Shown piece by piece: positions 1 through 49,666 of a DNA stretch of 49,666 nt. Under the pieces are notes generated by a model. The model was given only the letters and a program-made list of their open reading frames with translations, did not search any database and was not told the origin of the DNA. This stretch comes from Candidatus Gastranaerophilales bacterium (GTDB taxonomy: Bacteria; Cyanobacteriota; Vampirovibrionia; Gastranaerophilales; Gastranaerophilaceae): the NCBI GenBank assembly GCA_944322955.1, contig CALUQQ010000096.1:1-49666 (forward strand), read 5' to 3'. The position numbers were made by a program, and so were the translations under genes. The first letter of the stretch is position 1; every line of letters begins with the position of its first letter.

Positions 1-193
1 CATAAAAAATTTGACTTTTTTAAAATTGCCATTAAAAATGAAATTAAACTGCATAATTTTTAAAAAACGCGAAATAACAATGCTTTTCAGGTTCATATTT
101 CTTAACAATTTATGAAATAAAACTTCATTAATACAAAAAATAATGCAGAATATTATCATTTTTCTTTTTCAAAAAAGCTGGTATCCTATGATT

Positions 194-520
194 ATGGACA
201 TAAAAAGACAGCTGGGATACAAGATAAAGAGATTGCGGCAAAAACGCGGAATGACGCAGGAGCAGCTTGCGGAAATGGCGGAAATTTCGACGCGGTCGCT
301 TGCGGGGATAGAGACGGGCGAAAATTTTATGACCGCACAGACAATGGAAAAAATTCTGGAATGCCTCGGAATTACGGTTGACGAACTGTTTACGGCAGAA
401 CATCTAAAGCCCACTGAAGATTTGATAACGGAAATTGACGCAATAATAAACTCGGTCAAAGATGACCGCGACAAAATCGAAAACATTTACAAAGTCGTCA
501 AGGCAATAATTTTGACGTAA
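194..520 (+). CDS. XRE-family helix-turn-helix regulator
   Basis: A 108-residue protein when started at the ATG at 194. Residues 5-60 form a Cro/CI-type helix-turn-helix: the recognisable segment runs from KIKRLRQKRGMTQEQLAEMA through STRSLAGIETG to the hydrophobic end LGITVDELF. The C-terminal 45 residues are acidic and helical and may dimerise. I prefer 194 to the in-frame ATGs at 143 and 188 because the domain begins right after it and because a TGnTATCCT element (179-187) lies six bases upstream. It is convergent with hicA, with the two stop codons directly abutting (520/521), so it is not in the hicBA operon, but proximity makes it a possible regulator of that pair. No target can be read from the sequence. 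The domain call is secure; the role is not. Confidence 0.85.
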   Translation: MDIKRQLGYKIKRLRQKRGMTQEQLAEMAEISTRSLAGIETGENFMTAQTMEKILECLGITVDELFTAEHLKPTEDLITEIDAIINSVKDDRDKIENIYKVVKAIILT

Positions 521-739
521 TTATTGAACAATAGTAAAAAATAATGCTAATAGCCCGGCAGTTTTTAAAATAGCCCGAAGCAAGCCTATTTTAATCGGCT
601 TATTTGCATGAACAGGCACAACAATTCTTGCATCGTTACCCTCTTTTGTATAGACATGATGAGAACCGGAAATTCTAACCAGAGTCCAGCCGTTTTCTTC
701 CAATAATTTACAAAGTTTTTTGCCGGATATATTTTTCAT
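521..739 (-). CDS. hicA: HicA-family mRNA interferase toxin
   Basis: A 72-residue protein of the HicA (YcfA) family, which cleaves mRNA and tmRNA through a small dsRNA-binding-like fold. The family signature is clear: the N-terminal LCKLLEENGW, then RISGSHHVY carrying the catalytic histidine (His27 of the GSHH motif), a central strand IVVPVHANKPIK and a final helix beginning GLLRAILKTAG. Full length. The start ATG overlaps the hicB stop in an ATGA, so translation is coupled to the antitoxin upstream. The stop abuts that of the convergent regulator, leaving no space for a terminator between them. Confidence 0.9.
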   Translation of the reverse strand: MKNISGKKLCKLLEENGWTLVRISGSHHVYTKEGNDARIVVPVHANKPIKIGLLRAILKTAGLLALFFTIVQ

Positions 740-924
740 AATGCAACAGATATTATCTCATCACCGGTATTAGGCAAATCCACCGAAAGCCACGCAGTAA
801 TAGCTTCTTTTACGTTTTCTTTGACCTCGTCAATTGTGCTGCCTTGTGTAAAACAGCCTTTCAAAGCAGGCACTTCCGCCCAATACCCGTTATCTTCTTT
901 ATGTAATATTACGTCAAATTTCAT
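736..924 (-). CDS. hicB: HicB-family antitoxin, short form
   Basis: A 62-residue HicB-type antitoxin: MKFDVILHKEDNGYWAEVPALKGCFTQG is split here as the strand MKFDVILHKE, the strand GYWAEVPALKG, then CFTQGSTIDE and a helix EVKENVKEAITAWL. This is the partial RNase H-like fold that occludes HicA. There is no C-terminal helix-turn-helix or ribbon-helix-helix domain, unlike many HicB proteins, so autoregulation would need another DNA-binding protein. I start it at 924, not at upstream in-frame codons, because an AGAGG sequence sits just upstream and the family fold begins there. It overlaps hicA by four bases. Confidence 0.88.
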   Translation of the reverse strand: MKFDVILHKEDNGYWAEVPALKGCFTQGSTIDEVKENVKEAITAWLSVDLPNTGDEIISVAL

Positions 925-1031
925 GTTAAACCTCTTTATATATATTTTAACAAATTTTTCAGCAAAACGCAAGTATATATTGAGAATAACTATAAGAAAT
1001 CCAACTGCAGGTTGGATTTCTAGCACTACAT

Positions 1032-1826
1032 TTAAAACAATTTTAATTGTTCTTCTTTTGCAAAATGCTTATTGAGGAAGGATTTTCTGTGGTATTTGCA
1101 AAGCCCGTACCTGTCGATTGCATCGAGATGGTCTTTTGTGAGGTAGCCTGCATTGTGCGCCCAGCCGTACTCGGGAAATTCAGCGTCAAGCTTTTCCATA
1201 TATCGGTCGCGCGTAACCTTTGCAAGCACGCTTGCGGCAGCAATTGAGGCGGATTGTGCGTCGCCTTTGATTATAAATTTTTGGGAATAATTCAAATATT
1301 TTATGTATCTGTTTCCGTCGACAAAAACAATAAGTTTGTGACGCGGGATTTCGAATTCGCCGTGAAGTCTTGCGTAAACCTCGTCGCAGGCGGTTTTCAT
1401 CGCTTTTAAAGACGCATTCAGGATGTTAATTTCTTCAATTTCGTCCACCTCAACGCACGCAGTTGCATTAATTGTGTTATTCAAAATAACGTCATAGATG
1501 CTTTCGCGCTTTTTCTTAGTAAGCTGTTTGCTGTCATTCAAAACCATTAACTCTTCGATTAACTTGCGGCTTTTTTCCCTGAAGCACACGGCGCTTGCAA
1601 AAACTCCGCCTGCTGCAGGACCTCTGCCCGCTTCGTCTGTACCGATTACTGTTCTGTCATCCTGCATATCAAAGGCAAAAAGCTTAATTATCGGGGAATC
1701 TACAGTCAATTCCGTATTAAGCCGGCGGCTAACCTGTCGGTTAATTACCTCTTTTTCTTCCGCAGTGCGGTTTTCCATCCGCTCTTTATCAGTGTATTTT
1801 TTAATTTTTTCACTCTTCACCAACAT
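1032..1826 (-). CDS. rnhB: Ribonuclease HII
   Basis: Degrades the RNA strand of RNA-DNA hybrids and nicks at single ribonucleotides left in DNA. The 264-residue protein has the HII signatures GTDEAGRGP (Asp64, Glu65), DSKQLTKKKR (98-107), VDGN (Asp170) and KGDAQSASIAAASVLAKV (Asp189), so the four metal-binding carboxylates are all present. About 55 extra residues precede the catalytic core. The first start, at 1826, lies inside the end of rbgA (17-base overlap); an alternative ATG at 1778 has a better-placed AAAGAG and would give 248 residues. The order rplS-rbgA-rnhB is also known in Bacillus and relatives, and here the three genes overlap one another. Confidence 0.95.
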   Translation of the reverse strand: MLVKSEKIKKYTDKERMENRTAEEKEVINRQVSRRLNTELTVDSPIIKLFAFDMQDDRTVIGTDEAGRGPAAGGVFASAVCFREKSRKLIEELMVLNDSKQLTKKKRESIYDVILNNTINATACVEVDEIEEINILNASLKAMKTACDEVYARLHGEFEIPRHKLIVFVDGNRYIKYLNYSQKFIIKGDAQSASIAAASVLAKVTRDRYMEKLDAEFPEYGWAHNAGYLTKDHLDAIDRYGLCKYHRKSFLNKHFAKEEQLKLF

Positions 1827-2661
1827 CGTCTAAAATAAACTTTCCTATTTTGCCTTCCCTAAAATCTCTTAAAACATAAACACTTGTACGCTCAATATCA
1901 GGTTTGCCGCCTGTAATAATCCAATTACGCGACAGCGCAATATTTTCAAGCGAAATGACATCAATTTGGTAGTAATTTTTAACCGCGTCAGGATATTTTT
2001 CTCTCAAAAGCTCCAGAAGCGCTTCCGCCGCAAGCTCGTTGGAATAAGCGTTTTCGGAAACCGAATTTACAAACGCAAGTTTTTGTGCAACTTTTTGATT
2101 TTCCTGTTTCATCGCGATAATTCCCGGAGTATCAAGTAAATCAAGCTGCGGATTAATCCGGACCCACTGCTGCTGGCGGGTTACGCCAGCTTTTGCACCG
2201 GTTTTGGTTTTGGACGAACGGGTTAATTTATTAATTATACTTGATTTTCCGACATTCGGCATCCCGACCACCATAACCCGTGCAGGGCGTCGCAGCAATC
2301 CTTTTTTCATCAAAGTCTGAATTCTCGGTTCCGCAAGTTCGACCGCTTTTTTAACAATTACTGACAAATCTTTGGAATTTTTGGCATCTGTTGGTATTAC
2401 CGGAAAGCCGGTTTCCTCTTCAATCCGTTTTATCCAGTAATTCAGACCCGTTTTATCAGCTAAATCAGATTTGTTAAGCAAAATTAAGCGGGGCTTGTCG
2501 CCTAACAGCCCCGCAATATTATCATAACCGCTCGAAAACGGCAATCTCGCATCAATTACCTCAATTACGGCATCCACAAGCGCAAGCTGTTCTTTTAACT
2601 TACGTTCGGCTTTTGCAATATGTCCGGGATACCAGTGAATATGAAGTTTATCTTTTTTCAA
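1810..2661 (-). CDS. rbgA: Ribosome biogenesis GTPase RbgA (YlqF)
   Basis: A circularly permuted GTPase acting in late assembly of the large ribosomal subunit. The G motifs come in permuted order: G4 as NKSD at 63-66, then G1 as GMPNVGKSS at 133-141, then G3 as DTPG at 177-180. The N-terminal HWYPGHIAKAER (9-20) is the typical RbgA start. The full length of 283 residues fits the family. It overlaps rplS by 14 bases upstream and rnhB by 17 bases downstream, so all three are probably translated from one message. Confidence 0.96.
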   Translation of the reverse strand: MKKDKLHIHWYPGHIAKAERKLKEQLALVDAVIEVIDARLPFSSGYDNIAGLLGDKPRLILLNKSDLADKTGLNYWIKRIEEETGFPVIPTDAKNSKDLSVIVKKAVELAEPRIQTLMKKGLLRRPARVMVVGMPNVGKSSIINKLTRSSKTKTGAKAGVTRQQQWVRINPQLDLLDTPGIIAMKQENQKVAQKLAFVNSVSENAYSNELAAEALLELLREKYPDAVKNYYQIDVISLENIALSRNWIITGGKPDIERTSVYVLRDFREGKIGKFILDDVGEE

Positions 2662-3001
2662 TTTTTTCCTTAATACGAGTTGCTTTGCCTGAACGTTCTC
2701 TTAAATAGTACAGTTTTGAACGTCTGACATCACCACGTCTTAAAACATTGATTTTTTCGATTCGCGGTGAGTGTACCAGAAATACTCTTTCAACGCCTAC
2801 GCCTTGAAATACTTTTCTGACTGTAATTGTTTTGTTGATACCTGATCCGTGCTCTTTGATGATTGTTCCTTCAAAAGCCTGAGTTCTTTCTTTGTTTCCT
2901 TCGATAATTCTTACGAAAACTTTTACGGTATCGCCCGGATTCATTTCCGGTAATTCTTTTTCCAAATATGGTTTTTCCAATTCTTCAATAATAGGGTTCA
3001 T
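2648..3001 (-). CDS. rplS: Large-subunit ribosomal protein L19
   Basis: A complete L19 (117 residues) at the interface of the ribosomal subunits. Recognisable segments are PGDTVKVFVRIIEGNKERTQ, the loop EGTIIKEHGSGINKTITVRK, and the C-terminal RRGDVRRSKLYYLRERSGK. An AAAGGA sequence lies eight bases before the ATG. It is the first gene of the rplS-rbgA-rnhB group. RbgA acts on the large subunit, so the gene order groups a ribosomal protein with an assembly factor. Confidence 0.98.
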   Translation of the reverse strand: MNPIIEELEKPYLEKELPEMNPGDTVKVFVRIIEGNKERTQAFEGTIIKEHGSGINKTITVRKVFQGVGVERVFLVHSPRIEKINVLRRGDVRRSKLYYLRERSGKATRIKEKIEKR

Positions 3002-3145
3002 CGTTGTTTTCCTTTGTTATAATTAGTACTAATAATAAATTCCTTAATTCAAATAATTTTTTCCACATAAAAATTATTCGGCGCACGTTCGTATATTGAT
3101 AATATATTAAAGGAAAATTAAATTCAAGTAGAGGATTAAGAAAAG

Positions 3146-3295
3146 TTAAAAAGTCCGCTTAATTTTTTCTGGGTGAGCGGAATTTGACAGTACAATTTCG
3201 TAGTATTCGTTTTTATCAATGTTGACGCCCATAGTTTTTGTGTCGCAGTGTTTTTTCTTTTTTTTATTTAAAAGTTTTTTGTAATCGCTTGCCAC
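3146..3295 (-). CDS. Small coupled ORF (49 codons, GTG start), unknown
   Basis: An uninterrupted reading frame of 49 codons starting with GTG at 3295. The GTG shares a base with the TAG stop of the upstream P-loop kinase gene (TAGTG), and a GAGGA sequence lies about ten bases upstream, so translational coupling is plausible. The predicted peptide is very basic in its N-terminal half (a run of lysines around residues 11-15), then reads MGVNIDKNEYYEIVLSNSA and ends in KRTF. The middle faintly recalls a ribbon-helix-helix strand, but it is too short to claim. It occupies about half of the otherwise empty 293-base gap before rplS. It may be chance, since AT-rich DNA yields such frames. Confidence 0.4.
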   Translation of the reverse strand: MASDYKKLLNKKKKKHCDTKTMGVNIDKNEYYEIVLSNSAHPEKIKRTF

Positions 3296-3807
3296 TATTC
3301 AATTTCCTCAATAATTTTATTAACTTGAGTTTCAAGCGCTGCGTAATCGGAATTGTTGTCTATTATGTAATTCCAATCATTTATATTATCCAGACCTGTT
3401 TCGGTAATATCATTTTCACCTATGAGATTGCCTCGTGCCAGGCGAGTTTCGCGTGACGCTTCCACACGGATTGCGATTGCGCCGGCTGATTTGAAAACTT
3501 CATATTCATGCGGCACACGTACATCTGTTACAATTATATTTCCGGGTTGTTCAAGAATTTTTTTCAGCCAATAATCAGGGTCCTGAGCGCGTCCCCAGTT
3601 GCCTAAATTTATTAAATCCTGCCGGTATTCGGCTTTGTTTTTTTCGATTTCTTCGTAAGTTAAGCCCTTTTCTCTGCCATAGGTTAATTTTATTATATCA
3701 CCCATTGCGCAGCGTTTGAAATACGGCATTGCTTCAAGCATAATCTTTGCGGCTGTGTCTTTTCCCGAATACTGTTTTCCGGAAAATATTATTATCTTGT
3801 CTGCCAT
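3295..3807 (-). CDS. P-loop nucleotide kinase-like protein
   Basis: A 170-residue P-loop protein with Walker A GKQYSGKDT (10-18), a lid-like central region and an Asp-Val-Arg segment (VTDVRVPHEYEVFKSAG) typical of small-molecule and nucleoside-monophosphate kinases. The end, DNINDWNYIIDNN, resembles the closing adenine-site region of dephospho-CoA kinase and phage-type deoxynucleotide kinases. I see no feature that fixes the substrate. Start at 3807 is supported by GGAGG eight bases upstream and an extended -10 (TGCTAAAAT) just before it. The stop is coupled to a small GTG-started frame. Confidence 0.7.
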   Translation of the reverse strand: MADKIIIFSGKQYSGKDTAAKIMLEAMPYFKRCAMGDIIKLTYGREKGLTYEEIEKNKAEYRQDLINLGNWGRAQDPDYWLKKILEQPGNIIVTDVRVPHEYEVFKSAGAIAIRVEASRETRLARGNLIGENDITETGLDNINDWNYIIDNNSDYAALETQVNKIIEEIE

Positions 3808-3825
3808 AATTTTGCCTCCGGAATT

Positions 3826-3834
3826 ATTTTAGCA
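3826..3834 (-). promoter_or_regulatory. Extended -10 element for the P-loop kinase gene
   Basis: On the minus strand this reads TGCTAAAAT, an extended -10. Transcription would begin near 3819, just ahead of the GGAGG ribosome site at 3815-3819. No good -35 is seen at 17 bases. Confidence 0.4.
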
Positions 3835-3958
3835 TGAAAAAGACGATAAGTAATGAATGCTATTTTACAAAAACACGCAAAGAATGTGGTTCTTTTCTGT
3901 TTGGCGGAAAGCCTTACCTGCGTTAAAAAAACTTAACGATATAACTGCTTCAAAATAT

Positions 3959-5479
3959 TTAATCCGTGTCATCTAAATTCCTTCGTATAAGGAAAACTCT
4001 TGTCTTTTTGACGTCTTGCAGAATAAAATCGTCCTTAATGTTTTTTTCAAGCTTATCCAGCATTTTGAATTTCAAATCAAGCGGGTATTGATCTTCATTT
4101 ACAACACGCATTTTGTGCAAAAGTCTTTCATAAATTCGTTCATCGTCAAGCTCTATAAGTTTATTGAATTTTTTCAGAATTTTATCTTCCGGCAAAAGGT
4201 GAATATAGCTTGCAAGGTGTTCCCGAACTTCAGGCAGCGCATGTTTTTCCGCTGCATTATAGAACATTTCGATTTTTTTAGGATTGATTTCGTCTTTCGG
4301 CACGTCAAGATCGTCGAATATTTCAGCTTTTCTTCTGTCTTTTGCAAGCAGAGGAATTTCATTCATTAAAATAGTTTGTGTGACGGGGTTGTTGCGCTGC
4401 ATAAGTCTGTCAAACAGTTTTCTGGCATCTTTATAAGGCATATATTTGAGTGCATAGGCAAGCGCAGCATCCACAAGCGGAATATTTTCGCTGAAACATT
4501 GCTCAATAAGCGGTTTGTTATCAGATAAGTGTTTTACGGAAAGCGCAAGACCGGCTTTTTTACCTGTTTCATCAAGTCCTTTTGAATGGTATATTTTCCA
4601 CCACAGCGCTTCACGATAAGGTTTTTCGGTAATTTTTATCTGGTGCAGTACATATCTTGCAGTGCGATTTGTATTTTTAACCCGGTTAACTACTCTTACT
4701 CCGCCCCAATCATAGCTGTAATTGTTGATTTTGTTGTGGCCATTTGGCATTGCAAGTTCTTCGTCGGTTAATTTAGCCCCCCATTTGTATTCGTCAACAA
4801 CTCTTTCGGGCTGGGGTAAATTGTTGTCGATAAAATTGTCTACGAGATATCCCGCTTCAATATTCCCAAAATAAAATTTGCCGCGCTGAGTATTTACTCC
4901 AATGTTTTCCATCCAATATTCGGCGGTATTTATTTCTGCGTAATTGCCGTGACTTTTGTATCTATGCCATTCACGCCCTTTATCAGCTACAGTGAATACT
5001 TTTATTATGTAATCATCATTCGTTACATAATCATGCACCCCTTCAATTTTAAACGCGCTGCCATAGTCCCCTCTGCCTAAAAATTTTAGATCAAACTCTT
5101 TATCCGGTTCTATCAAATTGTATTTTTCAAAAACCTTTTTAAGATTTTCCACTGTGGAGTCGGGACGTCTGTTCCTGAATTCACTGTCAGAATTTTCAAC
5201 ACCCGGTTTGAATGCGCGGATTTCCACTGCTGCTGTGTCAAAGGACTTCATTATTTCACGTATGGCGGCTTCACGGTTTTCCTCCGGCAGCCGGTAAAAT
5301 ATTCCGGGAGGTATTTGGCCTACATAACTTGTCTGAGACGGATCGCGTTTGTTCATTATTTCTAAAATATCTTTTTTTCCGTCTATATACATGCGGTGTT
5401 TCATTTTTTTTGTCATACCGCTGAAATTAGGGTTGTATCTGTTGTTTGTTGTGTAATTTTGTATTGCTTGAATTATCAT
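3959..5479 (-). CDS. Kinase-fold-like protein with helical repeat tail, unknown role
   Basis: A 506-residue protein I do not recognise as a named family. Residues 130-260 look like a divergent protein-kinase fold: a glycine-rich loop FLGRGDYGSAFKI (133-145), a strand ending in a candidate ATP-lysine YIIKVF (Lys160), a candidate partner Glu182 in a helix (YAEINTAEYWM), and a late GHNKINNYSYDWGG (247-260) that could combine a shortened catalytic loop with a DWG metal motif (Asp257). The canonical HRD is absent. Residues 305-500 are alpha-helical and read like HEAT-type repeats. There is no signal peptide; the N-terminus contains NPNFSG. No Shine-Dalgarno is present; a TGTTATTAA element ends six bases before the ATG. 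The kinase reading is inference from pattern alone. Confidence 0.65.
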   Translation of the reverse strand: MIIQAIQNYTTNNRYNPNFSGMTKKMKHRMYIDGKKDILEIMNKRDPSQTSYVGQIPPGIFYRLPEENREAAIREIMKSFDTAAVEIRAFKPGVENSDSEFRNRRPDSTVENLKKVFEKYNLIEPDKEFDLKFLGRGDYGSAFKIEGVHDYVTNDDYIIKVFTVADKGREWHRYKSHGNYAEINTAEYWMENIGVNTQRGKFYFGNIEAGYLVDNFIDNNLPQPERVVDEYKWGAKLTDEELAMPNGHNKINNYSYDWGGVRVVNRVKNTNRTARYVLHQIKITEKPYREALWWKIYHSKGLDETGKKAGLALSVKHLSDNKPLIEQCFSENIPLVDAALAYALKYMPYKDARKLFDRLMQRNNPVTQTILMNEIPLLAKDRRKAEIFDDLDVPKDEINPKKIEMFYNAAEKHALPEVREHLASYIHLLPEDKILKKFNKLIELDDERIYERLLHKMRVVNEDQYPLDLKFKMLDKLEKNIKDDFILQDVKKTRVFLIRRNLDDTD

Positions 5480-5485
5480 ATCGGT

Positions 5486-5494
5486 TTAATAACA
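5486..5494 (-). promoter_or_regulatory. Extended -10 placed six bases before the ATG of the kinase-like gene
   Basis: Minus-strand TGTTATTAA followed by six bases and the ATG at 5479. With normal -10 to +1 spacing the transcript would start at the A of ATG. No Shine-Dalgarno and no clear -35 are visible. Confidence 0.4.
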
Positions 5495-5561
5495 TGAAAA
5501 TAAAAAAAATTGCGCTTTTTTGTTATTTTTTTTAAATTATTTAATATTTTTAACAATTTAT

Positions 5562-5590
5562 TTGCAATTTTACTATGTCCGTCGTATTAT
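5562..5590 (+). promoter_or_regulatory. Promoter of glyQ
   Basis: TTGCAA (5562-5567), a 17-base spacer and TATTAT (5585-5590). Predicted start near 5597 gives a leader of about 32 bases that includes AAAGGTG before the glyQ ATG. Confidence 0.65.
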
Positions 5591-5628
5591 AAACGAACGA
5601 GTGTATTTTTTACAATAAAGGTGCGGTT

Positions 5629-6501
5629 ATGGCATTAAATTTTCAGGAACTTGTATTTAATTTGCAGAAATTTTGGGCAGACAGAGGTTGTATAATCCAG
5701 CAGCCTTATGACATAGAAAAAGGTGCGTCAACAATGAATCCGGCTACTTTTTTAAGAGCACTCGGTCCTGAACCTTTTAATACAGCCATGATTGAACCCT
5801 GCAGACGTCCTACAGACGCCAGATACGGTGAAAACCCTAACCGGCTCGGGCATTATTTTCAGTTTCAGGTTATTTTAAAACCGTCGCCAGACGATGCTCA
5901 GGAACTTTATTTGAAAAGCCTTGAGGCCATGGGAATTGATTTGAAAGAACATGACGTACGTTTTGTTGAAGATAACTGGGAATCTCCGACACTTGGTGCC
6001 GCAGGCGTGGGCTGGGAAGTTTGGCTTGATGGTATGGAAATTACGCAGTTTACGTATTTTCAGCAGGTAGGCGGGTTAGAGGTGAAGCCTGTTGCGCTGG
6101 AATTGACTTACGGTCTTGAGCGGATCGCTATGTATTTGCAAAATAAAGAATCGGTTTATGATATCATGTGGAATGATAAGCTTAAATACGGTGATATTTA
6201 CCTCCAAAATGAAATTGAACAGTCAAAATATAATTTTGAAGTTTCAGATGCGGATGCTTTATTCAAAATGTTTGATTTATATCAAAAAGAGGTTGATAAT
6301 TGTATTGGTGCAAAGCTTGTTTTGCCAGCTTATGATTATGTTTTAAAATGCTCTCATACATTCAACTTGCTGGATGCAAGAGGTGTAATCAGCAAGGATG
6401 AAAGAATTAACTTTATAAACAGAGTCAGAACAATGGCGTCAGCTGTTGCTAAATTGTACGTAGAACAAAGAGAACAAATGGGTTTTCCTCTTTGTAAATA
6501 A
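5629..6501 (+). CDS. glyQ: Glycyl-tRNA synthetase alpha subunit
   Basis: The catalytic alpha chain of the tetrameric class II glycyl-tRNA synthetase, 290 residues and full length. Characteristic stretches are the N-terminal [20 protein letters not shown], the motif [18 protein letters not shown], and [20 protein letters not shown], with [20 protein letters not shown] in the active-site region. The beta subunit gene glyS, which is adjacent in many bacteria, is not downstream; two permeases follow instead. Separation of glyQ and glyS is usual in cyanobacteria, which fits the suspected lineage. Confidence 0.97.
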
Positions 6502-6512
6502 AAGGAATACAG

Positions 6513-8102
6513 ATGGCAGAAAAATACAGTCGTGCGACTTTAACCCGCAATTTTTTGAAAACAATTACGAGAATTAAAAACCCTGATGAAATGCTTGCAG
6601 ATGCAGGCGAAGGCGGACTTGAAAAAACTTTGGGCGTCTGGGATTTAATAATTCTTGGAGTTGGTGCTATTATCGGCTCGGGAATTTTTGCCGTTGTCGG
6701 GATTGCGGCAGCCGGCGGAGATTCATCAATAGGCGCCGGCCCTGCTTTGATGGTATCGATGGTAATTGCTGCTGTAGCGTGCATATTTTCGGCGCTTTGT
6801 TATTCGGAATTTGCCACAATGATACCGGTTGCGGGGGGCGCTTATACATACACATTCGCGACGCTTGGTGAATTTGCGGCGTGGATGGTAGGCTGGGTTT
6901 TGATGCTTGAGTATGCAATCGGTTTTATTGCGGTTGCGTGTGCTTGGAGCAATCATTTGGTGCAGTTTTTGAATGGGTTTGAAAAATTCTTGCCGGCCTG
7001 GCTTTCAAATCCGCCTGTTTGGCTTGTAAATGACCCTTTCACTGCTGCTAAAATTGTTTCGACAAATCCGGATGTTTTTGTGCCGAGATTATTTGGTGTT
7101 CCGATTTGTATAAATCTTCCGGCTATTTTAATAGTTTTATTAATTACGGCAATACTTGTCAAAGGCACGAAAGATTCCGCTAAAATGGCCGGGCTTATGG
7201 TATTTATAAAATTGGCGGTAATTGCTTTGTTTGTAGTTGCGGGCGCGTTTTATGTAAGGCCTGAAAATTGGACGCCTTTTGCGCCGAACGGTGCAGAGGG
7301 AATTTTTGCCGGTGCGTTTTTGATTTTCTTTGCATATATAGGTTTTGATGCGCTTGCAACGGCGGCTGAGGAATGTAAAAATCCGCAAAAAGATTTGCCG
7401 ATAGGTATTATCGGCTCATTGCTCGTTACAACTGTTGTGTATGTGCTTGTTGCACTTGTATTGACTGGTATGCAGGATACGTCAGGTGCGGTTCCTTCAG
7501 GATTTTTGAAGGCTCCGATGGCTTATTGCATGATGACAATTGCGCACCAAAATTGGGCTGCCGGTTTGATTTCTATTGGCTCGCTTGCAGGATTAACGTC
7601 GGTATTGCTTGTCCTTGAAATGGCCGCTACAAGAATTTTATTTGCAATGAGCAGAGATCATTTTATATCAAAAAGATTTCAAAAAATTCATCCAAAATTT
7701 AAAACTCCGGCGCTTTTGACATGGACTGTCGGGCTTTTGGCTGTTGTAGGAATTTTGACGCTTAACCTTGATGTTGCGGCGGAACTTTGTAATTACGGCA
7801 CATTTACTTCGTTTATTATAGTTTGCGTTGCGGTATTGATTTTGCGAAAAACAGATCCTGACCGTCCACGACCGTTTAAGGTTCCGTTTTCGCCTGTTGT
7901 GCCTGCACTCGGCATAATTACATGCGGCGGATTGATGGTATATAAATCCATGCAGCCTTCAGGATCTGCAATTTTATTCCCTGTATGGCTCGGTGTCGGC
8001 GCAATGATTTATCTTTTGTACGGTTTTGTTAAAAACAGGCTTAATGAAAACAAAATCCACAATGAAAAAGTTCACAGTAAAAAACAGGAATTACTTAAAT
8101 AG
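6513..8102 (+). CDS. APC-superfamily cationic amino acid transporter (copy 1)
   Basis: A 529-residue permease of about twelve membrane segments, closest in pattern to the CAT family of the APC superfamily (YfnA-like). TM1 carries the unwound substrate-binding motif GVGAIIGSGIFAVVG (around residues 49-63), followed by the conserved SMVIAAVACIFSALCYSEFA and VAGGAYTYTFATLGEF; the later FFAYIGFDALATAAEE and RPFKVPFSPVVP are also family hallmarks. Substrate is probably an amino acid; which one cannot be read. Its stop codon is immediately followed by the ATG of a close paralogue. It follows glyQ by 11 bases, with AAAGGA before its ATG, so it may share the glyQ transcript. Confidence 0.92.
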   Translation: MAEKYSRATLTRNFLKTITRIKNPDEMLADAGEGGLEKTLGVWDLIILGVGAIIGSGIFAVVGIAAAGGDSSIGAGPALMVSMVIAAVACIFSALCYSEFATMIPVAGGAYTYTFATLGEFAAWMVGWVLMLEYAIGFIAVACAWSNHLVQFLNGFEKFLPAWLSNPPVWLVNDPFTAAKIVSTNPDVFVPRLFGVPICINLPAILIVLLITAILVKGTKDSAKMAGLMVFIKLAVIALFVVAGAFYVRPENWTPFAPNGAEGIFAGAFLIFFAYIGFDALATAAEECKNPQKDLPIGIIGSLLVTTVVYVLVALVLTGMQDTSGAVPSGFLKAPMAYCMMTIAHQNWAAGLISIGSLAGLTSVLLVLEMAATRILFAMSRDHFISKRFQKIHPKFKTPALLTWTVGLLAVVGILTLNLDVAAELCNYGTFTSFIIVCVAVLILRKTDPDRPRPFKVPFSPVVPALGIITCGGLMVYKSMQPSGSAILFPVWLGVGAMIYLLYGFVKNRLNENKIHNEKVHSKKQELLK

Positions 8103-9668
8103 ATGGCATTTAAAACTATATTATCAAATATGTTAATCAAAAAAAGCCCCGATGAATTAATTGCGGTAAGCAAAAAATCAGAGCTGAAAAAGACTTTGAA
8201 TGTTTTTGATCTTATTGTAATCGGTATCGGAGCGGTTGTCGGAACAGGAATTTTTACGATAATCGGAAGCGCTATACAAGGCGGTCCAGAAGGTGTCGGT
8301 GCCGGTCCTGCGATTATAATTTCAATGGTTCTTGCGGCGATCGCGTGTGTGTTTTCGGCATTGTGTTATTCCGAGATTGCTGCTATGATTCCTGTTGCGG
8401 GAAGTGCTTATACTTATACTTATGCAACTATGGGCGAATTTATGGCGTGGATGGTCGGCTGGATTTTGATGCTCGAATATGCTATCGGAAATATTACGGT
8501 TGCGTGTGCCTGGACTGGTTATCTCGCTCAATTTTTGAAAGGATTTAAGCATATTTTGCCGCATTTTGTGACAAATTTTCCTTTGTGGCTCAGAAATGAT
8601 TACAGGTATATGTTTGCATTTTGTGATAAATACGGGCTTGATCCGCATAGTCAAATGCCGTTTATATTTGATAAAATTCCTGTTGCAATAAATCTTCCGG
8701 CAATGTTTATAGTGCTTGTTTTGACCTTGCTTTTGATAAGAGGGGTTAAAGAATCCACACGTGTGGCAAGTATTATGGTCGGGATAAACATGTTTATGAT
8801 TATTTCGTTTATTGTTGTCGGGTCGTTTTATGTAAAGCCTGAAAACTGGGTCCCCTTTGCTCCGAACGGGTTTGAGGGCGTATTTATGGGGGCGTTTTTA
8901 ATTTTCTTTGCGTATATAGGTTTTGATGCAATATCAACAACGGCAGAAGAAACAGAGAATCCGCAGAGAGATTTGCCTATTGCGATTTTGGGCACATTGA
9001 TATTGTGTACGGTTTTGTATGTTCTTGTGGCTTTGGTTTTAACGGGAACAGTACCCTTGCATCATATTGATACTCAGGCGCCGATTGCCCATGCTATGCG
9101 AATGATTGGCAAAGACTGGTTCGCAGGGCTTTTATCCGTCGGGGCGTTGTGTGCTTTGACATCTGTTCTTTTGATTTATCAATTGGGTACTACAAGAATT
9201 CTTTACGCTATGAGCAGGGACAGATTTTTGCCTAAATCATTGAGATTAATCCACAGAAAATACAGAACTCCGCATGTTTTGACGTGGATTTCCGGAATTG
9301 TTGTTATAATTTGTGCTTTGTTTATGGATTTGAGTATATCAGCTGAATTGTGTAACTTCGGAACATTTACGTCATTTATCATAATTTGTATTGCCGTATT
9401 GATTTTAAGGAAAACGGATCCTGATCGTCTGAGACCCTTTAAGGTGCCTTTTTCTCCGTTATTTCCTATACTTGGAATAATTACGTGCGGCGGGTTGATG
9501 GTTTATTCAATGAAATTTTTAACTACATCATCATTGTATTTCCCGTTGTGGTTGTTGATTGGGTTATTGATATATGCCGGGTACGGATATAATCAAAAAC
9601 GTTTGGAAGAAAAAGCAAAACTTATGCGTTCGGCTAAGATTATGAAACTTGATAAAGTGGAAAAGTGA
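8103..9668 (+). CDS. APC-superfamily cationic amino acid transporter (copy 2)
   Basis: A 521-residue paralogue of the preceding gene, colinear with it along the whole length: GIGAVVGTGIFTIIG in TM1, SMVLAAIACVFSALCYSEIA, VAGSAYTYTYATMGEF, FFAYIGFDAISTTAEE and RPFKVPFSPLFP. The main differences lie in the extracellular loop after TM4 (about residues 150-200), where this copy has a longer charged insertion. The ATG abuts the TAG of copy 1 with no intervening base. A tandem gene duplication is the simplest origin; the diverged loop suggests different substrates. It ends 17 bases from the stop of the convergent PHP gene. Confidence 0.92.
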   Translation: MAFKTILSNMLIKKSPDELIAVSKKSELKKTLNVFDLIVIGIGAVVGTGIFTIIGSAIQGGPEGVGAGPAIIISMVLAAIACVFSALCYSEIAAMIPVAGSAYTYTYATMGEFMAWMVGWILMLEYAIGNITVACAWTGYLAQFLKGFKHILPHFVTNFPLWLRNDYRYMFAFCDKYGLDPHSQMPFIFDKIPVAINLPAMFIVLVLTLLLIRGVKESTRVASIMVGINMFMIISFIVVGSFYVKPENWVPFAPNGFEGVFMGAFLIFFAYIGFDAISTTAEETENPQRDLPIAILGTLILCTVLYVLVALVLTGTVPLHHIDTQAPIAHAMRMIGKDWFAGLLSVGALCALTSVLLIYQLGTTRILYAMSRDRFLPKSLRLIHRKYRTPHVLTWISGIVVIICALFMDLSISAELCNFGTFTSFIIICIAVLILRKTDPDRLRPFKVPFSPLFPILGIITCGGLMVYSMKFLTTSSLYFPLWLLIGLLIYAGYGYNQKRLEEKAKLMRSAKIMKLDKVEK

Positions 9669-9685
9669 CTATAAGTATTGGCTTT

Positions 9686-10309
9686 TTATAAAATTTCGCC
9701 GTGAAGGTCAGTTCCGCCGGTCATTATAAGATCGTATTTTTCGGCGGCTTTTTTAACAGCGGCTACCGTATGGAATTTAATTATGCCTCTGTGGCGTTCA
9801 TAGGGGTAAAAAACTTCCGCACCGTCAAGTCCGAGCGATTTTAATTTTTTAAAAAAACTGTCGAGGCTGAGCGCCCAGCAGCATGCCGGGTGTGCAATGA
9901 CGGCAATCCCGCCGGATGCGTGAATTGCTTCAATAAGTTTTTTGATGTCGCGTTTTGCAAAAATGCGAATTATATCAAGCTCTGTTTCTTTTTTTGATTT
10001 AGCGAGAAAAGGTTTCAATTCATCCGAATTCACGTCGATTCCGTACGCCAGAAGATGCATAAACACATACCCGCACCACACATCAAATTCAACAGAGGGG
10101 ATAACGTTATCGGGAATAGGATTTTCAAGATATCCTTCAATTGTGTTATGATCGGAAATAGCAATCGCCTTATATCCGTCAGCCTGCCGTACAAGTGACG
10201 CAAAGTCACCGGCACCGTCTGAATAGGTTGTGTGGATATGCAAATTTACTCTGTGGAATTTATAATCTTCTTCTGTAAAACTTTTTATTAATTCTTTGTA
10301 ATCTATCAT
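9686..10309 (-). CDS. PHP-domain phosphoesterase
   Basis: A metal-dependent phosphoesterase of the PHP superfamily, 207 residues from the ATG at 10309. Metal ligands are visible in order: HIHTTYSDG (His24, His26, Asp31), ISDHNTIEG (Asp53, His54), the glutamate of PSVEFD, the histidine of VIAHPACC and the final GTDLHG. The family includes histidinol phosphatase, TrpH/YciV-type oligoribonucleases and polymerase-associated domains; the short size and motif set fit a stand-alone TrpH-like enzyme, but the substrate is open. In-frame starts upstream (10348, 10351) run into the ribosome site and promoter space of the divergent gene, so I reject them. Confidence 0.85.
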   Translation of the reverse strand: MIDYKELIKSFTEEDYKFHRVNLHIHTTYSDGAGDFASLVRQADGYKAIAISDHNTIEGYLENPIPDNVIPSVEFDVWCGYVFMHLLAYGIDVNSDELKPFLAKSKKETELDIIRIFAKRDIKKLIEAIHASGGIAVIAHPACCWALSLDSFFKKLKSLGLDGAEVFYPYERHRGIIKFHTVAAVKKAAEKYDLIMTGGTDLHGEIL

Positions 10310-10361
10310 TGTTTTTTTAAACTTATTTGTAATAAAATTATTATACATCAAAGGAGAAAAT

Positions 10362-11264
10362 ATGGCGAAATTTAAAACAAAAGATAGTATTTGGTATGTT
10401 TTGGGCGAGGGGTTGAAGATTTATTTTACGAATTTTTTAAAATTTACGCAGTACATGCTTTTTCCTGTTTTCGGACAGATAATCGGAATTCTGTTGATTT
10501 TTGGTTTGTCGGGCTGGTTTACGGCGTCGCTTCCTTATCTAACGGAGGAACATGAATTTTTGAATAATTTTACGACTGTGACTTTATGTCTTGTGCTTTT
10601 AACTTTGCCGGGATTTGCAGTATTTTTAAAAGCGTTTTGGGATTTTCTGGTGGCATATGTTGCGTTGAATTCTATGACGGAGGCTGTCATAACAACCGGA
10701 AGGCTGTATGACTTTAAAGCACATAATCAGGTTGTGACAACACGTATGGGAAGTTTTATTATTTTGCTTCTTATAATAAGTATTTTGTCGTTAATCGCAA
10801 TTAACCCTTTGTTCTGGGTTTTGGGATTAATCTTTTTTATTTATTTTATACTTGTGTTTCAGATATTTACGTTTGAAGCTGAAGCTGGTGTTACCGGATG
10901 TTTTAAACGCAGTTTTAATCTGATAAAAGGGAATTTTGCCAGAACATTTATGATTATGGCAATTTTGACTTTGATTTCGCATTATCTGATAAATTTGGGA
11001 GCTGCTGCATTAATAGATGTAATACGGCTGGGTGATTTTTTAAGAGGAATTTTTGAGAATTGGGCATCAACTCTCCCTTTGAGTGAAATTAATCGTATGC
11101 TTGAATATTTCAGACTTCAGACAATAACACCTTTGACTGTGGCAAAAGAAATTCTTGCATCTGGTGTGTTGTTTACGGCTGCGGGGCTGACGCTTCCTAT
11201 GAGATGTGTTTGCTGGACTTTGTGGTACAAAAATTTATCATGTAAAAAATCCGAAAAAAAATAA
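10362..11264 (+). CDS. Multi-pass membrane protein, unknown
   Basis: A 300-residue protein with about six hydrophobic segments (roughly residues 31-52, 70-97, 130-150, 150-168, 195-220 and 265-285). The stretch AEAGVTGCFKRSFNLIKGNFARTFMI resembles the loop seen in the glycerophosphodiester phosphodiesterase membrane-domain and DUF975-like families of integral proteins, where a Lys/Arg-rich segment precedes a membrane helix. No catalytic motif is seen. AAGGAG lies seven bases before the ATG. Two bases separate it from the next ORF, so it heads a group ending in rph. Confidence 0.7.
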   Translation: MAKFKTKDSIWYVLGEGLKIYFTNFLKFTQYMLFPVFGQIIGILLIFGLSGWFTASLPYLTEEHEFLNNFTTVTLCLVLLTLPGFAVFLKAFWDFLVAYVALNSMTEAVITTGRLYDFKAHNQVVTTRMGSFIILLLIISILSLIAINPLFWVLGLIFFIYFILVFQIFTFEAEAGVTGCFKRSFNLIKGNFARTFMIMAILTLISHYLINLGAAALIDVIRLGDFLRGIFENWASTLPLSEINRMLEYFRLQTITPLTVAKEILASGVLFTAAGLTLPMRCVCWTLWYKNLSCKKSEKK

Positions 11265-11266
11265 TA

Positions 11267-11494
11267 ATGTTTATATGTAAAAATTGTAAATCAGTTGATA
11301 AATTTGAATTAATGTTTGCGCCTGATTATAAGGGCGGCAAACATTTTGAACAGCGTTATAACGCAAAAAACGAGATTGAAATTACTGTTGATGGTTACAC
11401 ATTTGTTCCAGATTTACGTTTTATGAACGATTGTGCTGTATGCAGATATTGCGGACAAATTTATATGTGGGATTATGAGAGGATAAATATATGA
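11267..11494 (+). CDS. Small zinc-ribbon-like protein, unknown
   Basis: A 75-residue protein with two CxxC knuckles at its ends: CKNC (4-7) and CRYC (61-64, following an extra cysteine in DCAVC). Between them lies an acidic, beta-rich stretch ending in TVDGYTFVPDLRF. The arrangement suggests one structural zinc site. It starts two bases after the membrane-protein stop and overlaps rph in an ATGA, so it is embedded in the operon. I do not recognise the family. Confidence 0.65.
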   Translation: MFICKNCKSVDKFELMFAPDYKGGKHFEQRYNAKNEIEITVDGYTFVPDLRFMNDCAVCRYCGQIYMWDYERINI

Positions 11495-12183
11495 GAGAAA
11501 ACAGAAAAAACAACGAAACCCGTGAAATCAAATTTACACACGGATACACAAAACACGCACCAGGTTCAATTCTTGCTGAATTCGGCGATACAAAAGTAAT
11601 TGTGACAGCATCGGTTGACCGGGCAAAACCCAAATGGATGGAAAAAGATGACCCCAGAGGCTGGGTTACGGCGGAATATTCCCTTTTGCCGTCATCTACA
11701 AATACGCGCTGTCAGAGAGAACGTACAAAAATTTCCGGCCGTACTCAGGAAATCCAGCGGCTTATCGGCAGAAGCCTCAGAGCTTCTGTTGATTTAACTA
11801 AAATGCCGGATTTGACAATAACTATCGACGCAGATGTAATTCAGGCTGACGGAGGAACACGCACCGCAAGTATTTGCGGAGGTTTCCTGGCGCTAAAAGA
11901 CGCTGTTGAAAAGCTTCTCATGGACGGTACATTGAATGAAAATCCGATAATTGAGCCTGTTGCGGCTATTTCGGCAGGAATTATCGAGGGAGACGTAAGA
12001 CTTGATTTGAATTATGCAGAAGATTCTCACGCTCAGGTAGATTCAAATGTCGTTTTGACAAAAAGCGGCAAAATTATTGAATTTCAGACTACTGCTGAAG
12101 GTGAACCTTATGAGTATGATAAAATGTTACAAATTTTTCAAATTGCTAAAAAAGGTATTGACGAAATTATTGCAAAATACTAA
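11491..12183 (+). CDS. rph: Ribonuclease PH
   Basis: A phosphorolytic 3'-to-5' exoribonuclease that trims tRNA 3' ends, 230 residues. Signatures: GDTKVIVTASVDRAKP, RGWVTAEYSLLPSSTNTR, SGRTQEIQRLIGRSLRASVD, and DADVIQADGGTRTASICGGF with the catalytic acidic residues; DLNYAEDSHAQVDSNVVLT completes the second half of the RNase PH fold. Its presence makes sense here because the tRNA genes in this window do not encode CCA. The ATG is coupled to the preceding small ORF, and the 3' end contains the promoter of the next gene. Confidence 0.95.
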   Translation: MRENRKNNETREIKFTHGYTKHAPGSILAEFGDTKVIVTASVDRAKPKWMEKDDPRGWVTAEYSLLPSSTNTRCQRERTKISGRTQEIQRLIGRSLRASVDLTKMPDLTITIDADVIQADGGTRTASICGGFLALKDAVEKLLMDGTLNENPIIEPVAAISAGIIEGDVRLDLNYAEDSHAQVDSNVVLTKSGKIIEFQTTAEGEPYEYDKMLQIFQIAKKGIDEIIAKY

Positions 12184-12198
12184 AAATATTGTTATAAT
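12170..12198 (+). promoter_or_regulatory. Strong promoter for the secreted coiled-coil pair
   Basis: TTGCAA (12170-12175), 17 bases, then TATAAT (12193-12198) preceded by TGT, making an extended -10 TGTTATAAT. It lies over the 3' end of rph. Start near 12205, leader about 15 bases with AAAGG. Confidence 0.7.
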
Positions 12199-12219
12199 TT
12201 TAATAAGAAAGGTTGGTTT

Positions 12220-12519
12220 ATGAAAAAAAATCTGGTAGTTTTAATGGCGGTTATAATATTTGCTATGCCTGCGTTTGCAGCTGGCAACCCTATAACTTCT
12301 TTTTTTGACAGGCTCTGGAAATTTAATGACGATGTAAATACCAAAATTGACAATATTCAGGCTAAAAATGAGGCGCAGCAGCGTAAATATGAACAGAAAA
12401 AAGCTGAGCGCGAACAAAAAATTTTGGAGGAACAAAAAAAACGTCAGGAAATTTATGAAGCTAACCAGAAACGTTTAGAGGAAAAGAAAGAGCAGTTGCG
12501 AATACTGCTTGAAGAATAA
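12220..12519 (+). CDS. Small secreted coiled-coil protein A
   Basis: A 99-residue protein with a clear signal peptide (hydrophobic core VVLMAVIIFAMPAFAAG, cleavage likely after residue 20 or 21). The mature part starts with a hydrophobic NPITSFFDRLWKF and then becomes one long charged alpha-helix rich in Lys, Glu and Gln (about residues 40-99), reading as a coiled coil. Function unknown; a periplasmic or surface structural role is possible. The next gene encodes a similar protein 11 bases later, so the two are likely an ancient duplication. Transcribed from the promoter at 12170-12198. Confidence 0.8.
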   Translation: MKKNLVVLMAVIIFAMPAFAAGNPITSFFDRLWKFNDDVNTKIDNIQAKNEAQQRKYEQKKAEREQKILEEQKKRQEIYEANQKRLEEKKEQLRILLEE

Positions 12520-12530
12520 AGGAGAAATTT

Positions 12531-12836
12531 ATGAAAAAAACATTGATTGCATCATTTGTTATTATGTTTGCAGCAACAGGCGCTTTTGCAGGTCCTTTAG
12601 GTGATTGGGCGCAGCAGACAACTGACAAAATAAATCAAAAAGAAGCTGAAATGCAGCAAAAACAAGACGCTTATCAGAAACAGCAGGAAGCAGAAAGACT
12701 TGAAAGACAAAAAAAACTCGAAGCTGCAAAACTTGAACGCGAAAGACAGCAGGCTGAACAACAAAAAAAACGTGAAGCTGCTCAAAAGAAAATCGAACAT
12801 AAAAAACAACTTTGGAATGAATTAATCAATGACTAA
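12531..12836 (+). CDS. Small secreted coiled-coil protein B
   Basis: A 101-residue paralogue of the preceding gene by architecture: signal peptide (core LIASFVIMFAATGAFA), a short GPLGDWAQQTTDKIN segment, then a charged helix of Gln/Lys/Glu repeats (QKQ, ERQKKLEAAKLERERQQAE) to the C-terminus. No cysteine and no enzyme motif. AAAGGAG precedes the ATG. An intrinsic terminator begins immediately after its stop, defining the end of a two-gene transcript. Confidence 0.8.
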   Translation: MKKTLIASFVIMFAATGAFAGPLGDWAQQTTDKINQKEAEMQQKQDAYQKQQEAERLERQKKLEAAKLERERQQAEQQKKREAAQKKIEHKKQLWNELIND

Positions 12837-12867
12837 TAAAAAAAGCCTGCCGCGTGCAGGCTTTTTT
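12837..12867 (+). terminator. Intrinsic terminator after the coiled-coil pair
   Basis: Perfect inverted repeat: AAAAAAGCCTGC, loop CGCGT, GCAGGCTTTTTT, ending in a run of T. Confidence 0.92.
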
Positions 12868-12868
12868 G

Positions 12869-12877
12869 TGCTAAAAT
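12869..12877 (+). promoter_or_regulatory. Extended -10 placed six bases before the ilvB ATG
   Basis: TGCTAAAAT followed by six bases and ATG at 12884. It starts right after the terminator hairpin, which leaves no room for a -35 of normal type. Suggests a leaderless message. Confidence 0.5.
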
Positions 12878-12883
12878 TTGATT

Positions 12884-14506
12884 ATGGATAATATTGTAAA
12901 AACAAAAACACTCTCAGGTGCCGAAATTATAGTTAAAACTTTGCAAACTCTCGGGGTTGAAAAGATTTTCGGCTATCCGGGCGGTATAGTTTTGAAAATA
13001 TACGATGAACTTTATAAGCAAAATGTTATACAGCATATTCTTGTCCGTCACGAACAGGCAGCAGTGCATGCTGCAGAGGGCTATGCAAGAGTAAGCGGTA
13101 AAGCCGGTGTGGTACTTGTAACATCTGGTCCCGGTGCAACAAATACTGTGTCAGGAATTGTAAATGCCTATCTCGACGGGGCACCGCTCGTGGTTTTGAC
13201 AGGTCAGGTTACGGCGGATTTAATCGGCAAAGACGCTTTTCAGGAGGCCGATATCTGCGATATTACACGTTCCTGCACTAAAAAAGTTTATCAGGTCAAA
13301 TCGGTCAAAGAACTTGAAGAAACGCTTTATGACGCATTTAATACAGCAATGTCAGGTAAAAAAGGCCCTGTGGTTGTTGATTTAGCAAAAAATATTCTCT
13401 ATGAATACGTCGAAGTTACGGGCAGAGTTACTGGAGCAAAAATGTCTGATGTAATTCCGGATGTAACGAATATTTTAAAAGAGTTAACCGAGGTAAAACG
13501 ACCCGTAATCGTGACCGGCGGCGGGGCTAAAGATGCTTATAAAGAGGTCAGAGCGCTTAACAAAATCTTGAATTTCCCTGTCGTTACAACCATGATGGGG
13601 ATTGGTGTTTACCCTTCAGATGATGAAAATTACTTTGGCATGATTGGAATTTTCGGCGACAGAGCTGCAAATGCCATTGTTAAAGAAAGTGATTTAATTT
13701 TTTCAATCGGCGCAAGATTTAATGACAGAATTACCTGTTGTTTTGAAAAAGAAGATTTAGAGAAAAAATTTATTCAGCTTGACATAAATGAGCGGGAAAT
13801 TTCGCGCGTAATCAAGGCTCACGACTTTATTACGGGCGATGCCAAAATTGTTTTGTCTGAAATGATTAAGACGCTTGAAAAAGGCGGCATTTCGGTTTCA
13901 GCCGGATGGGGTGATACGGAAAAATTCCGTGCTTTGAATATTAAACGTGAAGCCAAAAACAACATGCTGCAGTCTTTTGAGGTTATGCGAGAATTGGACA
14001 ATTTTATCAGAGGAAAAGATTATGTCATCACAACGGAAGTCGGGCAGCACCAGCTCTGGGCTGCACAGAATATGCATTTTTCTAAGCCGGGAAAATTTTT
14101 GACATCTGGAGGCTCAGGAACTATGGGATTTGGGTTCCCTGCGGCTGTCGGAGCAAGTATTTATGACATGTCAAAACCTGTCGTATGCATTGCAGGCGAC
14201 GGCTCTTTTCAGATGAATATTCAGGAGCTTGCAACCTGCAGGGATTACGATTTGCCCGTAAAAATATTGATACTTAACAACGGCTATCTGGGCATGGTTC
14301 GTCAATTGCAGGAAAAACAATGCGGCGGCAGGTATTTTGAAACTAAAATTTCTAATCCTGATTTTATGAAAATCGCTGAAAGTTACGGTATTAAAGGGTA
14401 TCGCGTCAATAACCGCAGTGAAATCCTGCCTGCATTAGAAAAAGCTTTTGCTGACAGAAAAACTTGTATTATTGAATTTATTGTTGAACCGATGGAAGTA
14501 TTGTAA
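12884..14506 (+). CDS. ilvB: Acetolactate synthase large subunit
   Basis: A thiamine-diphosphate enzyme that condenses two pyruvates, or pyruvate and 2-oxobutyrate, in branched-chain amino acid synthesis. The 540-residue protein has all three ThDP-enzyme domains: GVEKIFGYPGG and the activating glutamate in RHEQAAVHAAEGYAR, the central FAD-like domain (VTGGGAKDA), and the C-terminal cofactor motif GDGSFQMN followed by ILNNGYLGMVRQ. No regulatory subunit gene (ilvN) follows; recR lies convergent directly after it. A large subunit without a neighbour ilvN may be biosynthetic with ilvN elsewhere, or catabolic. No Shine-Dalgarno is seen before either the ATG at 12884 or the TTG at 12878. Confidence 0.93.
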   Translation: MDNIVKTKTLSGAEIIVKTLQTLGVEKIFGYPGGIVLKIYDELYKQNVIQHILVRHEQAAVHAAEGYARVSGKAGVVLVTSGPGATNTVSGIVNAYLDGAPLVVLTGQVTADLIGKDAFQEADICDITRSCTKKVYQVKSVKELEETLYDAFNTAMSGKKGPVVVDLAKNILYEYVEVTGRVTGAKMSDVIPDVTNILKELTEVKRPVIVTGGGAKDAYKEVRALNKILNFPVVTTMMGIGVYPSDDENYFGMIGIFGDRAANAIVKESDLIFSIGARFNDRITCCFEKEDLEKKFIQLDINEREISRVIKAHDFITGDAKIVLSEMIKTLEKGGISVSAGWGDTEKFRALNIKREAKNNMLQSFEVMRELDNFIRGKDYVITTEVGQHQLWAAQNMHFSKPGKFLTSGGSGTMGFGFPAAVGASIYDMSKPVVCIAGDGSFQMNIQELATCRDYDLPVKILILNNGYLGMVRQLQEKQCGGRYFETKISNPDFMKIAESYGIKGYRVNNRSEILPALEKAFADRKTCIIEFIVEPMEVL

Positions 14507-15103
14507 TTACAATTCATGCCGGCCTTCAATTGCTCTGGCAAGTGTAATTTCATCGGCATATTCCAAATCCGCTCCGACAGGAAGACCGAAGGCTATTCTG
14601 GTAATTTTTATCCCGAATGGTTTTATTAATTTTGTCAGGTAAAGACTTGTTGCCTCGCCTTCCACTGACGGTGGAAGCGCAAGAATAATTTCCTGAATTT
14701 TGTCGTCTGTCAGCCGGCTTAATAGCTCTTTGATTCTGATATCGTCCGCGCCGATTCCGTCCATAGGCGATATTAGCCCCTGCAAAACGTGGTAAAGTCC
14801 TTTGTATTCGTTTGTTTTTTCGATTGCAATTAAGTCTTTGGTCTCGGCAACAACACAAATAGTCGTTTTGTCACGTGAGGCTGAGGTGCAAATTTCGCAA
14901 GGGCTTTCTGATGATATATTAAAGCAGATTTCGCAAGTTTTTGTATTTTGTTTTGCGTCAATCATTGCGCGTGCAAATTTTTCCACCTCAGAAATGGGCA
15001 TTCTCAAAAGATAAAACGCCATCCTCTGAGCTGATTTCGGCCCGATTGACGGAAATTTTTGAAAATGTTCTATTAAAGCTGCAATGGATTTCGGGTAAAT
15101 CAT
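14507..15103 (-). CDS. recR: Recombination mediator RecR
   Basis: Works with RecO (and RecF) to load RecA on gapped DNA. The 198-residue protein has the helix-hairpin-helix FPSIGPKSAQR (17-27), a four-cysteine zinc site (Cys57, Cys60, Cys69, Cys72) and a Toprim domain from about residue 80, ending in the family hallmark FGLPVGADLEYAD. Full length. Its ATG overlaps the stop of ybaB by one base (TAATG), the standard ybaB-recR pairing. Confidence 0.97.
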   Translation of the reverse strand: MIYPKSIAALIEHFQKFPSIGPKSAQRMAFYLLRMPISEVEKFARAMIDAKQNTKTCEICFNISSESPCEICTSASRDKTTICVVAETKDLIAIEKTNEYKGLYHVLQGLISPMDGIGADDIRIKELLSRLTDDKIQEIILALPPSVEGEATSLYLTKLIKPFGIKITRIAFGLPVGADLEYADEITLARAIEGRHEL

Positions 15104-15435
15104 TAGAACAGTCCCGGAATATTAAGTCCGCCTGTTACGGATTTCATTTTACTTTCCATTAAATCGGTAGCTCTCATGCTTGCCTGCAAAATTGCGGTTG
15201 TTACGATGTCTTCAATCATTTCAACCACTTCAGGATCAACTGATTCCGGATTGTCAGGATCAAGAGCTTCGGGTTTTAATTTGATTGATTTAAATCTGCC
15301 TTGTCCGTCACAGGTAACTACAACGGCTCCGCCTGCTGCTTCGCCTGTTACTTCAGTTTTTGCAAGTTCGTCCTGCGTTTCTTTTAATTTTTTTTGTAAA
15401 CTTTGTGCCTGTTTCATCATCTGCATTATGTTCAT
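15103..15435 (-). CDS. YbaB/EbfC nucleoid-associated protein
   Basis: A 110-residue DNA-binding dimer of the YbaB/EbfC family. The pattern is typical: MNIMQMMKQAQSLQKKLKETQDELAK, the strand-rich VTGEAAGGAVVVTCDGQGRFKSIKLKPEAL, and a helix ending in MKSVTGGLNIPGLF. GGAGGAG lies upstream of the ATG. It precedes and is coupled to recR, matching the common genomic pair. Confidence 0.95.
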   Translation of the reverse strand: MNIMQMMKQAQSLQKKLKETQDELAKTEVTGEAAGGAVVVTCDGQGRFKSIKLKPEALDPDNPESVDPEVVEMIEDIVTTAILQASMRATDLMESKMKSVTGGLNIPGLF

Positions 15436-15465
15436 ATTTTTCTCCTCCGCATTTATTGTTTTGAT

Positions 15466-15494
15466 ATTATAACATTTTTACACAAATAATGCAA
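15466..15494 (-). promoter_or_regulatory. Promoter of ybaB-recR
   Basis: On the minus strand TTGCAT (15494-15489), 17 bases, then TATAAT (15471-15466), preceded by TGT to give TGTTATAAT. Confidence 0.65.
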
Positions 15495-15597
15495 GAATGT
15501 TAAACAGGGTGAGGTTTCTGCGTAAACTTTGTGCAGATAACTCCTAAAATCCGCACAGGTGCTTGCATGTACTTTTGCGGCAAATTTTATTATTTTA

Positions 15598-15606
15598 TGT
15601 TATAAT
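15598..15606 (+). promoter_or_regulatory. Extended -10 of the rbfA operon
   Basis: TGTTATAAT, 21 bases before the rbfA ATG, with AAAGGAG in the leader. No matching -35 at 17 bases. Confidence 0.55.
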
Positions 15607-15627
15607 ATTTTTTAAAAGGAGAAAGTT

Positions 15628-15972
15628 ATGACATTAAGAAATGAACGAGTCAGAAAAGAACTTATGAGGGATATTTCGGATATTTTGCGTAAAGAAATCA
15701 GAGGTCTTTCAGGAGTTGTTTCTGTCGTGGATGTCGAGGTTTCTCATGACAATTCGTTTGCAAAGGTTATTTACAGCGTTTTGGGTTCGCCCGAGCAGGT
15801 TGAAAAATCAAAAGAAATTATTGAAAAAAGTACTCCAAAAATAAGATATGAAGTCGGTAAACGTATCAGATTAAGGCTTACGCCGGAACTGAAATTTGTT
15901 TACAGTGATTCTTTTGAAAAAGGTTCAAAAGTTACAGAAATTATTGACAAGATTTCCAGAGGGGAATTGTAA
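15628..15972 (+). CDS. rbfA: Ribosome-binding factor A
   Basis: A small-subunit assembly factor that binds 16S rRNA and is important at low temperature. The 114 residues match the KH-like RbfA fold: NERVRKELMRDISDILRKEI, then DVEVSHDNSFAKVIYSVLG, and the end RLRLTPELKFVYSDSFEKGSKV. First gene of an operon with truB eight bases downstream, a common bacterial association (rbfA-truB). Confidence 0.95.
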   Translation: MTLRNERVRKELMRDISDILRKEIRGLSGVVSVVDVEVSHDNSFAKVIYSVLGSPEQVEKSKEIIEKSTPKIRYEVGKRIRLRLTPELKFVYSDSFEKGSKVTEIIDKISRGEL

Positions 15973-15980
15973 ATACTATT

Positions 15981-16904
15981 ATGAGCGATTCTGAGCAAAA
16001 AATAGTTAATGCTTCTGCTTCAATAACACAAAACAGCGGGAATACTTTGTTTGGATTTTTGAATGTGTATAAACCTAAAGGAATTACCTCTCATGATGTG
16101 GTCGCAAAGATTAGGCGTGTAACTAAAATTAAACAAATCGGTCATGCCGGTACTCTTGATCCTTTTGCGGAAGGTGTTTTGCCTGTTTGTGTCGGAAAAG
16201 CTACAAGATTAATTGAATTTTTGCCGGATGATAAAGAATATACCGCAACCGTTCAATTTGGTGCTAATACTGATACTTATGACGTTGACGGCAAAGTCAT
16301 TGAAAAATTTGACAGCAGGGTTTCGCAAAAGGAGGTACTATGCGCGCTGAAAAATTTTGAAGGTGAAATTATGCAGACGCCGCCTGTTTATTCGGCTATA
16401 AAACTGAACGGCAAAAAACTTTATGATTACGCCCGCTCCGGTCAATCCGTCGAGATTGCGCCAAGAAAAGTCGTTATTCATAAAATTTCGCTGCTGGATT
16501 TTGATGAAAATCTTCAACAGGCAAAAATTCTTATCGCATGTTCAAAAGGTACTTATATAAGATCAATTGCCTATGATTTGGGTAGAATTCTTAATTGCGG
16601 CGGGTATCTTTCGGAACTTTTAAGAACTGAGGCCGGATTTTTTTTGGTCGAAAATTCGCTTAAGCTTGATAATTTATCGTCTGTTCAAAGTGTACGGCAA
16701 AATTTGATTAATCCTTTGAATGTGCTGGCTTTGCAGAAAATACCAGTAAGTGATTTTGAACATAAAAAGGTCCTTCAGGGGCAATTTTTGGAAAATAAAT
16801 ATGATTTTGACGGCATTTTTGTGCTTTTGGTTTATAATAATAGCGTGGATGCCGTTGCGTTTGTCGACGGTGATAAAATAAAAGTCAAAAAGGTATTTGC
16901 ATGA
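15981..16904 (+). CDS. truB: tRNA pseudouridine-55 synthase
   Basis: Makes pseudouridine 55 in the T-loop of tRNAs. The catalytic aspartate is Asp60 in IGHAGTLDPFAEGVLP; the RVTKIKQ segment, KEYTATVQFG and GTYIRSIAYDLG are all present. At 307 residues it has a C-terminal extension of about 60 residues in the position of a PUA-like domain. It overlaps the next gene in an ATGA. Confidence 0.96.
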   Translation: MSDSEQKIVNASASITQNSGNTLFGFLNVYKPKGITSHDVVAKIRRVTKIKQIGHAGTLDPFAEGVLPVCVGKATRLIEFLPDDKEYTATVQFGANTDTYDVDGKVIEKFDSRVSQKEVLCALKNFEGEIMQTPPVYSAIKLNGKKLYDYARSGQSVEIAPRKVVIHKISLLDFDENLQQAKILIACSKGTYIRSIAYDLGRILNCGGYLSELLRTEAGFFLVENSLKLDNLSSVQSVRQNLINPLNVLALQKIPVSDFEHKKVLQGQFLENKYDFDGIFVLLVYNNSVDAVAFVDGDKIKVKKVFA

Positions 16905-17761
16905 AAAGATTTTTGTTTGTTTTCATTATGGCTGTAATGCTTGTAACTCCTGCTTTTGCATCAAATGGGGTCAGCATGATGTGCACGGAACCTTATAATC
17001 TAAGCTCGGGCGCTTCAAGATTTATGAGCTCCGCATCAGGCTCTAATCTTTTGGCTGAAAGATTAATCGCCTCTTATATCAAAAAAGAATTGAAAAAAAT
17101 TCTTGAGGGTGATTTTAATATCCATGTGTCTTCCTACAGCGTAAAAGATTTAAAAAAAGGCATCTTCCGATCATTTACGTTCGACGGAACAAATCTTATT
17201 CTGGAAGGCGTTCATTTTGATTCCTTTGAGTTCGCAACTCTGTGTGATTTTAATTATATTTCAATTGCGGATATTAAAAATCCTGTTGTTATGGAAAATA
17301 TTCCGATTGCGTTTTCCGCTGTGTTGACAGAGGATAATCTTAATGCAACTATGCAAAGCTCCGGATATAATAAACTTATTGACGATTTGAACATGCTTGG
17401 CAGCAGTCTCGGGGTTTTTAATGTTTCGGAATCTCGTATTAAAATCAGAAATAATAAGTTTTATTATGTCCTTAAAATTAAGCTGCCGTTCGTAAGGCGC
17501 CCGCAAAATTTGATTCTTGCTTCAGATTTGAAAGCCTCTCGCGGCCAGATTGACCTCACTAATACAAGACTCGTTAATAATAATTTTTTGGTCGATTTGA
17601 AACAACTTGACCATGTTATAAATTATATTAACCCACTTGATTTTTCTTTAAATATACTGGAAAATAAACATGCTGAGTTAACTGTACAAAATATAAAAAT
17701 TCAGGATAATAAAATTTATACAAGTGGTATCGTTATAGTACCAAAAGACAATAGAGGATAG
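16901..17761 (+). CDS. Secreted LmeA-like (DUF2993) protein
   Basis: A 286-residue exported protein with signal peptide (core FLFVFIMAVMLVTPAFA, residues 4-20). The mature part has the repeating beta pattern of the LmeA/DUF2993 family, an elongated lipid-binding fold: KDLKKGIFRSFTFDGTNLIL early on, NYISIADIKNPV, a helical NLNATMQSSGYNKLI, and late IDLTNTRLVNNNF and DFSLNIL. In mycobacteria LmeA supports mannan lipid metabolism; cyanobacteria carry many DUF2993 proteins. Here it sits in a translation operon, upstream of a GerMN protein. Family assignment is by pattern and moderately sure. Confidence 0.68.
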   Translation: MKRFLFVFIMAVMLVTPAFASNGVSMMCTEPYNLSSGASRFMSSASGSNLLAERLIASYIKKELKKILEGDFNIHVSSYSVKDLKKGIFRSFTFDGTNLILEGVHFDSFEFATLCDFNYISIADIKNPVVMENIPIAFSAVLTEDNLNATMQSSGYNKLIDDLNMLGSSLGVFNVSESRIKIRNNKFYYVLKIKLPFVRRPQNLILASDLKASRGQIDLTNTRLVNNNFLVDLKQLDHVINYINPLDFSLNILENKHAELTVQNIKIQDNKIYTSGIVIVPKDNRG

Positions 17762-17767
17762 TATTTT

Positions 17768-18364
17768 ATGGATGGTAAGCAAAAATTATTTTTAGTTATT
17801 CTGGGCATGGTCTTAATTGGAGCTGCCGTGATGTATGGTCTTTATATGATGAATCCAGGTGAGATTTCGCCTGAAGATGTAACGGTTTCCGAAAGAACAA
17901 CCGAAGAAGAAGTTCCCAAACCTGACGAAAATGTTGAAAAAGAATATGTGAATGTGTTTTTTATAGGACAAAATGAAAACCGCGAAGAAGTTTATAAGGC
18001 TGTAAAGCGTGAATATGATCCGCAAATCGACGGAACAAAATTGAAGTTTGCCATAGAATCTCTTGTAGCAGGTCCGAAACCTTCAGAACGCGATAGGGGA
18101 GTTTACACTGAAATTCCTGCAGCTACATCGGTTATATCTGTCAGAGTGCTTCCGGACCGCGCTGTTATAAATTTGTCTTATGATTTTCAAACCGGAGGCG
18201 GCACTGATAGTCTTTATAAAAGACTTTATCAGGTTATAAAAACCGCAAACCGTAATACGGATTTGCCGGTGTACCTTTATCTTAACGGCCAAAAAGCCGA
18301 TGTTATCGGCGGTGAAGGCATTATGATTAATCAACCATTAAATGACAGGTCGTTAGATGGCTGA
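17768..18364 (+). CDS. Membrane-anchored GerMN-domain protein
   Basis: A 198-residue protein with one N-terminal membrane segment (about 6-27), an acidic linker (residues 30-58) and a GerMN domain. The domain signs are VNVFFIGQNENREEVYKAVKRE, LKFAIESLVAGPKPSERDRGVYTEIPA and AVINLSYDF, ending GGTDSLYKRLYQVIKTA. GerMN domains occur in spore germination protein GerM and in lipoproteins of non-sporulating bacteria including cyanobacteria, probably acting at the cell wall. Nothing here implies sporulation. It overlaps the next ORF by eight bases. Confidence 0.8.
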   Translation: MDGKQKLFLVILGMVLIGAAVMYGLYMMNPGEISPEDVTVSERTTEEEVPKPDENVEKEYVNVFFIGQNENREEVYKAVKREYDPQIDGTKLKFAIESLVAGPKPSERDRGVYTEIPAATSVISVRVLPDRAVINLSYDFQTGGGTDSLYKRLYQVIKTANRNTDLPVYLYLNGQKADVIGGEGIMINQPLNDRSLDG

Positions 18365-18626
18365 TAAAGATTTGGATTATTATTTGAATTTGGACTGGAC
18401 TCTGATTGAGGGCGTGGATTTGGATTTTGACGGGAATCCTTATCATTATATTGAGATAAAAGAGATACCAAGCTTTGTTTTTTGCGCAAAAACAATTGAA
18501 AAGGCTCGTGAAAATTATAAGCACCAGCTTAAATTGATGCTTTCGGTTATGCTGGAAAGCGGTGATGAAATGCCTGAGCCAGGTAAAGACAACGATGAGC
18601 CCGATTGGGAAAGTTTATGCCCTTAA
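18357..18626 (+). CDS. HicB-like protein without a HicA partner
   Basis: An acidic 89-residue protein. The pattern YHYIEIKEIPSFVFCAKTIE, then a helix KARENYKHQLKLMLSVMLESG and a tail PEPGKDNDEPDW, matches the HicB-type fold in which a strand pair is followed by a helix and a Pro-rich end. No hicA-like frame lies next to it; a terminator follows. Its start is inside the GerMN gene, so it is the last gene of the rbfA operon. It could be a solitary antitoxin relative with another role. Confidence 0.6.
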   Translation: MADKDLDYYLNLDWTLIEGVDLDFDGNPYHYIEIKEIPSFVFCAKTIEKARENYKHQLKLMLSVMLESGDEMPEPGKDNDEPDWESLCP

Positions 18627-18668
18627 TTGGTTTTTGTGGTGTTGTGCAAAAATTTGTCTGAAATATAA

Positions 18669-18702
18669 TCAAAAAGTCCTCTTTTTAAGGAGGACTTTTT
18701 GG
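18669..18702. terminator. Bidirectional intrinsic terminator
   Basis: AAAAAGTCCTC (18671-18681) and GAGGACTTTTT (18690-18700) around an eight-base loop. A-run on one side and T-run on the other let it serve both the rbfA operon and the convergent HEAT gene. Confidence 0.92.
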
Positions 18703-18730
18703 TGTATTTAAAGAAAGGAATTCGGTTTTA

Positions 18731-19831
18731 TTAGATTTGATTTAATTTATCAAGTGCTGCCGCTGCTGCGTCTTGAACCCCTTTGTCCTGATCGTTCTTA
18801 GCGATTGTGAACAATGTTGTCAAATCTTTTTTGTATTCGGGGTTTTGAATATAGCTTAAAGCTTCAATTGCGGATGTTCTTACCATCGGGTTCGGGTTGT
18901 CTTTTAATTGGTCAACGATTGTCATAGCACCCGGTAATTCGGTCAAAGGAACAGTTGTTCCTGTTAATTTTTGGACTTCATCAGCGTATAATTTTTCTAA
19001 GATTGCTGATGTGAACATTGCATAGCTTTTATTTCTTTCAGCTTGTTCCATCGGAGTGATTGTAGTTGCCAATGCTTTTTCCTGATCTGAGATTTGCTGG
19101 CCGGCCATTAATTTTTGTCTTGCGTCAATTTGTTCCTGCGTCGGGCCTGCTAGTTTACTTGAATCAGTATTGATTATATTTGTCAAAGCATCTACGATTT
19201 TTGAGTCTAAAAGTTCGGTAGCTTTTTGCTTTTGTGATTCATCATTTACCATATTGGCAATTTCTTCCATTGCATTTGCCTGAACTTCAAAGTCCGGGTT
19301 TGACAATTTGGCAATAAAACCGTTCAAATCAACTTGTGGAGCTGCATTAACAGGCGGAACAACTTCTACCTGAGGTGTTTGTTGAGGTTCTGCAGCAGGA
19401 ACAGTCGCCACCGGTGCAGGCTGCGGAGCCTGATTAATATTTACTTGTTGAGGTGCCTGCGGAGGTATTTCTACCACTTGCGGCGCCGGAACTGCCGGAC
19501 ACGGAGGGCACGGCGGACATTGGTTTACGACAGGCGGAAACGGCTGCTGTATTGGCTCCTGCTGAACCGGTTGTTGTTGAACTGGCTGCTGCGGCATGTA
19601 ATAAGGCTGTTGTACAGGCTGATAATACGGCTGGTTTACGGCCTGAGGATAACCATATAATTGTGTCTGCGGGTATGTATAATACGGGTTTGTTACCTGT
19701 GTATACTGGGGATTGTATTGCGGCTGTTGAACAGGGCATGTGCCTACAGACGGATTGTGAATATCAATTTTTACAGCATTATAATTCGGCTGTTGTAATT
19801 GATAATTGGGTAAAGCTGGAACTTGTAACAT
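18731..19831 (-). CDS. Pro/Gln-rich protein with C-terminal HEAT-like repeats
   Basis: A 366-residue protein in two parts. Residues 1-165 are low complexity: Tyr/Gln/Pro repeats (QPYYQPVQQPYYMPQQPVQQ) and a CPPCPPCP stretch. Residues 165-366 are alpha-helical and end with HEAT-like units, for example MVRTSAIEALSYIQNPEYKK and KGVQDAAAAALDKLNQI. No signal peptide or membrane segment, so it is probably cytoplasmic, perhaps a scaffold. The N-terminal NAVKIDIHNPSVG is not repetitive and may be a short binding motif. Ribosome site AAAGGA precedes the ATG. Function unknown. Confidence 0.75.
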   Translation of the reverse strand: MLQVPALPNYQLQQPNYNAVKIDIHNPSVGTCPVQQPQYNPQYTQVTNPYYTYPQTQLYGYPQAVNQPYYQPVQQPYYMPQQPVQQQPVQQEPIQQPFPPVVNQCPPCPPCPAVPAPQVVEIPPQAPQQVNINQAPQPAPVATVPAAEPQQTPQVEVVPPVNAAPQVDLNGFIAKLSNPDFEVQANAMEEIANMVNDESQKQKATELLDSKIVDALTNIINTDSSKLAGPTQEQIDARQKLMAGQQISDQEKALATTITPMEQAERNKSYAMFTSAILEKLYADEVQKLTGTTVPLTELPGAMTIVDQLKDNPNPMVRTSAIEALSYIQNPEYKKDLTTLFTIAKNDQDKGVQDAAAAALDKLNQI

Positions 19832-20031
19832 TTCTATTTTTCCTTTCCTTAAAATGATGTTGTAATTCTATTCTACCGTTTAAATACTCCTCAAGAAATT
19901 AAATTGCTTATTTTTGGAAATTTTGTAATAAATCTTAACAGAAAAATTACTAAATTCTCACTCTATGCGTATTTGAGCTTGACGATAATTGTAAATAATG
20001 AATAATATTATTAGAAATAGTAATTTGTTTA

Positions 20032-20040
20032 TGTTATAAT
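20032..20040 (+). promoter_or_regulatory. Extended -10 upstream of the transketolase operon
   Basis: TGTTATAAT, giving a start near 20047. This excludes the in-frame ATG at 20039, which overlaps the element, and supports the ATG at 20084. Confidence 0.55.
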
Positions 20041-20083
20041 GTATCTGCCGGACTTTGAACGGTTCAAAAGAATGGGGATATTA

Positions 20084-21031
20084 ATGAAATTAGACAGAAA
20101 TAACAAGAAATCAATTCGTTCTGCTTTTGGAAACGCGCTTGCTGAACTCGGCGAAGTGAATCCGAAAATTGTTGTCATGGATGCCGATTTGTCATGCTCA
20201 ACTCAGACTCAAATTTTTGCTAAAAAATTTCCCGAGAGATTTTTTGATTTTGGAATAGCGGAGCAGGATATGGTCGCTACTGCGGCAGGCATGGCCGTTG
20301 AAGGAAAAATACCTTTTATCTCAAGTTTTGCAATGTTTGTAACTGGCAGAACTTATGATCAGATAAGAAATTCTGTTTGTTACCCCGAATTTAATGTGAA
20401 AATTGTCGGAACACATGGCGGAATTACGGTTGGTGAAGACGGCGCAAGTCATCAGGCGCTTGAAGATATTTCATTAATGCGTTCAATTCCTCATATGACA
20501 GTTATTGTCCCGGCTGATTCAACTGAGTGTGCACAGGTTATTAAATATGCAGCTTCCCATATAGGCCCTATGTACATCAGGCTTGCTAGAAGCAATGTGG
20601 TCGATGTTTTTGACGACAGTTATAATTTTAGTATTGACAAGGCTAAAATTTTGGAATACGGAAAAGATGCATCCGTGTTTACAAACGGAGAAACTCTTGC
20701 TGAGGTTCTGGAAGCAGCCGATATTTTGAAAAAAGACGGTATATCAATTGAGGTTGTGCATGTTCCTGTTGTAAAACCTCTGGATATCAAAACTGTTATT
20801 TCAAGCGTTCAGAAAACAAAGCTTGCCTTTACTGTTGAAAATCATTCAGTAATAGGTGGTCTGGGGTCTGCCGTGTGTGAAGCTTTATGCGGATATTATC
20901 CGGCAAAAGTTTATAGAATCGGCATTCATGATGAATTTGGACAAAGCGGCGAAGCAAATGAATTGATGTGTTATTATGGTTTGACAGCAGAAAAACTTGC
21001 ACAGAGAATTAAGGCTAAATTGAAGGATTAA
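20084..21031 (+). CDS. Transketolase, C-terminal subunit
   Basis: The pyrimidine-binding plus C-terminal half of a split transketolase (315 residues). It shows VMDADLSCSTQT, FFDFGIAEQDMVATAAGMA with the ThDP-activating glutamate, THGGITVGEDGASHQALEDI, and the C-terminal domain with KTKLAFTVENHSVIGGLGSAVCE. The N-terminal subunit, which binds the diphosphate, is not in the window just upstream, where a HEAT-protein gene lies on the other strand. Such split genes are common in archaea, Firmicutes and many uncultured bacteria, but the halves are usually adjacent. GGGGA precedes the ATG at 20084. First gene of an operon with ftsEX. Confidence 0.9.
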   Translation: MKLDRNNKKSIRSAFGNALAELGEVNPKIVVMDADLSCSTQTQIFAKKFPERFFDFGIAEQDMVATAAGMAVEGKIPFISSFAMFVTGRTYDQIRNSVCYPEFNVKIVGTHGGITVGEDGASHQALEDISLMRSIPHMTVIVPADSTECAQVIKYAASHIGPMYIRLARSNVVDVFDDSYNFSIDKAKILEYGKDASVFTNGETLAEVLEAADILKKDGISIEVVHVPVVKPLDIKTVISSVQKTKLAFTVENHSVIGGLGSAVCEALCGYYPAKVYRIGIHDEFGQSGEANELMCYYGLTAEKLAQRIKAKLKD

Positions 21032-21036
21032 TAATT

Positions 21037-21714
21037 ATGATACAATTTCGTTCAGTTACTAAAAAGTATGATAATGACCATTATGCATTGAAAAATGTTA
21101 ACCTCGATATATTGTCAGGTGAATTTGTATTTATTGTAGGCGCATCCGGTGCCGGTAAATCTACTTTGATGAAACTTTTGTATAGTGAAGAAAAGCCGAC
21201 AAGCGGCACTGTTACTATCGGCGGTATTAATGTTGCTAATCTATCAAATGACAGAATTCCTAATTTGAGACGCTGTATGGGAATTGTTTTTCAAGATTAT
21301 AAATTGTTGAATAGCCATACAGTATTTGATAATGTCGCTTATGTAATAAGAACTCTCGGTATAAGTTCAAAAGAAATTAATGCACGTGTTTCAGGTGCTT
21401 TGAAAATAGTTGGCTTGTATGATAAAAAACATGCAAGGCCCTCTGAGCTTTCTGGTGGCGAACAGCAAAGGGTTGGTATTGCGCGTGCTATTGTTAACGG
21501 GCCGCCGCTTTTAATCGCGGATGAACCTACCGGTAATCTTGATCCGAAAAATTCTATGGAAATTATGCAGATTTTGGATCAGATTAATCAAAGAGGCATA
21601 ACCGTTATCGTTTCCACCCACGATAACGCTATGGTCGATTATTTTAGAAAACGTGTAATTACGCTTGACAACGGTGAAATTGTCAGAGATATTCAGGCAG
21701 GTACTTATGAATAG
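21037..21714 (+). CDS. ftsE: Cell division ATPase FtsE
   Basis: The ATPase of the FtsEX complex, which sits at the septum and activates peptidoglycan hydrolases through periplasmic partners. Walker [10 protein letters not shown] (35-43), Q-loop FQDY, signature [15 protein letters not shown] (138-152) and Walker [10 protein letters not shown] (158-166) are intact, followed by STHD. 225 residues, standard length. The stop lies eight bases inside ftsX. Confidence 0.95.
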
Positions 21715-22615
21715 TCAAAAAATGAAAATAAAGAAAAAAGTTAAAAAACATATCCCCAAAGATTGGTTGTGTGAATTAAGAATTTTATACAGAATTTCAA
21801 TGGAAACGTTTAATGACGTTAGAAGAACTGGTATTGTAAATTTGGTCATAATAACAACTATGGCCGCTATTCTTACGATTTTCGGCTCCTTTTTTAGAAC
21901 GGCTCTTTCTGTTTCTACGTTCGCGCATGAATTGGGGAATGTCCTTGAAATTTCAGTTTATTTAAAACAGGGAACCGATACCAATGCAGCTAAAAAACGT
22001 ATAAAGGATTTTGAGCATGTTGAGGCTGTCAGAGTAATCTCAAAAGATGTTTCATGGGTTAACCTTAAACGTGAAATGGGACTTCCTGATATTGAAAACC
22101 CGCTGCCTGACACATTGCATGTTAAGGTTGACAGACCTGAAAATATAGACAAGGTATTTAATGATGTTAAGGCGCTTTCAATTGTTGAAGATATGAGCTA
22201 TGCCCAAGATCTGGTGCAAAAAATTGAAACTTTGAACAAAGTCGTCAATTCAATTACGGTTGTTGTGATAATTATTATGGCAATTTTGACTATAACAATT
22301 ATTAACAATACAATTCAGCTTGTAATTCAATCCAGAAAAGACGAAATAGAAATTATGCGCTTGATGGGGGTAAGCAATTGGTATATACGTTTTCCTTTAA
22401 TTATACAAGGTGCGTTTTACGGATTTATGGGTGCGGTTATTGCTCTTTTCCCTTTGAATGTGGTGCAGAACGGTTTGAATAATATGCATCAATTTTTTAT
22501 GATTCCGTCACCTTTGTTTGCCCAGAATATTGTTGTTATAACTATGTTTGCTATGGGAATTTTATTCGGCGCAGGCGGAAGTTTCCTGTGTATAAAGAAA
22601 CATTTGCAGGTGTAA
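21707..22615 (+). CDS. ftsX: Cell division membrane protein FtsX
   Basis: A 302-residue FtsX with a cytoplasmic N-terminus, TM1 (VNLVIITTMAAILTIFG), a large periplasmic loop (about residues 65-170, including ISVYLKQGTD and AVRVISKD), then three TM segments; the motif RKDEIEIMRLMGVSNWYIRFP is the conserved cytoplasmic loop. I choose the ATG at 21707, inside the end of ftsE, over 21665. The periplasmic loop is where EnvC- or PcsB-type coiled-coil hydrolase partners bind; an EnvC-like gene lies 5 kb downstream. Confidence 0.94.
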   Translation: MNSQKMKIKKKVKKHIPKDWLCELRILYRISMETFNDVRRTGIVNLVIITTMAAILTIFGSFFRTALSVSTFAHELGNVLEISVYLKQGTDTNAAKKRIKDFEHVEAVRVISKDVSWVNLKREMGLPDIENPLPDTLHVKVDRPENIDKVFNDVKALSIVEDMSYAQDLVQKIETLNKVVNSITVVVIIIMAILTITIINNTIQLVIQSRKDEIEIMRLMGVSNWYIRFPLIIQGAFYGFMGAVIALFPLNVVQNGLNNMHQFFMIPSPLFAQNIVVITMFAMGILFGAGGSFLCIKKHLQV

Positions 22616-22616
22616 T

Positions 22617-23846
22617 ATGATTGACGACAATATTTTGCTTATAACTGAAAATGATGATGCGGCTGAAAAAGTTCTCTCAAAACTCGTACTTTTAAGAGAA
22701 AGTGACAGTATTGCGGTTTGTGATTATAAAATGGCAAGAAAACTGCTCGAAAATCCGACCGTGTCTATTGTAATTGTACATGAAAACGGTGACAGAGAAA
22801 AAACTTTAAAATTCATAAATTCAATTGTATCTTCTGAGTATGAGATTATTCTTTTGGTTGACGAGTATGATCAGGATTTTATTCTTGCGGCTTATGATCT
22901 AGGAGTTTCTGATTATTATTCGGTTGAGTCGGAATCTTATGAAATGCTTATTAGAACAGTTAATTGTTTTAAAAGACGTTCTTTTAAAGTAAGATATTCA
23001 AGAGATCTCGCGCTGCTAGTCAAACTCGGTGTGGTGGATGAGGAAACCGGATTTTATAAATACAAATTCAGCCGCGAATTGCTGCCGGAATTTATAAAAG
23101 ACAGACGGCTTCAAAATGGTATGTTTATTATTCTTGTGCCGGACGAGCTGTCAAAAAATCGTTTTTCTGCCGGTAAATTGTCCTCTGCAATTAAAAAATC
23201 CGTCAGATGTGATGATATTGTATCTGTTGCAAGAGGCGGTAAATTTTATATTATTTTGCCGAATATTGACAAATTAGGTGCGTTTGCTGTTGTTAATAAA
23301 ATTCAGGACATACTTGGCGATAAGCTAATCGTGCGTGCCGGTGTATGTAAAATCGCGGACAAATCTTTTGACAGATTGGAAAAAGAAGGGTTTGCGGCGG
23401 TCGCGGAAGCGTGTCAAACAAATGAAACTGCAGTTTTTTTGGAAGAAAAAGTTAAAACGCTTGATGATTGGCTTGATGACGATGTAAAACATAATAAAAA
23501 TTTCAAGATTTTTCAAAATGCTTATTATAATAAGCTGGAAAAGGTTATTGCGCCGGTGTTTTTCAGGCTGCAGAAAACTTACGAGGAAAAACTTTTCCAT
23601 ACAAAAATCGAACAGTATTCCGATGAATTGCAGAGCGTATTTCAGTTGAAACACGGCGACCGCGAAAGCCGGCTTAAAATTATGTATCCCGGATTTGCAA
23701 AAATTGTTATATCAATTATTCACGAAGGCCTTGATACTCCTGAAAATAGAGAAATTTCTTTGAATTTGAACGAAGTTACGCAGACCGGACTCGCTGGAAT
23801 TGTAGAAGATTTTATAAAAGAATTTAAAACGTCAGTAAAGGATTAA
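22617..23846 (+). CDS. Degenerate receiver plus degenerate GGDEF protein
   Basis: A 409-residue protein. Residues 1-120 have a response-regulator receiver fold (NILLITENDDAAEKVL, VSIVIVHENGD, LAAYDLGVSDYYSVES), but the phospho-accepting aspartate expected after the third strand and the conserved lysine are not present. Residues 140-270 look like a GGDEF domain in which the active loop reads ARGGKFYII, lacking the catalytic acids. The last 120 residues are helical. So neither phosphorylation nor c-di-GMP synthesis is expected; a binding or scaffold role is more likely. It starts one base after ftsX stops, tying it to division or envelope control. Confidence 0.7.
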   Translation: MIDDNILLITENDDAAEKVLSKLVLLRESDSIAVCDYKMARKLLENPTVSIVIVHENGDREKTLKFINSIVSSEYEIILLVDEYDQDFILAAYDLGVSDYYSVESESYEMLIRTVNCFKRRSFKVRYSRDLALLVKLGVVDEETGFYKYKFSRELLPEFIKDRRLQNGMFIILVPDELSKNRFSAGKLSSAIKKSVRCDDIVSVARGGKFYIILPNIDKLGAFAVVNKIQDILGDKLIVRAGVCKIADKSFDRLEKEGFAAVAEACQTNETAVFLEEKVKTLDDWLDDDVKHNKNFKIFQNAYYNKLEKVIAPVFFRLQKTYEEKLFHTKIEQYSDELQSVFQLKHGDRESRLKIMYPGFAKIVISIIHEGLDTPENREISLNLNEVTQTGLAGIVEDFIKEFKTSVKD

Positions 23847-23849
23847 CAG

Positions 23850-24389
23850 ATGTTAAATATTGATGATAGCGTGCTTGTAATTGTTGACATTCAGGAAAAA
23901 TTGGTGATGGCATCCGGTAAATATTCGCCTGTTGCAAAAGCGTGTAAATTGGCTGAGGCGGCGAAAATTCTTAATATTCCGGTTATTGTGACCGAACAGT
24001 ATCCGAAAGGCTTGGGATGTACGGTTCCTGAATTGGCCGGCGTGCTGCCGGGCGATACTTTTTGGGCTGAAAAAACAGGTTTTTCAGCTTTGTTGACGCC
24101 TGAATTCGCGGATAAAATCAATTCTTTAGGCAGAAAACAGATTGTAATCTGCGGGATTGAAGCACATATTTGTGTTTATCAGACAATATGTGATATGCTG
24201 GATCGTGGATTTGAAGTCTATTTTGTTAAGGATTGTTCCGCCAGCAGAAACAAATATGAATTTAAAACAGGTGTTGATTTGATCAGGCAATGCGGTGCAA
24301 AAGTTACCTGCTGCGAAATCGTACTGTTTGAATGGCTTAAAACATCTAAACATGATGATTTTAAGGCTGTTCAGTCGCTTATAAAATAA
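23850..24389 (+). CDS. Isochorismatase-family cysteine hydrolase
   Basis: A 179-residue member of the isochorismatase/nicotinamidase superfamily. The triad is visible: Asp13 in IVDIQEKL, Lys75 in AEKTGFSA and Cys108 in GIEAHICVYQT, and the cis-peptide GIEAH segment is typical. The family hydrolyses amides such as nicotinamide or ureido compounds. Its size and motif set fit the YcaC-like or general hydrolase branch. Last gene of the transketolase-ftsEX group; no terminator hairpin follows. Confidence 0.88.
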   Translation: MLNIDDSVLVIVDIQEKLVMASGKYSPVAKACKLAEAAKILNIPVIVTEQYPKGLGCTVPELAGVLPGDTFWAEKTGFSALLTPEFADKINSLGRKQIVICGIEAHICVYQTICDMLDRGFEVYFVKDCSASRNKYEFKTGVDLIRQCGAKVTCCEIVLFEWLKTSKHDDFKAVQSLIK

Positions 24390-24512
24390 AAATGCATTTG
24401 GTATAAACGGTTACGCTCGGGTAATACAAGAATTCTGGTTATCTTTATGCGATAAATTGTTTTGGAATGGGGCGCATTTCTGCAAAAAAAAAACGGGAAT
24501 TAAGTCTTTAAA

Positions 24513-25160
24513 TTATATCTTTATTATAATTAAATTTCTTGTGAAATTTTCCTTGAGAGGTAGTTGGTATTCAATAATATCAATTACCTTTGCGTTATAT
24601 TTTTTTAGAACCTTGTCAGCGTCTAAAATTTCTTCCGGCGTTTTTTTAGATTTATAAGCAATGAAATATCCGTTTTTTTTCAATAAAGGCAGGGCATATA
24701 AGCAGATTTTATCAAGTGAAGCAACCGCACGGGAGGTGATTATGTCGAATTTTTCCGTGAGTTTTTCTGCCCTTTCGCAAACAGGAGTTAAGTTCATAAT
24801 ATTAAGTTTCTGCTTGATATTTTCTAATGCATTAATTTTTTTCCTTATGCTGTCAAGTGCCGTGACTTTTAAGTCGGGGTAGGTTATTGCAATCGGTACT
24901 GCAGGAAAACCTCCGCCTGTTCCGATATCTAGAACATTTATACCCTCACCTGATTTTTTAATACCCGTATTTTGTGTTGAAATTTTGCCCTCTTGCAAAG
25001 GCAGGGGGTAATATTTTTCAAAAAATTTTTCAATAGAAAGGCTGTCAACAACATGTTTTTCCCATAAAAATTTTTCGTCATTTTTTGAAATAAGATTCAA
25101 AGCTGCGTTTAGCTCCAAAAATGTGCGCATATAGTCGTTGTAAAATTCTTTATTTCTCAA
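24513..25160 (-). CDS. rsmG: 16S rRNA m7G527 methyltransferase
   Basis: Methylates N7 of G527 (E. coli numbering) in 16S rRNA using SAM. The 215-residue protein has the RsmG hallmarks: NLISKNDEKFLWEKHVVDS, the SAM motif VLDIGTGGGFPAVPIAI (76-92), and ITSRAVASLDKICLYALPLL. A low-complexity insertion (about residues 53-72) precedes the SAM motif. Its start overlaps the end of the upstream STAND-like gene by 11 bases, so the two are probably co-transcribed. It is not linked to mnmG/gidA here, unlike in many bacteria. Confidence 0.94.
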   Translation of the reverse strand: MRNKEFYNDYMRTFLELNAALNLISKNDEKFLWEKHVVDSLSIEKFFEKYYPLPLQEGKISTQNTGIKKSGEGINVLDIGTGGGFPAVPIAITYPDLKVTALDSIRKKINALENIKQKLNIMNLTPVCERAEKLTEKFDIITSRAVASLDKICLYALPLLKKNGYFIAYKSKKTPEEILDADKVLKKYNAKVIDIIEYQLPLKENFTRNLIIIKI

Positions 25161-27552
25161 GTTCGTTAAACCTTTCTTCTCCGACGCGCATTTTTATATC
25201 TTCTATCCTTTGGAGAATTTTTTGTGCATTTTCTTTGTAAATACCGTCTTTTGCAAAGTTGTAGGCCGTTTTGTAGTTTTTAAGCGCAAGAGAGTTTTCT
25301 TTTCTGTTGAAATAAAAGTCCCCCAGCGCTGTTGCGGCGGAAATTATATAGAATGGTTCAGCAAGTGTATTTGCGTAGTGCATGGCTTTTGTAAAGTATT
25401 CTAAAGCATAATCAGGATTCTTTGCAGAATATATTTCAGCAAGTTTTATGCAGGAAGAGTATAGTCCGTTAATATTTTGGGTTTGTTCATCCAGTTTTAT
25501 GCTTTCCAGATAATATTTTATTGCTGATTCTGTTTTTCCGAGATCGTCATATAAAAGCGCAAGTGCAGAAATTGAGCCGGAAAGGCATGGATTATTTTTG
25601 GGGTTTGAATCAAGTGTTATACATTTTTTGTAATATTCAACCGCTGTTTTTTCGTCGTTTAGGTCTTCGTTTACCGCCGCAAATTTGTAATATAATTCGG
25701 ACAGAACACTTTTACTGATGTTTACTGGATTTATTTCAAGTGCTTTTTTGCAATAATTGAAAATAATATTGCTGTCTGTGTTAAGGTTTGCAAGCGCGTT
25801 CAAAACTTTTATCCTCAGTTCGTCCGAAATATTGTTTTTTTCGATTTCCAACAGAAGCGATTTTGCATTGTCACGTTTGAATGTCATGTAAAAAATATTT
25901 GCTATATTGTATTTTGTTTCATTAATTTTTTCGGTATCGCCTGTTGAAGAATAAAATTCTCCTGCCATTTCGTAATATTTTTGGGCATCGTACCAGTCTG
26001 AGATATTTTGGTAATTTTGTGCAAGTTTTGTATAAATATTCGGCAGGTATGTGTAATAATCCTCATCATTTTTACGGTTAAGTGCTTTTAAATAGAGTGA
26101 AATAGCATGTTTATAGTTAAAAGCTGTTTCTTCATGTTTTGCCTTATTCATCAAATCAGTCAGAGAAAGTTTTTCTTCTTCTTTTTCTTCTTTTTTGCGT
26201 TCATCCCGTATGGTCAAAAAGTCTTTTATTGAATCGGCAATCTTATCCAGCACTCCTGTTTCATCATCGTCAAAGATAAAGGTCATTTTTTGGATTTGTT
26301 CGTCTTTGGTTTCTTTTTGCGGCTGAGAGAGTTTAAGGTTTTCTGCTTCTTTTGTGTATTCAAGAGTTTCGGCTTTTTGAGTTATATCTTGGGCTTTAAC
26401 AAAGCGTGTTCTCGGGATAAATGTAGAATGGTATTCGATTTCGTTGCGCATAGTCTGCCGAGATATCAGCAAATCTCTTTCCAGCGGTTTGAGCGGCAAT
26501 TGGGTATTATAAAGATCAACGCATCCTGTGTGAATTTTTATCGCAACGTTTTGCGGAATAGAGTTGTCTGCAATTTTTTTGTAATAATCTTGCAGCCAAA
26601 TGTATTCACCTGATTTTGAAAGCAAAAGATTGTTTATGAAGAAAATCATTTTTTCTTCGTTCCAAAGGTGAAGCGTTTTGGCAAGTTTTACGCTTACTGG
26701 GTGTCTTATTACCGTTAAAAACCTGAACAAATGTCCGCTGACCGGATCAACAAGCGCCAGAGCTTCTCTTAAAATAAAGTCATTAAAGGTTAAAAAGCTT
26801 TTGGTGAATCCGTCAATAAAGCTAACGAGGTTAAGATTTCGGAGTTTCATAATTTTTAAAGACAAAGTTACATAGAAAAAATAGCCTCTTGTTATTTTGT
26901 ATAACTCATCCGACAACGGTCCGATTTGTTTGAAGTCTTCCGATCTCAGGTATTTTTCAAAAATTGATTTTTGCAGCGCGAGAGCTGTTACTTTTTCGTA
27001 ATTTAATCTGCCGTCAAAATCGTTCATGTCAAATACTCTTGCAATGAGAATTACTTTAATGTTTTTTATCCCGCAAAGGTGGGTGATGAATCCGAGAATT
27101 TCAGGCTTGTTCAATTTTAAAATGGCTTCAAAAGAGTTTATAATCACTACTGCCGGTCTGTTCATTGATTGAAAATAAGCATTAATTTTTTGGGTAAAAT
27201 TTTCCGTTTTGATTTTTGGAATGTCAATTTTTTCAAGTGCCGTAAGTTTTTTAAATTCTTCAAAGAAACTCAAAAGGATATCATCAAGAATTGTCGTTTC
27301 AAAACATTCGTATTCCAAAATAACAGCCTGTTCATTAAGTGAAGTCATCAACGTATGGTGCACAATACTTGTTTTCCCCGTGCCTAAAAAACCGTTTACA
27401 AGCAGCAGGTGTTTATTTTCATCGGAGAGAAAATCGTATATTTTCTCAATTTGTTTCTGGTTGTTTTCCAGTAAAAATTGGTTTATTCCGCTCAACTCGT
27501 TTTTTAAAAGTGATTTTTTGTCAAATTCAGGATTGGTAAATTTGTTTTCCAT
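25150..27552 (-). CDS. STAND-like NTPase with C-terminal TPR repeats
   Basis: An 800-residue protein. Residues 30-240 are a P-loop NTPase domain: Walker A GFLGTGKT (54-61), and a Walker B-like strand VVIINSFEAI (135-144) where the usual aspartate is Asn139. The next 200 residues are helical, like the winged-helix and helical parts of STAND ATPases. An acidic-basic linker (about 420-475) leads to at least seven TPR units (475-790; for example AVEYYKKCITLD, AIKYYLESIKLD, ALEYFTKAMHYA). STAND proteins couple ligand sensing by repeats to an effector; no enzymatic effector domain is apparent here. The ATG at 27552 lacks a Shine-Dalgarno. Confidence 0.75.
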   Translation of the reverse strand: MENKFTNPEFDKKSLLKNELSGINQFLLENNQKQIEKIYDFLSDENKHLLLVNGFLGTGKTSIVHHTLMTSLNEQAVILEYECFETTILDDILLSFFEEFKKLTALEKIDIPKIKTENFTQKINAYFQSMNRPAVVIINSFEAILKLNKPEILGFITHLCGIKNIKVILIARVFDMNDFDGRLNYEKVTALALQKSIFEKYLRSEDFKQIGPLSDELYKITRGYFFYVTLSLKIMKLRNLNLVSFIDGFTKSFLTFNDFILREALALVDPVSGHLFRFLTVIRHPVSVKLAKTLHLWNEEKMIFFINNLLLSKSGEYIWLQDYYKKIADNSIPQNVAIKIHTGCVDLYNTQLPLKPLERDLLISRQTMRNEIEYHSTFIPRTRFVKAQDITQKAETLEYTKEAENLKLSQPQKETKDEQIQKMTFIFDDDETGVLDKIADSIKDFLTIRDERKKEEKEEEKLSLTDLMNKAKHEETAFNYKHAISLYLKALNRKNDEDYYTYLPNIYTKLAQNYQNISDWYDAQKYYEMAGEFYSSTGDTEKINETKYNIANIFYMTFKRDNAKSLLLEIEKNNISDELRIKVLNALANLNTDSNIIFNYCKKALEINPVNISKSVLSELYYKFAAVNEDLNDEKTAVEYYKKCITLDSNPKNNPCLSGSISALALLYDDLGKTESAIKYYLESIKLDEQTQNINGLYSSCIKLAEIYSAKNPDYALEYFTKAMHYANTLAEPFYIISAATALGDFYFNRKENSLALKNYKTAYNFAKDGIYKENAQKILQRIEDIKMRVGEERFNELEK

Positions 27553-27558
27553 AAAGCT

Positions 27559-27587
27559 ATATTAAATGATTTTACATTTTTTTGCAA
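27559..27587 (-). promoter_or_regulatory. Promoter of the STAND-like gene
   Basis: Minus strand: TTGCAA (27587-27582), 17 bases, TAATAT (27564-27559), then six bases to the ATG. Predicted +1 at the A of the ATG. Confidence 0.55.
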
Positions 27588-27602
27588 ATTTATTTTAAAT
27601 AA

Positions 27603-27631
27603 TTGCACTTTGATTTTTTTGATAGTATTAT
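27603..27631 (+). promoter_or_regulatory. Promoter of the envelope operon
   Basis: TTGCAC (27603-27608), 17 bases, TATTAT (27626-27631). Start near 27638, leader of about 17 bases with GGGGAA before the 34-codon ORF. Confidence 0.65.
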
Positions 27632-27654
27632 ATTAGTAATAAACGGGGAAAATA

Positions 27655-27759
27655 ATGGAATTTTTCAGAAAAAATCAAAGGATAATAGTAGCCGTAATTG
27701 CAGTAACATTTATAGCCTGGACAGTCGGGCTTATGCTGCTTCCGGTTTTAGTAAAATGA
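27655..27759 (+). CDS. 34-residue single-pass membrane peptide, unknown
   Basis: A short gene with strong local support: a promoter 24 bases upstream, GGGGAA before the ATG, and a TGA stop that overlaps the ATG of the M23 gene as ATGA. The peptide has a basic start (MEFFRKNQR), one hydrophobic helix (IIVAVIAVTFIAWTVGLMLL) and ends PVLVK. The start resembles the N-terminal membrane anchor of SurA/PpiD-type chaperones, but the rest of such a protein is absent. It may be a stand-alone small membrane protein or a leader whose translation sets expression of the M23 gene. Confidence 0.65.
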   Translation: MEFFRKNQRIIVAVIAVTFIAWTVGLMLLPVLVK

Positions 27760-28880
27760 ATATAACAAGAACTCTAAAAACAGTATCAATAATGCTTTCA
27801 GCGGTGCTTGTGTTTAATTTAGCGGCAGTACCGTCGGTTTTTGGCGCCACAAACGTTGAACAAAAACAAAAACAGACGAAAGAAAAAATCCGGCAGTTGA
27901 AAATTTTGGAAAATGCCGAAAAAAGTAAACTCGTAAAGAATCAGCAAAAGCTTGAAAATACTTCAAATAATCTTCAAGCTTCTAAAAATCAGTATAATTC
28001 AATTGAAAATCAGCTGAATTCGCTGGAAGCTCAGCTTGCAGATGCTAACCGGGAATTCAATACAATTGACGGAAAGTTAAAACAGCGTATTCGGCAGGTT
28101 TTTAAATCCCAGCGGACCGGCATGTTTGAACTTATTTTGTCAGCTAAAGATTTGAATTCACTTTTGGATGTTATTTATTTTGAACGGCTGATTATAAGAA
28201 ACGATTATAAACATATGATGGCTGTAAAAGATAAGGCTCAAAAGATTTCGCAAATGAAAAAAGATGTGGAAGAAAAGAAAAAATATCTTGCACAGTCAAT
28301 TAAATCGATCAATTCCCAGCAGCGTGACATAGAGCGCGCAATTGCTCAGAATAGGAATATGATTAACAAGCTTAAAACTGACAGACGTTATTATGAGCAA
28401 ACCGAACGCGAGCTTGCCAGACAGTCTGATAATTTGCAGACAATGATAAGTAAAAAGCCGCAGGATACCTCAGTGAAGGTTTCTTCCTCCGGTTTTTTGA
28501 AACCAATAAGCGGCAAAATAACATCTCCTTTCGGCTGGAGAACGCATCCTATATTTAACAGCAGAACATTTCATTCCGGTGTTGATATAGGAGGTCCGAA
28601 TTATGGCAACATTATGGCGTCAAATGCCGGCAAGGTTATATATTCCGGCTGGTACGGAGGCTACGGCAAGGTCGTAATTATAGATCACGGCACGATTAAC
28701 GGTAATCCTATGACGACTTTATACGCTCATATGTCGACTATAAAGGTAAAACAGGGTGATTACGTTAAAAAAGGCCAGGTTGTCGGTTTGGAAGGGACAA
28801 CGGGTTACAGTACAGGCCCGCATTGTCATTTTGAAGTGAGAATTAACGGTAAGCCCAACAACCCGTTAAATTATATATAA
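27756..28880 (+). CDS. EnvC-like M23 (LytM) peptidase or hydrolase activator
   Basis: A 374-residue exported protein. Signal peptide 1-31, long coiled coil (about 34-240, rich in Lys/Gln/Glu), then a LytM domain from about 255. Zinc ligands are intact: His273 and Asp277 (FHSGVDIGG), His325 (YAHMST) and the HCH pair ending in His358. It may therefore cut peptidoglycan itself, unlike E. coli EnvC, whose LytM site is degenerate. The coiled-coil plus LytM design is that of FtsX-dependent partners, and ftsEX lies 5 kb upstream. Start chosen at 27756 because it overlaps the preceding small ORF and begins the signal peptide. Confidence 0.9.
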   Translation: MNITRTLKTVSIMLSAVLVFNLAAVPSVFGATNVEQKQKQTKEKIRQLKILENAEKSKLVKNQQKLENTSNNLQASKNQYNSIENQLNSLEAQLADANREFNTIDGKLKQRIRQVFKSQRTGMFELILSAKDLNSLLDVIYFERLIIRNDYKHMMAVKDKAQKISQMKKDVEEKKKYLAQSIKSINSQQRDIERAIAQNRNMINKLKTDRRYYEQTERELARQSDNLQTMISKKPQDTSVKVSSSGFLKPISGKITSPFGWRTHPIFNSRTFHSGVDIGGPNYGNIMASNAGKVIYSGWYGGYGKVVIIDHGTINGNPMTTLYAHMSTIKVKQGDYVKKGQVVGLEGTTGYSTGPHCHFEVRINGKPNNPLNYI

Positions 28881-28885
28881 GAAGG

Positions 28886-31153
28886 ATGAAATTGAAAAAA
28901 ATTATATCAATACTGTTAATATTTGTAATGACCTGTTCAGGTGCTCTTGCGGCGGATCAGGTCGAAAAGATTTATAATGATTTAAACAATATTGATCAAA
29001 AATTTTTTGAATCCGCAGTTATTCCCGATCCTGATGTAAAAGTCGAAAATTCAGACGAGCAGCAGTATTCTGAAGATCAGCCTAAAACTGAAAAACACAT
29101 GCCGCTTTTCAAAAAAACAAGATTAAAAATTCAAAAAGCTTGGTCTGACCGCGGAAAACGCATTGAAGCGAAAAGATTGCAGAAAGAAGCTGAACAATCA
29201 GATATTGAGCGCGGCGAAAGCGAGATTAAAGACGATATTGATATGGAAATGCAGGAGATGGAAGAAACTTTCGGGTTTGATAACCATTATAGTGCATCTC
29301 TTTCGGATATCAAAAAACAGAACAAAGAAGAATCTTCAACTCATATATTCCAAATTTCCCGAAAAAAAGATAAAACCGATGAGACACTGGAATTGACAGG
29401 CGGGGTTAAAGAACAGGCAACAGAAAATGAAATGGTTCTTGATTGCGAGAATGTTATTTTCAATGAAAAAACAGGCGACATTGAAGCTGTAGGAAATCCG
29501 GTTTTGAATTTTCCACCTCAAAAAGTTCAGCTTTCGGCTGACAAAATGATTTATAACAGAGATTCAAATATCCTCAAAGCCATTGGAAATGTTGTTTTGA
29601 CCCGTGACAGTGTGCCGGTTCAGGGTGATTATATACAGGTAAATATGAATGAAGAAAACATATTTATGGATAATGTATCTCTTGAAACCGCAACGATGAA
29701 AATTCGTGCAAAAAAGGCCGAAAGCGATAATAATCAGTTGGTTTTGTCTAACGGTAATATGCATTCCGAACAATCGCAAAAATTCAGATTTGTGTCAAGA
29801 GTTGCAGGGCCTAATTTTATTGATATGATTATCGACGAAAAGGATAAAAACGAATTTTTGTCAGGAGAAAATGCAAAATTCAAAATATCAGCTTCTGAAA
29901 TTTTTATAGATGCCCAAAAAGATCATGACAGGGTTCAGATGAAGGAAGGTGAAGTTTATTATAATGACAAATATTTGTTCACGTTGCCTTCGTTTACTGC
30001 ACATACAAATAAAGAGCAGGAGTATTTTGAAGCAAATTATCCGGAATTGGGCGCAATATCAAAATTCGGTATGTTCGCCGGACCCGGATTTGTATTTGAC
30101 ACACCGTTCGGATCTGTTTTAAAACTTATTCCGTTATTGAATTATAAAGATGAATTAGGTTTTGGCGGCGCCGTAAAATACAGAACGGCGTTTAACCAAA
30201 CATATGCAATGTATGGTTCGGGTTCAGACATTTTCATGTTTAAAGGCAAACAGGAACTTGATGATAATTTGTATTTGCAATACGGTTCAAATGCTTATTT
30301 GAACGAATGGTTTTTAGGCCGCAGAATGCCTAAATATTTGGCTGAACTTGTTTATGAAAAAGGCAGAACGATAAATGATTTTCTTGTAGAGGGGAAACCG
30401 TTGAATTTCAGACACAGAGCGTCAGCCGCATTTGCTGAAGACGGAAAATATAATATGCATTCTGAAAATCTTGCAGCAACAGGTACATCGACAACCCGTT
30501 TCAGGTATATGGCTCAGGCTGACATGCCTTTTTATCGGTACAAAGATAAAGCAAAACGCAAGGCATTAGACATATCTCTTGTAATGCAAGGTTCGGCAGC
30601 TCTTTACGGAACAGGCGATACCCAGTTTATCGGGCGAATTGGACCGAGAATTCACACCCAGTATAAATACTGGATGCAGGATATAGGTTATTTCCAGTCA
30701 GCTTATGACGATCAAACACCTATGCCGGTATATGACACCTACCGTTACGGTAATTCTAATGTATATATAAGAGAAGCATTTCGTATTAACAAATATCTTT
30801 CCGTAGGCTGGTCCGGTTCTTTGACGCTTACCGGTGATTCTCCTAACGGTGAAATCTTCCAGGAAAATGCGTTCATATTTTCACTAGGTCCTGATGATTT
30901 AAAACTAAATTTGGGTTATGACTTTATGCGTCAGACAACATATTTTTCAATTGCTTTGAGTCTTGATTCAAAAAGTTCAGAAGTTGAATTTGATAAAATG
31001 GTTATAAAAAATCCGGAAAGAGTAGGTCAATCAGACAGCAGTGATGACAGCGTTGCTTTTGAGCAGAGCAGTGCCGCCTTAAATACCGCAGCAAAACGTT
31101 ATGAATATGCACAGGTTATTAATATAGAAGATCCGAGTAAGGAAAGCATATAA
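28886..31153 (+). CDS. lptD: LPS-assembly outer membrane protein LptD
   Basis: A 755-residue protein with a signal peptide (core IISILLIFVMTCSGALAA). After a charged region (30-165) comes an OstA/LptA-like periplasmic domain: CENVIFNEKTGDIEAVGNPV, LSADKMIYNRDSNILKAIGNVVLTRD, GDYIQVNMNEENIFMDNVSL. The last 400 residues form the beta-barrel, with many aromatic-flanked strands. It inserts LPS into the outer membrane. Divergent from proteobacterial LptD, as expected for distant diderms. Five bases after the M23 gene, and followed by lpxI and lpxB, so assembly and synthesis genes share an operon. Confidence 0.85.
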   Translation: MKLKKIISILLIFVMTCSGALAADQVEKIYNDLNNIDQKFFESAVIPDPDVKVENSDEQQYSEDQPKTEKHMPLFKKTRLKIQKAWSDRGKRIEAKRLQKEAEQSDIERGESEIKDDIDMEMQEMEETFGFDNHYSASLSDIKKQNKEESSTHIFQISRKKDKTDETLELTGGVKEQATENEMVLDCENVIFNEKTGDIEAVGNPVLNFPPQKVQLSADKMIYNRDSNILKAIGNVVLTRDSVPVQGDYIQVNMNEENIFMDNVSLETATMKIRAKKAESDNNQLVLSNGNMHSEQSQKFRFVSRVAGPNFIDMIIDEKDKNEFLSGENAKFKISASEIFIDAQKDHDRVQMKEGEVYYNDKYLFTLPSFTAHTNKEQEYFEANYPELGAISKFGMFAGPGFVFDTPFGSVLKLIPLLNYKDELGFGGAVKYRTAFNQTYAMYGSGSDIFMFKGKQELDDNLYLQYGSNAYLNEWFLGRRMPKYLAELVYEKGRTINDFLVEGKPLNFRHRASAAFAEDGKYNMHSENLAATGTSTTRFRYMAQADMPFYRYKDKAKRKALDISLVMQGSAALYGTGDTQFIGRIGPRIHTQYKYWMQDIGYFQSAYDDQTPMPVYDTYRYGNSNVYIREAFRINKYLSVGWSGSLTLTGDSPNGEIFQENAFIFSLGPDDLKLNLGYDFMRQTTYFSIALSLDSKSSEVEFDKMVIKNPERVGQSDSSDDSVAFEQSSAALNTAAKRYEYAQVINIEDPSKESI

Positions 31154-31155
31154 AT

Positions 31156-31779
31156 ATGGCTAAATTGAAAAAATTAAAAGACGAATTGATTTATTGCGGT
31201 AAAATAGCCGGCCAAAAAAATTTTACGCCGGGTGTTTCCGGAAATTTATCTGCCAGATACGGTGATGATATTCTTATAACCGTGTCAGGGTCGGCAAACG
31301 GCTATTTGTCAGATGAAGATTTTGTTTTGATGGATTTTTGCGGAAATTCGCTTGAAAAGGGTAAAAAACCTTCAAGCGAAAAGATGCTGCATGTTGAATT
31401 TTATAAAACGAGGCCGGATATTAATTATATTATACATGTTCATGCACCGTATTTAAGTACGTTTGCGGCCTGCAGAAAAGCGCTGGATGAGCCGGTTATG
31501 GCAGAAAATGTATTTTATTTTGGCCAAATTCCTCTTGCAGAATATGGTTTGCCGTCGTCAAAAGATCTTGTCGAAAAGACTGCGCGGTATTTTAAGGATT
31601 ACGATGCTGTTTTGATGGCAAATCACGGTTTTATAACCGGCGGGAAAACGCTTATGGATGCATATTTAAAGTTGGAACTTGCGGAATCTTATGCGCAGGT
31701 TGTATTTAATTCAAAACTAATGGGCGGCGCGGCGCTGCTGGATAACAATCAGGTAGAAGATATATTAAAGTTGAGGTAA
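31156..31779 (+). CDS. Class II aldolase/adducin-family protein
   Basis: A 207-residue zinc aldolase of the FucA/AraD family. The pattern matches L-fuculose-1-phosphate aldolase: GNLSARYGDDILITVSG, catalytic Glu75 (SSEKMLH), zinc ligands His94 and His96 (IIHVHAPY) and His157 (MANHGF). These enzymes split sugar phosphates to DHAP and an aldehyde. The exact sugar is unknown. Its place between lptD and lpxI is unusual and suggests a role in making or recycling an LPS sugar, or simply a passenger gene. Confidence 0.88.
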   Translation: MAKLKKLKDELIYCGKIAGQKNFTPGVSGNLSARYGDDILITVSGSANGYLSDEDFVLMDFCGNSLEKGKKPSSEKMLHVEFYKTRPDINYIIHVHAPYLSTFAACRKALDEPVMAENVFYFGQIPLAEYGLPSSKDLVEKTARYFKDYDAVLMANHGFITGGKTLMDAYLKLELAESYAQVVFNSKLMGGAALLDNNQVEDILKLR

Positions 31780-31784
31780 TAAAA

Positions 31785-32600
31785 TTGTCAGTAATGTTGG
31801 AAAGTAAACAGGGATTAATAGCAGGCGACGGAATTTTGCCTGTAAAAATGGCACAGTATGCAAAAGAAAACGGGTTTGAAGTCGTTTGTATTTCACTTGC
31901 AAGCGACAATGTTAAACAGTTGAAAAAATATTGCGCAAGAGTTTATTCATGTCACCCAGGCGAGATTAATAGAATAGAAAAAATATTGAAAGAAGAACAA
32001 ATAAAACAGGCCACTTTTTTGGGCAAAGTACATAAACGCGTGCTTTTGCAGTTGTATAAATTTGATGCAAGAGCAATTGAACTTTTAAAAACAGTTAAAC
32101 GTCTTAATGACGATGAAGTTATGCTTTTGATTGTAGGTGAGTTTGAAAAAGCCGGAATTACCGTTCTTGACCAGACAATATTTATTAAGAATTTAATGAT
32201 ACCGGCAGGTGTGCTCGGGAAACACAAACCTACCTGCGAACAGCTTGAGGATGTTAATTATGGTTTTTGGCTTGCAAAAGAAATGGGCGGCGTTGATGTC
32301 GGACAGTCAGTTGTAATTAAAGATAAAATGATTATGGCGGTTGAAGCTATTGAAGGTACGGATGCATGTATAAAACGCGGTGCAAAACTTGCAAGAAAAA
32401 ACGCTTCAGTTATAAAAGTTTCTAAACCCAAACAAGATAAGCGTTTTGATATACCTGCAGTCGGGCTGAGAACGCTTAAAACTATGAAGCGCTATAAGGC
32501 GGATTTGCTCGCTGTTGAGGCAAATGAAACTATTATTGTTGATCAAGAAAAAGTTATAAAATTTGCAGATGATAATAACATTGTAATTATGGCAGTTTAA
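31785..32600 (+). CDS. lpxI: UDP-2,3-diacylglucosamine pyrophosphatase LpxI
   Basis: Hydrolyses UDP-2,3-diacylglucosamine to lipid X in lipid A synthesis; the LpxI type replaces LpxH in many diderms. The 271-residue protein shows the family start GLIAGDGILPVKMAQYAKENG, then LGKVHKRVLLQLYKFD and the C-terminal GGVDVGQSVVIKDKMIMAVEAIEGTD. I favour a TTG start at 31785, eight bases after GAGG; the next ATG is at 31794. Directly followed by lpxB, which uses its product. Confidence 0.92.
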   Translation: MSVMLESKQGLIAGDGILPVKMAQYAKENGFEVVCISLASDNVKQLKKYCARVYSCHPGEINRIEKILKEEQIKQATFLGKVHKRVLLQLYKFDARAIELLKTVKRLNDDEVMLLIVGEFEKAGITVLDQTIFIKNLMIPAGVLGKHKPTCEQLEDVNYGFWLAKEMGGVDVGQSVVIKDKMIMAVEAIEGTDACIKRGAKLARKNASVIKVSKPKQDKRFDIPAVGLRTLKTMKRYKADLLAVEANETIIVDQEKVIKFADDNNIVIMAV

Positions 32601-32604
32601 AAGT

Positions 32605-33735
32605 ATGAAAAAATTATTTGTAATGACAGGTGAATATTCAGGCGATATCCATGCCGCTCATGTTATATCGGAATTGAAAAAAATATATCCGGATGTTGAA
32701 ATTGAAGGTATCGGCGGTGAAAATTTAAAAAATCAGGGAGTAAAGTTATTTGCTGATCATTCAAAAATGTCTGCTGTTGGGATTTCACCTTTGATTTTGT
32801 GGAACCACTATAAGCTCGGGAAAAATGTCGTCAAATATTTGACGGAAGAATATAGGCCGGATCTTGTTTTGTGTATAGATTACGGGGCTTTTAATCTTAA
32901 TGTGGCAAAGTTTTTGAAACGTGCCGGTATAAAGGTGTTTTATTATATTCCTCCTCAAATTTGGGCAAGCCGCAAGTGGCGGATTAAGACTGTTAAAAAA
33001 TACGTTGATAAGGTTCTGTGTATTTTCCCGTTTGAAAAGCCAATGTATGAATTTTACAAAATACCGGCATATTATTGCGGACATCCTCTTGTCAGCCAGC
33101 TTGCACCAAAAGCCGATAGGATTGAATTCTTTAAAAAACACGGTTTTGATGTTAATAAAAAACTGGTGTCTGTTTTTCCGGGTTCAAGAACATTTGAATT
33201 AAAAGAATTGATGAATATTTTTATAAAATCTGCAAAAAAATTAAAGAAAAATCATCCGGATTTGCAGTTTTGTATATCTCAAGCTCCGAATTTGAAAGAT
33301 GAAGTTTATCATAAATATTTAAAAAATTCTGATTTCAAGGTTATCAAAGGAGAAAATCAGGCGCTTTTAAGCTGTTCTGATGCATTAATACTTGCCTCCG
33401 GCACAGTTGCGTTAGAAGCTTGTTTATATCAGGTTCCGATGATTATAGCATATAGGGGCCCTTATATTCTTTATTTGATTTATCTTTTAGTCCGTTGTAT
33501 CAAGCGGGTTTCGCTGCCAAATATTATTGCTGACAGATCTATTGTACCTGAACTTATTCAAAGTCGGGTAACAGTCGATAATATTGTTTATCAAACCGAA
33601 AAAAATCTTTTCAATACCTCGTATCGCGAAGATTTTATAAGGCAGTTAGAAGAAGTAAAATATTTGATGTCGGATAAGAATGCACCGTTTGAAGCCGCAA
33701 AACAAATTGCGGAAGAATTCCTTAATAATTCTTAA
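32605..33735 (+). CDS. lpxB: Lipid A disaccharide synthase
   Basis: A GT19 glycosyltransferase that joins lipid X to UDP-2,3-diacylglucosamine. The 376-residue protein has TGEYSGDIHAAHVISELKK, IDYGAFNLNVAKFLKRAGIKVFYYIPPQIWA, CGHPL and VFPGSRTFELKELMNIF, with ASGTVALEACLYQVPMIIAYR near the C-terminal sugar-nucleotide site. Full length. Last gene of the envelope operon. Confidence 0.96.
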   Translation: MKKLFVMTGEYSGDIHAAHVISELKKIYPDVEIEGIGGENLKNQGVKLFADHSKMSAVGISPLILWNHYKLGKNVVKYLTEEYRPDLVLCIDYGAFNLNVAKFLKRAGIKVFYYIPPQIWASRKWRIKTVKKYVDKVLCIFPFEKPMYEFYKIPAYYCGHPLVSQLAPKADRIEFFKKHGFDVNKKLVSVFPGSRTFELKELMNIFIKSAKKLKKNHPDLQFCISQAPNLKDEVYHKYLKNSDFKVIKGENQALLSCSDALILASGTVALEACLYQVPMIIAYRGPYILYLIYLLVRCIKRVSLPNIIADRSIVPELIQSRVTVDNIVYQTEKNLFNTSYREDFIRQLEEVKYLMSDKNAPFEAAKQIAEEFLNNS

Positions 33736-33780
33736 ATTTATGCTTAAATCCAGCAATAATAAATTCGTTTTGTATTTTAA

Positions 33781-33786
33781 TATAAT
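33781..33786 (+). promoter_or_regulatory. -10 element upstream of the 562-residue membrane protein
   Basis: TATAAT, eight bases before the ATG at 33795. No Shine-Dalgarno and no -35 are visible; a leader of two bases or none is implied. Confidence 0.4.
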
Positions 33787-33794
33787 GTAAGTGT

Positions 33795-35483
33795 ATGGTT
33801 AGCAGTGTTCAACAAAGTTATATTGTGCAAAATCCTTTTGGCGTTCCAAAAAATGACGGCAGATATTATATTAGTGCAAAAACAGCGAAGGATATATTTG
33901 TAGCTGCGGAAAACGATAAAAATAAAAAAGGCGAAAGGTTAGGATTTATAATTGTTGCAAGCTCACTTGCAGCAGCACTCGGAGTATTTGTTGCAGTAAA
34001 AGGTTTGCCGAAAAATACTTACAGATGGATTCAAAAATGGGGTCAGCACCTTGAGGATAAGGTTAATAAACGTAAACTGGCCGGGAAAAGCGGGCCTGTG
34101 ACCTCATTTTACAATAGTCTTTTTAAAAATATTAATACTTTAACAGATAAATCACGCGGACTTAACAATTTTGGGACAATCAAAGATTTGATGTTTACAA
34201 AATTAATGTACAAAAATAAATACACTAAAAAAATTCATAATAAAATTACTTCATTGTTTGAACGTCTGGCAAAACGTACGGTTAACAAAGCTTACAAAAA
34301 ATCTGACAAACAATTTACAGAACTTTTCAGAACTTATTCGGATACGAATAAGTTAATTCTAAGTGTAAATCCGTCGCGTGAAGTTACGATAAACGGTGTC
34401 ACCAAAAAAGTATCGGAATGGGTGGATGAACTTGGCGCAAGGCAGATAAGTATTAAAAATGCCTTAAATGACGGTTTCGGCAAATCAGCCCGTAATGATA
34501 GGTATATTAAAATGTTAGATGCTGATAACGGCTTGGAAGAAAGGGTTTGGAATGTTCTTGTGGATAAAAATGATAAAAAGCGTGCTGACAAATTGCTTAC
34601 AACATTTATTGCGGAAGATTCGCTTGCTGCCGATAAAATGTCTATCATAAGAACTACTGATTCGTTCAGAAATAAAATTACCCACAATATCACTGATAAT
34701 TATAACGCTTCAAAACATGCACTGGATAATATTGCGTCTTTTCTTGACCCTTCGGATAAGATTTCAAGAGAACTTTTGAAAGAACTTCGTTCGGGGCTTT
34801 TATCTTATAAAAAACTGTCCGGACCTTATGAAAAACAATACAGAGAAATCGCAAACAAAGAAATAGTTTATAATCTAAAACGTTTGGCCGGTCGTTTAAA
34901 GGAAACATCCGATATGTTCGGTTACAACAAAAGGGCAGTAAATCAGGTTGAAGCGTTTGTTCAGGAAATCGAAAATATTTTGTGCAAGAGTTCAAAAGGT
35001 GGATTACAGGAAGTTCTTTCGATTTACAAAGGGCTTTTGCCATACGATAGGTATGTAAAATTGCGTAATGCTACGAACAATGCTGTTAATAAATTTGATA
35101 AAGCAATTGATGTTGAAACCGACAGATTTTTTGATAAATTACGTGACTTAAAGCTTGGGTCAGGCCCGACAGATGTTTTGTCGCTTTTGGGTTCTGTCGG
35201 AAGTGTCGGATTAGGGCTTACGCTTGCCGATAATAAAGAAGAAAGTACGTCAGCGCTTTTAAAATACGGTATTCCGGTAATCGGCGGTGTTGCAACATCA
35301 ATTGTAATGACTGTCGGGCTTGTATCGGGTGTTAAATCCCTTATTTACGGCTTTTTGTCCAGTTTGTTGATTAACAGATTAGGGGTAGAGTTTGATAAAC
35401 ATATAAAAGAATATAATAAAAAACAAATGGATATTCAGCATAATCAGGTTGTAAAAGCTGAAATTGTCTCTAAAAACGTTTAG
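33795..35483 (+). CDS. Large membrane-associated protein, unknown
   Basis: A 562-residue protein I do not recognise. One hydrophobic segment lies near the N-terminus (about 49-68, GFIIVASSLAAALGVFVAVK) and a hydrophobic hairpin near the C-terminus (about 450-520, with LLGSVGSVGLGLTL and GGVATSIVMTVGLVSG). Between them about 380 residues are helical and very Lys/Asn-rich, with a folded middle region (SREVTINGVTKKVSEWVDEL). No enzyme motif is seen. The N-terminal QNPFGVPKNDGRYYIS has the same Asn-Pro-Phe flavour as the start of the kinase-like protein at 3959-5479, but this is weak. It stands alone between lpxB and dgt. Confidence 0.75.
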   Translation: MVSSVQQSYIVQNPFGVPKNDGRYYISAKTAKDIFVAAENDKNKKGERLGFIIVASSLAAALGVFVAVKGLPKNTYRWIQKWGQHLEDKVNKRKLAGKSGPVTSFYNSLFKNINTLTDKSRGLNNFGTIKDLMFTKLMYKNKYTKKIHNKITSLFERLAKRTVNKAYKKSDKQFTELFRTYSDTNKLILSVNPSREVTINGVTKKVSEWVDELGARQISIKNALNDGFGKSARNDRYIKMLDADNGLEERVWNVLVDKNDKKRADKLLTTFIAEDSLAADKMSIIRTTDSFRNKITHNITDNYNASKHALDNIASFLDPSDKISRELLKELRSGLLSYKKLSGPYEKQYREIANKEIVYNLKRLAGRLKETSDMFGYNKRAVNQVEAFVQEIENILCKSSKGGLQEVLSIYKGLLPYDRYVKLRNATNNAVNKFDKAIDVETDRFFDKLRDLKLGSGPTDVLSLLGSVGSVGLGLTLADNKEESTSALLKYGIPVIGGVATSIVMTVGLVSGVKSLIYGFLSSLLINRLGVEFDKHIKEYNKKQMDIQHNQVVKAEIVSKNV

Positions 35484-35492
35484 ATTTGTTTG

Positions 35493-35501
35493 TGTTATTA
35501 T
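35493..35501 (+). promoter_or_regulatory. Extended -10 placed six bases before the dgt ATG
   Basis: TGTTATTAT, then six bases, then ATG at 35508. No Shine-Dalgarno. Confidence 0.5.
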
Positions 35502-35507
35502 ATTTGT

Positions 35508-36524
35508 ATGGAAACAATACGATATAAGCTGGAACAACGTGAAATTGATAATCTGAGTGAATATGCGGCAAAAAGCCGTTTTTCAAAAGGCAGGAAAAAA
35601 CCTATTGAAGAATGCATGATGAGAACGTGTTTTCAGCGAGACAGGGACAGAATTGTTCATTCAAAGGCATTTAGACGGCTTAAACATAAAACACAGGTAT
35701 TTCTTTCACCGTTTGACGACCATTTCAGAACGCGTTTGACTCATACGCTTGAGGTTTCTCAAATAGGTCGCTCAATTGCGCGTGCTCTTGATTTGAATGA
35801 GGATCTTGTGGAAGCAATAGCGCTCGGGCATGATTTGGGTCATACACCTTTCGGACATTGCGGTGAGGGTGTATTGGATGAACTTGTAAAAGACGGATTT
35901 CATCATAATATTCAAAGTGTGCGTGTGGTTGAGGTTTTGGAAGATTTAAATTTGTGTCAGGAAACTATTGACGGGATTTTGACGCATACTTGGGGTTATA
36001 AGCCTAAAACTCTTGAGGCTCAAGTAGTCCAGCTTGCAGATAAAATTGCTTATATTAACCATGATATTGAAGATTCAATAAGGGCAGGTGTAATTGCGGA
36101 AAGTGACCTTCCGAAAGATTGTATTGATTATTTTTCGTCTGTTCAATCAAAAAGATTGAACAAAATGATTACTGAGATCGTCCGCAATTCTCTTGACAAG
36201 CCGGTTGTTGCTATGAGTGAGGAAGGCTGGTATTATACCACTAAACTCAGACAATGGATGTTTGATAATGTCTATATTGATTCTCCTGCTAAATATGAGG
36301 AACAAAAAGCCAGAAAAGTTATTAGAGAACTCTTCTTTTTGTATTCGAATATGCTTAAACCCGTTTGTGAAGAATGCAGAATTGAAAGGATTGTGACGGA
36401 TTACATATCGGGTATGACTGACAGATTTGCGGTTGAAAGGTTTAAAGATCACTTTGTCCCTGAAGGCTTGAAGTTGACAACTAAAGACGATTATCTTTTT
36501 AAACTTGCCAAAATCATTGATTAA
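35508..36524 (+). CDS. dgt: dGTP triphosphohydrolase-like HD protein
   Basis: A 338-residue HD-domain protein that hydrolyses dNTPs to nucleoside and triphosphate. Metal ligands are His79 (RLTHTLEV), His108-Asp109 (GHDLGHTPFGH) and the later aspartate in VVQLADKIAYINHD. The preceding SKAFRRLKHKTQVFLSPFDDHFRTR is the typical Dgt region. Start at 35508 rather than 35490 because the upstream codons overlap the -10 element. gatD follows after 29 bases and has its own -10. Confidence 0.93.
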   Translation: METIRYKLEQREIDNLSEYAAKSRFSKGRKKPIEECMMRTCFQRDRDRIVHSKAFRRLKHKTQVFLSPFDDHFRTRLTHTLEVSQIGRSIARALDLNEDLVEAIALGHDLGHTPFGHCGEGVLDELVKDGFHHNIQSVRVVEVLEDLNLCQETIDGILTHTWGYKPKTLEAQVVQLADKIAYINHDIEDSIRAGVIAESDLPKDCIDYFSSVQSKRLNKMITEIVRNSLDKPVVAMSEEGWYYTTKLRQWMFDNVYIDSPAKYEEQKARKVIRELFFLYSNMLKPVCEECRIERIVTDYISGMTDRFAVERFKDHFVPEGLKLTTKDDYLFKLAKIID

Positions 36525-36541
36525 CCATGCTGTTTTTGTTA

Positions 36542-36547
36542 TATAAT
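36542..36547 (+). promoter_or_regulatory. -10 element placed six bases before the gatD ATG
   Basis: TATAAT, then six bases, then ATG at 36554. A TTGATT 19 bases upstream is a weak -35. Confidence 0.45.
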
Positions 36548-36553
36548 CAGGTT

Positions 36554-37288
36554 ATGGAAGATAAAAATTTGAAAATATCAATTGCTCATTTGTATCCGAA
36601 ACTGCTTAATTTATACGGTGATATCGGAAATATTATTACGCTTAGAAAACGCTGTGAATGGCGGGGAATAGAGGTTGAGTTTGATGAAATTGATATTGGA
36701 GATACCATAAATGACCATGATCTGTATTTTATCGGCGGAGGTCAGGATAAGCAGCAGCACGATGTAGCGTGTGAACTTTATAAAAATAAAGAGAATTTGC
36801 TTGCCCAGCGTGATAAAGGTGCGGTGTTTTTGGGAATTTGCGGCGGTTATCAGCTTTTAGGACATTATTATCAGCCGTTTGCCGGCGAAAAATTAACTGG
36901 AATTTCATTATTGGATGTTTATACAGTTGCAGGTAAAAAAAGATTTATCGGTAATGTTACGGCTAAGACCAATTTGGTATCACCGGAAACTCTTGTGGGG
37001 TTTGAAAACCACAGCGGGCTTACTTTTGTTCAAGGGGACACAAAACCGTTGGCTATTGTTAATATCGGCAGCGGCAATAATGGTAAAGATAAGACTGAAG
37101 GGGCATATTATAAAAATGTTTTCGGAACTTATTTGCATGGTTCATTTTTGCCTAAAAATACGCATTTTGCCGACTTTTTGATTGAACTTGCACTTGAAAA
37201 ACGCTACGGTGAAAAAATTAAGCTGTCTAAACTTGACGACACTTTGGAAAATAAAGCGCATGAGGCATTAGTAAACAAGGCTTATTGA
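36554..37288 (+). CDS. gatD: GatD-type glutamine amidotransferase (lipid II amidation)
   Basis: A 244-residue class I glutamine amidotransferase of the CobB/CobQ-like group, closest to GatD, the glutaminase partner of MurT that amidates D-Glu of lipid II. The start AHLYPKLLNLYGDIGNIITL and IGGGQDKQQHDVA are GatD signs. Catalytic Cys96 (LGICGGYQLLG), an Arg in GKKRFIGN (130) and His195 (FGTYLHGSF) match the C94/R128/H189 set known in Staphylococcus aureus. MurT is normally adjacent but is not in this window. CobQ-like roles are less likely because no cobalamin genes are near. Confidence 0.85.
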   Translation: MEDKNLKISIAHLYPKLLNLYGDIGNIITLRKRCEWRGIEVEFDEIDIGDTINDHDLYFIGGGQDKQQHDVACELYKNKENLLAQRDKGAVFLGICGGYQLLGHYYQPFAGEKLTGISLLDVYTVAGKKRFIGNVTAKTNLVSPETLVGFENHSGLTFVQGDTKPLAIVNIGSGNNGKDKTEGAYYKNVFGTYLHGSFLPKNTHFADFLIELALEKRYGEKIKLSKLDDTLENKAHEALVNKAY

Positions 37289-37692
37289 TGAAAAATTTAT
37301 TCACGTTGTGGTTTAAAATTGACGATAAAATAAGATTTTTGGTGATAGGTGCTTTGAATGCGGCAATTTCTTACGTTATATTTGCCGCTGCACTTTTTTT
37401 GATTGGTGAATCGCATTATCAGATTTGTGTCGCGTTTCAGTGGGCAATTTCGTCGATTTTTTCCTATTTAAACCAGAAATTTTTTGTTTTTTGCACAAAA
37501 GGCAACTATTTGAATGAATATTTCAAATGCTGCTCAACATGGCTTGTAAGTTACTTTGTTAATGTCATTATCCTTGAATTGTTGATGAAATTCGTGTTTA
37601 AAAACGCTTACATTGCTCAATTTATCTCGATATTTCTTGTATCTGTGATAACTTACATATTGTTTAAATACTTTGCATTTAAACAGCATTAA
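37288..37692 (+). CDS. GtrA-like membrane protein
   Basis: A 134-residue protein with four membrane segments (about 15-35, 45-62, 75-97, 105-125) of the GtrA family, which helps move lipid-linked sugars across the membrane. The typical start KIRFLVIGALNAAISYVIF and the internal SYLNQKFFVF are present. Its ATG overlaps the gatD stop (TGATG), so the two are coupled. It ends five bases before the convergent proS stop. Confidence 0.85.
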   Translation: MKNLFTLWFKIDDKIRFLVIGALNAAISYVIFAAALFLIGESHYQICVAFQWAISSIFSYLNQKFFVFCTKGNYLNEYFKCCSTWLVSYFVNVIILELLMKFVFKNAYIAQFISIFLVSVITYILFKYFAFKQH

Positions 37693-37697
37693 TCCTG

Positions 37698-39434
37698 TCA
37701 ATTGATATTTGCAACAGCATTTTTGATAAATTCAACTGCTTTTTCCGGTGTTAGTTTTAAAACTTCGCCTGTTTCACGGATTTTACATTCCACAAGCCCT
37801 TCCGAAAGTGTTTTCCCTGCAGTAATTCTATAGGGAAATCCGATTAAATCAGCGTCTTTAAATTTAACGCCGGCACGTTCATCTCTGTCGTCAAGTACAG
37901 CCTCAACGTCTGATTTGAGTAAATTTTCGTAGATTTTTACGGCTGTGGACATTTGAATTTCGTCATTTGTGCTTACAGGGACAACAACGACGTGATACGG
38001 TGCAATGGAAAGCGGCCATTTTATACCGAACTCATCGTGATGTGCTTCAACAGCAGCAGCAGCTGTTCTTGAAATTCCAATACCGTAGCAGCCCATAATA
38101 TAAGGCTTCATTTCTCCGTTTATATCTGTATATACTGCGTTCATCGGTTTTGAATATTTAGTTCCGAGTTTGAAAATATTTCCGACTTCAATTCCTTTTG
38201 TTACAAAAAGCGGTTTGCCGCATTCAGGGCAGATATCGCCTTCTTCAACAAGACGTATATCATGATACTTTAATTCGGTTATCCCTAAATCAGAAAGGTT
38301 CGCACCTACCATATGTTTGTCCGTTTGGTTTACGCCGACTACGAAATTTTTTAAATCACGGACGGTTTCATCAATAATAATTCTAATTCCGTCCATTCCT
38401 TTTGGTCCGATAAAGCCCGGTACAGCGTCAAAGCCTTTGTTTGCCATTAATTCGACAATTTCCGCACTTGAAGCTATTCTTATTTCAATACCGTCTGCTG
38501 CATTCATTAATTTGGTTTCTTCAACTGCTCTGTCTGCTCTGATTAAAGCCAAAACAGGTTTTTTGTCAACAATATACACGAGAGTTTTTAAAATCAAAGT
38601 TGACGGAATGTTTAAAAATTTGCTTAATTCCTCAATGGAGTGAGTATTTGGGGTATCTATGATTTCGGTTTTAGAAAAATATTCTTTACCGTCAACAACT
38701 GCAGCCGGAAGTTTTGATTCCGCATGGTTTGAATTTGCGGAGTAATCGCAATTGCTGCAGTAGAAAACATCGTTTTCGCCGGCATCAGTGTCCGTGATTA
38801 CCATAAATTCGTGCGATACAGAGCCTCCTATCGTGCCTGAATCTGATTGAACCATTTTGGTATCAAGTCCGCAGCGGTCAAAGATTCTTTTATATGCGCG
38901 CGCCATATTATCGTATTCTTTGTCAAGGCCTGCTTCATCCGTGTCAAAGCTATAGGCGTCTTTCATAATGAATTCTCGTCCTCTTAAAAGACCGTATCTC
39001 GGGCGGACTTCATCTCTGAATTTTGATTGAATTTGATAAAGGTTTACAGGCAATTGTTTATATGATTTCAAGCCGTCCCTTGCAATTGCGGTAATTACTT
39101 CTTCATGGGTCGGTCCAAGACACATAATTCTGTCGTGGCGGTCTTTTAACCGCATTAGTTCTTTGCCGTATGCGTCCCACCTGCCGGATTCTTCCCAAAG
39201 TTCTTTCGGCTGCACAAACGGCATCAAAAGTTCCTGAGCGCCTGATGCGTCCATTTCTTCTCGAACAATTGTTTCTATTTTTTTCAAAACTCTCCACATT
39301 AAGGGCAAAAAGTTGTAAACCCCTGTTGTGAGTTTTCTTATGTATCCTGCTCGTGCAAGCATTTTGTGAGATACTACTTCAGCATCCGACGGATACTCTC
39401 TTAATGTTTGCACAAATAATTTTGACATTTTCAT
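37698..39434 (-). CDS. proS: Prolyl-tRNA synthetase, bacterial type
   Basis: Charges tRNA-Pro. The 578-residue protein is the bacterial form with an editing insertion (about residues 230-385, YbaK-like, including LNIPSTLILKTLVYIVDKKPVLALIRADRAVEETK) between class II motifs 2 and 3. Motif 2 region YQIQSKFRDEVRPRYGLLRG and motif 3 region GCYGIGISRTAAAAVE are intact. The ATG at 39434 has AGAGG ten bases upstream and is preferred over the ATG six bases later. Confidence 0.97.
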   Translation of the reverse strand: MKMSKLFVQTLREYPSDAEVVSHKMLARAGYIRKLTTGVYNFLPLMWRVLKKIETIVREEMDASGAQELLMPFVQPKELWEESGRWDAYGKELMRLKDRHDRIMCLGPTHEEVITAIARDGLKSYKQLPVNLYQIQSKFRDEVRPRYGLLRGREFIMKDAYSFDTDEAGLDKEYDNMARAYKRIFDRCGLDTKMVQSDSGTIGGSVSHEFMVITDTDAGENDVFYCSNCDYSANSNHAESKLPAAVVDGKEYFSKTEIIDTPNTHSIEELSKFLNIPSTLILKTLVYIVDKKPVLALIRADRAVEETKLMNAADGIEIRIASSAEIVELMANKGFDAVPGFIGPKGMDGIRIIIDETVRDLKNFVVGVNQTDKHMVGANLSDLGITELKYHDIRLVEEGDICPECGKPLFVTKGIEVGNIFKLGTKYSKPMNAVYTDINGEMKPYIMGCYGIGISRTAAAAVEAHHDEFGIKWPLSIAPYHVVVVPVSTNDEIQMSTAVKIYENLLKSDVEAVLDDRDERAGVKFKDADLIGFPYRITAGKTLSEGLVECKIRETGEVLKLTPEKAVEFIKNAVANIN

Positions 39435-39456
39435 ATTATTATTACCTCTTTACCTA

Positions 39457-39486
39457 ATTTTACCATGCTGAAAATTATTGTGCCAA
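39457..39486 (-). promoter_or_regulatory. Probable promoter of proS
   Basis: Minus strand TTGGCA (39486-39481), 18 bases, TAAAAT (39462-39457) preceded by TGG (extended -10). It overlaps the end of the TPR gene, so proS may have its own start site. Confidence 0.45.
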
Positions 39487-40404
39487 AAATTTATCAATTT
39501 CCTGCTTTACAATTTTGGGGGCGGCGGATAGAGTATCGTTATTTTCAAGTGCTTTATTAAGGTATTTTATGTAAGAGTCATTATCGTTCATAAGTTTTTT
39601 AATCCTTGCGTAAATGTAAAAAAGGTCACCGTTTGAACCGCAATTTTTCAGGGCGGTTTTTACAAGTTCATTGGCTCTTTGGTATTGTCCGTTTTTGGTG
39701 ATTATTTTTATGTAAATTTCGTATGCTTCAATATCTTTTGGATTTAATTCAAGAGTTTTTTCAAGGTTTTGTATGGCGCCGTCGATATTTCCTTCTTCAA
39801 AATCTATAACTCCTAAATTATAATATGCCCAGCTGTAATCGGGTGAGATGGACAATACTTTTTGAAATTCTTCGCGAGCAGAGTCGTTGTCGCCGAATTC
39901 TTTGTAGATATTTCCTATATAAAAATGTGCGTAAATGTCCTCATCATTCAAATCAACAGTGTGTTGAAAGTTATCCATCGCCTGTATAAGATCGCCTGAT
40001 TTAAAATAAGCAATTCCCGTATTGAAATAGGAATTTGAATCTTGATCGTCTTTTTCTAAAACTTTGTCAAAACATTGGATAGCTTTGTTATATTCTTTTT
40101 TTTCAATATATACAAGACCGAGATTGTACATGGAATCGACTTCTTCCGGTGCATATTCAAAAGCTTTCAGGTATGCATTTTCGGCTTTGTCATAATTTTT
40201 CAGCTTTTCATAGGTAATTCCTAGATTGTAGTAAATTCCGCTATCTTGTTGAAAAATTTGTGACAGATACAAAAAATGCTGCAGAGCTTCTTCAGGGTAT
40301 CCTGTGTCAAGAAGAAGCACCGCCAATTGCCTGCGTACCTGAAAATTGGCGGGATCTTCTTTTAAAATATTTTGTAATTCTTCTATTTTATCGAGTTTTG
40401 ACAT
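39475..40404 (-). CDS. TPR-repeat protein
   Basis: A 309-residue protein made almost wholly of tetratricopeptide repeats, about eight units. Examples are SGIYYNLGITYEKLKNYDKA, SMYNLGLVYIEKKEYNKAIQ, NSYFNTGIAYFKSGDLIQAM and SWAYYNLGVIDFEEGNIDGA. No signal peptide, so a cytoplasmic adaptor is likely. One base separates it from the secreted-protein gene upstream, and proS follows, so it is in the middle of a minus-strand group. No specific partner can be read. Confidence 0.88.
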   Translation of the reverse strand: MSKLDKIEELQNILKEDPANFQVRRQLAVLLLDTGYPEEALQHFLYLSQIFQQDSGIYYNLGITYEKLKNYDKAENAYLKAFEYAPEEVDSMYNLGLVYIEKKEYNKAIQCFDKVLEKDDQDSNSYFNTGIAYFKSGDLIQAMDNFQHTVDLNDEDIYAHFYIGNIYKEFGDNDSAREEFQKVLSISPDYSWAYYNLGVIDFEEGNIDGAIQNLEKTLELNPKDIEAYEIYIKIITKNGQYQRANELVKTALKNCGSNGDLFYIYARIKKLMNDNDSYIKYLNKALENNDTLSAAPKIVKQEIDKFLAQ

Positions 40405-40405
40405 A

Positions 40406-41092
40406 TTAAATTACCGGAACATCAATCGGGTCAGTTAAAATTACGCTGAATATTTCACCCTTGTTGAGTTCAACGTCTTTACCTTTTCTTATCATATCCG
40501 CAATGCTGTCGTAAATAAAATATCCGGCAGTGCCTAAACCTGCACCGATTATTCCGACAGGCACCGTAATAATCTGCATATAGCCGTTCCAGTAATCTTC
40601 GCCTACGTCAAATCCCCACTGCGTGGAATTTCTTGCGATTTCGCCGGATTTTTCGCAGGTTAATTTAAACGCATCTCCATAGCCGCGTGTTGTTGTAATC
40701 CCGCCGTCATATGTCAAATCAGTTCTGCCTGTTATGTTCAATGAAAGCGGCAATTGTCTGCCGTTGGGGGTTACAACGTGGTCAAAATCTATATAAATTA
40801 TGGAGCCTTTAGACATTCTTTTTGCCGGTACTATTTTTTTAATTGTTCCTCTCACAACGGAACCCATCGGCAAAATTACATCGTTATCAGATGTCTGGTC
40901 AGTTATCAGCATGGCGGAAAATCCCATACCTTCAGCACCCGCAGACGTAGATAACGGTGTTAAAAGTTTCATCTCAAGTTTTGTACCTGCAGGAATTCTT
41001 TTTGTCTTTGCATTGGCACTAAACGGGCCGGCTAAAACGATTTGGCCGCTAATAATAACTGTTAAAATTAATGTTAATAATTTTATTTTCAT
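40406..41092 (-). CDS. Secreted protein with a TrbI/VirB10-like beta pattern, unknown
   Basis: A 228-residue exported protein: signal peptide (core LLTLILTVIISGQIVLA) and a mature part that begins RIPAGTKLEMKLLTPLST and later has VILPMGSVVRGTIKKIVPAKR. This IPAGT...LPMGS pattern is like the beta-barrel region of TrbI/VirB10 conjugation proteins and unrelated small periplasmic proteins. No conjugation gene is near, so a transfer role is unlikely. A hydrophobic stretch (IITVPVGIIGAGLGTAGYFI) lies at 173-193. Located between the diguanylate cyclase and the TPR gene. Confidence 0.65.
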   Translation of the reverse strand: MKIKLLTLILTVIISGQIVLAGPFSANAKTKRIPAGTKLEMKLLTPLSTSAGAEGMGFSAMLITDQTSDNDVILPMGSVVRGTIKKIVPAKRMSKGSIIYIDFDHVVTPNGRQLPLSLNITGRTDLTYDGGITTTRGYGDAFKLTCEKSGEIARNSTQWGFDVGEDYWNGYMQIITVPVGIIGAGLGTAGYFIYDSIADMIRKGKDVELNKGEIFSVILTDPIDVPVI

Positions 41093-41107
41093 AGTACCTC
41101 TTTTCTG

Positions 41108-42886
41108 TTAAGTTACACGGTTTCTGCCGTTGTGTTTGGACTGGTATAATCTTTTGTCAGCAGCTTCAATAATTTCCTGAGTGGTATCGCCGTCTTCCGG
41201 AAAGCTTGAAACCCCCAGACTTATCGTTACGTTGCTTTCTTGATAATTATTTAGTTTAAACCTCTTTGCAGCAACTCTTTTACATATTTTTTCCGCTGTA
41301 ATTACGGACATTTCTTTTGATGTATTAGGCAAAATTATACTCATTTCTTCCCCGCCGTATCGGCAGACTATATCAGTTGAACGGACACTCTGTTTTAAAA
41401 GCTGCGCTACTTGATGCAAAACAGCATCCCCTGCTTGATGGCCAAAGGTGTCATTAAATTTTTTGAAAAAGTCTATGTCAATGATTATTAGTGAAAACGG
41501 AATTTCATAACGTTTTGACTGTTCAACCTGCATTTTCATCTGCTCCTGAAAATATCTGTGGTTGTATAATTCCGTCAGTCCGTCTGTTGTTGCAAGTAAA
41601 TACTGCTGCTCAAAATCTCGCGATTTGATTATGTATTTGACGACAAACGCTGATATAAATATTATGATCCCCAGCATTATGGGATAAACTATTCCTATCC
41701 ACATGTTGTGATATTTCATTATAAAATACGCAAACAATATGTATAATGAATATATAGATACAAATGATAATGTAACAATTGCGGCTGAAGGTATATTAAT
41801 TACAAGGTATCCTATTATAGCAGCCAGTATTACGCCGAGTATTACGGTAATTCTTTTATCGACTTTTGAAATAAAATTATTGTCCAAAAGATTGTTTACG
41901 TATGTTGCTTGAACTTCGACGCCCGGATAGATTTTGGCAACGGGTATTGTTTTTATGTCAAACAGGCTTGAGGCTGTTGTTCCGAAATATACTATTTTGT
42001 TGTTGAATTTATAGCTGAATTTTTCATTGGAATCTATTGCCTTCAAAAGTCTGTATAAAGGCAGCTGCTGATAAGTTCCGGTTGAACCGTACCAGTTTAA
42101 AATAGCACCGCCGTCTTTGTCAATAAAAATTTTTCTGTTGTTGAGCAAAAGATTTGAACTTCTGTCTATTATAAATTCGTGCGGATTGTAATTTTCTTCT
42201 TGCTTTATAATGCCCATACCAACTCTAAATGCCAGCTGCGGATAGTATTTGCCCTGATATTTTACAAATACAGGCATCTTTCTTAATATGCCGTCATCTG
42301 CTCTGGAAACATTTATCATACCGATATTTTGGGTATTGTTTATTATCTCCGGCAAAATTGTCCTGCAGTTTAAAAATGAAAGTGAATCAAAATCAATGTC
42401 TTTTGAATAATTTGTGACTTTTACGCTTAATTTTGCAGGAAGCTCAACAGGCCGTCTGACATCTACCGATTGGTTGTCAAGATTCATTGCTGTATAAATA
42501 TTCGGGTATTTTTTGAAAGATTCCGCAAGCGCTTCATCCGCACCGGGTTTGCTCCTTAAAGATTTTACAAACATCAGGTCAAATGCTATGCTTTTGGGCT
42601 GCTGGGCTTCAATGTAATCAATTAATTTTGCATAAATATCTCTGGGCAGCGGCCATTCTCCGTATTTTTCAAGAATGTATTCATAGCTCGCATCATCTAT
42701 TGCCACTATTACTATATTACGGTTTGGTTTTTTGTATCCTGATTTGACAATTACACTTTGCCGCAGGTCAAAAGTTTTGTTTTCTACCGCATCTAGAAAT
42801 GTGTTGAAATTTGTGTTTTTTGCTGTATAGATTACAAAAAGTAAAAATACCGCAATCCATAAAGAATATAATATTTTTTTCAGCAT
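41108..42886 (-). CDS. CHASE2-domain diguanylate cyclase
   Basis: A 592-residue sensor: TM1 (about 5-22), an extracytoplasmic CHASE2 domain (about 30-335, with NIVIVAIDDASYEYI, WPLPRDIYAKLIDYI and NKIVYFGTTASSLFD), three TM segments (340-420), and a C-terminal GGDEF domain. The active loop is GGEEM (511-515), differing from GGEEF only in the last residue, and an inhibitory RxxD site is present (Arg502-Asp505), so c-di-GMP synthesis with feedback control is likely. CHASE2 proteins are frequent in cyanobacteria. A 55-codon ORF lies 17 bases upstream. Confidence 0.92.
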   Translation of the reverse strand: MLKKILYSLWIAVFLLFVIYTAKNTNFNTFLDAVENKTFDLRQSVIVKSGYKKPNRNIVIVAIDDASYEYILEKYGEWPLPRDIYAKLIDYIEAQQPKSIAFDLMFVKSLRSKPGADEALAESFKKYPNIYTAMNLDNQSVDVRRPVELPAKLSVKVTNYSKDIDFDSLSFLNCRTILPEIINNTQNIGMINVSRADDGILRKMPVFVKYQGKYYPQLAFRVGMGIIKQEENYNPHEFIIDRSSNLLLNNRKIFIDKDGGAILNWYGSTGTYQQLPLYRLLKAIDSNEKFSYKFNNKIVYFGTTASSLFDIKTIPVAKIYPGVEVQATYVNNLLDNNFISKVDKRITVILGVILAAIIGYLVINIPSAAIVTLSFVSIYSLYILFAYFIMKYHNMWIGIVYPIMLGIIIFISAFVVKYIIKSRDFEQQYLLATTDGLTELYNHRYFQEQMKMQVEQSKRYEIPFSLIIIDIDFFKKFNDTFGHQAGDAVLHQVAQLLKQSVRSTDIVCRYGGEEMSIILPNTSKEMSVITAEKICKRVAAKRFKLNNYQESNVTISLGVSSFPEDGDTTQEIIEAADKRLYQSKHNGRNRVT

Positions 42887-42903
42887 GTTAAAGTTCCCAA
42901 ATC

Positions 42904-43071
42904 TTATTTTATGTCATCAGTATAGCTGATTGTTAGAGATTTGGCAACAAAATTTTTCATAAGAAAGTGTTTTTCCAGTATAAAGTTATTTAATTTTAAT
43001 ATATCAGTGGCATACGATAGTTCGTCGGGGCTTTTTAAATATCTTAATAAACATTCTTCGTGCAGATTCAT
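42904..43071 (-). CDS. 55-residue ORF ahead of the diguanylate cyclase, unknown
   Basis: A complete short frame starting ATG at 43071 with AAAGGA seven bases upstream, on the same strand as the diguanylate cyclase and ending 17 bases before it. The peptide begins MNLHEECLLRYLKSPDELSY and is amphipathic, with no signal peptide or membrane segment. I do not recognise it. The good ribosome site and spacing favour a real, co-transcribed gene. Confidence 0.55.
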   Translation of the reverse strand: MNLHEECLLRYLKSPDELSYATDILKLNNFILEKHFLMKNFVAKSLTISYTDDIK

Positions 43072-43164
43072 TCGCTTTTCCTTTAAAAAACGGGTTACCG
43101 GTATATTATTTCAAATCTTTACATAAATTACATCAACCTTTTATACTGTATCGGCAAAGTTTTC

Positions 43165-43180
43165 TCATGCGTTTGCATGA
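43165..43180. repeat. Inverted repeat between divergent genes (possible operator)
   Basis: TCATGC, four bases, GCATGA: a perfect six-base inverted repeat in the 216-base gap between the 55-codon ORF (minus) and rpmE (plus). It is not followed by a T-run, so an operator is more likely than a terminator. It lies just upstream of the rpmE -35. Confidence 0.35.
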
Positions 43181-43200
43181 AAATTAATTTTAATAAACAC

Positions 43201-43229
43201 TTGCGTTTTGAAATTCATTAATATAGAAT
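43201..43229 (+). promoter_or_regulatory. Promoter of rpmE
   Basis: TTGCGT (43201-43206), 17 bases, TAGAAT (43224-43229). Start near 43236 gives a leader of about 52 bases ending in GAGGT before the ATG. Confidence 0.6.
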
Positions 43230-43287
43230 ATTATTAGTCGAAATATTCAGGTTTGGAATCCTGATAAAAAAAGAAATGAGGTAGAAA

Positions 43288-43494
43288 ATGAAACAAGGTA
43301 TACATCCTGATTATAAAAAAACAACAATCAAGTGTGTGTGCGGTAACGAAATTGAAACAGGTTCAGTTGTTGACAACATTACGGTTGAAATTTGTAACAA
43401 ATGCCATCCTTTCTACACCGGTCAGCAGAAAATTCTTGACTCTGAAGGCCGTGTTGAAAGATTTAATAAGCGTTACGGCAGCAAAAAAGCTTAA
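43288..43494 (+). CDS. rpmE: Large-subunit ribosomal protein L31, zinc type
   Basis: A complete L31 of 68 residues with the zinc set Cys16, Cys18, Cys36 and Cys39 (KCVCGN and [12 protein letters not shown]). The C-terminal [14 protein letters not shown] is standard. The zinc form is usually replaced by a cysteine-free paralogue under zinc starvation; none is seen here. A leader of about 50 bases and a following terminator make it a single-gene transcript. Confidence 0.97.
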
Positions 43495-43512
43495 AATTGT
43501 TATTAAAAATTT

Positions 43513-43553
43513 ACATTGTAGCCCCTTTTTTTAAAGTCGGCTACAATTTTTTA
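43513..43553 (+). terminator. Intrinsic terminator after rpmE
   Basis: ATTGTAGCC (43515-43523) and GGCTACAAT (43539-43547), then a T-run. Stem of nine pairs with a T-rich loop. Confidence 0.85.
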
Positions 43554-43570
43554 TAAAGGGAGAGAATTCT

Positions 43571-44275
43571 ATGGATGGAAATAATAAGCCGGTTGTAAAT
43601 TTAATATCCAAACCGGAAAATATGTTGAAAACGGTTTATACTGCTTGCAGAACTTGCTACAGCGCAGATTATCCGATAAATATCTATAATGGTGCTGATG
43701 ATGAGGAAAAAATGCTTAAACTTATCAACAGAGTTATTTCTTCCGGTCATTATTCAACTATTGAACACATTCAGGTGACATTTGCAATTTCAAATGTTTC
43801 GCGCGCTTGTACTCATCAGCTTGTACGCCACAGACACATGTCTTTTTCTCAAAAATCTCAAAGATATGTTAAGGAAAAAGGTCAATTTGATTATATAATT
43901 CCGCCGACAATTGAAAAAAATGATGAATTGAAGTCAAAATATATTGATTTTATGAATAAAATTTCCCAACAGTATCAGGAATTTGTGGAGGCGGGTATTC
44001 CTGCAGAAGACGCAAGATTTGTTCTCCCGAATGCTGCTGCAAGTTCGCTTGTCGCAAGTCTGAACTTAAGAGAAATGATTCATCTCGCAAATTTAAGACT
44101 TTGTACACGTGCACAATATGAAATCAGAACTATGGTTAAAATGATGTGTGACGCGCTTGTCGCTGAAGAACCGTGGCTGAAACCGTATTTGGTTCCCAAA
44201 TGTGAAAGATACGGATTCTGTGACGAGGACAAATCCTGCGGAAGAATGAAAACACGTGAACAATTAGGTTTTTAA
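43571..44275 (+). CDS. thyX: Flavin-dependent thymidylate synthase
   Basis: Makes dTMP from dUMP using FAD and methylene-folate. The family motif RHRxxSxxxxSxR is present at 86-98 (Arg86, Ser91, Ser96, Arg98). Other landmarks are SSGHYSTIEHIQVTFAISNVSRACTHQL and LPNAAASSLVASLNLREMIHLANLR, where the substrate-binding arginines lie. 234 residues, full length. GGGAGAG precedes the ATG. ThyX in place of ThyA fits many anaerobes and cyanobacterial relatives. Confidence 0.97.
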   Translation: MDGNNKPVVNLISKPENMLKTVYTACRTCYSADYPINIYNGADDEEKMLKLINRVISSGHYSTIEHIQVTFAISNVSRACTHQLVRHRHMSFSQKSQRYVKEKGQFDYIIPPTIEKNDELKSKYIDFMNKISQQYQEFVEAGIPAEDARFVLPNAAASSLVASLNLREMIHLANLRLCTRAQYEIRTMVKMMCDALVAEEPWLKPYLVPKCERYGFCDEDKSCGRMKTREQLGF

Positions 44276-44287
44276 CTTTTCCATTAT

Positions 44288-44331
44288 ATGAAAACTGGCG
44301 GCACTTTCAAACAGTACCTGCCAGTTTTTTG
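44288..44331 (+). terminator. Intrinsic terminator after thyX
   Basis: AAAACTGGC (44291-44299) and GCCAGTTTT (44320-44328) with a T-run; the loop can extend the stem slightly. It may also stop transcripts of the convergent pectate-lyase-like gene. Confidence 0.85.
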
Positions 44332-44358
44332 ATAAGTAAGTCTTTAGATAAGTACTAA

Positions 44359-45825
44359 TTAATGCTTTTTAATTTTATTAGCTGTTGCCTGAACAAGCAT
44401 TTTTAATGTGTCTATTGTCGGTATGGCTTTTGAATTTTGTTTTGAAATAATATTATCGACAAGTTCATTCAGATATATTTCAAGATTAGTGTATCCGGTT
44501 TTGGTCATGCTTTTACCGTCGCCGCCGTCATAGGGGTTAAGATTATGATTAAATTCCCAGTCATCAGGAATTCCGTCGCCGTCGGAATCTACATTTGGAA
44601 CGTCACTTTTATATTCAGGATATCCGCCGACATCATCAGGAGAAGTTACAAGACCTCTGCTGTCCTTCGCGCCTGAAATATAGGTTTCCACTGCCTGTGT
44701 AATACGGTTATCTACAAAGTCCCGACTGTCAGATGCTCCGGCAAATGCCAGTACATTTTTGTAAGCCTGTTCTGCCATATGAGTTGTAACCGGTTCATGG
44801 TCAAATTCGTTTCTTGTAAGTACAGGATTTTTGGAGGTTTTTATGTAATCCATGTTCGGATAAACCCCCATCCAATTGTCGTTTGTCTGCAGCGGGTTGG
44901 TATGAACGTAGTTCCCGGTAACGTAAACAATTCCGCGTCTGTTAGCGTTTGGCACTTCAAGAATTTGCCCTCTTGACGGAATGTTTGTTGCAGGTCCGAA
45001 TTTGTAGTAGTTATTGACTATATTATATGTTCCGCTTTCTGCCCCGCTAATTGATGATGTTGCCCAGTTATAGAGAACATTGTTTCTAAAGTCGATAGTC
45101 TCCATATCAAGCAGATTTTTGTGAATTGCTTTGTAAAAAATCGGAGTATTAGTTCTGTTGCTTGCAAACAAATTATGGTGATATGATGAGCTGTAACCGC
45201 CGAGAGTGGCACCCCATCCGCTGTTAGGCCCTACATTGTTGAGCGCTTCACTCAAGATACACCACTGCATTGTGAGCTTTCTGTTATTGTATAGCGTGGC
45301 ATTATCGACAGGCGCCCAGCTCATCGAACAGTGGTCAATCATTATATCGTGTCTGTTTTTAACAACAAGCGAGCTGCCGTTAGTTTTGTTGCCGAGTCTG
45401 AATCTCATAAATCTGATAATTATATTATCTGCGTCAACTATTACAGGATAATCTTTTATACAAATTCCGTCACCCGGAGCTGTTTGTCCGGCAATCGTCA
45501 AGTCACCGTTTTTTATTACCAGCGGAGATTTAAGCGCAATTACTCCGGACAGATCAAAAACAATTGTTCTCGGACCTTTTTGATTTATTGCATATCTGAG
45601 AGTGCCAAGTTCGTTTTTGTCCTCAAGTGTACGGACATGGTATACAACGCCGCTTCTGCCGCCGGAGGCAAATGCCCCGAAACCTTCCGCAGACGGAAAT
45701 GCGTAAATTTGGCGAGGTGTCTGCCATACCAGTGCTCCGAAAATTAATCCCGTAAGTAGTATTATAATTGCTATAATACTTGTTAAACCGATATTTTTAA
45801 TTGCGTTTAAAATTCTTAGAAACAT
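44359..45825 (-). CDS. Membrane-anchored pectate-lyase-like beta-helix protein
   Basis: A 488-residue protein with an uncleaved-looking N-terminal helix (about 14-36) and an extracytoplasmic right-handed beta-helix. The start FPSAEGFGAFASGGRSGVVY and GTLRYAINQKGPRTIVFDLSGVI are typical of pectate lyases common in Bacteroidota. HDIMIDHCSMSWAPVDN and SSSYHHNLFASNRTNTP follow the active-site layout. A calcium-binding DSDGDGIPDDWE (413-424) and GYTNLEIYLNELV complete that architecture. Substrate could be pectin or another uronic polymer. It lies 27 bases behind tRNA genes on the same strand and may have been acquired there. AGGAG precedes the ATG. Confidence 0.85.
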   Translation of the reverse strand: MFLRILNAIKNIGLTSIIAIIILLTGLIFGALVWQTPRQIYAFPSAEGFGAFASGGRSGVVYHVRTLEDKNELGTLRYAINQKGPRTIVFDLSGVIALKSPLVIKNGDLTIAGQTAPGDGICIKDYPVIVDADNIIIRFMRFRLGNKTNGSSLVVKNRHDIMIDHCSMSWAPVDNATLYNNRKLTMQWCILSEALNNVGPNSGWGATLGGYSSSYHHNLFASNRTNTPIFYKAIHKNLLDMETIDFRNNVLYNWATSSISGAESGTYNIVNNYYKFGPATNIPSRGQILEVPNANRRGIVYVTGNYVHTNPLQTNDNWMGVYPNMDYIKTSKNPVLTRNEFDHEPVTTHMAEQAYKNVLAFAGASDSRDFVDNRITQAVETYISGAKDSRGLVTSPDDVGGYPEYKSDVPNVDSDGDGIPDDWEFNHNLNPYDGGDGKSMTKTGYTNLEIYLNELVDNIISKQNSKAIPTIDTLKMLVQATANKIKKH

Positions 45826-45851
45826 ATTCTCTCCTATATTCTGTCAAAATT

Positions 45852-45925
45852 AGGGCCCGGCGGGAGTCGAACCCGCGATCTCCGGTTTAGGAAACCGTTG
45901 CTCTATCCTACTGAGCTACGAACCC
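45852..45925 (-). tRNA. tRNA-Arg(CCU)
   Basis: Cloverleaf on the minus strand: acceptor GGGTTCG pairs with CGGGCCC (two G-U pairs), D-stem GCTC/GAGC, anticodon loop TTCCTAA with anticodon CCT, T-arm GCGGG-TTCGACT-CCCGC. The 3' CCA is not encoded. Position 73 would be U and the first anticodon-stem pair is A-G, both a little unusual. It reads AGG codons. Confidence 0.9.
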
Positions 45926-45926
45926 T

Positions 45927-46000
45927 TATGCCTGACGGGATTCAAACCCGTGACCTTCGGCTTCGGAGACCGACGCTCTATTCTGCTGAGCTACAGGCAC
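45927..46000 (-). tRNA. tRNA-Arg(CCG)
   Basis: Cloverleaf on the minus strand: acceptor GTGCCTG/CAGGCAT (top pair G-U), D-stem GCTC/GAGC, anticodon loop CTCCGAA with anticodon CCG, T-arm ACGGG-TTTGAAT-CCCGT, discriminator A. CCA not encoded. One base separates it from tRNA-Arg(CCU), so both are cut from one precursor. It reads CGG codons. Confidence 0.92.
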
Positions 46001-46006
46001 TTATAT

Positions 46007-46663
46007 TCACGAAAAGTACGATTTTGCGTCAATACTTTTGCGTTCTTTTTCATCTGTTATTTCAAAGTATGGCAGCTCGGATTTTATCCCGAGTGCTTGT
46101 GCAAACCATTTGCCGGGTGCTATCTCAACTGCATTGTTTAAGTCTAATACTGCGCTGTTATAGAATCTTCTGGCAGCTGCAATGTGTTCTTCAACTTCTG
46201 AATACGTTGACATTGCCTGAATCATGGTTTGATCGGATTTTAGTTGTGGATAATTTTCCATTGATATGGATAATTGGCCCATTTTATTACGGATTTCTTC
46301 GTCTATGGCGATTTTATCTTTTACATTGTTTAAATCGGACGGCATTTTGACAGCTTGCGTGCGGAGTTTTGTAATATCATCAAGAAGTCCGCGCTCATGC
46401 TCCATAAATTTGTTAGCCATAAATAAAATATTCGGAATTAAATCATAACGTTTTTTTAACTGAACATCAATGCTTGCAAGTGCTTCTTTCACTTTGTTTT
46501 TCTTTGCTATCAATTGATAATAAACTATATACAATAATACAAGTATTATTCCGATAACTACGCATATTGTCATAATTGTATCATGCAATTGAGCCTGAGC
46601 TTGTGCTTTTGCAGCTTCCTGTATAAGTGAATTTATATCTGCCTGAGGTGTTAAATTTTCCAT
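46007..46663 (-). CDS. lemA: LemA-family membrane protein
   Basis: A 218-residue LemA protein: N-terminal tail of about 28 residues, one membrane segment ([21 protein letters not shown]), then the helical LemA core with [34 protein letters not shown]-like [14 protein letters not shown], and [17 protein letters not shown]. Role poorly known. GGAGG precedes the ATG. It ends seven bases before the tRNA genes, so its message may run into them. Confidence 0.93.
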
Positions 46664-46720
46664 ATTTTTCCTCCAACTACATTCATATTAGCATATTTTT
46701 TGAATTTTGTCTAATACAAA

Positions 46721-48043
46721 TTATTGTCCTGCAAGAATTATTGTAAAATCAGTGTCTGCGCAGTAATAATTCACCGGATCGTATACGAACTGGCGTGATT
46801 TGAATTCGGGAAGTTTTTTTCTAAGCCAGTTGTAATATTCCGGTGTAACGTCTTTTGTGTGTGCAATAACCTGCCCGTGAGTTGCATTTGATGTGCCTGT
46901 GCATTTAACCTGTATATTCATTGCTTCAAGCTCTTTTATAAGTGCTTCTCCTCTGGATTCATTATCGTTGGAATATAGGACATTTGCTGCAAATTGAGTT
47001 TTGTCACTTTTTACGCGTTCTCTGTAAATAAGTCTGTTTACGACTTCTTGAGTTTTATCCGGATCTAAAATCCAGTAGCTTGTGAACCCTTTTTTATTTG
47101 GAGAGCCCGGAAGGGTCGCAATTTCTATATTATCTATGTCAAAATGTTTTGCAAGTGCGGCATATTGTGACATTTCGTATAAGGACATATCAGTTTTTAT
47201 GTATTCTTTTGCGATAGATAGTATTTGAGGAATTTTAGCGATAGTTTCTGGCTTTTGTATTTGTTTTAAAAGTCCTCGTAAAAACCATTGCTGGCGTTGC
47301 GTCCTGCCTATATCACCCAGTGCGTCGTGGCGGAATCTTAAATATCCGACCGCCTCATCAGCATCAAGGTGGTGATCGCCTTTTGTTAAATTTATGTGAA
47401 GTTTGCCGGCGTAATCATTGTAGTGCATGTTTTTTTCAACGTAAATATCAACTCCGCCGAGCGCTTCTACAATTTTTCTGACGGCATCGTCATGAACCAT
47501 TACGTAGCGGTCGACTTTTACACCTAATGTATCTTCTATTGTCTTAATTGTCATGTTTATTCCGCCGATTGCATGCGCTGCATTAATCTTTTGAATGCCT
47601 TTGTTATCAGGCAGATAAACTTTGCTGTCACGCGGAATTGAAATTGCGTTTAAAGATTTGCTTTTCGGATCTATATTCAAAAGAACGATGGTATCTGTTC
47701 TTGTGCCTTCCCAAAGATCCGCGTCTTCACCGTTTGAGTCTACGCCTAATAACAGAATATTTTGTTTTCTCGGCCCAAAAGGCAGAGCAAATTCGGCTTT
47801 TTCTTTATCAGTATTACTTCTGGAAAGTTTTACAAAAAGCTTTGTGATGAATGAATCCTGGCCAAATTCGTCTTCCAAAAATTCTTTGTTATCTGCAAAT
47901 AAAAATATGGCAAAAATTACGGCTGCAAATATTATCAACATCAATACCAGTATTTTGATAAATGAAGAATCTTCTTTCCTGGAGTCTTCGGTTTGTTTTA
48001 AATAATTATCTATAGGGGTATTATTTTGTATATTATTTGTCAT
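46721..48043 (-). CDS. LytR-CpsA-Psr (LCP) family protein
   Basis: A 440-residue protein: cytoplasmic tail, one membrane segment (about 29-49), an LCP domain (about 90-245) and a C-terminal LytR_C domain (about 340-430). The LCP core reads NILLLGVDSNGEDADLWEGTRTDTIVLLNID, ISIPRDSKVYLP and RFRHDALGDIGRTQRQQWFL, with the conserved Arg and Asp residues. LCP enzymes transfer polymers from lipid carriers to peptidoglycan or proteins. Common in Gram-positives and cyanobacteria. AAGG lies eight bases before the ATG. It follows mgtE by 14 bases. Confidence 0.93.
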   Translation of the reverse strand: MTNNIQNNTPIDNYLKQTEDSRKEDSSFIKILVLMLIIFAAVIFAIFLFADNKEFLEDEFGQDSFITKLFVKLSRSNTDKEKAEFALPFGPRKQNILLLGVDSNGEDADLWEGTRTDTIVLLNIDPKSKSLNAISIPRDSKVYLPDNKGIQKINAAHAIGGINMTIKTIEDTLGVKVDRYVMVHDDAVRKIVEALGGVDIYVEKNMHYNDYAGKLHINLTKGDHHLDADEAVGYLRFRHDALGDIGRTQRQQWFLRGLLKQIQKPETIAKIPQILSIAKEYIKTDMSLYEMSQYAALAKHFDIDNIEIATLPGSPNKKGFTSYWILDPDKTQEVVNRLIYRERVKSDKTQFAANVLYSNDNESRGEALIKELEAMNIQVKCTGTSNATHGQVIAHTKDVTPEYYNWLRKKLPEFKSRQFVYDPVNYYCADTDFTIILAGQ

Positions 48044-48057
48044 TTTCTATACCTTTT

Positions 48058-49425
48058 TTAAATTACGTGTAATAAAAATATCGAAACAAGGGTAAAATAA
48101 ACCGCAAGTCCGATAACATCAATGGTCGTGGCGATTACGGGTCCTGATGCAACTGCAGGATCAACGTTTACGGTTTTAAGTGCAAACGGTGTAAATGTGC
48201 CGATAATAGTTGCCATTGTCATATTTATAGCCATAGCCAGTCCTACAACAATTCCGAGTTCGATATTATGCTGCCAGCCCCAAGTAACAAGAGTTGTCAT
48301 TGTGCCGAAAAATATTCCGATGCACATTCCGATAAGCATTTCTCTCATTATATGGTACATAGCGGAGCTTAACGTAACTTGTCCCGTAGAAAGTCCCCTG
48401 ACCATAAGAGTAATACTTTGCGTCCCGATATTTCCGCCTAATCCTGCCAGAAGCGGCATAAATATCGCGATTATAGGCAGTGCTGCCAGTGTTGTATCAA
48501 AGTGGTGCGCTACATTTACCGCGATAAATTCTCCGATAAGAGTTATAAAAAGCCACGGCGTACGCGCTTTTATTGCGTTAAATATATTGCCTGACAGAAT
48601 TTCATCTTCATCTGCTAATTCAGTTGAAATACCTGATGACTGGTAAATTGTTTCGGTAGTTTCTTCTTCAACAATGTCCTGAACATCATCCCACGTAATC
48701 ATTCCTTTGAGCCTGTTGTATAAATCAACAACAGGCAATGCGTTATATTGATACTTCATAAATACGTCCGCAATGTAGTCTTGATAATCATCAACGTGGA
48801 GTTTGACTATATCCGAAATCATTATATCTTCGATTTTTTTATTAATAGGCGAGGTCAGAAGGCTTCTTAAAGATACGACCCCGAGAAGATGGTTTTGCTT
48901 ATCCACAACATAGACATAGTAAAGTTCCATATTGTCTTGTTCTGCTTTAATTCTTATGTGGTTCAAAACATCAAGAACAGTCATTCCGCAGTTAACGGTT
49001 AAAACAGACGGGTTCATAATTCCGCCTGCGGTATCTTCGTTGTAAGTCAAAAGTTCCCGGACTTCGGCTGAGAATTTATGAGGAAGCTTGTCCAGGTAAG
49101 TTTCGCTTTCATCGTCTTCCATGTCGCCCAAAACATCCGCAGCAGCGTCGTGCGGAAGCATTGTGATAATTTTGGACGCAACTTCTTCGTCAATATCGCC
49201 CAGTAGTTCTACCTGTATTTGCGGGGATAAGTATTCCATTAAATCCGCTGCTTTTTCTAAATCGAGCAGCTTGAAACATTGAAGACGTTCTTCTGGTTTC
49301 ATTTCCTGAAATATATCCGCAAGATCGGCACTGTGGTAGCTGTTTAATTCCTCTTTTAGCTGCCCCTGCGTCTCGTCTTCCATTATTTCCCGTAGTCTTT
49401 CAATTATGTTAGGAATATTTATCAT
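48058..49425 (-). CDS. mgtE: Magnesium transporter MgtE
   Basis: A 455-residue MgtE channel: an N-terminal acidic superhelical domain (ADLAD, LEKAADLMEYLSPQIQVELLG), two CBS domains (about 130-255) and five membrane segments with the selectivity region PLLAGLGGNIGTQSITLMVRGL. The N and CBS domains sense cytoplasmic magnesium and gate the pore. I start it at 49425, six bases after TATAAT; the TTG at 49443 lies upstream of that element. Confidence 0.95.
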   Translation of the reverse strand: MINIPNIIERLREIMEDETQGQLKEELNSYHSADLADIFQEMKPEERLQCFKLLDLEKAADLMEYLSPQIQVELLGDIDEEVASKIITMLPHDAAADVLGDMEDDESETYLDKLPHKFSAEVRELLTYNEDTAGGIMNPSVLTVNCGMTVLDVLNHIRIKAEQDNMELYYVYVVDKQNHLLGVVSLRSLLTSPINKKIEDIMISDIVKLHVDDYQDYIADVFMKYQYNALPVVDLYNRLKGMITWDDVQDIVEEETTETIYQSSGISTELADEDEILSGNIFNAIKARTPWLFITLIGEFIAVNVAHHFDTTLAALPIIAIFMPLLAGLGGNIGTQSITLMVRGLSTGQVTLSSAMYHIMREMLIGMCIGIFFGTMTTLVTWGWQHNIELGIVVGLAMAINMTMATIIGTFTPFALKTVNVDPAVASGPVIATTIDVIGLAVYFTLVSIFLLHVI

Positions 49426-49431
49426 ATAAAT

Positions 49432-49437
49432 ATTATA
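49432..49437 (-). promoter_or_regulatory. -10 element placed six bases before the mgtE ATG
   Basis: Minus-strand TATAAT then six bases then ATG at 49425. No Shine-Dalgarno; no -35 at 17 bases. Confidence 0.5.
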
Positions 49438-49461
49438 GTACAAACATAAAAATCAATCATG

Positions 49462-49490
49462 TTGCCTTTATAGAAAATTTATGTTAAAAT
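49462..49490 (+). promoter_or_regulatory. Promoter of the gene at the window end
   Basis: TTGCCT (49462-49467), 17 bases, TAAAAT (49485-49490) preceded by TGT (extended -10). AGGAGG at 49499-49504 follows. Confidence 0.6.
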
Positions 49491-49509
49491 AATAAAAAAG
49501 GAGGAATGA

Positions 49510-49666
49510 ATGCAAAAGAAAATTAAATTTACAATTGTCGGGGGGGGGCGACCCTTTTAACCGCGCGTAGCGGGCATTTCGGAGGTATCTATTGGAAAAA
49601 GATATTAAGATACTATGGCAGTAAGGCACTAAGAAGTAACAGTCGGATTAGAAAACCCGACCAACA
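49510..49666 (+). CDS. 5' end of a gene, frame broken at a run of nine G, cut by the window end
   Basis: A gene start with a good promoter and AGGAGG five bases before the ATG at 49510. The first codons read MQKKIKFTIV, then a run of nine G (49540-49548) follows. As written the frame stops at 49560 after 16 residues. If the run were seven or ten G, reading would continue in the frame beginning ATLLTARSGHFGG and stay open for 39 codons to the window end. So it is either phase-variable, a sequencing or assembly error in the G-run, or a chimeric contig end. Product unknown. Confidence 0.4.
49540..49548 (+). repeat. G9 homopolymer run inside a gene start
   Basis: Nine consecutive G in an otherwise AT-rich context, ten codons into a predicted gene. 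Such runs are classic slippage sites, but also a known artefact of some sequencing chemistries. Confidence 0.9.

What the first reader, a model, noticed from the sequence alone, without database searches (positions are those of the whole stretch)
3959..5479. Divergent kinase-like fold fused to helical repeats
Glycine-rich loop, candidate Lys160 and Glu182, and a DWG near residue 257 suggest an atypical kinase, but the catalytic loop is compressed and HRD is missing. A C-terminal helical solenoid follows. The combination could be an effector-like kinase or a pseudokinase not yet described in this lineage.
Basis: inference. Interest (0 to 1): 0.55.

Follow-up and report, generated by a model that had tools for sequence, protein, structure and literature searches.

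The report
Unannotated gut-bacterial kinase with HEAT arm
This gene encodes a member of a large, so far unnamed family of protein-kinase-like enzymes in gut relatives of cyanobacteria, in which the usual lower half of the kinase is cut down and a coiled row of helices follows; its target is unknown.

Summary
The 506-residue minus-strand ORF has a glycine-rich loop, K160, E182 and DWG at 257-259, then a HEAT-type solenoid (268-505). "HRD missing" needs correcting: H and R are replaced (LTD), but D239 and N249 align with the catalytic Asp and Asn of Hanks kinases (hhalign probability 93.8; rerun score 55 against at most 28 in 100 column shuffles). Of 152 non-redundant family cores, 134 reach the DxG column: all keep its Asp, and 114 keep K, E, N and D together. 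An active protein-kinase-like (PKL) enzyme is therefore likelier than a pseudokinase. The modelled core matches kinases and phosphotransferases, with a strongly reduced C-lobe. Pfam, NCBIfam, PHROGs and PADLOC give P0001 no family. The full-length profile matches 192 of 383 genomes of the order, which has few Hanks kinases. The gene is shared at the glyQ locus by three genera, under purifying selection, and often absent. Substrate and location are unknown. A disordered N-terminal leader, seen also on unrelated orphans, and a retained flagellar-type export gate keep an exported-effector reading open but unproven.

The parts
3959..5479 (-). whole gene, 506 aa, PKL core plus HEAT solenoid
   Evidence: ORF list; 92% identical ortholog over its full length; dN/dS 0.039 against it (dS about 1, near saturation)
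5408..5479 (-). N-terminal leader, residues 1-24 (NPNFSGMTK at its end)
   Evidence: pLDDT below 50 at residues 1-19; FxG[LMIVFAT] in 72 of 118 family N-termini against a mean of 5.8 in shuffles
5105..5416 (-). helical module residues 22-125 ahead of the glycine loop, with conserved G54 and P57
   Evidence: helices; G54 in 124 and P57 in 126 of 131 cores
4676..5104 (-). protein-kinase-like core residues 126-268 (N-lobe, hinge, catalytic loop, DxG)
5054..5077 (-). glycine-rich loop GRGDYGSA, residues 135-142
   Evidence: G137 in 146 of 150 and G140 in 114 of 150 cores with a residue there
5000..5002 (-). K160, VAIK-type lysine
   Evidence: K in 146 of 150
4928..4951 (-). HGNYAEIN, residues 177-184, start of helix C; E182 is the salt-bridge Glu candidate
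   Evidence: E182 in 147 of 149, G178 in 141 of 145, H177 in 107 of 145
4763..4765 (-). D239, catalytic Asp candidate (aligned with the HRD Asp)
   Evidence: invariant in 29 sequences; hhalign aligns LTD with HRD; pLDDT below 50 right after it in the full model and at it in the core model
4733..4735 (-). N249, metal-binding Asn candidate
   Evidence: N in 122 of 139; aligned with the catalytic-loop Asn
4700..4711 (-). D257-W-G-G260, DFG-like motif
   Evidence: D257 in 134 of 134 with a residue there (in the earlier set 113 of 114)
3965..4678 (-). HEAT-type helical solenoid, residues 268-505
   Evidence: PP2A scaffold Z 11.9; alpha-rep Z 11.2; alpha-rep hits by sequence profile, best E 0.0096

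Best explanation
The gene encodes a member of an unnamed family of the protein-kinase-like (PKL) superfamily, abundant in the gut order Gastranaerophilales and found so far only within its phylum, the only one searched by profile. Mechanism proposed: ATP is held by the glycine loop, K160 and E182; metal ions by N249 and D257; D239 positions the acceptor hydroxyl; the C-terminal HEAT solenoid stands in for the missing C-lobe helices and docks a protein partner, so that a hydroxyl on that protein is phosphorylated. Shown: conserved residues, profile similarity to Hanks kinases, kinase-like model, HEAT fold, shared locus in three genera, purifying selection. Inferred: catalytic activity, protein substrate, role of the solenoid.
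For: K, E, N and D kept in 114 of 134 cores, D257 in 134 of 134. hhalign with 13 Hanks-type kinases of the phylum: probability 93.8, E 1.8e-7, with K160, E182, LTD/HRD, N249 and D257/DFG in register; shuffle control. Core model: Foldseek best LicA choline kinase E 3.2e-4, 49 of 50 listed rows kinases or phosphotransferases; VIA-align: 47 of 50 listed rows have titles naming PKL proteins, 3 are chains of pre-40S particles whose titles do not name the chain; best Z 7.5 (APH(2'')-Ia), AfRio1 Z 7.4 (144 residues, 4.4 A), PKR Z 7.3 (118 residues, 3.9 A). Profile A8 against PDB sequences: the 60 shown of 192 matches are all protein kinases, mostly at the glycine loop. HEAT solenoid. Some distant relatives have a near-textbook loop, e.g. 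GDRKPENRINGTIIDYGG in L093. dN/dS 0.039 and 0.059 against two orthologs. Beside glyQ in 8 of 29 loci from the search for related loci, three genera (genera matched through contig lengths).
Against: No curated kinase model matches P0001, and Foldseek with the full model finds nothing at E 0.001 or better. The core model is only moderately confident (pLDDT 76.8, pTM 0.62), and a Z of 7.5 lies in the range the tool warns may be a common arrangement. The catalytic-loop segment is below pLDDT 50 (241-246 in the full model, 239-246 in the core model), so its geometry is not established. 17 of 134 cores lack the Asn; 10 of 103 with the Asn have no Asp 3-12 residues before it, and an Asp in such a window is not rare by chance. 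With profiles A1 and A5 the best PDB sequence matches include non-kinases.
Confidence: 0.58

Rival explanations
1. Exported effector kinase: the disordered N-terminal leader routes the protein out of the cell through the retained flagellar-type type III export apparatus, and it phosphorylates proteins of the animal or protist host. This is about location and can be true together with the best explanation.
For: Leader motif in 72 of 118 family N-termini and on unrelated orphan proteins; residues 1-19 disordered; FHIPEP export gate in 29 of 30 genomes including the window's, with fliF, fliH and flhA clustered in the window's genome; in one relative an ORF with the same leader type at an internal Met lies between flhB and flhA (L277, gene names by eye); the gene is often absent at its locus; a HEAT arm suits a protein target; a 2014 study says only three of nine Gastranaerophilales genomes had complete flagella sets (PMC4040986, passages).
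Against: No program for secretion signals was run; no VirB4 T4SS protein found in 30 genomes; injectisome secretin, needle, hook and flagellin were not searched, so the gate may serve ordinary flagella; dN/dS far below 1, no sign of an arms race; weak relatives also in genomes of the phylum outside the class. The leader signal outside the family is modest and depends on the pattern: 18 in the first 15 residues of 487 proteins for one pattern, no excess for the simpler F[STK]G; of three patterns two exceed their control maximum and one does not; the patterns were written after seeing examples.
Confidence: 0.3
2. Pseudokinase scaffold: the kinase fold is kept for binding only and the HEAT arm assembles a complex.
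For: HR of HRD lost, compressed loop, reduced C-lobe, poorly modelled catalytic loop.
Against: K, E, N, D kept in 114 of 134 cores and D239 invariant in the close set; pseudokinases commonly lose some of these (general knowledge).
Confidence: 0.17
3. Other ATP-dependent chemistry on the kinase fold (AMPylation as in SelO, glutamylation as in SidJ).
For: SelO and SidJ show that divergent kinase folds can do this (PMC12599244, section 4 part 1); the short Asn-to-DYG spacing resembles SelO by eye.
Against: hhalign with 6 SelO sequences of the phylum: probability 0.4; but the same thin SelO alignment also fails against true kinases (1.0), so the test is weak.
Confidence: 0.12
4. Small-molecule kinase related to LicA, MTR kinase or APH.
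For: These are among the best structural matches.
Against: They lead by no clear margin over RIO and protein kinases (Z 7.5, 7.4, 7.3, ties); a HEAT solenoid would be unusual for a small-molecule kinase (general knowledge).
Confidence: 0.1

Closest known systems
Hanks-type bacterial Ser/Thr kinases (PF00069)
   Same: Glycine loop, K, helix-C E, catalytic D, N and DxG align in order
   Different: No match to the Pfam model; HR of HRD lost; shorter from hinge to DxG (median 42 residues); C-lobe helices largely absent; HEAT solenoid instead
RIO kinases, Bud32/PRPK, ArkI (small atypical kinases)
   Same: Structural matches over N-lobe to DxG, AfRio1 Z 7.4, 144 residues, 4.4 A
   Different: 10-17% identity in the aligned parts; no sequence evidence of membership
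LicA choline kinase / MTR kinase / APH(2'')
   Same: Best Foldseek and VIA rows
   Different: No Pfam APH match in P0001; fused to HEAT repeats
SelO AMPylase family (PF02696)
   Same: Short spacing between the Asn and a DYG motif (by eye)
   Different: No profile similarity found (weak test)
HopBF1 (minimal, atypical effector kinase)
   Same: Described as a minimal and atypical kinase fold (PMC9950578, passages)
   Different: Homology not tested; delivery of P0001 unknown

Membership tests
Protein-kinase-like (PKL) superfamily | Five-stranded N-lobe sheet with helix C | tested here: met
   Strands 130-136, 140-150, 155-162, 202-206, 211-215 and helix 179-192 in the predicted model
Protein-kinase-like (PKL) superfamily | Nucleotide and metal residues K, E, N, D | tested here: met
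   114 of 134 cores keep all four; all present in P0001
Protein-kinase-like (PKL) superfamily | Structural similarity of the core to solved PKL folds | tested here: met
   47 of 50 VIA rows name PKL proteins, Z up to 7.5; modest Z, see the Against line
Hanks-type protein kinase (PF00069/PF07714) | Match to the curated profile | tested here: not met
   No kinase model for P0001 up to E 10; none among the families listed for 29 members up to E 1
Hanks-type protein kinase (PF00069/PF07714) | HRD motif | tested here: not met
   LTD in P0001; the Asp alone is kept
Hanks-type protein kinase (PF00069/PF07714) | Helical C-lobe with activation segment and helix F | tested here: inconclusive
   14 of 134 cores lie in ORFs that end within 30 residues of the DxG; in P0001 the helices from 268 on align with HEAT proteins
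SelO (PF02696) | Profile similarity | tested here: inconclusive
   hhalign probability 0.4, but the control STK-SelO also gives only 1.0
HEAT repeat protein | HEAT/alpha-rep solenoid fold | tested here: met
   PP2A scaffold Z 11.9; HEAT_2 over cut-off in the homolog L195, E 4.7e-9; P0001 itself has no Pfam HEAT match
KINtaro PKL families (72) | Match to a KINtaro model | not testable with these tools
   Only the first of three parts of the paper text was read; models and supplement not held
Secreted effector kinase | Delivery out of the bacterium | not testable with these tools
   Only correlates found

The most novel reading that the evidence does not exclude
Gut Gastranaerophilales that have lost functional flagella keep a stripped flagellar export apparatus as a secretion system and use it to send out a repertoire of leader-tagged orphan proteins, in which a lineage-specific family of PKL kinases with hardly any C-lobe, carrying HEAT, other or no C-terminal arms, is a large class.
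Probability: 0.2. Interest if true: 0.85.

Novelty: new variant of a known kind. Interest (0 to 1): 0.55.

Why it matters
It adds an unannotated kinase-fold family, matched in half of the sampled genomes of a common animal-gut order that has few ordinary Ser/Thr kinases, and it asks how small a kinase C-lobe can be. If the enzymes are exported, these little-known gut relatives of cyanobacteria would have a direct means of acting on host proteins.

Tried and rejected
Curated libraries gave no family for P0001: Pfam only DUF5092 at E 0.021 under its cut-off, NCBIfam none, PHROGs one weak family of unknown function, PADLOC one weak Vsr. A phage or plasmid origin found no support: P0001 has no match in viral contigs, phages or plasmids; a relative from outside the class (L190) has none in plasmids or phages and a class-level one (L196) none in plasmids. 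Fold search with the full model was dominated by the solenoid, so the core was folded alone. SelO kinship: no support, weak test. T4SS delivery: no VirB4 in 30 genomes. An arms race was not supported. OspG/NleH-type and HopBF1 homology was not searched for; their absence from the lists says nothing.

Leader patterns: of three tried on 306 genes, two exceeded the maximum of 20 random internal draws (28 against 22; 22 against 17) and one did not (30 against 31). In one search F[STK]G showed no excess at the N-terminus.

The ORF calls for the wider family are mechanical; some copies are broken or interrupted (L074 in two frames, L010 with one stop) and were counted piecewise or left as they are. 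Rows dropped: of 152 non-redundant cores (P0001 included), 18 have a gap in the DxG column and are not in the n of 134; in the earlier set 17 of 131. Non-redundant means only that no core contains another; near-identical relatives remain, so counts are of sequences, not independent events. The match lists are cut, the tallies are not.

Full report
What is there. The ORF at 3959-5479 on the minus strand codes for 506 residues. The window is contig C96 of a 1.5 Mb, 78% complete genome. Of 31 named loci with relatives, 19 are titled Candidatus Gastranaerophilales, several from animal gut samples, so I take the order to be Gastranaerophilales; the class name Vampirovibrionia is recalled. Neighbours look like housekeeping genes (glyQ at 5629 plus strand, a P-loop kinase at 3295, rplS and trmD beyond; names recalled from the sequences).

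Glycine loop 135-140, K160, E182 and DWGG 257-260 are in place. In 13 diverse sequences down to 23% identity, G137, G140, K160, H177, G178, E182, F204, D257 and G259 are among the 11 invariant columns.

Kinase relationship by sequence. A profile of 34 family cores aligned with 13 Hanks-type kinases of the same phylum by hhalign gives probability 93.8, E 1.8e-7, from the glycine loop to past DFG, with K160, E182, the hinge, LTD against HRD, N249 against the loop Asn, and D257 against DFG. In my rerun the score is 55.4; 100 column shuffles reach at most 28.2 and the reversed profile 13.8. Against PDB sequences the same profile shows only protein kinases among the 60 rows printed of 192, mostly at the glycine loop, with E-values of 0.014 to 0.29, and 3.2e-5 for a chain holding two EGFR kinase stretches. 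Two earlier profiles also ranked non-kinases high.

So the catalytic loop is not gone. In several distant relatives it reads almost like a textbook one, e.g. GDRKPENRINGTIIDYGG in L093 and DDNKPRNFINGYIIDYGG in L013. In P0001 there are five more residues between D239 and N249 than in that pattern, and 7 residues between N249 and D257 (12 in PKA, recalled).

Residue counts. Of 152 non-redundant cores taken from loci up to L208, P0001 included, K160 is K in 146 of 150 with a residue there, E182 is E in 147 of 149, N249 is N in 122 of 139, D257 is D in 134 of 134. K, E, N and D together: 114 of 134; 17 lack the Asn and 4 the Lys, some both. D239 is invariant in the 29-sequence set. In the wider set its column cannot be fixed so simply: 93 of 103 sequences with the Asn have an Asp 3-12 residues before it, 10 have none.

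Fold. The full AlphaFold2 model (29 sequences) has pLDDT 85.1 and pTM 0.80; residues 1-19 and 241-246 are below 50. Its C-terminal part is a HEAT-type solenoid: PP2A scaffold Z 11.9, 222 aligned, 4.2 A, model range 268-505; alpha-rep Z 11.2. Foldseek with the full model gave nothing at E 0.001 or better in PDB or the viral library. The core alone (96-302) has pLDDT 76.8 and pTM 0.62, with the stretches that correspond to 175-177, 239-246 and 262-269 below 50. Foldseek then gives LicA choline kinase at E 3.2e-4 as the one match under 0.001, and 49 of the 50 listed rows are kinases or phosphotransferases. VIA-align: 47 of 50 rows name PKL proteins (APH(2''), Rio1, PKR, CDKL1, MPS1, Bud32, PRPK, ArkI and others), the other 3 are chains of pre-40S particles not named in the title; best Z 7.5 with rmsd 6 to 8 A, AfRio1 7.4 at 4.4 A over 144 residues, all ties. 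The tool warns that Z under 8 can be a common arrangement; here nearly all rows belong to one superfamily, which is why I accept it.

Reduced C-lobe. The hinge to DxG distance is 37-60 residues, median 42, and K to DxG 86-112, median 94, in 113 members. Of 134 cores, 14 lie in ORFs that end within 30 residues after the DxG, 56 have 31-199 residues and 64 have 200 or more. In the first group there is no room for helix F and beyond. A helical module before the glycine loop (G54 and P57 in 124 and 126 of 131 cores) is nearly always present; that it replaces the C-lobe is a guess, as no coordinates could be read.

Distribution. With the full-length profile, 192 of 383 genomes of the order match at E 0.001 (this profile includes the solenoid). 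With the core profile, 46 of 146 of the class and 98 of 292 of the phylum. The five that I read keep G137, G140, K160, HG, E182, D257 and GG, with Tyr in the Asn column. Other phyla were not searched by profile. No Pfam model over its cut-off covers the kinase core, and no NCBIfam model reaches its cut-off, in the 7 relatives that I tried. Hanks kinases (PF00069) at E 1e-5 are found in 7 of 40 genomes of the neighbourhood, 6 over the cut-off, none in the window genome. At the stricter E 1e-20 all 25 genomes from outside the order in another sample have between 5 and 49 (49 is a scoring limit) and none of its 14 Gastranaerophilales does.

Evolution. The gene lies beside glyQ in 8 of 29 loci from the search for related loci, in 7 of them with the P-loop kinase gene on its other side, in three genera (genera through contig lengths). 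In 16 genomes of the genus, glyQ was found in all; the kinase-fold gene stands beside it in 4, in 8 the P-loop kinase gene is there with no kinase-fold gene between, and 4 are other cases, one of them cut by a contig end. So the gene is probably old at this site and often lost. Against the two nearest orthologs dN/dS is 0.039 and 0.059; dS is 1.05 and 2.0, so the size is uncertain but not the direction. Its protein still changes faster than its neighbours (81% identity against 92-100% in L047). In a FastTree tree of 140 cores P0001 sits in a clade of 49 (support 1.0), of which 41 of 45 scorable members have 200 or more residues after the DxG.

Possible export. 72 of 118 family N-termini carry FxG[LMIVFAT] in residues 7-65; shuffles give 5.8 on average, 13 at most. 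Much of this may be shared ancestry. Similar leaders (MKIAAINSYNSNVNFTGIN, MQVNKTSSVNFTGIY, MITAIKNYNPSFKAAQVN) stand on unrelated proteins. The signal outside the family is modest and depends on the pattern: 21 proteins of 325 against a control mean of 9.6 and maximum 16 (the P0001 ortholog is one of the 21, and several others are clearly chance by eye); 18 in the first 15 residues of 487 proteins, 2.46 per 1000 positions against 0.25 to 1.55 in the other 19 bins, but no excess for F[STK]G; two of three patterns exceed their control maximum. The patterns were chosen after seeing examples.

The FlhA/SctV gate family FHIPEP is in 29 of 30 genomes tested; the 20 of the window's family each have a full-length one at about E 1e-215 to 1e-221. 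The window's genome has fliF, an unassigned gene, fliH and flhA in one cluster (L273; named by Pfam in the relative L274). A 2014 study says that only three of nine Gastranaerophilales genomes had complete flagella sets (PMC4040986, passages). In one relative an ORF with MRLNTNNTSFSG at an internal Met lies between flhB and flhA (L277; flhB named by eye). None of this shows export, and whether these genomes make flagella was not tested. No T4SS VirB4 was found in 30 genomes; Vampirovibrio was reported to use a T4SS (PMC4451040, passages).

Verdict. A family of PKL enzymes without a model in the libraries searched, probably active, here with a HEAT arm. I commit to protein phosphorylation as the likeliest function, at 0.58. 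Papers: PMC12599244 outline and section 4 part 1; PMC9950578, PMC4451040, PMC5877343, PMC9758233, PMC4040986 passages; PMC10870513 first of three parts. No report of this family appeared in the listings (open-licence papers only).

Noticed in passing
L273:14-5442 (window genome), L274:6160-12001, L276:3657-11922: Flagellar-type type III export cluster (fliE, fliF, an unassigned 339-aa gene, fliH, flhA; in L276 also flgB-like and fliI-like by eye). The gate gene FHIPEP is in 29 of 30 genomes tested; the cluster itself was read in three.
   Followed up: partly
L275:8626-10122: A second protein of about 490 aa with only the C-terminal half of FHIPEP, near Omp85, OmpH and a nucleoside phosphorylase; 23 of 30 genomes list one. 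Role unknown.
   Followed up: partly
L169:3519-4508, L161:3404-3994, L158:18970-19596, L073:9891-11594, L277:7814-8752, L258:25-441: Short N-terminal leader (hydrophobic start, Asn-rich stretch, then xFxG or xFxA) on unrelated proteins, several without any Pfam domain; L073 has a metallophosphatase domain.
   Followed up: partly
L258:25-1449: In genome G007 the place of the kinase gene beside glyQ is taken by two other ORFs, one with the same leader type.
   Followed up: no
L080:3032-7427: Four tandem copies of the kinase family, ORFs of 363-393 aa, in one relative.
   Followed up: no
L077:6115-12885, L078:894-7748, L079:1718-6805, L200:2134-7065: Family cores inside very long ORFs (1644 to 2285 aa) whose other parts were not identified.
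   Followed up: no
window 18731-19831: 366-aa protein with a Pro/Gln-rich N-terminal half and HEAT repeats at its C-terminus (HEAT_2 E 6.2e-9).
   Followed up: no
window 33795-35483: 562-aa orphan beginning MVSSVQQSYIVQNPFG, no Pfam family over cut-off.
   Followed up: no
order of the window genome: Hanks-type kinases are scarce (6 of 40 neighbouring genomes over the Pfam cut-off) although common elsewhere in the phylum.
   Followed up: partly
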